Shown here: piece after piece, positions 1 through 32,332 of the stretch
Layout of the letters: every line of letters begins with the position of its first letter
Numbering within the stretch: position 1 is the first letter of the stretch
Origin: Flavobacteriales bacterium
GTDB lineage: Bacteria; Bacteroidota; Bacteroidia; UBA10329
Direction: 5' to 3'
Assembly (NCBI GenBank): GCA_021739625.1
Contig: JAIPBJ010000033.1
Location: 1-32,332, forward strand
DNA length: 32,332 nucleotides
Translations under genes and position numbers: made by a program
Notes under the pieces: generated by a model
Told to the model about the DNA's origin: nothing
Database searches by the model: none
Seen by the model: only the letters and a program-made list of their open reading frames with translations

Positions 1-19
1 GTTCCGCGAGCCGTTCGGG

Positions 20-275
20 AATACTCACGAGCAACGGGGGGGTGCTCCCGAGCACTGGAGGAGTACTCCCGAGCACCCGGGGAGTACTCCCGGGCACTGG
101 GGGGGTACTCCCGGGCACTGGGGGAGTACTCCCGAGCACCGGGGGAGTGCTCCCGAGCAACGGGGGAGCACTCCCGAGCACTGGAGGAGTACTCCCGAAC
201 ACCGGAGGAGTACTCCCGAGCATCAGTCGAGTACTCTGGAGCCTCTTCGGAATTCTCCCAATGAACGGGTCGGTG
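20..275. repeat. 21-bp palindromic tandem repeat array, 12 units
   Basis: The anchor word CTCCCG (or a one- or two-base variant) recurs at 24, 45, 66, 87, 108, 129, 150, 171, 192, 213, 234 and 255, so every interval is exactly 21 bp and there is no indel. A typical unit reads AGTACTCCCGAGCACCGGGGG. Unit junctions form GGGAGTACTCCC, a perfect 12-bp palindrome, and inside the unit CCCG and CGGG can pair across AGCAC. The last two or three units decay. Because 21 is a multiple of 3, long repeat-peptide reading frames appear; I regard these as artefacts. There are no spacers, so this is not a CRISPR array. It may continue to the left of the window. Its function is unknown. Confidence 0.9.
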
Positions 276-278
276 TCA

Positions 279-335
279 TACAACTCAAAGAACGAGCTCC
301 AAAGTTGTAGAACTGTATCGTATTGACAGTCAATA
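279..335. repeat. Two inverted repeats in the spacer after the 21-bp array
   Basis: TACAACT at 279-285 pairs with AGTTGTA at 303-309 across 17 bases. TATTGACAGTCAATA at 321-335 is a perfect 7-1-7 palindrome. Together with another 7-1-7 palindrome at 462-476 they occupy the 215-bp stretch between the tandem array and the first gene. They could be protein-binding sites or RNA hairpins. No known operator was recognised, and otherwise I see no gene in 276-490. Confidence 0.5.
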
Positions 336-461
336 TGTTTGTGCTGGCAGAAAAGTACCGGCAGTTTTGTAGGGGTAGCCGCGCGAGAACCCGCGCCAAT
401 GCAGGCATCCTATTTTCAGGGAAGGGGCAGCTTGGCCAAGCCGCGCAAGCGTGTGTCGCAG

Positions 462-476
462 GAGCTTGACAAGCTC
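462..476 (+). promoter_or_regulatory. 15-bp palindrome just upstream of the first gene
   Basis: GAGCTTGACAAGCTC is a perfect palindrome with 7-bp arms and one central base. It ends 23 bases before the ATG at 500 and 14 bases before the alternative GTG at 491, a position suitable for an operator or a 5'-UTR hairpin. It has the same 7-1-7 geometry as the palindrome at 321-335 and shares the core TTGACA. A regulatory role is inferred from symmetry and position only. Confidence 0.35.
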
Positions 477-499
477 TATTCTTCAACGAGGTGTGCAAC

Positions 500-856
500 A
501 TGGGCCACTGCACCGTGCGCGAAGACCTGCAGGGCCTCGCACGCCTGTGGCGGCTCCTGCTGGTGATGGGCCGTGAGGAGTTCGAACGCTACCTGCGCAA
601 CAGCCGCCCGTTCTTTCGCAGCCATCAACCGCACTACCGCTTGGAGCGCACCGTGCATGCGTGGATCGAAGACCATTGGCGACTGAAAGCGGCCGATGCC
701 CTGCGGACATCCTATGAAAAGCTGCACACGGCCCTGCTCACCTTTGCGCAGGAGGGCATTGTGGGGGCCGATGAGCTGCGTATATGGGCGCAGGGCCATG
801 CCGATAGGCTTCCGATGCGGGAGGTGTACAGGGCACGCTGTGCGATGGCGGCCTGA
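500..856 (+). CDS. Unrecognised small protein (about 118 aa)
   Basis: I do not recognise the family. The frame has the strong third-position G/C preference seen in the real genes here, which the opposite-strand frames lack, so I believe it is coding. The product is soluble-looking, rich in Arg, Leu and aromatic residues, mostly helical, with no signal peptide or membrane segment. It begins MGHCTVREDLQGLARLW and ends near YRARCAMAA. ATG at 500 is chosen because GAGGTG lies six bases before it; GTG at 491 is possible. The frame is closed by a TGA at 467. The preceding +1-shifted frame (through KPRKRVSQELDKLY, about 438-479) also looks protein-like, so an N-terminal frameshift is possible. It converges on ppk1, with only 17 bp between the stop codons, including the self-complementary GGGGCCCC. 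Confidence 0.5.
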   Translation: MGHCTVREDLQGLARLWRLLLVMGREEFERYLRNSRPFFRSHQPHYRLERTVHAWIEDHWRLKAADALRTSYEKLHTALLTFAQEGIVGADELRIWAQGHADRLPMREVYRARCAMAA

Positions 857-873
857 GGGGGCCCCGTGCAGTC

Positions 874-2943
874 TCAGTCCTTTTTCTCTCCCAACAGTAC
901 CCTGTAATACTCATACATCGCCAAGTGGCTGTCCACCTTGGGGCCGCGTGTCCTGCGGTAGGTGTTCTGCTGTTCGGGATCCAGGATGCGGGTCTTCACA
1001 TTGTCCCTCAATTGAATGTCTATCATGGCACGGATCTGTTTCTGGATCGCGGGCGAATAGATGGGACAGGCCACCTCGCTGCGCATGTCGAGGTTGCGGC
1101 TCATGAGGTCTGCCGAGGTGATGTAGTACTGTTCATCGCCTGCATTTCCGAATATGAAAATGCGGCTGTGCTCCAGAAAACGCCCTACGATGCTGATGGC
1201 CGTGATGTTGTCGCTCAGGCCCCGCACCCCGGCCTTGAGCGAGCACATTCCCCTCACGATCAGCGTCACCTTCACGCCTGCCGCACTTGCCTCATACAGG
1301 CGGTCTATCATGTGGCGGTCCACAAGATTGTTCAACTTGATGATGCAATAGGCCTCTTGTCCGGCCTTGGCCAATGCGATCTCCTTGTCGATGAGGGCAT
1401 AGATGCGGTTGCGCATGAAGAAGGGCGACACCAGCAGATGCTGGTATTCTCCCACCTCGAAATTCCGCTCGAAGAATCGGAACATGGTCGCCACTTCGGA
1501 TGTCAGCCGCTCGTCCGAAGTGAACAGACTGTGGTCGCTATAGACCCGCGATGTGTCCTCGTTGAAATTGCCGGTTCCGATGCGGGCATAATACACCTTT
1601 TTGGCGCCCTCAATGCGGGTAACAAGTAGCAGCTTGCTGTGTACCTTGAGTCCGGGAACCCCGAAGATGACCGTTGCCCCCGCGTCCTGCAGTTGCTGCG
1701 ACCACATGATGTTGTTCTGCTCATCGAAACGGGCCTGCAGCTCCATCACGGCCGTCACTTTCTTGCCGTTGCGAATGGCATTGATGAGGGCACTCACCAC
1801 CATGCTCTTCTTGGCAGCGCGGTAGAGCGTGATCTTGATCTCCTTCACCTTGGGGTCGATGGCCGCTTCGCGCAGCAGATCGAGCACCGGATAGAACGAA
1901 TGGTAGGGATAGCAGAGCAGCACGTCCTTCTGCTTGAGCACCTTCATCACACTGCCGCCCTGCGGAAGGTCGGGATGGGACAGGGGCTTCAGTTTGGTGA
2001 AACGTGTGCGCTTACCGCCCACATTGGGAAAATTCATGAAATCCTTGAAATTGTGATAGCGGCCGCCCGGAATGAGGCTGCTGGACGAGGTCACCTTCAT
2101 GGCCTTCATCAGCATCTCGCGCATCTCCTTGGGCATTTTGGCATCATACACGAATCGCACAGGTGTTCCTTTGCTACGCTGTTTGAGGCTTTTCTCCAGC
2201 TTCATCAGAAGGCTGAGCGACACGTCCGTCTCCATATTCAGTTCGGCATCGCGCGTCAATTTTATGTTGAATGCCTCGAAGGTATCGTAGTCGGATGTTC
2301 CATATATGTTGCCGAGCGAGAACCGTATCACGTCATCCAACAGAATGATATAGTTCTTGTCGCCCTCCTTTGGAAGCACAATGAAGCGGGGCAGCACGTG
2401 GGTGGGCAGTTCTATGAGGCTGAACCGTGGCTCCCGCTTGCCTTTGCTGGCCGACAGGCGCACCATCAGATACACCGACTTGTCGCGCAGATAGGGGAAT
2501 TCGGGAGCAAGGTCGAGCATGATCGGCACCAGATTGGGCTGCACCTCCTCGATGAAGTAACTGCGCACGAATTTCTCCTGTGCCTCATTCAGCTGCGTTT
2601 CGTTGATCACATGGATCTGATGGCCTTTCAGTTCGGCCAGCAGATTCTGATAGATCCGGTCGAACAGCCGCTGCTGTTCCACCACTTCTCTGTTCACCTG
2701 CGCCAGCACATCCTTTGGAATGCCGAGGAAGATGTCGTGCGCCTCTTTCCTGATGCCGAGCATCCTTTTGAGCGAGGCCACACGGACTCTGAAGAATTCA
2801 TCGCGGTTGTTGCTGTAGATGCCCAGAAAGTGGAGGCGCTCCACAATGGGCACCGCTGGATCCTCGGCCTCTTGCAGCACACGGTGGTTGAATGACAGCC
2901 AGCTCAGTTCGCGGGCCACATAGCGTTGGCGGAAATCGGTCAT
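874..2943 (-). CDS. ppk1: Polyphosphate kinase 1
   Basis: PPK1 reversibly makes polyphosphate from the gamma-phosphate of ATP. The 689-aa product has the whole family layout: an N-terminal domain starting near RYVARELSWLSFN, a helical head domain, and two phospholipase-D-like catalytic domains. The histidines of VHSKLLLV and LEHSRIFIF fall at residues 435 and 592 from the chosen start, the same numbers as the autophosphorylated and second catalytic histidines of the E. coli enzyme (688 aa). The metal/ATP region ARFDEQNN is also present. ATG at 2943 is chosen over an upstream ATG at 3009 because the extra 22 residues run through the end of sixA and the family starts here. The start overlaps the sixA stop as ATGA, which implies translational coupling. 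Confidence 0.97.
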   Translation of the reverse strand: MTDFRQRYVARELSWLSFNHRVLQEAEDPAVPIVERLHFLGIYSNNRDEFFRVRVASLKRMLGIRKEAHDIFLGIPKDVLAQVNREVVEQQRLFDRIYQNLLAELKGHQIHVINETQLNEAQEKFVRSYFIEEVQPNLVPIMLDLAPEFPYLRDKSVYLMVRLSASKGKREPRFSLIELPTHVLPRFIVLPKEGDKNYIILLDDVIRFSLGNIYGTSDYDTFEAFNIKLTRDAELNMETDVSLSLLMKLEKSLKQRSKGTPVRFVYDAKMPKEMREMLMKAMKVTSSSSLIPGGRYHNFKDFMNFPNVGGKRTRFTKLKPLSHPDLPQGGSVMKVLKQKDVLLCYPYHSFYPVLDLLREAAIDPKVKEIKITLYRAAKKSMVVSALINAIRNGKKVTAVMELQARFDEQNNIMWSQQLQDAGATVIFGVPGLKVHSKLLLVTRIEGAKKVYYARIGTGNFNEDTSRVYSDHSLFTSDERLTSEVATMFRFFERNFEVGEYQHLLVSPFFMRNRIYALIDKEIALAKAGQEAYCIIKLNNLVDRHMIDRLYEASAAGVKVTLIVRGMCSLKAGVRGLSDNITAISIVGRFLEHSRIFIFGNAGDEQYYITSADLMSRNLDMRSEVACPIYSPAIQKQIRAMIDIQLRDNVKTRILDPEQQNTYRRTRGPKVDSHLAMYEYYRVLLGEKKD

Positions 2944-3434
2944 CCTTTCATGTTCTTTGGAAACAGTGAGAATATCACCTGTCCCTGGGTGTTTCTTATT
3001 TCGGCCCACGGGCCGGAAAGTCCAATGGAATAGGCCCCGCAGGTCGGAAGGTTGTCCAACGTGTCGGGCAGGAGGCGGTTGATGAGGTTGGTGAGCGATG
3101 GGTTGTGCCCGAAAAGCATGAGATGCCCGATACTTTCCGGCATGTTGCCAAGGACCTGAAAAAGCTGCTCGGTACCGGCCTGATAGATGCGGTCGTTCGA
3201 TTCGATGCGCTGCTGTGGGAAATCGAGCTTCTTTGCGATGATGATGGCCGTGTTGATGGCCCGCACGGCAGGACTTGTGAGGATGAGGTCGGGAAATATG
3301 CCCCTGTCCCTCAGTGCATCTCCCATGGCAAAGGCGTTCTTCACGCCCTTCGGGCTCAAAGGACGGTAGAAGTCCTCCACCTCGGTCAAATCCCAGCTTG
3401 ACTTGGCATGGCGCACGATGGTCAACTGCTTCAT
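2940..3434 (-). CDS. sixA: SixA-type histidine phosphatase
   Basis: A 164-aa branch-1 histidine phosphatase. The catalytic RH pair is at residues 8-9 in TIVRHAKSSWD. The second conserved histidine is in LMLFGHNPS near residue 109, and the LTSPAVRA segment carries the conserved arginine. Members of this family remove phosphate from phosphohistidine proteins (E. coli SixA acts on a phosphotransferase protein); the substrate here is unknown. Its stop overlaps the ppk1 start by four bases, so the two are co-translated, suggesting a role connected with polyphosphate or with phosphohistidine turnover. The gene begins 86 bp after btrH on the same strand. A weak -7-like TACTTTCG lies upstream at 3452-3459 without a convincing -33 box. 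Confidence 0.88.
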   Translation of the reverse strand: MKQLTIVRHAKSSWDLTEVEDFYRPLSPKGVKNAFAMGDALRDRGIFPDLILTSPAVRAINTAIIIAKKLDFPQQRIESNDRIYQAGTEQLFQVLGNMPESIGHLMLFGHNPSLTNLINRLLPDTLDNLPTCGAYSIGLSGPWAEIRNTQGQVIFSLFPKNMKG

Positions 3435-3520
3435 CCTTGAAGAAATTCGCCCGAAAGTAGGGTTTAACGGGTTGTGGAGGTTGTCATTAACACAAGGTTA
3501 ACAGACCGAAGGGTTCCGGT

Positions 3521-4531
3521 TCAGAGTTTCACTTTCATCAGCCTTGCGAAGAAATCCCTTTCCCGATGGCCGCATCGGTCCACAATGTCGGCCAAATGGT
3601 CGAACGAGCCGCCATGTCCATCGCGCCCTTTCACGGTGCGGCCGGCCTCGTAGGCAAAGCTGCGCCACAGGTCTCCTATCTCGGTCATCTCGGCCGCCAT
3701 GGGAACCAGTTCGGGGATGTTGTAGGTGTCGGCATACTCGCGCAGAAAGGCGGCATACATGAAACGGAAACCACCGCCCCCCGTGCCGATCTCCTCCTGC
3801 ATGCGCACCACCTGGCCCAGATAGAGCTTGCTTTTGCGATCGCCCTGTTTGGCCGGCCATTGGCGCATGTGCTTTGCCAGATAGTTGATGGATCTTCCCC
3901 CGAACAGCGGTACCGGGATGGTGGCCATGTCCTTGGCTGTCTGGGTGATGCCCTTGATGGCCGCCTTGCGCAGATCCACGCCCGCAGGCACACTGAGCGG
4001 ATAATACATCCGGCCGTTGGTGTTGGGCATGCCCTTGGCAAAACGCGCCCTTACAAGGGCATTCGGTGCTATGGTGGTCACATCCTCCATCACGGGGTCG
4101 CTCACCAGATAGTCGTTGCCCTGCCGGCCATAGATTACGATGTTGTGCGCATTGAAATGGAAGCGGAACGCCTTGGGCAGATAGGGCAGGTAGAACACAC
4201 TGGTGAGCATACCTACCGGCAGACCTTTCTCAAGCGTTTCGTCCAGTGCGCGCATGGCCTTCTCAGGACTTCGGAAACTCTGCCGCTGCACTTCGATCCC
4301 TGTGCGTTTTGTGAACTTGCGGAAGATGTCGCCCGGCAGGTTGCGATAGCTCGCCACTGGGATGCCGCCCACTTTGAGGAACGGGAAATAGCTGAAGAAA
4401 AGCCCCGAACCTATGCCGAACGCCATAGGTTCGCTCACCTCCAGACCGTGGTGATGCATCAGATTGGATATGACCCCGGTCTCGCAGTGGGCCGATTGGC
4501 GGTGTTCGAAGGGAATGAGAATGTCAGGCAT
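3521..4531 (-). CDS. BtrH N-terminal domain acyltransferase-like protein
   Basis: A 336-aa protein of the BtrH_N plus DUF4872 type. BtrH of butirosin biosynthesis transfers an acyl group from an acyl carrier protein to an aminoglycoside amine, using a cysteine-peptidase-like fold. A plausible catalytic triad is visible: Cys16 in SAHCETGVISN, His129 in FNAHNIVIYG and Asp145 in LVSDPV. The C-terminal half (about 185-336) matches the DUF4872 layout, with GGGGFRFMYAAFL. ATG at 4531 gives MPDILIPFEHRQ, the usual family start, and overlaps the upstream gene by 8 bp (ATGCCTGA), so the two are coupled. In this set it is the best candidate for moving a fatty or aryl acyl group from a carrier protein onto the resorcinol product. 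The substrate is inferred, not seen. Confidence 0.8.
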   Translation of the reverse strand: MPDILIPFEHRQSAHCETGVISNLMHHHGLEVSEPMAFGIGSGLFFSYFPFLKVGGIPVASYRNLPGDIFRKFTKRTGIEVQRQSFRSPEKAMRALDETLEKGLPVGMLTSVFYLPYLPKAFRFHFNAHNIVIYGRQGNDYLVSDPVMEDVTTIAPNALVRARFAKGMPNTNGRMYYPLSVPAGVDLRKAAIKGITQTAKDMATIPVPLFGGRSINYLAKHMRQWPAKQGDRKSKLYLGQVVRMQEEIGTGGGGFRFMYAAFLREYADTYNIPELVPMAAEMTEIGDLWRSFAYEAGRTVKGRDGHGGSFDHLADIVDRCGHRERDFFARLMKVKL

Positions 4532-4937
4532 TCGGGCTGCTGTCAACGGTCTTCAGTTCATCTGCGGTTATCTGGAACACGTCCGCATAGCGCTGCAGCG
4601 TGGAGGCGCTCAACTTTGAGAATGCAGCAGGCCGCATGTGCCACCACACCCTCAGGCGGGTCATGTCCATGTAGGACGACAACATGCCTATGTCCATAAG
4701 GTTCTTCTCCATGTGAAATCGCAAGGGCGAACTCTCGCCCCGCAGGAATTTCTGACGGGCGCTCTCCACGCGCTGGTTGATGTCGTCCCAGGCCTGCTCC
4801 ATCACCACGTTCTCCGGCTCCCAGCCCACGCTGCCCACCTTGTCAAAATGGCCTTCATCGTCCACGGCATATTTCACCACACGGAACTTGCCTTCCAACA
4901 GCTTGCCGTCATCCTGAGGAACATCTTCTTTCTTCAT
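4524..4937 (-). CDS. Conserved hypothetical protein, 137 aa, upstream of btrH
   Basis: A soluble 137-aa protein without signal peptide or membrane segments. It has an N-terminal part with KYAVDDEGHF and SVGWEPENVVMEQAWDDI, then SSPLRFHMEKNLMDIGMLSSY, and a C-terminal stretch LSASTLQRYADVFQITADEL that resembles the last helices of an XRE/Cro-type helix-turn-helix (residues about 107-128). From memory, similar proteins accompany BtrH-type genes in Bacteroidota pigment clusters, but I cannot verify this here. Translational overlap with btrH (8 bp) suggests a stoichiometric partner or adaptor. DNA binding is possible because of the HTH-like tail, though the rest does not look like a standard regulator. 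Function unknown. Confidence 0.8.
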   Translation of the reverse strand: MKKEDVPQDDGKLLEGKFRVVKYAVDDEGHFDKVGSVGWEPENVVMEQAWDDINQRVESARQKFLRGESSPLRFHMEKNLMDIGMLSSYMDMTRLRVWWHMRPAAFSKLSASTLQRYADVFQITADELKTVDSSPNA

Positions 4938-4980
4938 GGAATGGCTTTTAGCTGCTGGCCTTTAGCTGTGAGCGGCATTG

Positions 4981-5009
4981 GAACTTTGAACCTGAAACCT
5001 TGAACATCA
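4981..5009 (-). repeat. Dispersed stop-codon element, copy A
   Basis: Read on the minus strand this begins TGATGTTCAAGGTTTCAGG and continues to position 4981. Its first three bases are the TGA stop of the hotdog gene. It matches the element at 20628-20656, which starts at the ftsX stop, in 27 of 29 positions. The remaining spacer to 4938 contains a doubled phrase (TTTAGCTGCTGGCC, then TTTAGCTGTGAGC on the plus strand), another short low-complexity word. Confidence 0.8.
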
Positions 5010-5462
5010 GTGCGGTGCATCACTCAAAAAAACCTTCATCTCGCATGATGCCAGCAGTATATCTCCACTGAAAACCTCGCCCAGGATGACGGTCATGTTG
5101 CCTATCACATTCAGTTCTGTGATGGTGGTGTGCAATACTTGTCCCACCACGGGAAGGGCATGCACCTCGAACTCCTTCAGAGCTGCGATGAAGCCTAAGG
5201 GCGGTCTTGAGGGCCCTGCACCTATTGGCATCAGTGCGTAAGCATATCCAGCGCGGATGGCTGAGCTTTGGGCGATGTGCTCAATGAGACCGGAAGGCAG
5301 CAGTCTCCCATCACGGACGAAAAGATTGCCTTCTTCAACAACAAATTCCGCCCTCGATGCCCTGGAGTTGTGCCTCAGCAGCCCATGCACCATCACGATC
5401 GGTTCGCGCTGGGGGATGAACCGTGTAACATCCGCGCGTTCTATGAGAAGTTTCTGCGCCAT
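5007..5462 (-). CDS. Hotdog-fold 3-hydroxyacyl-ACP dehydratase-like protein
   Basis: A 151-aa protein with the FabZ/ApeP-like pattern. It opens with RFIPQREPIVMVHGLL (compare the family LPHRPPMLLLD region) and has a central helix LLPSGLIEHIAQSSAIRAGY with the expected acidic residue Glu61 and AQ. A strand-rich second half ends at MKVFLSD. The GHFP histidine of FabZ is not evident, as in the aryl-polyene ApeP group, so dehydratase activity is likely but not certain. ATG at 5462 (MAQKLLIER) is chosen over a frame that opens further upstream inside darB; it leaves 20 bp after darB. It probably supplies an unsaturated acyl intermediate or dehydrates a ketoreduced one in the same pathway. The stop codon coincides with a dispersed repeat. 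Confidence 0.8.
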   Translation of the reverse strand: MAQKLLIERADVTRFIPQREPIVMVHGLLRHNSRASRAEFVVEEGNLFVRDGRLLPSGLIEHIAQSSAIRAGYAYALMPIGAGPSRPPLGFIAALKEFEVHALPVVGQVLHTTITELNVIGNMTVILGEVFSGDILLASCEMKVFLSDAPH

Positions 5463-5482
5463 GCCGCGAAGGTAGTGCGGCC

Positions 5483-6622
5483 TCAGCACACGGTCATAAG
5501 CGCATAGGAATAAGAGAATCTTGCGCTTTCGGGCACCATCAGCAGGAGCTTCTGTCCGACCTTGAGCCGGCCCGAATGGAAAAGTTCTTCCAGAATAAGG
5601 TATATGGAGGCCGACCCCACGTTGCCTACATTGGTGAGATTGGTGAACCATTTCTCTTCGGGAATCTCCATGCCGCGTCCCTTGAGTTCGTCAAATACCT
5701 TCTCCTTGAAGAAATTGGATGAGAGATGCGGCAGGAACCAATCGACCGTGCCGATGTCGAAACCACGTTTCTCGCAGATCTCCTGTAGGAACTCGCCCCC
5801 AATGGGAACGATGTTCATGCTCAGGAGCTTCACATCCTGTTTCATGCTGAACACGGCCTGATCGACCCATTGCTGTGGTGTGAACTGTTTCCAGCTTTTG
5901 AGCTGGCCGTCCTCGGTCTTGCCCGATGAGGAGTACATGCAGGTGTCCATGCGATGGGCGTATGAGCGGCCATCGATCCACTCGATCTTCAGCGAGATCC
6001 CATTTCTGTTCGGCTCCCTGCGAAGGAGTGCCGCACCGGCACCGTCAGAGAGCATCCAACGGAGAAAGTCCTTTTCAAAACCGATGGCGGGATTCTGTTT
6101 CAGGGCCTCCAGTTTCGCCTGCTCATCGCCACTTTCGAAAAGATGGGCCATCATCATGGGCGATATGAGCTCTGACCCGGCCGTGATGGCACTGTCCGAT
6201 TCACCTGCCAACAGGCTGAGGAATCCGTATTTCATGGCATGAATGCCAGAACAGCAGGCTCCCGAAGGCGACATGAGCTCGGCAGGGAAGTCGAGCAGAC
6301 CGTGGACCATGGCCGTGTGCGATGGCAATGTCTGATCGGGGGCGCTGGTGCCGCACGCGATGATGTCCACATTCCGGATGCGGAACTCTTCGCTGTCGAG
6401 TCCCTTGATGGCATTGACGGCCATCTGGGCGTTGCTGTAGTGAAGGTTTCTCTCGCGGTCAATGGCGTAATAGCGCTGTTGGATGCCATTGTTGCGCAGC
6501 ACGATGGCCCGTGACCGTGAAGGGTTTCCCCCGATCATGCCCAGATAGGACTCCATCTCCTCGTTGGAAACAGGCCCATGGGGCAGGAATTTGGACAGTG
6601 CTGTGATATATACTCCGCTCAA
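5483..6622 (-). CDS. darB: DarB-like beta-ketoacyl-ACP synthase III family condensing enzyme
   Basis: A 379-aa thiolase-fold condensing enzyme. The triad of the KAS III family is intact: Cys124 in SPSGACCSGIHA, His299 in DWFLPHLSSNFF and Asn334 in TNVGNVGSAS. In dialkylresorcinol pathways DarB joins two acyl thioesters and closes a cyclohexanedione ring; the neighbour DarA aromatises it. The adjacent DarA-like gene, rather than the sequence alone, favours DarB over a housekeeping FabH. At 379 aa it is longer than typical FabH (about 320), which also fits. Start MSGVYITALSKFLP matches the usual family opening. A strong promoter lies 38 bp upstream, so the downstream genes can be expressed without darA. 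Confidence 0.85.
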   Translation of the reverse strand: MSGVYITALSKFLPHGPVSNEEMESYLGMIGGNPSRSRAIVLRNNGIQQRYYAIDRERNLHYSNAQMAVNAIKGLDSEEFRIRNVDIIACGTSAPDQTLPSHTAMVHGLLDFPAELMSPSGACCSGIHAMKYGFLSLLAGESDSAITAGSELISPMMMAHLFESGDEQAKLEALKQNPAIGFEKDFLRWMLSDGAGAALLRREPNRNGISLKIEWIDGRSYAHRMDTCMYSSSGKTEDGQLKSWKQFTPQQWVDQAVFSMKQDVKLLSMNIVPIGGEFLQEICEKRGFDIGTVDWFLPHLSSNFFKEKVFDELKGRGMEIPEEKWFTNLTNVGNVGSASIYLILEELFHSGRLKVGQKLLLMVPESARFSYSYALMTVC

Positions 6623-6660
6623 CTTGCTTGGCTCGAATGAGGTTGACCTGATAAGGCGCG

Positions 6661-6691
6661 CAAAGGTAGGTGCGCATAAGGTTCAGGCAAA
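6661..6691 (-). promoter_or_regulatory. Bacteroidota-type promoter for darB
   Basis: On the minus strand TTTG (6691-6688) is followed by exactly 19 bases and then TACCTTTG (6668-6661). This fits the Bacteroidota -33 TTTG / -7 TAnnTTTG consensus perfectly. It sits between the darA stop (6702) and the darB start (6622), outside both genes. Confidence 0.75.
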
Positions 6692-6701
6692 GTGACCTGT
6701 G

Positions 6702-7628
6702 TCAATACGGGTTTTCGCTTAGGTCATTCTTCCGGTGATAGTCCACCTGTCTGGCCAATGCCTTCTTTTTCAGAATGGAAACGATGACGGTGGAAAGCGT
6801 GGTGATGGGCGAGAGTATGAACGCCCCCAACGGCAACAGCTTGGACAACAGCTTCACACGTCCCAGCCTTTCGACAGAGGTGAAGTCGCCTTTTGCCGAA
6901 ATGAACCTTGCATACATCCTGAACAGCTTTGTGGCACGATGCTCCAACAGCAGCAATGAGGGGTTGATGTTCACGGCACCGGCATCATTCAAGACATTCT
7001 GCATTCCCTGATAACTGCCGGTGGCGGCATGGTGGTGCAGTATCTCTCCGAATCGGGAGCTTCCTTCGATGTCACGCTTCAGAATGCCGGCAGGTGGGAA
7101 GAACCAGAAGGCCTCCTTCTTGCCATGGAACATCCATCTGATGATGGTGATGATGCTGACGAGGTTCTTATTGCGGTCGGTGAGGGCGATATTGCCCACC
7201 AGTGTCGCCCCCAGACGGTGGAGGTGCTGTTTCACACGTTCCTGCGCCAACACCCACATGTTGCGCGAACCGATGATGGTGACCACCGGTCTTCCTTTGA
7301 AGAGCTGCCCAGTATTGGGGTGCTGTAGCAGACTGCTGATGGGCACGCTCGGTTGCAGGAACCAGACGGTGTAGGCCAGCACGATGAGGTCATAGTCCTT
7401 TGACCGGTCCACGCCCAAAGGTTCCAGTTCGAACGGGATGCCGTTGACCGATTCGGGAAAGAGATTGAAGAATTCCAAGTTGCTCCATGGAAAAGGGAAC
7501 CGGTGCCTGGTGACGATGGGCACGATGTCCACTTCGGCCAGCGGGTCGCTGACAAAAGGCGCAAGGCAATGGTCTATGATGTCGCGCAGTTGGCCGGTCT
7601 GCGAGTAGTAGAGAACGAGTATCCGCAT
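6702..7628 (-). CDS. darA: DarA-like flavodoxin-fold dialkylresorcinol aromatase
   Basis: A 308-aa protein whose N-terminus MRILVLYYSQTGQLRDIID is the phosphate-binding loop of a flavodoxin/NADPH-oxidoreductase fold. Further flavodoxin-like strands follow (YDLIVLAYTVWF, PVVTIIGSRNMW). The C-terminal part (about 190-308) has PPAGILKRDIEGSSRFGEI and a hydrophobic, possibly membrane-associated segment LLPLGAFILSPITTLSTVIV. Bacteroidota homologues are commonly annotated 'dialkylresorcinol condensing enzyme DarA'. Biochemically DarA is thought to aromatise the cyclohexanedione made by DarB, using flavin. ATG at 7628 is chosen because it gives this typical start; 16 upstream residues in frame look non-coding. 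It is divergent from the M14 peptidase gene. The identification rests on my family recognition together with the darB neighbour. Confidence 0.75.
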   Translation of the reverse strand: MRILVLYYSQTGQLRDIIDHCLAPFVSDPLAEVDIVPIVTRHRFPFPWSNLEFFNLFPESVNGIPFELEPLGVDRSKDYDLIVLAYTVWFLQPSVPISSLLQHPNTGQLFKGRPVVTIIGSRNMWVLAQERVKQHLHRLGATLVGNIALTDRNKNLVSIITIIRWMFHGKKEAFWFFPPAGILKRDIEGSSRFGEILHHHAATGSYQGMQNVLNDAGAVNINPSLLLLEHRATKLFRMYARFISAKGDFTSVERLGRVKLLSKLLPLGAFILSPITTLSTVIVSILKKKALARQVDYHRKNDLSENPY

Positions 7629-7793
7629 GGGTGGCAAAGATGGGCAGTCTGAGGCGAATGAGGACCGATGTTCCATGGCCCGCGATCAAGGATGTGCCTC
7701 GGCAGGGTCATGGATCTGCGGTTGATGCCTGCGGAATGCCCTGCACACGGCCCGTCCATTGATTTATGACCAGTATCATATCCTTCTGTCCTA

Positions 7794-7822
7794 TGGCGCA
7801 CATCCCATGATTTTGGCGCACA
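7794..7822 (+). promoter_or_regulatory. 9-bp direct repeat in the darA/M14 divergent spacer
   Basis: TGGCGCACA occurs at 7794-7802 and again at 7814-7822, exactly 20 bp apart, 34 bp before the M14 start. A TACTTTTC word follows immediately (7825-7832), one base off the -7 consensus TAnnTTTG. This may be a regulator-binding pair next to the M14 promoter. The rest of 7629-7855 shows no gene. Confidence 0.3.
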
Positions 7823-7855
7823 GTACTTTTCCCATCCATTGCATAGATCCTGCAG

Positions 7856-10189
7856 ATGAAACACATCACCCTTCTTTCGGCACTCCTACTGATGATCGGC
7901 CTGAACGCCTTCGCGCAGCGCTATGACCGGGTCATCATTCAGATTCCCACCGATGTGGAGAAACGTATCCTGAACACTTTGCCCGTAGCTGCAGACCACG
8001 GAGTGCTGAAGGACGGCACCTTGACCACCGACCTGCGAGCGGACGAAGTGGAGGCCGTGCGCGCAGCTGGGCTACAGGTGGAGGTGCTGCAAGAGGACAT
8101 GGCTGCGTTCTATGCCAGGCGCAGCAGCGCTTCGAAAGGGGATGTGAAGGCAGTGGAGGTCGATGGCTGTGGCCCCGCAACAGTGCAGGTGCCTGCGGGA
8201 TTCTCGTTGGGCAGCATGGCCGGTTTCTTCACCTACGATGAGTTTCTCTGGCATCTGGACAACATGGCCGCCACCTATCCCGACCTGATCACCCTCCGGG
8301 CACCGATCAGTAGTTTCCAGACCCACGAAGGCCGCCCGATATACTGGGTGCGCATCTCCGACAACGCCACGGTCAACGAGCCGGAGCCAGAGGTGCTCTA
8401 CACTGCGCTGCACCACGCCCGCGAGGCTGTGACCCTCAGCCAACTCATCTTCTACATGTATCACCTTCTGGAATCTTATGGTACCGATCCTGCCATCACC
8501 GATCTTGTGAACAACACAGAAATGTATCTCGTCCCCGTGCTCAATCCTGACGGCTACATCTACAACCAGACCACCAACCCCAACGGGGGCGGCATGTGGC
8601 GCAAGAACAGGCGCAACAATGGCAATGGCACATTCGGGGTGGACCTCAATCGCAATTATTCGGTGGACTGGGGCGGGGCAGGAACCTCGGCCAATGGCAG
8701 CTCGGATGTGTACAAGGGCCCATCGCCCATGTCCGAGCCCGAGATTCAGGCCATCGAATGGTTCGCTTTGCAACACAGCTTTGTAACGGCCATCAACTTT
8801 CACAGCTATGCAAATCAATTGTTGTTCCCGTGGGGATATACCGATGCCTTTCAGTGTGCGGATCACAACGACTATATGGCCATCACTGGGGCCATGGTGG
8901 CCGAGAACGGATATCTCAACCAGCAGAGCTCGCTGCTCTATCCGGCTGCGGGCGATTCGGACGATTGGGGCTATGGTGAGACCACCGAGCGCTCCGCCAT
9001 CTACAGCATGACCTGCGAGATAGGGGGAGACAATGACGGTTTCTGGCCAACTCTGGACCGCATCATTCCGCTCTGCATGGAGAATATACACCTCAACCTC
9101 ACGCTGGCACGCAGTGCCACGGTGCATGGGGTGCTCACCGACCGTCAGCCGTTGGCCCTGTCCGGTGGCGGCCACCTGCGCTATGACCTGACAAGGGCCG
9201 GATGGCAGCAGGGAACTTTCACCGTGTCGGTCGAGCCGCTCGTGGGCATCGCTTCTGTTGGCGGTGTCAATCAGCACAATGGGATGACCATTGGGCAAAG
9301 CCTCACCGATTCCATTGCATTCACACTCAATGCTGGGATCACATCGGGCGATCCTGTCCGATATGTGTGGGTGCTCGACAATGGCAGCTATCTGATGCGC
9401 GACACCATCGACCGGGTGTTCGGGCAGGGCAGTATCCTCTTTGCCAACGGGGGAGAACCTACCACAGACTGGCAGGGCAACAGCACATGGGGCCTCACCA
9501 CATCCACCTTCGTGTCATCGCCCAACTCATTGACCGATTCGCCCACGGGCGACTATCCCAACAGCAGCAACCGTTATGTGGACATCGCGCAGCCGATAGA
9601 CCTTACGGGCCTCAGTACGGCCGTGCTGCGTTTCCATGCCAAGTGGGCCATTGAGCAGGGATGGGACTATGCGCAGGTGAGTGCAAGGGTCAATGGTACC
9701 GATTGGCAACCATTGTGCGGCAACTACACGGTGACGGGCAATGGCAATCAGGACAGCGGACAGCCGCTCTATGACGGATTTCAGACCACGTGGGTGCAGG
9801 AGGAGATGGACCTGAGCGCTTATCTGGGCCAACAGGTGCAGATACGTTTCAGCCTTGTGAGCGACCAGTCTGTGCGTGAGGACGGCATCTATATTGATGA
9901 TGTGGAGATGGTGGGCATTACTTCTGTGGAGGTTGGTCTGGCCGATAGCGATAGGCAGACCCGCGGCCTTTGGCCCAATCCCACGCAAGGCATGTTGAAA
10001 TTCCACACGCCTGATGGTGGCCGCTTTGAAGTGTGCGACCTCGCTGGCCGTGAAGTAGCAGCGGGCAGCTGCAACTTGGGAATCACCGGTTTTGAGTTCC
10101 CTCCGCAGGCCCCCTCGGGCATCTATCTGTTGCAGGTCATCGGAGAAGGCCGTGCCATGGCACCCTATCGCGTGGTGCTGATGCGCTGA
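7856..10189 (+). CDS. Secreted M14 zinc carboxypeptidase with T9SS sorting domain
   Basis: A 777-aa exported metallopeptidase. Residues 1-20 form a signal peptide (hydrophobic LLSALLLMIGLNAFA, cleavage near AFA-QR). A propeptide-like region (about 21-115) precedes the catalytic domain (about 120-420). Zinc ligands fit the carboxypeptidase pattern: His187 and Glu190 in HHAREAVT, His316 in NFHSYAN. The substrate-binding Asn265-Arg266 is in VDLNRNY and the catalytic Glu388 in TCEIGGD. A beta-sandwich follows (about 535-690; AVLRFHAKW, EDGIYIDDVEMVGI), resembling MAM/jelly-roll adhesion modules. The last 75 or so residues (LWPNPTQGMLKF to YRVVLMR) are a type A T9SS C-terminal domain. The protein is therefore predicted to cross the outer membrane through the SprA translocon, also encoded in this window, and to be surface-attached or released. 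Its substrate is unknown. Confidence 0.95.
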   Translation: MKHITLLSALLLMIGLNAFAQRYDRVIIQIPTDVEKRILNTLPVAADHGVLKDGTLTTDLRADEVEAVRAAGLQVEVLQEDMAAFYARRSSASKGDVKAVEVDGCGPATVQVPAGFSLGSMAGFFTYDEFLWHLDNMAATYPDLITLRAPISSFQTHEGRPIYWVRISDNATVNEPEPEVLYTALHHAREAVTLSQLIFYMYHLLESYGTDPAITDLVNNTEMYLVPVLNPDGYIYNQTTNPNGGGMWRKNRRNNGNGTFGVDLNRNYSVDWGGAGTSANGSSDVYKGPSPMSEPEIQAIEWFALQHSFVTAINFHSYANQLLFPWGYTDAFQCADHNDYMAITGAMVAENGYLNQQSSLLYPAAGDSDDWGYGETTERSAIYSMTCEIGGDNDGFWPTLDRIIPLCMENIHLNLTLARSATVHGVLTDRQPLALSGGGHLRYDLTRAGWQQGTFTVSVEPLVGIASVGGVNQHNGMTIGQSLTDSIAFTLNAGITSGDPVRYVWVLDNGSYLMRDTIDRVFGQGSILFANGGEPTTDWQGNSTWGLTTSTFVSSPNSLTDSPTGDYPNSSNRYVDIAQPIDLTGLSTAVLRFHAKWAIEQGWDYAQVSARVNGTDWQPLCGNYTVTGNGNQDSGQPLYDGFQTTWVQEEMDLSAYLGQQVQIRFSLVSDQSVREDGIYIDDVEMVGITSVEVGLADSDRQTRGLWPNPTQGMLKFHTPDGGRFEVCDLAGREVAAGSCNLGITGFEFPPQAPSGIYLLQVIGEGRAMAPYRVVLMR

Positions 10190-10190
10190 A

Positions 10191-10213
10191 AGTGCCCCGG
10201 CACTCCAAGTGCC
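10191..10213. terminator. Palindromic stop region between convergent genes
   Basis: AGTGCCCCGGCACT (10191-10204) is a perfect palindrome with 6-bp arms. GGCACT then pairs again with AGTGCC at 10208-10213. The three alternating words fill the 26-bp gap between the M14 stop and the transporter stop, so either strand's transcript can fold a GC-rich hairpin. There is no obvious U-run, so termination is inferred. Confidence 0.4.
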
Positions 10214-10215
10214 TC

Positions 10216-11337
10216 CTACTGCCAGCCGAAATAGGCGGCAAGCTCCTGCTGCATCATGGGGTTCACCGCAACGGCCAGCATCACGGAGATGACCAGACCG
10301 AGAGTGGCGAAGCCCACATCGCGGAGCACCAGTTGCAGCGTTCCGCCCATGGCCCTTCCGGTGTCGCTGTGCTTCGATATCTGCATGGCTATTTCGCGGC
10401 CACCGAGCAGACCGAGGAACACCCACGTGGTACTCATAGGAATGGTGCTGAGTTCGATGAAGACCAGAAGGATGAACGCATAGACGAGGTCGATCACGCT
10501 GGCCGCGCGCACATCGGTGACCTGCGACTTCTCTTTGATGATCTGCTGGATCTTGTCGCCACGCAGGTAGAACAGCAGGCCGAGGCCGAAGAAGATGAAC
10601 CCTGCGAAGAACAGGAAGTCGTTGAGGGTGAGCTTACGGTTGAGGAAGATGGCGATGTTGGCGGCATCATGAGTGATCCACATGCTCCATAGCCATCCAC
10701 TGATGAGCCATTGGGCCCAGGTCCAAGCCCGATGCGGTGTGCCAGTGGTCAATTTCTTGATGAGACCTGCCCCGAGATACCAGACCACCATGGCGGTGAC
10801 AAAGGCCACCACATAGCCCGACAGGCTCTTCTGTGCTACCGACAGGATGCCTGATGCATCGGAGCTGAAGGCACTGAGCAGCATAAAGGTGGTGGACACG
10901 GGCATGCGCAGCCGGGTGATGAACAGCAGCACGATCGGAGAGGCCAACTGCAAGAAGTGGAATTCGGTGGGCGATTCGGAGAAGCCCTTTGAAGTGAGGC
11001 GCTGGAACGACACGTCACCATCGTATGTCAGCCAGCTGTATAGTACCGTGACTATGAAGATGCCACCTATGTAGAGCCAGAGCTGCCACCAGCGCTTGTC
11101 CTCATTGGAGGCGATGAAGGTGCCTATGGTCTGGATGCTGTCGTTGGCAATGGCGGAGTATCCTGCAAGCATGAACCCGATCCACATGGCGATGTGCGGA
11201 TATGGATAACAGACGGCCGCCACCACCACGAAAAATGCGAGCAGACGCAGGAAGGTCGCCTCCCGTATTCCGAAAAGGATGAGTGTCTCATACCTCTTCT
11301 CTCCGATGATCTGCGATGCGAGACCGATGTTAGCCAT
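10216..11337 (-). CDS. PiT-like inorganic phosphate transporter family membrane protein
   Basis: A 373-aa protein with about nine or ten hydrophobic segments. It shows the inverted duplicated signature of the PiT/PHO4 family in degenerate form. In the N-terminal half: SAIANDSIQTIGTF (about 61-74) and RMPVSTTFMLLSAFSS (about 144-159). In the C-terminal half: ITHDAANIAIFLN (about 221-233) and STIPMSTTWVFLGLLGGR (about 297-314). These mirror the family GANDVANS and PVSTTHA motifs. PiT proteins import phosphate with protons or sodium. The match is distant, so the substrate could differ. It is probably co-transcribed with the aquaporin-like gene 41 bp upstream. The ppk1/sixA operon is in the same window but not adjacent. 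Confidence 0.72.
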   Translation of the reverse strand: MANIGLASQIIGEKRYETLILFGIREATFLRLLAFFVVVAAVCYPYPHIAMWIGFMLAGYSAIANDSIQTIGTFIASNEDKRWWQLWLYIGGIFIVTVLYSWLTYDGDVSFQRLTSKGFSESPTEFHFLQLASPIVLLFITRLRMPVSTTFMLLSAFSSDASGILSVAQKSLSGYVVAFVTAMVVWYLGAGLIKKLTTGTPHRAWTWAQWLISGWLWSMWITHDAANIAIFLNRKLTLNDFLFFAGFIFFGLGLLFYLRGDKIQQIIKEKSQVTDVRAASVIDLVYAFILLVFIELSTIPMSTTWVFLGLLGGREIAMQISKHSDTGRAMGGTLQLVLRDVGFATLGLVISVMLAVAVNPMMQQELAAYFGWQ

Positions 11338-11351
11338 GATTGAGGTAGTTG

Positions 11352-11366
11352 TTCACAGGCTGTGAA
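11352..11366 (-). repeat. Inverted repeat between MIP-like and PiT-like genes
   Basis: TTCACAGGCTGTGAA has perfect 6-bp arms and a 3-bp centre. It lies in the 41-bp gap and would fold in the shared transcript 14 bases before the PiT-like start codon. It could modulate relative expression of the two genes or be an operator; nothing distinguishes these. Confidence 0.35.
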
Positions 11367-11378
11367 TATCGGAATCCA

Positions 11379-12140
11379 TCAGACTTGGGCGACAGCACCC
11401 TGCCTTTTGCGGTATATGCTCTTGCCGCCATACATTGCCTGCACGAAAAAGAAGGAAATGATGGACAGTGCAACAGGCAGCACCAGATGTGTGAGCAGCA
11501 GCATGGGCACGTTCCCTGTGAAGACCGGCTCGCCCATAATGACCTGATAGGCCAGCAGCCCAAAGGGGTTGAGGGCCGAGATGCCCGCTATTTTTCCCGT
11601 TACCAGAAAGAGCGTTGCTATCAGCAGCGAGATGAAGATGGTGCCAGTGCTCCTGCGCTGCTTGAAGAGTATGCGGATGACGAAGAAGGAGTAGCACATG
11701 ACTGCCGCGACCATGCCATTGAGCGCGGCAAGCAGCCAAGGGTCTGCAATCTCAATGGTAAGGATGTCGGGATAGTGGCCCATGGGGCTGATGCTGTCCA
11801 AGCGATGGAAAACATACACCCCTGCAAATGCACCAGCGATCTGCGCGGGCAACTTGTGCCAAAGCCTGCGCCACTGGTTCTTGCGCAGTGCCGCAATGAT
11901 GGTGAGGAAGGGGAGAATGTGGATGCGATAGGTGTGGAACGGGATGAACACCCCGGCAAAGAAGGCGAGTCCGACAGCGTAGGACAGGACAAGAAGGCCC
12001 ATATCGTAGCCCTCGGCCAGATTTCGGCCGATGAAAATGAAATAGAGCGCGGTGAAGATGCCTGCACCGAAGAACTCGGCCAGCATGTTGAGCGCTATGG
12101 TGCGCTGCGGAGATCTGCGAGAAAATGGAATGTCCATCAT
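11379..12140 (-). CDS. Divergent aquaporin-fold (MIP-like) membrane protein
   Basis: About 253 aa with six or more hydrophobic segments, arranged like the major intrinsic protein family. Residues 17-37 (ALNMLAEFFGAGIFTALYF) resemble the MIP first helix with its conserved glutamate. The first half-helix region, RIHILPFLTIIAALR (about 72-86), sits where MIPs have GHINPAVTLALA. It is followed by a helix PAQIAGAFAGVYVF like AQxxGA. The second, GKIAGISALNPFGLLAYQV (about 182-200), sits where MIPs have SMNPARSFGPA. The NPA boxes thus read LPF and NPF, and the arginine after the second box is Gly. Water or glycerol transport is therefore uncertain. ATG at 12140 is chosen; starts at 12152 and 12137 are possible. 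The next gene is PiT-like. Confidence 0.55.
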   Translation of the reverse strand: MMDIPFSRRSPQRTIALNMLAEFFGAGIFTALYFIFIGRNLAEGYDMGLLVLSYAVGLAFFAGVFIPFHTYRIHILPFLTIIAALRKNQWRRLWHKLPAQIAGAFAGVYVFHRLDSISPMGHYPDILTIEIADPWLLAALNGMVAAVMCYSFFVIRILFKQRRSTGTIFISLLIATLFLVTGKIAGISALNPFGLLAYQVIMGEPVFTGNVPMLLLTHLVLPVALSIISFFFVQAMYGGKSIYRKRQGAVAQV

Positions 12141-12235
12141 TACAGGGAGCAAAGGTGCATTCTTGTCATCGCTCGTCCTTTGAGAATGGCCACACAGGTT
12201 GTCGTATTTAACAATCTGCTAACATTGGAAATGGA

Positions 12236-12997
12236 TCAGTCGCCACTGATGAGGTTGCCCAGCCCACCGAGCCCGGCAATTCCCTTGCGCTCGTCCTTGC
12301 GGCCTCCGAACCTGCTGGCGGCCGCGATGCGGTCGGCAAGGCGGCTGAAGGGCAGGCTCTGGAGATAGACCGTGCCGGGCCCTTTCAGCTCTGCGAAGAA
12401 CAGGCCCTCGCCCCCGAAGAGTGCGTTGCGGAAACCTCCAATGAACCTGATGTCATAGTCCACCGTGGGGGCAAAGGCCACGAGACAACCGGTATCGACA
12501 CGCAGGGTCTGCCCCGGGGCAAGTTCCTTTTTGACCACCGTTCCGCCTGCATGCACAAAGGCAAGTCCATCGCCTTGAAGTCTCTGGAGGATGAATCCTT
12601 CGCCCCCGAAGAGGCCTGCCCCGAGCCGTTTGGTGAATGCGATCTCGATCTCTATGCCGCGTGCCGCAGCGAGAAAACCGTCCTTCTGGCAAAGGAATGT
12701 GCCTCCCAGTGCGGTGAGGTCGAGGGGGATGATCTTTCCGGGATAAGGGGCGGCAAAGGCCACACGGCTCTTTCCGATGCCACCATGCAGGAATGTGGTG
12801 ATGAAGAAGCTCTCGCCCGTGATCATCCGCTTGAAGCCCTTGAAGATGCCGCCACCTGTGTCGGTCTGCATCTGAATGCCATCTTCCATGTAGAGCATGG
12901 CCCCGGCCTCGGCCCTTACGCCCTCTGAAGGGTCGAGTTCTATCTCTACGAGTTGCATGTCGTCACCGATGATGGTGTATTCAATGTCGTCAGCCAT
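12236..12997 (-). CDS. AIM24 / TIGR00266 family protein
   Basis: A 253-aa, all-beta, glycine-rich protein of the AIM24/TIGR00266 family. Typical phrases are [53 protein letters not shown] and [15 protein letters not shown]. It is a cytosolic beta-sandwich of unknown molecular role; the bacterial members have no agreed function. ATG at 12997 ([12 protein letters not shown]) is chosen over the frame's first ATG at 13060, because the family starts here and the upstream stretch holds a -7-like CACTTTTG (13029-13022). The gene is divergent from the NYN-domain gene, 170 bp between starts, and lies 95 bp before the MIP-like gene on the same strand. The tail ends [18 protein letters not shown]. Confidence 0.88.
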
Positions 12998-13092
12998 GGC
13001 GATGTTGCTGTTTGTGCGGGGCAAAAGTGCGAAGTCCTGTCCATTGGACATGCCCAACAAATGTGAAGACGGCAGAGGTGTAACTTAGATTA

Positions 13093-13123
13093 CTTGGAAA
13101 CTGGGGTCGGACAATTACTTTTG
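13093..13123 (+). promoter_or_regulatory. Bacteroidota-type promoter for the NYN-kdsB pair
   Basis: CTTG (13093-13096) is followed by exactly 19 bases and then TACTTTTG (13116-13123), matching the -33 TTG / -7 TAnnTTTG pattern. The start codon of the NYN gene is 44 bases further on, in an A/T-rich leader. Confidence 0.72.
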
Positions 13124-13167
13124 CGCGACCCAAACCCAATAACCTTATCATAACATACCCTAATATC

Positions 13168-13812
13168 ATGGAAGACTACAATTCCCCGTCAAATCAGTTG
13201 CAGAAGGAGACGCTGGTAGGCGTTGACCAAAGGGTTGCGATCCTTGTGGATGGCAACAACATCGGCAAGAGCGTGTGGTCTCTGGCCACTCCAGAGACCA
13301 TGGTCGATTATGACCTGCTGATTCCCGACCTGCTGCGCGAACGACCACTTACCCGACTGATCTATTTCCGCGAAGGCAGGAGCATCAGTTCCAAATTCGA
13401 GCGCAGGCTGAAGTCGAAGTTCTTTGGCAGCGTGATGCCTGCCGGACGCAATGCGGTGATCCCTATCACCATCAAGGCGATGCAGATCGCATCGAAAGTG
13501 GACACGGTGATCCTGATGAGCGGCAACGATGACTTCACCGATCTGGTCCTGCACCTTAAGAACATTGGAGTGAGAGCTGAGGTTGCGAGTGTGGACCATA
13601 GCACCAGCAGCCGCCTGAAGGCAGAGGCCGATGACTGGCACAATATCGATGACCGCTATTTCTTCACCATTGCTCCCCGGCCTACGGACGGATCGACCTA
13701 TCAGCAGTCGGGCGAGACCACGGAAGAATATACCGAGCCGACCCTGGCACCTGCCCGTCCGTCCATCACCGATGTGAATGAGATCCGCCAGGAAGACCTT
13801 TTCCGTGGGTGA
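13168..13812 (+). CDS. NYN (LabA/DUF88-like) PIN-fold domain protein
   Basis: A 214-aa protein with a PIN-like NYN domain (about 20-150), a fold often used for RNA cleavage. The first motif AILVDGNNIGKS carries Asp28 and Asn31. The last motif TVILMSGNDDFTDLVLHL carries Asp121/Asp122 and matches the SGDxDF box of LabA-type proteins. The middle acidic position, where many members have KGVDVxLxxDA, reads VIPITIKAMQIA, so one or two metal ligands seem absent. The C-terminal 55 residues are polar and probably disordered, ending ITDVNEIRQEDLFRG. It is divergently arranged with the AIM24 gene and overlaps kdsB by 8 bp, so the two are one operon. Its RNA target, if any, is unknown. Confidence 0.85.
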   Translation: MEDYNSPSNQLQKETLVGVDQRVAILVDGNNIGKSVWSLATPETMVDYDLLIPDLLRERPLTRLIYFREGRSISSKFERRLKSKFFGSVMPAGRNAVIPITIKAMQIASKVDTVILMSGNDDFTDLVLHLKNIGVRAEVASVDHSTSSRLKAEADDWHNIDDRYFFTIAPRPTDGSTYQQSGETTEEYTEPTLAPARPSITDVNEIRQEDLFRG

Positions 13813-14548
13813 TGCGATAGGGGTGATCCCCGCGCGCTATGCATCCACCAGGTTCCCCGGCAAACCGCTGGTGGACATTCTGGGCATGAGCATGGTGCAG
13901 CGGGTGCAGCATCAGGCCTCGCAGTCAGAGCGGCTTTCGCGGGTGGTGGTGGCCACGGACGATGAGCGCATCTATGACCATGTGAAACAGTATGGGGGCG
14001 ATGTGGTGATGACCTCGCCCCATCATGCCTCTGGCACTGACCGATGTGCGGAGGTGCTGGCGCAACTGGACGGGAACTTCGATGTGGTGGTGAATATCCA
14101 AGGAGACGAGCCTTTCATACATCCCAAGCAGATCGATCTGGTGGTCGGGCTCTTCGATAGGCCGGAGGTGGGCATCGGCACATTGGTCAAGCAGATCGGC
14201 AATGAGGCCGACCTGCACAGCGACACCGTGATCAAGGTGGTGCGCGACCAGAGCGGCAGGGCCCTCTATTTCAGCCGCAATGCCATACCCCATGTGCGGG
14301 GTGCGCTGCCTTCTGAGCTTTTGGGCAGGGCCACTTTCTTCAAGCACATCGGCATCTATGCCTTCAGGCCGGAGGTGCTGCGCACACTGGCCACGCTTCC
14401 CCTGTCGGCCCTTGAAAGCGCTGAAGGTCTGGAGCAGTTGCGCTGGCTCGAGAATGGATACGACATCCACCTTGCCGAGACCGGGCACGAGAGCAATTCG
14501 GTGGACACCCCTGCAGACCTTGAGCGTATGCTGCGCGAGATGAGGTGA
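13805..14548 (+). CDS. kdsB: 3-deoxy-manno-octulosonate cytidylyltransferase
   Basis: KdsB activates Kdo with CTP to CMP-Kdo for lipopolysaccharide inner-core assembly in the cytoplasm. The roughly 247-aa product shows the nucleotide-binding start IGVIPARYASTRFPGKPL, the metal and sugar-site phrases VVATDDERI, SGTDRCAEV and NIQGDEPFI, then FSRNAIPHVRG and FKHIGIYAFR. Length and order are those of the family. GTG at 13805 (read MGDAIGVIPARY) is chosen because KdsB proteins start only a few residues before the VIPARY box; an ATG at 13778 would add nine residues and lengthen the overlap with the NYN gene. Either way the genes overlap and are coupled. It converges on the broken glycosyltransferase, 14 bp apart. 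Confidence 0.94.
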   Translation: MGDAIGVIPARYASTRFPGKPLVDILGMSMVQRVQHQASQSERLSRVVVATDDERIYDHVKQYGGDVVMTSPHHASGTDRCAEVLAQLDGNFDVVVNIQGDEPFIHPKQIDLVVGLFDRPEVGIGTLVKQIGNEADLHSDTVIKVVRDQSGRALYFSRNAIPHVRGALPSELLGRATFFKHIGIYAFRPEVLRTLATLPLSALESAEGLEQLRWLENGYDIHLAETGHESNSVDTPADLERMLREMR

Positions 14549-14562
14549 AAGGCCATGGATGC

Positions 14563-16003
14563 TCATTCCTCCCTGGTGAGCCGATAGGCCCGCACCTTCC
14601 CGGATGAATATGCGACCTCCGTTAGCAACGGTCGGAGCTCAGGCGAATGTTCGACCATCGTGCTATTGCTCACCAGATGGGTGGCCCCATCCCTGATAAG
14701 GGTTTCGAGCCGTTCACTTGAAAGCCCATCGTCCTTGAACGTCCAGCCTTTTCTGCGCAGGTGATAGAGGAAGATGTGGCCCGAAACATCATTTCCCACC
14801 ACACACTTGGCATCACTTGGAATTGCGTTGCGGAGCGGTTCGGCAGTGGTCCACAGCTCAAGGTTCAGCCCAGAGACCTTCCAGCGCACATCGGCCTTGA
14901 GGAAACATGTGATGGGCAGCACGATTAAAGGAAGCAGCACCCATTTTCCGAAGTCTGGGCGCCTGCGCCAGCGACCAGTGTGCCCCGGCCGCCACGCCTG
15001 CAAACACCAGTGGCACGAAGGGCATCAGGTAATAGTCGTGCCCATAGCCGATGGCGTGCATCTCGAAGAAATAGTAGGCATAGATGAAGGGCAGTGTGGC
15101 GAGCAGCGGCCAGCATCGCCAATCGCTCCATAGTCTCCGTTTGAAAAGCAGCCACAGCCCGATGAGGAAGAACGGCACGTTGGCATAGTTGAGGATCATC
15201 TCGGGCAGCACCATCGTCCACACGCGTTTCAGAATCTCGAATGTCTCTTTGGGGCTGTCCCAACCGCCTGTGAGCACTGCGTTGCCCTCCCAGGTCGGGA
15301 TGACCCACGCATACCATGCGACCGTGGGCATCAGCACGGCCAGACCGATGATGGCGGCCAGCAGCCCAGTCCTCCATCCGGTGCGGAGCATCTGCGACCA
15401 CGCGGGCAGCAGGGCTGCGGCCAGCACGATGAACGGCAACTTGCAGGCAGCGGCCAGTGTGAAGAACAGGGCGGCAAGGGCGAAACGTGCAAGGCCCATG
15501 CTCCTTTCGCCCACCGTGGCGGCAAGGCCCAGTATGGCCCACATCAGGGCCATGTTGTCGGGCATGGGGTTGATGGAATAATAGTAGAACAGCGGGCTGA
15601 AGATGAGCCCGACCGTGGCGACCCCGGCCGTCAGCCGGCTGCCCGTGAGGCGCAGCACCAGCTCGCGGAAGGCGAAGAGCGAAATAAGCCCCATCAGGAA
15701 TGTGAGTATGCGCGAGATGGCCGGGTGGTCGCCCAACAGGCGGTAGGGCCATGCGAATAGCCACTGCATGAGCGGGAATTCCATGCGCTGTATGTCCGAA
15801 CCGCTTCCGAGGTTGTTGACGCGTGGCGATAGGATGTCGCTGTCCTGAAACGCGAAATTGAGGATGGTGGTCTGCGTCTGCGTCTGCCGCCAACTGTGAT
15901 AGCCGGAGAACTCGTGCCCCACGTGGTGCGCCCGCATCAGCAGACTGAGCAGTGCGATGAGGAGAACGAATCCACCCCTTTCAAGGATATGCAGCCTGTC
16001 CAT
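14563..16003 (-). pseudogene. GT39-like membrane glycosyltransferase, frameshifted
   Basis: Two overlapping frames together make one protein of about 480 aa. Frame 1 (16003 to about 14960) has an N-terminal helix, then the luminal phrase GYHSWRQTQTQTTILNF, typical of dolichyl-phosphate-mannose-type transferases, and about ten membrane helices up to VFAGVAAGAHWSLAQA. Frame 2 (about 14960 to 14563) continues with the membrane segment KWVLLPLIVLPITCFLKADV and a soluble tail ending KVRAYRLTREE. The total span is 1441 nt, one base more than 480 codons, so a single extra base between about 14945 and 14975 (near the CGCAGGCGCC words on the minus strand) explains the break. This is either a real recent mutation or a sequencing error. 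Such enzymes move sugars from lipid carriers to envelope polymers; the acceptor is unknown. Confidence 0.78.
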
Positions 16004-16068
16004 CGGGGTCGGAAGGTAGGACTTGCCTGTGGAAAACCGGATTGGAATGATGGGGCGTGAGGGACTGC

Positions 16069-16460
16069 AATGGAACTACTGCTTTGCTCCACTTTGTACG
16101 TCTCGCTCACAACGGAGCAACTGCTTTGCTCCACCTTGTCCGTGTCTGGTGCAGCGGAGCACATGCTTTGCCGCACCTTGTCCGTGCCGGGTGCAACGGA
16201 GCAGATGCTTTGCCGCACCTTGTCCGTGCCGGGTGCAACGGAGCAGATGCTTTGCCGCACCTTGTCCGTGTCAGGTGCAACGGAGCAAGTGCTTTGCTCC
16301 ACCTTGTCCGTGTCGGGTGCAACGGAGCAGATGCTTTGCCGCACCTTGTCCGTGTCGGGTGCAACGGAGCAGATGCTTTGCCGCACCTTGAGCGTGTCGG
16401 GTGCAGCGGAGCAACTATTTTACTCCACTTTGTACGTCTCGGTCGCAACGGAGCGATTTA
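16069..16460. repeat. 42-bp tandem repeat array with hairpin units
   Basis: The word AACGGAGC (or AGCGGAGC) recurs at 16111, 16153, 16195, 16237, 16279, 16321, 16363, 16405 and 16447, with a weaker copy at 16069. All nine intervals are exactly 42 bp, with no indels. Each unit holds an imperfect inverted repeat, GGAGCA..TTTGCTCC or GGAGCA..TTTGCCGC, then a CCTTGTCCGTG phrase. Units at 16111 and 16279 have perfect 7-bp arms. All six frames run open through it because 42 is a multiple of 3; I do not consider any of them genes. It fills the spacer between leuS and the glycosyltransferase; 16004-16068 and 16461-16500 contain nothing else recognised. Confidence 0.92.
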
Positions 16461-16500
16461 TATCCCATTGCCACACATAGTGAATGCAGAGGGTCAAACC

Positions 16501-19500
16501 TTACACCACCACATTCACAATCCGCTTCACCACCACGATCACCTTCTTGGGCGTGGCCCCTTCGAGGCGTTTGATCACTTCGGGATGGGCGACCACGATG
16601 GCCTCCACCTCAGCAGCTGAGAGCGAAGTGCTCAGTTCCAGTTGCAGCTTGGTCTTGCCGTTGAAGCTGATGGGATAGCTGAAGCTGTCCTCAACCAGAT
16701 GCGCGGCCTCAAACTTCGGATAGGTGGCAAAGCTGATGCTCTCCCCGTGGCCCAGTTGCTGCCACAGTTCCTCGCAGATATGCGGTGCGAAGCTCGACAG
16801 CACGATGGTCAGCGGTTCCAATATCGCGCGCTTGTTGCACTTGAGCTCCGTCAGTTCGTTCACGCAGATCATGAACTGGCTCACCGAGGTGTTCAACGAC
16901 AGCTTCTCGATGTCGTCCTCCACCTTTTTGATGGTGGCGTGTAGCGCCTTCAGCTCGGGCTTGGTGGGCGCATCGTCACTCACGGAGAACGCATCGCCCG
17001 CGTGGAACAGGTTCCAGAATTTTCTCAGGAAACGGTAGGTGCCCTCGATACCGTTGGTGTTCCACGGTTTGGCATCCTCCAGCGGGCCAAGGAACATCTC
17101 GTAGAGGCGCAGCGTGTCGGCTCCGTAGCGGGAAATGATGTCATCAGGGTTCACCACGTTCCACTTGGACTTAGACATTTTCTCTACCTCTTGGATTGTA
17201 GTGAACGTAGCCGATGAGGAGCTTCTATAGTATGAGTTACCGTGTTCGTCACGGTATTCGGGATCTACCCAACCAAGTTTGTGCTTTTGAATATCCTGAT
17301 TTGATAGGAGGGTGTTCTGATACCAGAGACCTTCGGAACACAGGAAAATGGTATCCCTAAATTGAGAGTGGTCAGCAATCAATTTTTCCAAGTTAACCAG
17401 CCCTTTATCAACACAATCAATGGGCACGTTTTGCGGTGTACTTTGAATCAATTCATTATCGACATCGATACCTCCCTTTCCGAACATTGAATGAACAAGC
17501 TCTGCGCTAACTAGTATAGAGTAAACCCGCTTATCCCCAAAACTCAAGAATATCGGCAGTTCCATTTCTCTACCAATCAATGCCCCCGAAGTTTCGCTCC
17601 TCGAATGGTGGCGATAAGCCTTATCCGAAACCCCCTGAATCATCCCCTGATTCACCAGCTTCTTCGCAGGTTCATCAAACGGCAGATACCCAAGGTCTTT
17701 GAGGAACTTGGTCCAGAAGCGCACATAGAGCAGGTGGCCTGTGGCGTGCTCCGATCCGCCCACATAGAGGTCCACATTCTGCCAGTAGTCGATGGCCTCC
17801 TTTGAGGCGAAGGCACCGTCATTCTTCGGGTCCATGTAGCGCAGGAAATACCAACTGCTGCCCGCCCAGCCTGGCATGGTGCTCAGTTCAAATGGGAAAA
17901 GTTCATTTTTTGGTTGAAACAAACCCTTAAGCCACACAAAAAAACCTCGTACTTTTTCAACGATGAAGTTCAACAGAAACTGAAAACCTCTTGGTTTATC
18001 AGTATCCGCCTTTTGTTCATTCTGAGTATTTCGCACTCCAAGTTTCGGGTCATAACCCCATCCCTTTGCACGGCCAAGGGGCGGTTCTCCAGTTTCCGTG
18101 GGAAGATATTCATCGATCTCGGGCAGGGTGACGGGCAGGTGCTCCTCCTTCACGGGGTAAGGAATGCCGTCCTTGTAATAGATCGGAATCGGTTCGCCCC
18201 AGTAGCGCTGCCTGCCGAACACCGCATCGCGCAGGCGGTAGTTGATGCGGCCCTTGCCGATGCCCAAAGCCTCCATCTTGGCAATGGCGCGCTTGATGGC
18301 CTCTTTCACAGGAAGGCCGTTGAGGAAGTCTGAGTTCTCCAACACGCCCTCTTTGCTCTCATTGGCACCCTTGCTCAGCTCCGAACCTTCGATCACTGAT
18401 GGTATCGGCAGCCCGAAATGCGTGGCAAAATTCCAGTCGCGCTGGTCACCACTCGGCACCGACATCACCGCACCGGTGCCATAGCCCGCCAACACATAGT
18501 CACCGATCCATATAGGAATAGGCGACCCTGTGAACGGATGCTCGGCATAGGCCCCAGTGAACGCGCCAGAAACCGTCTTCACATCGGCCATGCGGTCTCT
18601 ATCGCTACGCGCTTTGGCCTTTGCGATATAGGCTTCCACCTCGGCCTTCTGCGTAGCGGTGGTTATCTGAGAGACCAGCTCATGCTCCGGTGCCAAGACC
18701 ATGAAGGAGACTCCGAAAATCGTATCAGGCCGCGTAGTGAACACGTCAACCTTAAACCTTGAACCTTGAACCTTAAACCCTAAAAGCGCTCCTTCCGAAC
18801 GTCCTATCCAATTCCGCTGCTGCTCCTTCAGGCTCTCGCTCCATTCGAGACCGTCAAGCCCATCCAACAGCCGTTGGGCGTAGGCCGTGATGCGCATGCT
18901 CCACTGCATCATCAGCTTGCGCTCCACGGGGTGGCCGCCACGCTCGCTGAACCCGTCCTTCACCTCATCGTTGGCCAGCACGGTTCCCAAGGCTGGACAC
19001 CAGTTCACGTATGCCTCGCTCAGATAGGCGATGCGGTAGTTGAGCAGGACGGTCTGCTGCTTCGCCCCGTCCCAACTGTTCCATTCATGGGCTGTGAAGA
19101 GAGGCGTTTCATCGCAATGCGCATTCACATCTCTGTTGCCGTGCTGCTCAAATTCCTTGACCAGCCGCTCGATGGGCCGGGCGGCATCCGCGTTCTTGCA
19201 ATACCAGGCATCATAGAGCTTGAGAAAAATCCACTGCGTCCATTTGTAGTAGGATGGGTCGGAGGTGCGCACCTCGCGATCCCAGTCGAAGGAGAACCCG
19301 ATACTGTCCATCTGCCTGCGATAGGTGGCAATATTCTCCTCGGTGGTCTTGGCAGGATGCTGCCCCGTCTGGATGGCATACTGCTCTGCTGGTAGTCCGA
19401 AGCTATCATAGCCCATCGGGTGCAGCACATTGAAGCCCTTCAAGCGCTTGTAGCGCGACACGATATCAGAGGCGATATACCCCAGCGGATGGCCCACATG

Positions 19501-19641
19501 CAGCCCCGCGCCCGATGGATAGGGGAACATGTCGAGGACGTAGTACTTTGGCCTCTCGCTGTTGTCCTTCGCGGCAAATGGCTTCTTCTTGGCCCATTCG
19601 GCCTGCCATTTCCTGTCGAGTTCCTTGGGGTCGTACTGCAT
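16501..19641 (-). CDS. leuS: Leucyl-tRNA synthetase with lineage-specific insertions
   Basis: A class I aminoacyl-tRNA synthetase charging tRNA-Leu. At 1046 aa it is longer than most bacterial LeuRS (about 860). The HIGH box is GLHVGHPLG (residues 47-54), the editing domain starts at VFTTRPDTIFG (300-310) and the second catalytic box is EKMSKSKWN (820-828). Three insertions stand out: FKVQGSRFKV at the entry to the editing domain (a dispersed repeat in frame), about 48 residues at 531-578 before LFPFELSTMPGWAGSSWY, and about 145 residues at 671-815 before KMSKS. The last two are distinctly more AT-rich than the rest of the gene. Bacteroidota LeuRS commonly has an extra domain before KMSKS; the 531-578 insert I do not recognise. 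All core motifs are intact, so I expect an active enzyme. The gene is divergent from ftsX. Confidence 0.97.
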   Translation of the reverse strand: MQYDPKELDRKWQAEWAKKKPFAAKDNSERPKYYVLDMFPYPSGAGLHVGHPLGYIASDIVSRYKRLKGFNVLHPMGYDSFGLPAEQYAIQTGQHPAKTTEENIATYRRQMDSIGFSFDWDREVRTSDPSYYKWTQWIFLKLYDAWYCKNADAARPIERLVKEFEQHGNRDVNAHCDETPLFTAHEWNSWDGAKQQTVLLNYRIAYLSEAYVNWCPALGTVLANDEVKDGFSERGGHPVERKLMMQWSMRITAYAQRLLDGLDGLEWSESLKEQQRNWIGRSEGALLGFKVQGSRFKVDVFTTRPDTIFGVSFMVLAPEHELVSQITTATQKAEVEAYIAKAKARSDRDRMADVKTVSGAFTGAYAEHPFTGSPIPIWIGDYVLAGYGTGAVMSVPSGDQRDWNFATHFGLPIPSVIEGSELSKGANESKEGVLENSDFLNGLPVKEAIKRAIAKMEALGIGKGRINYRLRDAVFGRQRYWGEPIPIYYKDGIPYPVKEEHLPVTLPEIDEYLPTETGEPPLGRAKGWGYDPKLGVRNTQNEQKADTDKPRGFQFLLNFIVEKVRGFFVWLKGLFQPKNELFPFELSTMPGWAGSSWYFLRYMDPKNDGAFASKEAIDYWQNVDLYVGGSEHATGHLLYVRFWTKFLKDLGYLPFDEPAKKLVNQGMIQGVSDKAYRHHSRSETSGALIGREMELPIFLSFGDKRVYSILVSAELVHSMFGKGGIDVDNELIQSTPQNVPIDCVDKGLVNLEKLIADHSQFRDTIFLCSEGLWYQNTLLSNQDIQKHKLGWVDPEYRDEHGNSYYRSSSSATFTTIQEVEKMSKSKWNVVNPDDIISRYGADTLRLYEMFLGPLEDAKPWNTNGIEGTYRFLRKFWNLFHAGDAFSVSDDAPTKPELKALHATIKKVEDDIEKLSLNTSVSQFMICVNELTELKCNKRAILEPLTIVLSSFAPHICEELWQQLGHGESISFATYPKFEAAHLVEDSFSYPISFNGKTKLQLELSTSLSAAEVEAIVVAHPEVIKRLEGATPKKVIVVVKRIVNVVV
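17197..17631 (-). other. AT-rich insertion domain in LeuRS before KMSKS
   Basis: It encodes residues about 671-815. The DNA is visibly richer in A/T than flanking leuS. Part of the peptide (VPIDCVDKGLVNLEKL...FRDTIFL) resembles the connecting domain that Bacteroidota LeuRS carries here, but the segment is longer, includes SFGDKRVYSILVSAELVHSMF, and differs in composition. Confidence 0.6.
17908..18051 (-). other. AT-rich 48-codon in-frame insertion in LeuRS
   Basis: It encodes residues about 531-578, beginning after GRAKGWGY and ending before LFPFEL. The peptide has KADTDKPRGFQFLLNFIVEK and a strongly hydrophobic VRGFFVWLKGLF. GTTCATT occurs near both ends on the plus strand (17901-17907 and 18015-18021), 114 bp apart, which may be a relic of insertion or chance. 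LeuRS sequences I know go directly from the SPL/GxAxxW region to FELSTMPGW. Confidence 0.55.
18742..18783 (-). repeat. Dispersed repeat, in-frame copy inside leuS
   Basis: On the coding strand this reads as repeated GGTTTAAGG / GGTTCAAGG words and is translated GFKVQGSRFKV (residues 288-298). It shares the words of the elements after ftsX, uppP and the hotdog gene, in the same orientation relative to the gene. It adds roughly seven to ten residues just before the TTRPDTIFG motif. Confidence 0.65.
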
Positions 19642-19751
19642 GATGCGTCTGATTTTGAAGGTCGCGAAGGTAAGTACTGCCCGTGCCTGCCTTTGGGAAT
19701 TTTGGGAACATGACCACCCTGCAAAAGCAATAACTTAGCGGCCCACAAGTC

Positions 19752-20630
19752 ATGGCCAGAGCAGAGGAAAAAGCGCACCGTAGGAAGATACTCGCCAGCA
19801 ACCTGACGGCTGTGGTCAGCATCAGTCTCGTGCTGTTCATGCTGGGCCTGTTGGGTCTGGTGATGCTCTATGCCGATGCGCTTTCCCGCCACGTGAAGGA
19901 GAACATCGGCTTCACCATCTACATGAAGGACGATGCCAAGGAGGCCGACATCCTCCAGTTCCAGAAATTCCTCGATGCCTCTGACTTTGTGCGCAGCACA
20001 CGCTATGTGAGCAAAGAGGACGCTGCCGAATACATGAAGGAGGCCTTGGGCGAGGACTTCCTCGGATTCATGGGCTACAACCCGCTCAAGCGCTCCATAG
20101 ATGTGCGGGTGAAGGGTGAATTCGCAGATGCGGACGGGATGATCAACATCCAATCGGAACTGCTCAAGAACGCATTCATACACGAGATCGACTACCCTGT
20201 GGACCTCATCAGGGTCATCAACCGCAATGTGCGCAAGGCGGGCATCGTCATCATGGTGTTCTGCGGACTGCTGTCGCTCATCGCCATCAGCCTTATCAAC
20301 AACAATATCCGTCTGACGGTCTATTCCAAACGGTTCCTGATCAACACCATGAAGCTGGTGGGGGCCACACAGGCGTTCATCCGCAGGCCGTTCGTCATCG
20401 AGGGCGTGCTGCGCGGACTGGCAGGTGCGTTCGTGGCCTGCATCCTGTTGGCATTGGTCATTCAATTGGCCCATGGGCAGATCCCAGAGCTTTTCGGGTT
20501 GGAGAACGTGGAGATAGTAGGCACGCTGTTCGTGGCCGTTCTCGCCCTCGGATTCCTCATCTCATTCCTCTCCACCACCTTCGCAGTGCGGAAGTACCTG
20601 CGGTTGAAGGTGGATGAGCTTTATTATTGA
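19752..20630 (+). CDS. ftsX: Cell division protein FtsX
   Basis: FtsX is the membrane subunit of the FtsEX complex, which controls peptidoglycan hydrolases at the division septum. The 292-aa product has the standard topology: a cytoplasmic basic N-terminus, a first membrane helix (about 18-41, VVSISLVLFMLGLLGLVML), a large periplasmic loop (about 45-165) with NIGFTIYMKDDAK and SKEDAAEYMKEALGEDF, and three more helices near 167-187, 215-238 and 257-280. The tail FAVRKYLRLKVDELYY is typical of Bacteroidota members. No ftsE is adjacent. It is divergent from leuS with 110 bp between starts, and heads a run ftsX-DUF3098-uppP-truB that I recall as conserved in this phylum. The stop codon is the first three bases of a dispersed repeat. 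Confidence 0.94.
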   Translation: MARAEEKAHRRKILASNLTAVVSISLVLFMLGLLGLVMLYADALSRHVKENIGFTIYMKDDAKEADILQFQKFLDASDFVRSTRYVSKEDAAEYMKEALGEDFLGFMGYNPLKRSIDVRVKGEFADADGMINIQSELLKNAFIHEIDYPVDLIRVINRNVRKAGIVIMVFCGLLSLIAISLINNNIRLTVYSKRFLINTMKLVGATQAFIRRPFVIEGVLRGLAGAFVACILLALVIQLAHGQIPELFGLENVEIVGTLFVAVLALGFLISFLSTTFAVRKYLRLKVDELYY

Positions 20631-20716
20631 TGTTTAAGGTTTCAGGTTCAAAGTTTAAAGTTGACCAAACCAAGAACCGTCTCAAACCTTAAACATCAAA
20701 CCTTAAACTTTGAACT
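20628..20716 (+). repeat. Dispersed stop-codon element, copy B, with inverted partner
   Basis: Starting exactly at the ftsX TGA it reads TGATGTTTAAGGTTTCAGG and continues to 20656, 27 of 29 bases identical to copy A at 4981-5009. An inverted copy follows: the first 15 bases (20628-20642) pair perfectly with 20684-20698, and TTCAAAGTTTAA (20647-20658) pairs with 20703-20714. The spacer transcript can thus form a long AU-rich hairpin between ftsX and the DUF3098 gene. Confidence 0.8.
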
Positions 20717-20724
20717 GATTTAAA

Positions 20725-20973
20725 ATGGCAAACGAAAAGAACCCATCCTCCCCCACCTTCACCTTCGAGCGGGAGAATTACATTTTGATGATTGCGGGCC
20801 TCGTGGTGCTGGCCATCGGCTATGCGCTGATGGCAGGCGGTGGCTCTGACGACCCGAATGTCTTCAGCGAGGAGATATTCAACACCCAGCGGCTCACCGT
20901 TGCCCCGCTGGTCATCCTGGCCGGCTTCGGCATTGAGATAGCCGCCATCCTCTACAAGCCCAAGCGCAAGTAA
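20725..20973 (+). CDS. DUF3098 small membrane protein
   Basis: An 82-aa protein with two hydrophobic helices: residues about 19-38 (YILMIAGLVVLAIGYALMAG) and about 59-76 (APLVILAGFGIEIAAIL). They are joined by a polar loop GGGSDDPNVFSEEIFNTQR, and the protein ends in a basic tail YKPKRK. This is the layout of DUF3098, found in Bacteroidota next to ftsX and uppP. Its function is unknown; position suggests an envelope or division role. It is separated from ftsX by 94 bp of inverted repeats and from uppP by only 3 bp, so it is probably co-translated with uppP. Confidence 0.9.
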   Translation: MANEKNPSSPTFTFERENYILMIAGLVVLAIGYALMAGGGSDDPNVFSEEIFNTQRLTVAPLVILAGFGIEIAAILYKPKRK

Positions 20974-20976
20974 GGG

Positions 20977-21753
20977 ATGAGTTGGATTGAAGCACTCATC
21001 CTTGCCATTGTAGAGGGCATCACGGAATTCCTGCCCATTTCGTCCACCGGACACATGATCATCGCCTCGGCACTGATGGGCATCAACGAGAGCCCTTTTG
21101 TGAAGGTGTTCGAGGTCAATATCCAGTTCGGGGCCATTCTGTCGGTAGTGGCGCTATACTGGAAACGGTTCTTCCAGTCGTTCGATTTCTATTTCAAACT
21201 CGTAGTGGCCTTCCTTCCGGCCGCTGTGATCGGCCTGCTGCTGAACGATTACATTGATGCCATGTTGGAAAGCGTGACCGTGGTGGCGGTTTCGCTGCTT
21301 GTTGGCGGTGTCTTTCTTCTTTTTGTGGACAGGATATTCAACAAGGTGGAGCATCATGAGATCACCTACAGGAACGGCTTTATCATCGGCTGTTTCCAAT
21401 GCCTTGCCATGATTCCGGGAGTGTCGCGCTCTGCGGCCAGTATCATAGGTGGCATGGCGTTGAAGTATGACCGAAAGACGGCCGCAGAGTTCTCGTTCTT
21501 CCTCGCGGTGCCCACCATGTTCGCAGCGGCCTCCTACAAGCTGCTCAAAGGCTACAAGGACATCACCTCTGACGACCTTGGCATCCTGCTGTTCGGCAAC
21601 GTGGTGGCCTTCCTTGTGGCCATGGCCGCCATCAAGTTCTTCATCGCGTTCCTCACCAGATACGGGTTCAAGATGTTCGGATGGTACCGGATCATTCTGG
21701 GCACCATCCTGTTGGTGATGCTGGCATTGGGCTACGATCTGAGCATTGTCTAA
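20977..21753 (+). CDS. uppP: Undecaprenyl-diphosphatase
   Basis: UppP (BacA) dephosphorylates undecaprenyl diphosphate at the membrane, recycling the lipid carrier for peptidoglycan and other envelope polymers. The 258-aa product has both catalytic boxes: [14 protein letters not shown] (residues 13-26) and PGVSRSAAS (147-155, with Arg151). It has about eight membrane helices and the usual family length. ATG at 20977 is three bases after the DUF3098 stop. Downstream, after 95 bp of repeat-derived spacer, comes truB. The context ftsX-DUF3098-uppP fits a cell-wall and division operon. Confidence 0.96.
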
Positions 21754-21848
21754 AATAGTTCAAGGTTCAAAGTTTATAGTTCAAAGTCCTTTCAGCTGCT
21801 GAAACGCTGATCTGCTGATAACCTGACCGCCTAAACTTCCCTCGTCCC
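21754..21848 (+). repeat. Mosaic repeat spacer between uppP and truB
   Basis: Three different short repeat words sit end to end. The first is TTCAAGGTTCAAAGTTTATAG (21759 onward, related to the elements after ftsX and the hotdog gene). The second is CAGCTGCTG...GATCTGCTGATAACC. The third is CCCTCGTCCCATGTCCCTCG, which continues into truB. No promoter motif was recognised. Confidence 0.7.
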
Positions 21849-22607
21849 ATGTCCCTCGTCCCTTCTCCCTTCAACTTCAAAGAGGGCGAGACCCTGCTGT
21901 TCGACAAGCCCATTGGCTGGACCTCCTTCCAGATGGTGAACCGTGTGCGGGGCATGATTCGCAGGCTTATCAATGAGCGCAATATCAAAGTGGGCCATGC
22001 GGGCACGCTCGACCCGTTGGCAACAGGTCTGCTGGTGCTCTGCACAGGCCATTCGACCAAGAAGATCGATGCCATTCAGGCAGCAGAGAAGCAGTACACA
22101 GGCACCATCTTCCTCGGTGCCACGAGGCCCAGCTACGACATGGAGACACCCGTGGACGCGACCTTCCCCACAGAAAACGTCACGGAGGACAGCATCCGTT
22201 CCGCTGCGAAGACCTTCGAAGGGGCGATTGACCAGATTCCGCCCGTGTTCTCTGCCAAAATGGTGGAAGGCGAGCGCAGCTACGACCTTGCCCGCAAAGG
22301 CGAAGCGAAAGAACTCGCGGCCAAGCGCGTCACCATCACAGCATTCCTTGTCACTGATGTGCGTAGGGTGGAAGGTGGCATCGAGGCCGATTTTGACGTG
22401 ACCTGCTCCAAAGGCACCTACATCCGCTCACTGGCCCACGACCTCGGCCAGAAGCTGGGCTGTGGCGGATATCTGCAAAGCCTGCGCAGGACACGCATCG
22501 GGGAACACAAGGTGGAGGACGCCCTCACTGCCGAGCAGTTCCATTTCATCCTCTTCGGAGAAGGGCCACGGAAGGAGTTTGATGGCCGGATCGAGGGAAG
22601 GGACTGA
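21849..22607 (+). CDS. truB: tRNA pseudouridine(55) synthase
   Basis: TruB converts U55 of tRNAs to pseudouridine in the T-loop. The 252-aa product contains the family boxes: LLFDKPIGWTSF (17-28), the catalytic-Asp motif GHAGTLDPLATGLL with Asp55, the KQYTG strand, IPPVFSAKMVEGERSYDLAR, and CSKGTYIRSLAHDLG. Length is normal for Bacteroidota. The chosen ATG lies inside a CCCTCGTCCC repeat, so the first residues SLVPSP are encoded by repeat DNA; no other in-frame ATG is available before the KEGETLLFDKP core. It ends the ftsX-DUF3098-uppP-truB run and converges on the methyltransferase gene, 92 bp apart. Confidence 0.96.
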   Translation: MSLVPSPFNFKEGETLLFDKPIGWTSFQMVNRVRGMIRRLINERNIKVGHAGTLDPLATGLLVLCTGHSTKKIDAIQAAEKQYTGTIFLGATRPSYDMETPVDATFPTENVTEDSIRSAAKTFEGAIDQIPPVFSAKMVEGERSYDLARKGEAKELAAKRVTITAFLVTDVRRVEGGIEADFDVTCSKGTYIRSLAHDLGQKLGCGGYLQSLRRTRIGEHKVEDALTAEQFHFILFGEGPRKEFDGRIEGRD

Positions 22608-22699
22608 CGCCTCTTTCACAGTAGGACTCAAGTGTTCGTGGATTGTGAAAATGACCGGTGGCCGAGAAAGAAGGTGTCCGATCACCTGACCGGCACGCC

Positions 22700-23479
22700 C
22701 TATCTCCAGTAGATACTTGGCAGTCGCAGGAATCTCAGGATGATATTTATAGGCCTGAACACCATCTGGGCCGCCCTTCGCATAGCTCTTCTTCCAAAAC
22801 TCAGTCTCTGTGTGGTGATCTTCTCAAAACTGAGGTCTCCGGTCTTTTCGTGGTGAGGCTTTGGCCTTTTCTTTTTTTCGAGGACCAGAATGCTATCGTA
22901 GTAGTGGATGGAGTCAACACTTTGGGTAAAGGTGTCAGCCTTGAAACCAAGCTGTTCCGAGTGGTGGGCATTGAGCTGGTCAATGAAACCCTTGCTATAC
23001 TCTATAAAGGTGCCCATGCGCTTGCGCCCTCCGCCATACTCGATCCAATACGAGGTGTGCAGGTCTTCGCAGAGGTACACGCCATTTTCCTTCACGTGGT
23101 CAAAAAGCTCCTCATAACTCACTATTTGCTGTCGCATCGAATGCCCGCCATCATCGATCAGAATGTCCACCATCGGAATGGAGCGCTTCACCTCCCTTAA
23201 AAAGGCCCTGTCCGACTGCGACCCGATGAATATCCTGATATTCTCCTCTTCAAGTTCTCTGCACTGCGGATTCACATCAATGCCATAGATCTTTGCTTTC
23301 GGCCCGAAATAATCCTTCCACATCTGAAGGCTCCCTCCTTGAGACACGCCAATCTCCAATATCGTGATCTCCTTGTCCCTGAACCGGGCGAAATGGCGGT
23401 CGTACACATCGAAGTAGTGCACCCATTTATGGATGAGCCGCTTGTCATTCTGGCGGAAATACTTCTCAAGGTCGTTCAT
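22700..23479 (-). CDS. Class I SAM-dependent methyltransferase (sugar O-methyltransferase-like)
   Basis: A 259-aa Rossmann-fold methyltransferase. The SAM-binding motif I is ITILEIGVSQGGSLQMWKDY, followed by IYGIDVNPQC with the ribose-binding acidic residue. Metal and substrate loops are VDILIDDGGHSMRQQ and GVYLCEDLHTSYW. This DDG(S/G)H...EDLHTSY arrangement is shared with MycE/MycF-like enzymes that methylate sugar hydroxyls on macrolides and polysaccharides, using a divalent metal. Here the likely substrate is an envelope or exopolysaccharide sugar, but this is inference. The basic, amphipathic C-terminus (RRAMRRAAQMVFRPINIILRFL) could touch the membrane. ATG at 23479 (MNDLEKYFRQND) is preferred to an upstream start at 23551, whose extra residues look non-coding and overlap a hairpin. 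Confidence 0.85.
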   Translation of the reverse strand: MNDLEKYFRQNDKRLIHKWVHYFDVYDRHFARFRDKEITILEIGVSQGGSLQMWKDYFGPKAKIYGIDVNPQCRELEEENIRIFIGSQSDRAFLREVKRSIPMVDILIDDGGHSMRQQIVSYEELFDHVKENGVYLCEDLHTSYWIEYGGGRKRMGTFIEYSKGFIDQLNAHHSEQLGFKADTFTQSVDSIHYYDSILVLEKKKRPKPHHEKTGDLSFEKITTQRLSFGRRAMRRAAQMVFRPINIILRFLRLPSIYWR

Positions 23480-23489
23480 GGAGTGATGT

Positions 23490-23505
23490 CGTGGCATTCG
23501 CCACG
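23490..23505 (-). repeat. Hairpin in the 5' leader of the methyltransferase gene
   Basis: CGTGGC and GCCACG pair perfectly across ATTC, 10 bases before the start codon. It could hinder ribosome loading. The remaining spacer 23506-23791 (286 bp) shows no gene, tRNA or clear promoter and is more AT-rich than average. Confidence 0.35.
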
Positions 23506-23791
23506 GATGAAGGTCGGTATGGGTCGCGCAATGTGCAGCGCAAGTAAGCAAAATGGCAGCGTTTGCATGAATCCGTCCTTCGCATTCTCAGTTCCTGACC
23601 AAGAGCACTTTATACCGATTTATTCTCTCCCGTTCGAAAGTGTTTCACATCCGCCTTGGCAATTTGGCCGGATATACATCTCATCAGGCCATCAACAAGT
23701 GTTGTCCACTCGTAATGGAAATTTCAGCTGAACACCAACCGGTGACCATATAACCAGACAGGATTGGAGCGGTGGGTCATTTCTCTGATGG

Positions 23792-24901
23792 TCACGCGTT
23801 CAGAATACCAGTCTGTTTGTTGATGCTCTCCTGATGGATGGCGCGGAAGAGCTGGATGATGAACTCCTCGCTCAGCCCTTTCGGCCCTGATTTCTCCAGA
23901 TGGCGGGCCATAAGCTCGTTCCATCTTCCTTCCTGAAAGATGGTCATGTTGTGCATTTTCTTGAATCTGCCGATGTCGTCCACCACCTTCATGCGGTAGC
24001 TGAGCATCTCCAGCAGCTGGTCGTCAATCTCGTTGATGGCCGTTCTGAGGTCTTCCACACTTTTCAGCTCCACACCCTCGGGCAGTTCATCGCGCACCAC
24101 CAGTTGGCGCATAATCTCTGCCAACTGCACTGGTGTCACCTGTTGTCTGCTGTCGCTCCATGCCGCATCGGGGTCGATGTGCGTTTCTACCATCAGCCCA
24201 TCGAACTTGAGGTCGAGGGCCATCTGCGCCACCGATTGGATGAGGTCGCGATTGCCTGAAATGTGGCTCGGGTCGTTGATGAGCAGCAGGTCGGGGAGCG
24301 CCTTGCGGAATTCGATGGCCATCTGCCATTCGGGCCGGTTGCGGTAGATGCTGTGGCCGTATTGCGAAACACCCCGATGCACCGCCCCAAGGCGCGAGAT
24401 GCCGCTGGTGGCCAGACGCTCGACCGCTCCGATCCACAGGGCCACATCGGGGTTCACGGGATTCTTGACAAGCACGGGAATGTCCACTCCCTCCAATGCA
24501 TCGGCCACTTCTTGAACTGCGAAGGGGTTGGCGGTGGTGCGTGCGCCTATCCATAGGATGTCGATGCCCGCTTTCAAAGCCTCTTCCACATGACGGGCGT
24601 TGGCTACTTCCACGGTCACGGGCAGGCCTGTCTCCAGCTGCACGCGTTTCAGCCACTGAAGCCCTATGCTGCCCACACCTTCAAACGAACCGGGACGGGT
24701 GCGCGGTTTCCAGATGCCGGAGCGGAAGATGTCTGCTCCGATGGCCTTCAGTCCGTGGGCGGTCTGCAACACCTGTTCCTCGGTCTCGGCACTGCATGGC
24801 CCGGCTATCAGAAGCGGTCGTTTGTGTGCCGCAACGGGCCATGCCCCATACTTGTCCATCACCTGTAGCATCTGCACCGCCTCTATCGTACTGTCGCCCA
24901 T
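23792..24901 (-). CDS. Bifunctional DAHP synthase / chorismate mutase type II
   Basis: A 369-aa fusion. Residues about 25-265 form a KDPG-aldolase-like 3-deoxy-7-phosphoheptulonate synthase: LLIAGPCSAET with metal-binding Cys36, GIWKPRTRPGSFEG, VKNPVNPDVALWIGA, NDPSHISGNRDL with His213, and MVETHIDPDAAWSD with Glu239. Residues about 279-360 form an AroQ-type chorismate mutase: SVEDLRTAINEIDDQLLEML, SYRMKVVDDIGRFKK, and the closing helix FIIQLFRAIHQESI. The first half makes the first shikimate-pathway intermediate; the second turns chorismate to prephenate. The fusion probably allows feedback control of the synthase through the mutase domain. ATG at 24901 follows 14 bp after a -7 box. Order and length match Bacteroidota homologues. 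Confidence 0.95.
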   Translation of the reverse strand: MGDSTIEAVQMLQVMDKYGAWPVAAHKRPLLIAGPCSAETEEQVLQTAHGLKAIGADIFRSGIWKPRTRPGSFEGVGSIGLQWLKRVQLETGLPVTVEVANARHVEEALKAGIDILWIGARTTANPFAVQEVADALEGVDIPVLVKNPVNPDVALWIGAVERLATSGISRLGAVHRGVSQYGHSIYRNRPEWQMAIEFRKALPDLLLINDPSHISGNRDLIQSVAQMALDLKFDGLMVETHIDPDAAWSDSRQQVTPVQLAEIMRQLVVRDELPEGVELKSVEDLRTAINEIDDQLLEMLSYRMKVVDDIGRFKKMHNMTIFQEGRWNELMARHLEKSGPKGLSEEFIIQLFRAIHQESINKQTGILNA

Positions 24902-24915
24902 TGTTGTTCCGCTTG

Positions 24916-24923
24916 CAAACTTA
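24916..24923 (-). promoter_or_regulatory. -7 box upstream of DAHP synthase/chorismate mutase
   Basis: TAAGTTTG on the minus strand fits the Bacteroidota -7 TAnnTTTG exactly and ends 14 bases before the start codon. No TTTG lies 19 bases further upstream, so the -33 element is missing or weak. Confidence 0.45.
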
Positions 24924-24968
24924 CGTGTGCAGCAGAGAACAATGGAAGAGAAGAAGGGTTCGGCACAC

Positions 24969-25325
24969 TCAGGCCTTTTGGATACTGCGCACGATCAATG
25001 GCAGAAGCGCCCCCGCAACATCGGCCAGCAGGTCGGGCCATTCACCTGTGCGGGTCTTCAGGCAGCAATGCTGGTAGTATTCTGTGGCCGAACCCACAAC
25101 AAGTGCCCAGCACGCCACTGCCAGCACGGTCATTTTCCATTGGAGGGAGCGCAGACCATGGACCAGCAGGATGCTGCCAACGGCAAAGATCACTGCATGC
25201 ACCACTTTGTCGCTGAAAGGGAAATCGAGCCACCAGAATTTTGGCAGGCCGCTCGACTCAGAAAGGAGCAGGAACAGGATGACTGCCGTCCAAGCGGCAG
25301 CGGGAACAAGATTCAGAATGCGCAC
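24969..25325 (-). CDS. VanZ-like family membrane protein
   Basis: A 118-aa protein with four hydrophobic helices (about 5-21, 43-59, 64-81 and 99-113). It has the VanZ-family phrases FSDKVVHAVIFAVGSILL and GSATEYYQHCCLKTRTGEWPDLLADVAGALL, the conserved D-K-xxH and E-xxQ...R-xxxxxDxxxNxxG-like pattern. VanZ of the vancomycin cluster gives low-level teicoplanin resistance by an unknown mechanism; short chromosomal homologues like this one have no known role. It lies 12 bp after gcvH, in the sprA-gcvH-vanZ order that I recall as recurrent in Bacteroidota, and is probably co-transcribed with gcvH. Confidence 0.88.
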   Translation of the reverse strand: MRILNLVPAAAWTAVILFLLLSESSGLPKFWWLDFPFSDKVVHAVIFAVGSILLVHGLRSLQWKMTVLAVACWALVVGSATEYYQHCCLKTRTGEWPDLLADVAGALLPLIVRSIQKA

Positions 25326-25337
25326 AGCGCCAATGGA

Positions 25338-25715
25338 TCAACCGATGAGGGCTGCGTATGCCTTGGCATCGAGCAACGAGTCGATCTCGGCAAGGTCGGT
25401 CACCTTCACCTTGATCATCCAACCCTTTCCATAAGGGTCGGTGTTCACCAGTTCGGGATCGCTTTCCAGACCATCGTTGTATTCCAGGATCTCACCGCCA
25501 ACGGGCATGAACAGGTCAGATACGGTCTTCACTGCTTCCACGGTGCCGAACACTTCCTCGGTCTCGAGGGTCTCGCCCACGGTTTCCACCTCCACATACA
25601 CGATATCTCCCAATTCACCTTGGGCATAGTCGGTGATGCCGATGGTGGCGATGTCGCCATCCAATTTCAGCCATTCGTGTTCTTTCGTGTAGCGGAGTTC
25701 TGCGGGAATGTTCAT
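25338..25715 (-). CDS. gcvH: Glycine cleavage system H protein
   Basis: GcvH carries the lipoyl arm that passes the aminomethyl group between the P, T and L proteins of glycine cleavage. The 125-aa product has the standard start [20 protein letters not shown], the hammerhead lipoyl site [21 protein letters not shown] with Lys63 as the lipoylated residue, and the ending [19 protein letters not shown]. Length is typical. P and T protein genes are not in the window, so the system is split on this chromosome. It sits 87 bp downstream of sprA and 12 bp before vanZ, with its own -7 box upstream. Confidence 0.97.
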
Positions 25716-25744
25716 CAGGGATGTGTAAAGGTTCGGAACGCTGC

Positions 25745-25752
25745 CAAAATTA
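25745..25752 (-). promoter_or_regulatory. -7 box upstream of gcvH
   Basis: TAATTTTG on the minus strand matches TAnnTTTG and ends 29 bases before the gcvH start, in the spacer after sprA. A -33 TTTG at the expected distance is not present, so strength is uncertain. Confidence 0.4.
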
Positions 25753-25802
25753 GACTTTTCAGTATTTGTGGCGTGAAGAATTATCCACCATTTATCCTGT
25801 TC

Positions 25803-28800
25803 CTACTGCGCCAGTGTGAACCTCAGGCTGATGCCTGCCGCGTGGTTCTCGGTGGGGAATGAGGAGGAGACCACTGGGCGGTTGATGGTGGCATCATAAT
25901 AGAACCTGACGTTGATGCGCTCGCTGATGACATAGTCTGCGTTGAACTTGATGCTGATGAGTTTCTGCCCGGCCGTGGCCTGATCCAGTTCCTCCTCCAT
26001 TCTGCGAATCATGGTGCGCGTATCGCGGATGCTGAAATCGAGGCGCAGGTTGAGGTCGGACATGATGCGCTTTGCGTTCTTGCCCAGTTTGAACGGGAAT
26101 TTCACATTGCGGAACGTGTAGCCCGCACCGATGATGTACTCCTCGCTGGTCACCTCGGTGAGCTGGTTGTTGGCCATGTTGAACGACAGCATGCGGCTTG
26201 TCTTCATTTCCAACTTGGCCAGCAGCGAGTTGACGAAGTTGAAATCGAAGCTGAAGAGCGGGCTGAACTGTTCGCTGATGGTGATGGTGTTGATCTGCAA
26301 CTTCGGCACGAAATTGCCCGAGCTGTCGCGGGCAGTGGGGAAATCGGGGTCGGTGGCCAGGCCCTGAAAATTGAGATTCGTGGCAAAGCTGCTCACGCTG
26401 TAGGTGGAGCGGTAGGCGTGGCCGAAGGTGACGTTGCGGGCGAACTTCTTCACGAACGGAATCTTGCCGATGCCATCGTAAGTAACGCGCCAGTTGGGCA
26501 GTGGCACCTTGGGGAAAGGGGATGTCTCGATGGTCGATGCATCGAAAACACCGTATGCCGAGAGGAAGGCAGGGATGAGCACATCCTGCTGGCGGTCGCC
26601 ATAGCCCTCATAGAAATCGCCTTCGGGACTCAGCACGTCAGGATACTGCTCGGCCAGACGCTGGGAGATGATGGCCCGGTTGTCGCGGAACTGCTGGAAA
26701 ACGGGCGATGAGTTGTCCTCCAGATCCTTTGTGAAGGCAGTTCCGATGGTCAGATAGCTCATGCTGAAATTGCCTGTGGTCACCTCATTGAAACTCAGTG
26801 GCGCGCCCACACTCTCATCCCATCTGAAGAATTCGCTCACACTCTCGGTGTAGGTGCGCGTGGCAGTGAGGTCGATGCGGAAACCGTTGATGGGTTCCAC
26901 GGTGGCGCGCATGTTCAGCGAGCTGCTGCGCGACTGCGTGAGGGGCATGTTCTGCAACGGGTCGTCAGAGATCCATCGCCCACGTATCGCCTCTGTGCGG
27001 ATGTCATAGCCCGTGGGCTGGTCGTCAAACGCATTGCTCTGCCAGCCGAACAGGAAGGGCACGAAACCGATCTTGTTGTCCATGCCATTGTCTATGCCGA
27101 AATAGTTGGTCTGCGGCCGATAGCCGGGCAGCGATGTGCCGTTGGTCTCCGAATAGGTCACGTTGGCCGATTTCACCATCATCAGGAAGGATGCCACCTG
27201 TTCTCCGATGACGCGCAGCACATTCACCTTCTCCTTTTCCACTTCGGTGGTGTCGCCCTCGGCAGGCTTTGTGGGCTTGGCAGCGGGCTTGGCATTGCGA
27301 TTTGCCCGGCCCTGCTGATTTATTTTCTTGAGGAACGGAACCTTGTTGTAGAGCTGGGTGAAGTTCATGTTGGTGTTCACCTGCCAGTTCTGAGAGTTCT
27401 GAACGGTGTTGCCGAACGAGTTCTGCTCGAAGGTGCCCGTGTCAGGGTTGCGATGCAATGGGGCGGCCGTCCAACCGTAGTTGCCCGTATAGGACGCGGT
27501 GGATGTGACCCAGCTGAACCACGGTATCTTGTTGATGGGCAGTGTCCAGTTCACAGTGGTCGCGTGGTTGTAGGCGGTGGTCCTGCCTCCTCGCAGCACG
27601 TTGCTCCAGATGGAGTCGCGCATGTGGTCCCAGTTGTCGAAGCGGTCGTCCACGCGGCCTTCGGGCTCATCCACCCGTCCGAAGTTGAAGGCGTCATACT
27701 GGATCTTGATGGCCTGCGTCAGGTCATATTTGAAATGGTATTCCCTGTTCCAGAGGAACGATTTCTGGAAGGTCGGCTCGATCTTGATGTCCGCATAGTC
27801 GGTCGTGTTGCGCAGCTTCTGTTCCTGATATCTGCGGTCCATGTCGGTGCGGAAACCAAGGCGTCCCGGCAGATAGTTGAAGTTGAAATCCTTCACCGGC
27901 TTGAGCCATGGCGACTTGAGGAAATTGCGCGACCATTTGATGAAACCGTCCTTCCGCTTCTGATAGAGGGCCAGTTTCTCCTCTTCCTCCTTCACAATGG
28001 TGCTTGGGGCCTTGGCGCGTTTCAGGCTGTCCACCACCAGTTTCTGCTCCTTCACGCGGTTCTCACGGTTCTCTTTGCCCTTGTCGATGAGTATGTTGGT
28101 GAACTTGAGCTTGGCGAAGGGCCGCACGTTGTTCACCTTCGGGGCATAGTCATAGTTCATGCCGCCCCTGTAGGTGCGGGTCTGGTTGGTCTCGTAATAG
28201 ATGCTGCGCTCATACTGCTGGTTGTATCCATAGTTGAACGAGAAGTTCGACAGGTCGGTGGGCAGCGGCACGCCTTTGCCCGTGCGCTGCTTGCGTATGT
28301 CCGTGAAATTCATGCTCCTGCGCTTGATATACGTCTCGGTGACGTTGCGCAGCGAGTCCTGCCGGGCGGCCGCATTGTCGGCCCCTTCCAGATCGGCCAG
28401 CGAAGCGCTCATGCTCACATCGGGGTCGAGCGGGTTGAACTCGGGCTTGGCGAAAGTCTCGGAATAGGCCAGATACATCGGCACATTCACCGCCCATTTC
28501 TTCGGCAGGAACATGCCCAGTTGCATCGTGGTGGCCAGATCATAGTTCAAGGTGCTCTGCCGGTAGCGCTCGCTGGGCTTGCTGTCGAACGCACCGAATC
28601 CGAACTTGCTGTAGTTGAATGCTGCGGTCACCGTGGCAAAGTCCGCCAGTTTGATGTTGGCCTGCGAGGTGGTGGCCCATCCGCCCTTGTTGTCAAAGTC
28701 GGTGAGGCGCAGCTCGTTCACCCATACCTCCACGCATTTCTCCAGTCCGTCATCGCCATCGTGCGGGCCGCGTTTCTTGGGATTGCGGATGCCGATCATC

Positions 28801-31800
28801 ACGCTCTTCACATTGCCAAGGTTCGGATTCCCCTTCACATAGATCATGTTGCGCGGCCCGTGGGGCACGGCATAGCGCTGGGTGAGGCTTACGGATGGGT
28901 CTGAGATCAGCTCGCGGTTCCGCTGCGTCTTCACCCCGATCAGCTCATCAAAGGCCACATCGATGTTGTTGAGCAGTGGCCACACCTCATACTCGGCCGT
29001 GGCACCGGGCAGGGTCACGATGGCCGGGATCACATATTCATAATAGTTGTTGTCGAAATCGGTGCCCAGTCGCATGAAGACCTCGATGTCGCCATCGTTC
29101 AGAATCTCGGGGTCGATGGCCTCGGCATGCACGAACATCTTGAGGCGTTTGTACGACCGGATGTCCAGCGGCACATTCTTGAAGGCTGCACGGGCATCGC
29201 CATCGGCCAGACCGCATGCTTTGAGCAGGAGCGACTGCTCGTTCAACTGGCGTAGCGAGGTGCTGCTGTTGGGCGTCTGCTGTCGCGTGATGCCGGGAGG
29301 CAGGATGTAATGCACCGGTTCCTTGCTTCCGTTCTCCTCCAGATTCACCACCGAGATGTCGAATGTGCCACCGCTTGTGCCATCATCCGGTACGTATTCG
29401 CCCGGCTCCTGAAGTGGGAACTGATAGCGCCTCCATTCTCCCCGAACCAGCTCCAGCCTTGCAAATCGACAGACCACACTGTCCTCAAAATCCTTGAAGA
29501 ACATCCGCAGGAAACGGATGGAGCGGAAGTCCTGAATGTTGCCCACCACTTTCTCTGGAATTCGCACCGGAATCTTGAACTGATACCAGTCCACGTCCAC
29601 CGGCTGCCCGTTGGCGAGCGATCCCTGCCCCTGCACCACATCGGTGATGTAGTTCTGCCCCAGCACCATGTCCTCCCTGCGCAGGCTCACTTTATACTGG
29701 AAATAATTCTCCGCTTCAGAAACCGTGTTGTCGCGGTTGATGTCCTCCACGTTGGGCAATGTGCTGTTCGATGCCTGGAACGAGGTGCCGCTCTGCTCTG
29801 CCGTGGGCGAGTTGTTCTCCAGTCCGTTGAAATCCTTGTAGCGGTCGAGCACAGATGCTTCCTGCGAATCGAACTCATCGCTTCGGTAATAGCGAAAGTT
29901 GTCTGTCGAAGGGTCACCGACCAGTTTGTCATACGCGCTTTGACTCAAAGTCCCTGCACCCTTCATGGAATCCAGCTTGTGCAGATACATTGGGCTGAAG
30001 AACTCGCCCTCCTGCTCATCATTCAGACCGTCAAGCCCGATGTCCTGATAGGGCCGCGATTCCGGGTCGTTGTCAAACACGTTGATGATGTTCTGGACCG
30101 ATGGCACCAGACCCCAGGCCGTGGCGTCCACCGGATTGGGGTTGGTGGGTGTGGGCAGGCCGTTCTCGAACGATTTGCGGCCATCCCTCAGGATGTCTTC
30201 CGAAATGTTGCCAAGGTTGAAATAGAGGTCGCCCCCGGTATGCTGGGTTTGATCGTCCTTCGCGAAAGGGTCCATCATCCAGAACTGGATGAACTCGATG
30301 TTGTTCTGCTCGAAATCGGGCGTGGTTATGGGCCGCATGATGCCGCCCCAGCGAGAGTCGGGCTCCTTCAGGCGTCCATTCTCATCCAGACCTGCGGCCC
30401 GTTTCACCCCGTCAGGGTCAATTCCGTCCGCATCATAGTTGTAGGGGCCTTTCAGATAGGGATAGTAGGCCACATCGAACACGGGCAGGTTGGTCTGCTG
30501 GCCCTGCAACTGCGACTCCCGGTTGGGGAATATCTCCTGCTCCAGAATGCCTCTTGTCAAATGGTCCGAACGGTCGTCAGCCGTCAGATGGCTCGGAGTG
30601 AGGGTGTTGTCGCGATAGAACAACGGGTCGAGGATATACCAGTTGATGCGCGCACGGTTCATCCCGAAACCGATATTGTTGCTCAGCGAGCCTTCGGGGA
30701 ACATGTCGCTGCCCGGCTGACCCTGTGGCGTGCTGGCCAGCACCCACGACTGCTGCTGCTTGAGGTCGATGAAATTGACGCTGCCCTCAAAGTCATCGAT
30801 GTAGGCGATGCCTCCCTTGCTTATGGCGCTGGCATTGCCCGGGATCAGGTGCGCGAACTCGCCCTGAAAAGCTATGCTCGATGGTGCCTTTGTGTTGATG
30901 AGCGGAATCTTGTCCACCAGCTTGGTCAACAGCCGCGATTCGGTGCGATAGGTTCCGTCCACGCCCCAGATGGTGTTGTTGATGGGTTCGTCCCCGATGT
31001 TCACCTTCTGCGTCAGTGGGCGTTCGCTCAGGTTCAGCACCGTGGCCCCAAGGGCGAAATCTTTGCTCACCACATAGTCCAGATGCACACCGCCCAAGGT
31101 CTTCTGCTGAATGCTGAACAGCGAGTTGCTTTCACTCGTGGCGCGAATGGGCGTGTTGGATTGCAGCAGGCTCTCGTTGATGATGGTCACCCGGCCCAGC
31201 ACATAGTCCACCGTATAGTCCTGATTCTCTACCAATGTGCTTCCCCCGGCCGTGACCACCACGCTTCCCTGCGGAATGTTCATGCCTCCGAGCGAGATGA
31301 CCGCTCCGCCTTCATTCTTGTAGGTTCCTGCCAGCAGGAATCGGTTCAGTTCGGGATAGAACAGGGCCACCTGCTTGGTGCTGTCATAGAGCTGCTTGTA
31401 AACGTATTTCTTGGCAATGGCCTCTTCGGTCGGCAGGTTGAACCTGCTCTCCAAGTGCCGTCCGAAGGGTTCTACCTTGGGCAGATAGATCCGGCCCGTC
31501 TGGCTGCTGATGGTCACGCCTTCCACAAAGTCGAAGAAACCATCGGGATAAGGGTCGTTGTTGTTGTTCAGTTTGTCCATGCCCATGGTGCGCAGCAGGA
31601 TCTGGCTGGCAATGGCCCCCTCGGTGATGTAGTTGGTGCGGGTGCCCGCTGACACGTTGTCATAGATCACATCCAGCCTGAAATCTTCGCGCGAAAGCTG
31701 ATAGGCCCCGATGTTATAGACGTTCTTCATCATCAGGTCCCAGGTCGGCAGCTTGGGATTGGTCACCGTGCTCTTGAGCATCTTCACATACAGCGCCTGC

Positions 31801-32332
31801 GCACCGCTGATCCCGTCCGTGGAGAATTCACCCACCTGATGCACCTTTCCGGCATAGGTATATTGATAGGCCACAGCCAGCACCTCGTTGGGCTGCAGTT
31901 CGCGGTTGAGCGACAGGTAGCCCAACTGCGGATGGAAACGGTATTCTGTCGGATTGAGCTTGGTGGCCAGTTCCAACGGCTCATAGTCCTGCGAGTTGAC
32001 AAAGTTGTACGGTTCCGCCAGTCCCGCGAGGGTCGATGTAACCTGACTCACATTCCGTGCTGCGGAATAGGTGGTGTACATCGTATTGTAAAGGCTGTTG
32101 GCGTTGTTGTTGGGCACGCCCTCGGCTGTCCCCTGCGCAGGGTTGATGAATGTGTTGTTGTAGGTGTTGCCCGGTGGCAGCTCGCCAAGGTCCATGAACG
32201 CCACGATGTTGCGCGAATCATCATTGAAGTTCACGCTGGTCACCCACACCTCGATGCGGTTGATCATCACGGGCGAGCGGATGATCGGCAGCTCGTTGAG
32301 CCATTCGTCATAATGGTCGCGGAAGAACTGCG
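25803..32332 (-). CDS. sprA: SprA, outer-membrane translocon of type IX secretion (5' end outside window)
   Basis: SprA (Sov) is the giant 36-strand outer-membrane barrel through which T9SS cargo leaves the cell. About 2175 codons are present; the frame stays open to the window edge, with QFFRDHYDEWLNELPIIRSP before the first in-window ATG at 32270, which is an internal Met and not the start. Characteristic phrases are SPVMMINRIEVWVT, KGGIAYIDDFEGSVNFIDL, ARINWYILDPLFYR, NIEFIQFWMMDPF, RYQFPLQEPGEYVPDD and the repeated amphipathic barrel strands down to the terminal ISLRFTLAQ. The insert near 27230-27290 (AAKPTKPAEGDTTEVEKEK) is a low-complexity linker. The full protein is expected to be near 2400 aa. 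It should export the M14 peptidase encoded at 7856-10189. gcvH and vanZ follow. Confidence 0.96.
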   Translation of the reverse strand, partial: QFFRDHYDEWLNELPIIRSPVMINRIEVWVTSVNFNDDSRNIVAFMDLGELPPGNTYNNTFINPAQGTAEGVPNNNANSLYNTMYTTYSAARNVSQVTSTLAGLAEPYNFVNSQDYEPLELATKLNPTEYRFHPQLGYLSLNRELQPNEVLAVAYQYTYAGKVHQVGEFSTDGISGAQALYVKMLKSTVTNPKLPTWDLMMKNVYNIGAYQLSREDFRLDVIYDNVSAGTRTNYITEGAIASQILLRTMGMDKLNNNNDPYPDGFFDFVEGVTISSQTGRIYLPKVEPFGRHLESRFNLPTEEAIAKKYVYKQLYDSTKQVALFYPELNRFLLAGTYKNEGGAVISLGGMNIPQGSVVVTAGGSTLVENQDYTVDYVLGRVTIINESLLQSNTPIRATSESNSLFSIQQKTLGGVHLDYVVSKDFALGATVLNLSERPLTQKVNIGDEPINNTIWGVDGTYRTESRLLTKLVDKIPLINTKAPSSIAFQGEFAHLIPGNASAISKGGIAYIDDFEGSVNFIDLKQQQSWVLASTPQGQPGSDMFPEGSLSNNIGFGMNRARINWYILDPLFYRDNTLTPSHLTADDRSDHLTRGILEQEIFPNRESQLQGQQTNLPVFDVAYYPYLKGPYNYDADGIDPDGVKRAAGLDENGRLKEPDSRWGGIMRPITTPDFEQNNIEFIQFWMMDPFAKDDQTQHTGGDLYFNLGNISEDILRDGRKSFENGLPTPTNPNPVDATAWGLVPSVQNIINVFDNDPESRPYQDIGLDGLNDEQEGEFFSPMYLHKLDSMKGAGTLSQSAYDKLVGDPSTDNFRYYRSDEFDSQEASVLDRYKDFNGLENNSPTAEQSGTSFQASNSTLPNVEDINRDNTVSEAENYFQYKVSLRREDMVLGQNYITDVVQGQGSLANGQPVDVDWYQFKIPVRIPEKVVGNIQDFRSIRFLRMFFKDFEDSVVCRFARLELVRGEWRRYQFPLQEPGEYVPDDGTSGGTFDISVVNLEENGSKEPVHYILPPGITRQQTPNSSTSLRQLNEQSLLLKACGLADGDARAAFKNVPLDIRSYKRLKMFVHAEAIDPEILNDGDIEVFMRLGTDFDNNYYEYVIPAIVTLPGATAEYEVWPLLNNIDVAFDELIGVKTQRNRELISDPSVSLTQRYAVPHGPRNMIYVKGNPNLGNVKSVMIGIRNPKKRGPHDGDDGLEKCVEVWVNELRLTDFDNKGGWATTSQANIKLADFATVTAAFNYSKFGFGAFDSKPSERYRQSTLNYDLATTMQLGMFLPKKWAVNVPMYLAYSETFAKPEFNPLDPDVSMSASLADLEGADNAAARQDSLRNVTETYIKRRSMNFTDIRKQRTGKGVPLPTDLSNFSFNYGYNQQYERSIYYETNQTRTYRGGMNYDYAPKVNNVRPFAKLKFTNILIDKGKENRENRVKEQKLVVDSLKRAKAPSTIVKEEEEKLALYQKRKDGFIKWSRNFLKSPWLKPVKDFNFNYLPGRLGFRTDMDRRYQEQKLRNTTDYADIKIEPTFQKSFLWNREYHFKYDLTQAIKIQYDAFNFGRVDEPEGRVDDRFDNWDHMRDSIWSNVLRGGRTTAYNHATTVNWTLPINKIPWFSWVTSTASYTGNYGWTAAPLHRNPDTGTFEQNSFGNTVQNSQNWQVNTNMNFTQLYNKVPFLKKINQQGRANRNAKPAAKPTKPAEGDTTEVEKEKVNVLRVIGEQVASFLMMVKSANVTYSETNGTSLPGYRPQTNYFGIDNGMDNKIGFVPFLFGWQSNAFDDQPTGYDIRTEAIRGRWISDDPLQNMPLTQSRSSSLNMRATVEPINGFRIDLTATRTYTESVSEFFRWDESVGAPLSFNEVTTGNFSMSYLTIGTAFTKDLEDNSSPVFQQFRDNRAIISQRLAEQYPDVLSPEGDFYEGYGDRQQDVLIPAFLSAYGVFDASTIETSPFPKVPLPNWRVTYDGIGKIPFVKKFARNVTFGHAYRSTYSVSSFATNLNFQGLATDPDFPTARDSSGNFVPKLQINTITISEQFSPLFSFDFNFVNSLLAKLEMKTSRMLSFNMANNQLTEVTSEEYIIGAGYTFRNVKFPFKLGKNAKRIMSDLNLRLDFSIRDTRTMIRRMEEELDQATAGQKLISIKFNADYVISERINVRFYYDATINRPVVSSSFPTENHAAGISLRFTLAQ

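Follow-up and report, generated by a model that had tools for sequence, protein, structure and literature searches.

A repeated word at two gene ends belongs to a heptanucleotide array

The window analysed here comprises 32,332 nucleotides of DNA from a Flavobacteriales bacterium (assembly GCA_021739625.1, contig JAIPBJ010000033.1) and is the whole of contig C36 of a genome of 3.69 Mb in 179 contigs (G000). It harbors, among other genes, a hotdog-type gene (5007-5651, minus strand), leuS, ftsX (19752-20630, plus strand), uppP and truB. It was described in a first-pass annotation that the hotdog-type gene and ftsX end in the same word, and this was confirmed: the 29-mers at 5009-4981 (minus strand) and 20628-20656 (plus strand) are identical at 27 of 29 bases, and the TGA within the word is the stop codon of both genes. 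TGATGTTYAAGGTTTCAGG matched exactly at both sites, and with this 19-base core three matches at up to three mismatches were obtained in the window (0.02 expected). When the genome was searched for TGATGTTyAAGGTTTCAGG, these two copies were the sole exact ones, while 19 matches were detected at up to three mismatches. The related copies reported after uppP and within leuS were likewise recovered, the former starting 3 nt past the uppP TAA (21757-21787, plus strand) and the latter running on the leuS coding strand (18748-18779).

Two properties of the word had been overlooked. It belongs to an array of period 7, which was identified by Tandem Repeats Finder and a repeat finder as the degenerate heptamer (GTTYMAR)n; the ftsX array reads GTTTAAG GTTTCAG GTTCAAA GTTTAAA GTT. 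Further, the ftsX copy is opposed by an inverted partner at 20698-20716, reaching to about 20680, and the ftsX spacer is therefore a heptad hairpin (RNA fold MFE -24.6, z -4.9). A mobile word present in two copies was rejected, as the copies in the window represent a single phase of a more extensive heptad family. No matches in the window were obtained with Rfam and tRNA scans. The following features were located:

4942-4968, minus strand: second heptad family, (CAGCTAA AGGCCAG)2, in the spacer of the hotdog-type gene before the next gene (Tandem Repeats Finder period 14)
4978-5005, minus strand: GTTYMAR array of 4 units, 1 nt past the stop of the hotdog-type gene (TGA, 5009-5007)
18748-18779, minus strand: GTTYMAR array within leuS, in frame (FKVQGSRFKV), with an equal length of other sequence in congeners
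20632-20662, plus strand: GTTYMAR array, 5' arm, 1 nt past the ftsX TGA stop (20628-20630)
20680-20716, minus strand: 3' arm of the hairpin in the ftsX spacer, formed by an inverted GTTYMAR array whose end lies 8 nt short of the ATG (20725) of the next gene, a DUF3098-type one
21757-21787, plus strand: GTTYMAR array, 3 nt past the uppP TAA stop (21751-21753)
21838-21870, plus strand: CTCGTCC-type heptad array spanning the predicted truB start (21849) and encoding extra N-terminal residues (Tandem Repeats Finder period 7/14, comparison with congener G006)

The GTTYMAR family in the genome and in relatives

A search for two perfect units yielded 80 overlapping matches on both strands of the genome, which together with the three-unit matches resolve into about 48 arrays within the genome stretches retrieved. 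Like the heptamers of Rehm et al. (2015), these arrays consist of at least two tandem 7-nt units that are degenerate at fixed positions. The census covered fetched stretches, most of which were chosen for carrying GTTYMAR, so that it is uninformative on the share of spacers occupied. The family recurs across Bacteroidia, but among 59 relatives it is patchy, being absent from most and variable inside the genus; G013, G019 and G054 are rich in arrays and G028 less so. Lags of 7, 14 and 21 exceeded all other lags in comparison to shuffles when spacers were sampled from G000, G013 and G019, and a weak signal was seen in G028. A control with the reversed pattern was contaminated, as GTTTCAA repeats read nearly alike backwards, so comparisons were made against shuffles and random placement. 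Heptad arrays are thus present in this bacterium and in some distant relatives, and slippage alone fails to explain a GTTYMAR consensus that is common to distant families.

Placement and orientation at gene ends

Placement was analyzed in G000, G013 and G019, which belong to different families, with genes called by a home-made hexamer finder that had been trained on these loci. Sense and antisense arrays lying no more than 5 nt from a stop numbered 16 and 1 in G000, 8 and 0 in G013 and 8 and 0 in G019, amounting to 32 sense arrays and a single antisense array (p ~8e-9). Random placement in the same spacers of G000 gave 3.8 sense and 3.9 antisense arrays, and 16 was reached in none of 2000 trials. 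Copies were hence neither randomly placed relative to stops nor equally distributed over both orientations, in line with the proposal of a dispersed element that is enriched at gene ends and fixed in orientation. For unpaired arms whose nearest gene edge is a stop, outward and inward reading was found in a ratio of 24:6, and the outward arms beside stops comprise 24 single and 18 paired ones.

Arrays generally read outward from the gene edge, and just past a stop the sense strand is the one with more G than C. They lie near stops on the coding strand and near starts on the non-coding strand, as described by Rehm et al. (2015). Where the nearest edge is a start, outward orientation also prevailed (33:6); since array-free spacers display the same skew at starts, the start side is uninformative and the evidence comes from the stop side. 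Short ancestral spacers account for part of the closeness to stops: with assumed ancestral spacers of at most 10 nt, stop distances would hardly differ from chance in G013 and G019 and would exceed it weakly in G000, and with spacers of at least 20 nt they become increasingly improbable by chance. The orientation bias is independent of ancestral spacer length.

Stop codons precede the arrays

With a chimeric query of gene ends, orthologues were recovered from the congener G006, which has one array hit. According to the first-pass annotation, the stop codon would come with the element. This was contradicted by the comparison, as the G006 orthologues end at the same codon in 13 of 15 comparable genes; in the remaining two, the hotdog-type gene and L086, the end is shifted by 1-2 codons. 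In the congeners in which the end of ftsX is readable it is LYY-stop, at the same place and without an array, and the next ATG follows 27 nt on in G006 and 2 nt on in the others. The overlap TGA-T-GTT was seen at the hotdog-type gene, at ftsX and in a third case at L095. All three stop codons, TGA, TAA and TAG, are found in front of arrays, which makes the shared TGAT partly a coincidence; together with the conserved ends in G006, this shows that at the loci compared the stop is not provided by the array.

In G006, genes may overlap or be separated by up to 75 nt, mostly by 16-51 nt, whereas array-bearing spacers mostly measure 70-120 nt. Arrays were gained or expanded beside pre-existing stops, in spacers that are short in the congener. 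At L107, a 14-nt array precedes a TTG start where G006 has about 38 nt. Arrays fill or replace short pre-existing spacers.

Facing arrays and predicted hairpins

Opposite adjacent arrays at most 120 nt apart were always arranged as GTTYMAR followed by its complement, in a ratio of 17:0 with strict detection and of 27:0 with loose detection in G000, G013, G019 and G028. Twelve spacers with facing pairs are predicted to fold with z-values of -3.9 to -8.6, and at L104 (2001-2076) the hairpin fills the gap from stop to stop between two convergent genes. Among the long hairpins in sampled spacers, the arms had period 7 in 12 of 23 in G013 and 6 of 8 in G019, whose loci were chosen for arrays, in 1 of 11 in G028, and in none of 5 in an unselected sample of G000. 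Separately, an identical hairpin arm, CACAAAGGCACACGAAGA, was observed in unrelated spacers at L146 (18415-18695) and L152 (2635-2913); this palindromic repeat is dispersed but lacks period 7.

Arrays within coding sequence

Heptads also occur within coding sequence, namely in leuS, in truB and in two predicted signal peptides. In leuS the array was swapped in at equal length: RSEG and VFTTRPDT are separated by 15 residues in G000, G006 and G007 alike. The CTCGTCC heptads at 21838-21870 give truB the residues MSLVPSP ahead of the conserved FNFxEGE. At L103 (2003-2028) and L110 (2000-2032), GTTYMAR arrays encode the n-region of the predicted signal peptide of the next gene (MGSRFKVQG... and MMRFKVQGSKFKV...), and both are absent from G006.

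Unrelated heptad families

Further period-7 families were detected in spacers, with units such as GAGATATGAGATGT, GTAGGCA, AGTTGTTGG and AAGCTAA. For non-GTTYMAR arrays near stops, the sense strand carried more G than C in 25 cases and the reverse was seen in 7 (17:2 within about 10 nt). The same count in array-free spacers was 156:190 (Fisher p 0.0004 versus 25:7). Unrelated heptad families thus follow the same strand rule at stops. Their closeness to stops was weaker, with 3, 7, 5 and 2 observed versus 1.2, 3.7, 1.4 and 1.1 expected.

Other repeats were noticed as well. A 21-nt tandem repeat of ten copies with the palindromic core GGGAGTACTCCC lies at the contig end (window positions 17-236), and a 42-nt tandem repeat of eight copies with GCAAATGCTTTGC-like palindromes at 16110-16454; these periods equal three and six times 7. 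At L197, from Bacteroidetes GWF2_35_48, the ftsX spacer contains AGTCGGC/AGTCAGC heptads, and at L070 AATCTAA heptads begin directly at the ftsX stop.

Comparison with known repeats

The closest published counterparts are the heptamers of Xanthomonas (GGGAATC) and Nostoc (GGGGAYT), which Rehm et al. (2015; PMC4692102) described 0-50 bp from stops on the coding strand and 0-50 bp from starts on the non-coding strand. They resemble the GTTYMAR arrays in being degenerate, of few copies, biased to intergenic regions and subject to the same orientation rule; some overlap stop codons, and inverted pairs are mentioned (PMC4692102). The published heptamers belong to other phyla and were binned at 0-50 bp, whereas GTTYMAR arrays lie mostly 0-5 nt from the stop and frequently form facing hairpin pairs. 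In addition, the Xanthomonas and Nostoc units contain GGG tracts and form G-quadruplexes in vitro, whereas the GTTYMAR unit allows no run above GG and lacks tracts capable of a quadruplex, which therefore cannot be the shared cause.

TAACTGA direct repeats were reported from Beggiatoaceae, Cyanobacteria and five Bacteroidetes, with 13 sets overlapping stops (MacGregor, 2015; PMC4679880). These are likewise intergenic heptamer direct repeats, but they have one fixed unit, lie mostly just upstream of starts in forward sense and show almost no inverted pairs; the unit studied here is GTTYMAR. The heptanucleotide short tandem repeats of cyanobacteria (Calothrix), which are mentioned in PMC4692102, are dispersed 7-nt tandems as well. 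Heptad bias was attributed to polymerase slippage (Mrazek, 2007, as cited in PMC4692102 and PMC4679880).

REP elements share with the arrays that they are short palindromes in many intergenic copies, some within 15 nt past a stop. They differ in that the GTTYMAR arms consist of heptad repeats of variable length, have no convincing RAYT link and are commonly single, the single ones being in the majority among outward arms at stops. By eye, no GTAG/CGTC tag was seen at the palindrome foot in the listed array edges. Among the open-access papers searched, none on such arrays across Bacteroidia was found.

Origin of the arrays

Taken together, we consider it probable that the repeated word belongs to genome-wide degenerate heptanucleotide arrays, (GTTYMAR)n, that occupy short spacers singly or as facing pairs, read outward, sometimes overwrite tolerant coding sequence, and arose by slippage, reshuffling and fold-back. 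Units would multiply by 7-nt slippage and may be reshuffled and spread between loci, while a facing arm would be created by fold-back or template switching, so that facing pairs would fold into hairpins of about 50-90 nt. The persistence of arrays beside gene ends presumably reflects their exclusion, for the most part, from coding sequence and leaders, and something appears to favor the G-richer strand as the sense strand past a stop. Should the upstream mRNA be affected, for instance through a REP-like action of the hairpin near the stop, this would be secondary. As to what acts at this position, a tentative idea, to which we give a small but real chance, is that the nascent transcript is free of ribosomes past the stop, and that a G-richer sense strand there can form an R-loop or stalled structure promoting 7-nt slippage and fold-back, a mechanism that would be common to unrelated heptads.

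The first-pass annotation was correct in so far as the family is dispersed, enriched at gene ends and fixed in orientation. That a REP-like or miniature element, a palindromic heptad hairpin mobilized in trans (e.g. by a Y1/RAYT transposase), inserts preferentially at gene ends is nevertheless unlikely. The constant order within palindromic pairs, the patchy, lineage-specific gains and the TGAT on both flanks of the ftsX insert would fit such an element. A MITE would have fixed terminal inverted repeats and a target-site duplication; TGAT on both sides was seen at ftsX only, and other array edges vary. Against a mobile element, neither the length of the arrays nor their end nor their phase with respect to the stop is fixed, many are single arms, they can replace sequence instead of inserting, and several unrelated heptad sequences act alike. 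A Y1/RAYT transposase was rejected as mobilizer, since copy numbers of PF01797 do not follow the arrays: the correlation was weak (Spearman 0.27), the 26 array hits of G004 are accompanied by no PF01797 match, and the 12 matches of G037 by no array hit. The first-pass proposal of an element that brings the stop codon along when it lands at a gene end is scarcely credible, as the exact TGA overlap in two genes of the window and the TGA-T-GTT at L095 are set against gene ends that are mostly conserved in the congener without the array and against the use of all three stop codons.

Selection could alternatively act on the RNA. Stem-loops maintained just past stops for ribosome stalling or for control of translation or mRNA stability would account for the sense orientation, the closeness to stops and the strong predicted hairpins, and E. 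coli REPs within 15 nt of a stop were reported to affect translation (PMC12306157). This explanation is quite unlikely, because more than half of the outward arms beside stops are partnerless (24 single versus 18 paired) and form no obvious hairpin, array position is not conserved among congeners, and similar arrays occur before starts and within coding sequence. The latter also argues against intrinsic transcription terminators formed from AT-rich hairpins. Hairpins past stops are typical for terminators, and the one at L104 exactly fills the gap between convergent genes, but as read from the sequence no T-run follows the 3' arm at ftsX (GATTTAAAATGG) and the downstream gene begins 8 nt later, which makes this a very improbable reading.

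Implications

An outward, sense-after-stop rule was previously reported for the units of Xanthomonas and Nostoc and was discussed by means of their G-quadruplexes. Its occurrence in Bacteroidia with a unit that forms no quadruplex, and with further unrelated heptads, suggests that the cause is more general. If true, the R-loop reading would explain stop-proximal sense arrays in several phyla with non-quadruplex units. For the genomes that carry them, the heptad arrays show how short operon spacers grow and that genes can take up such repeats as N-terminal or predicted signal-peptide sequence.
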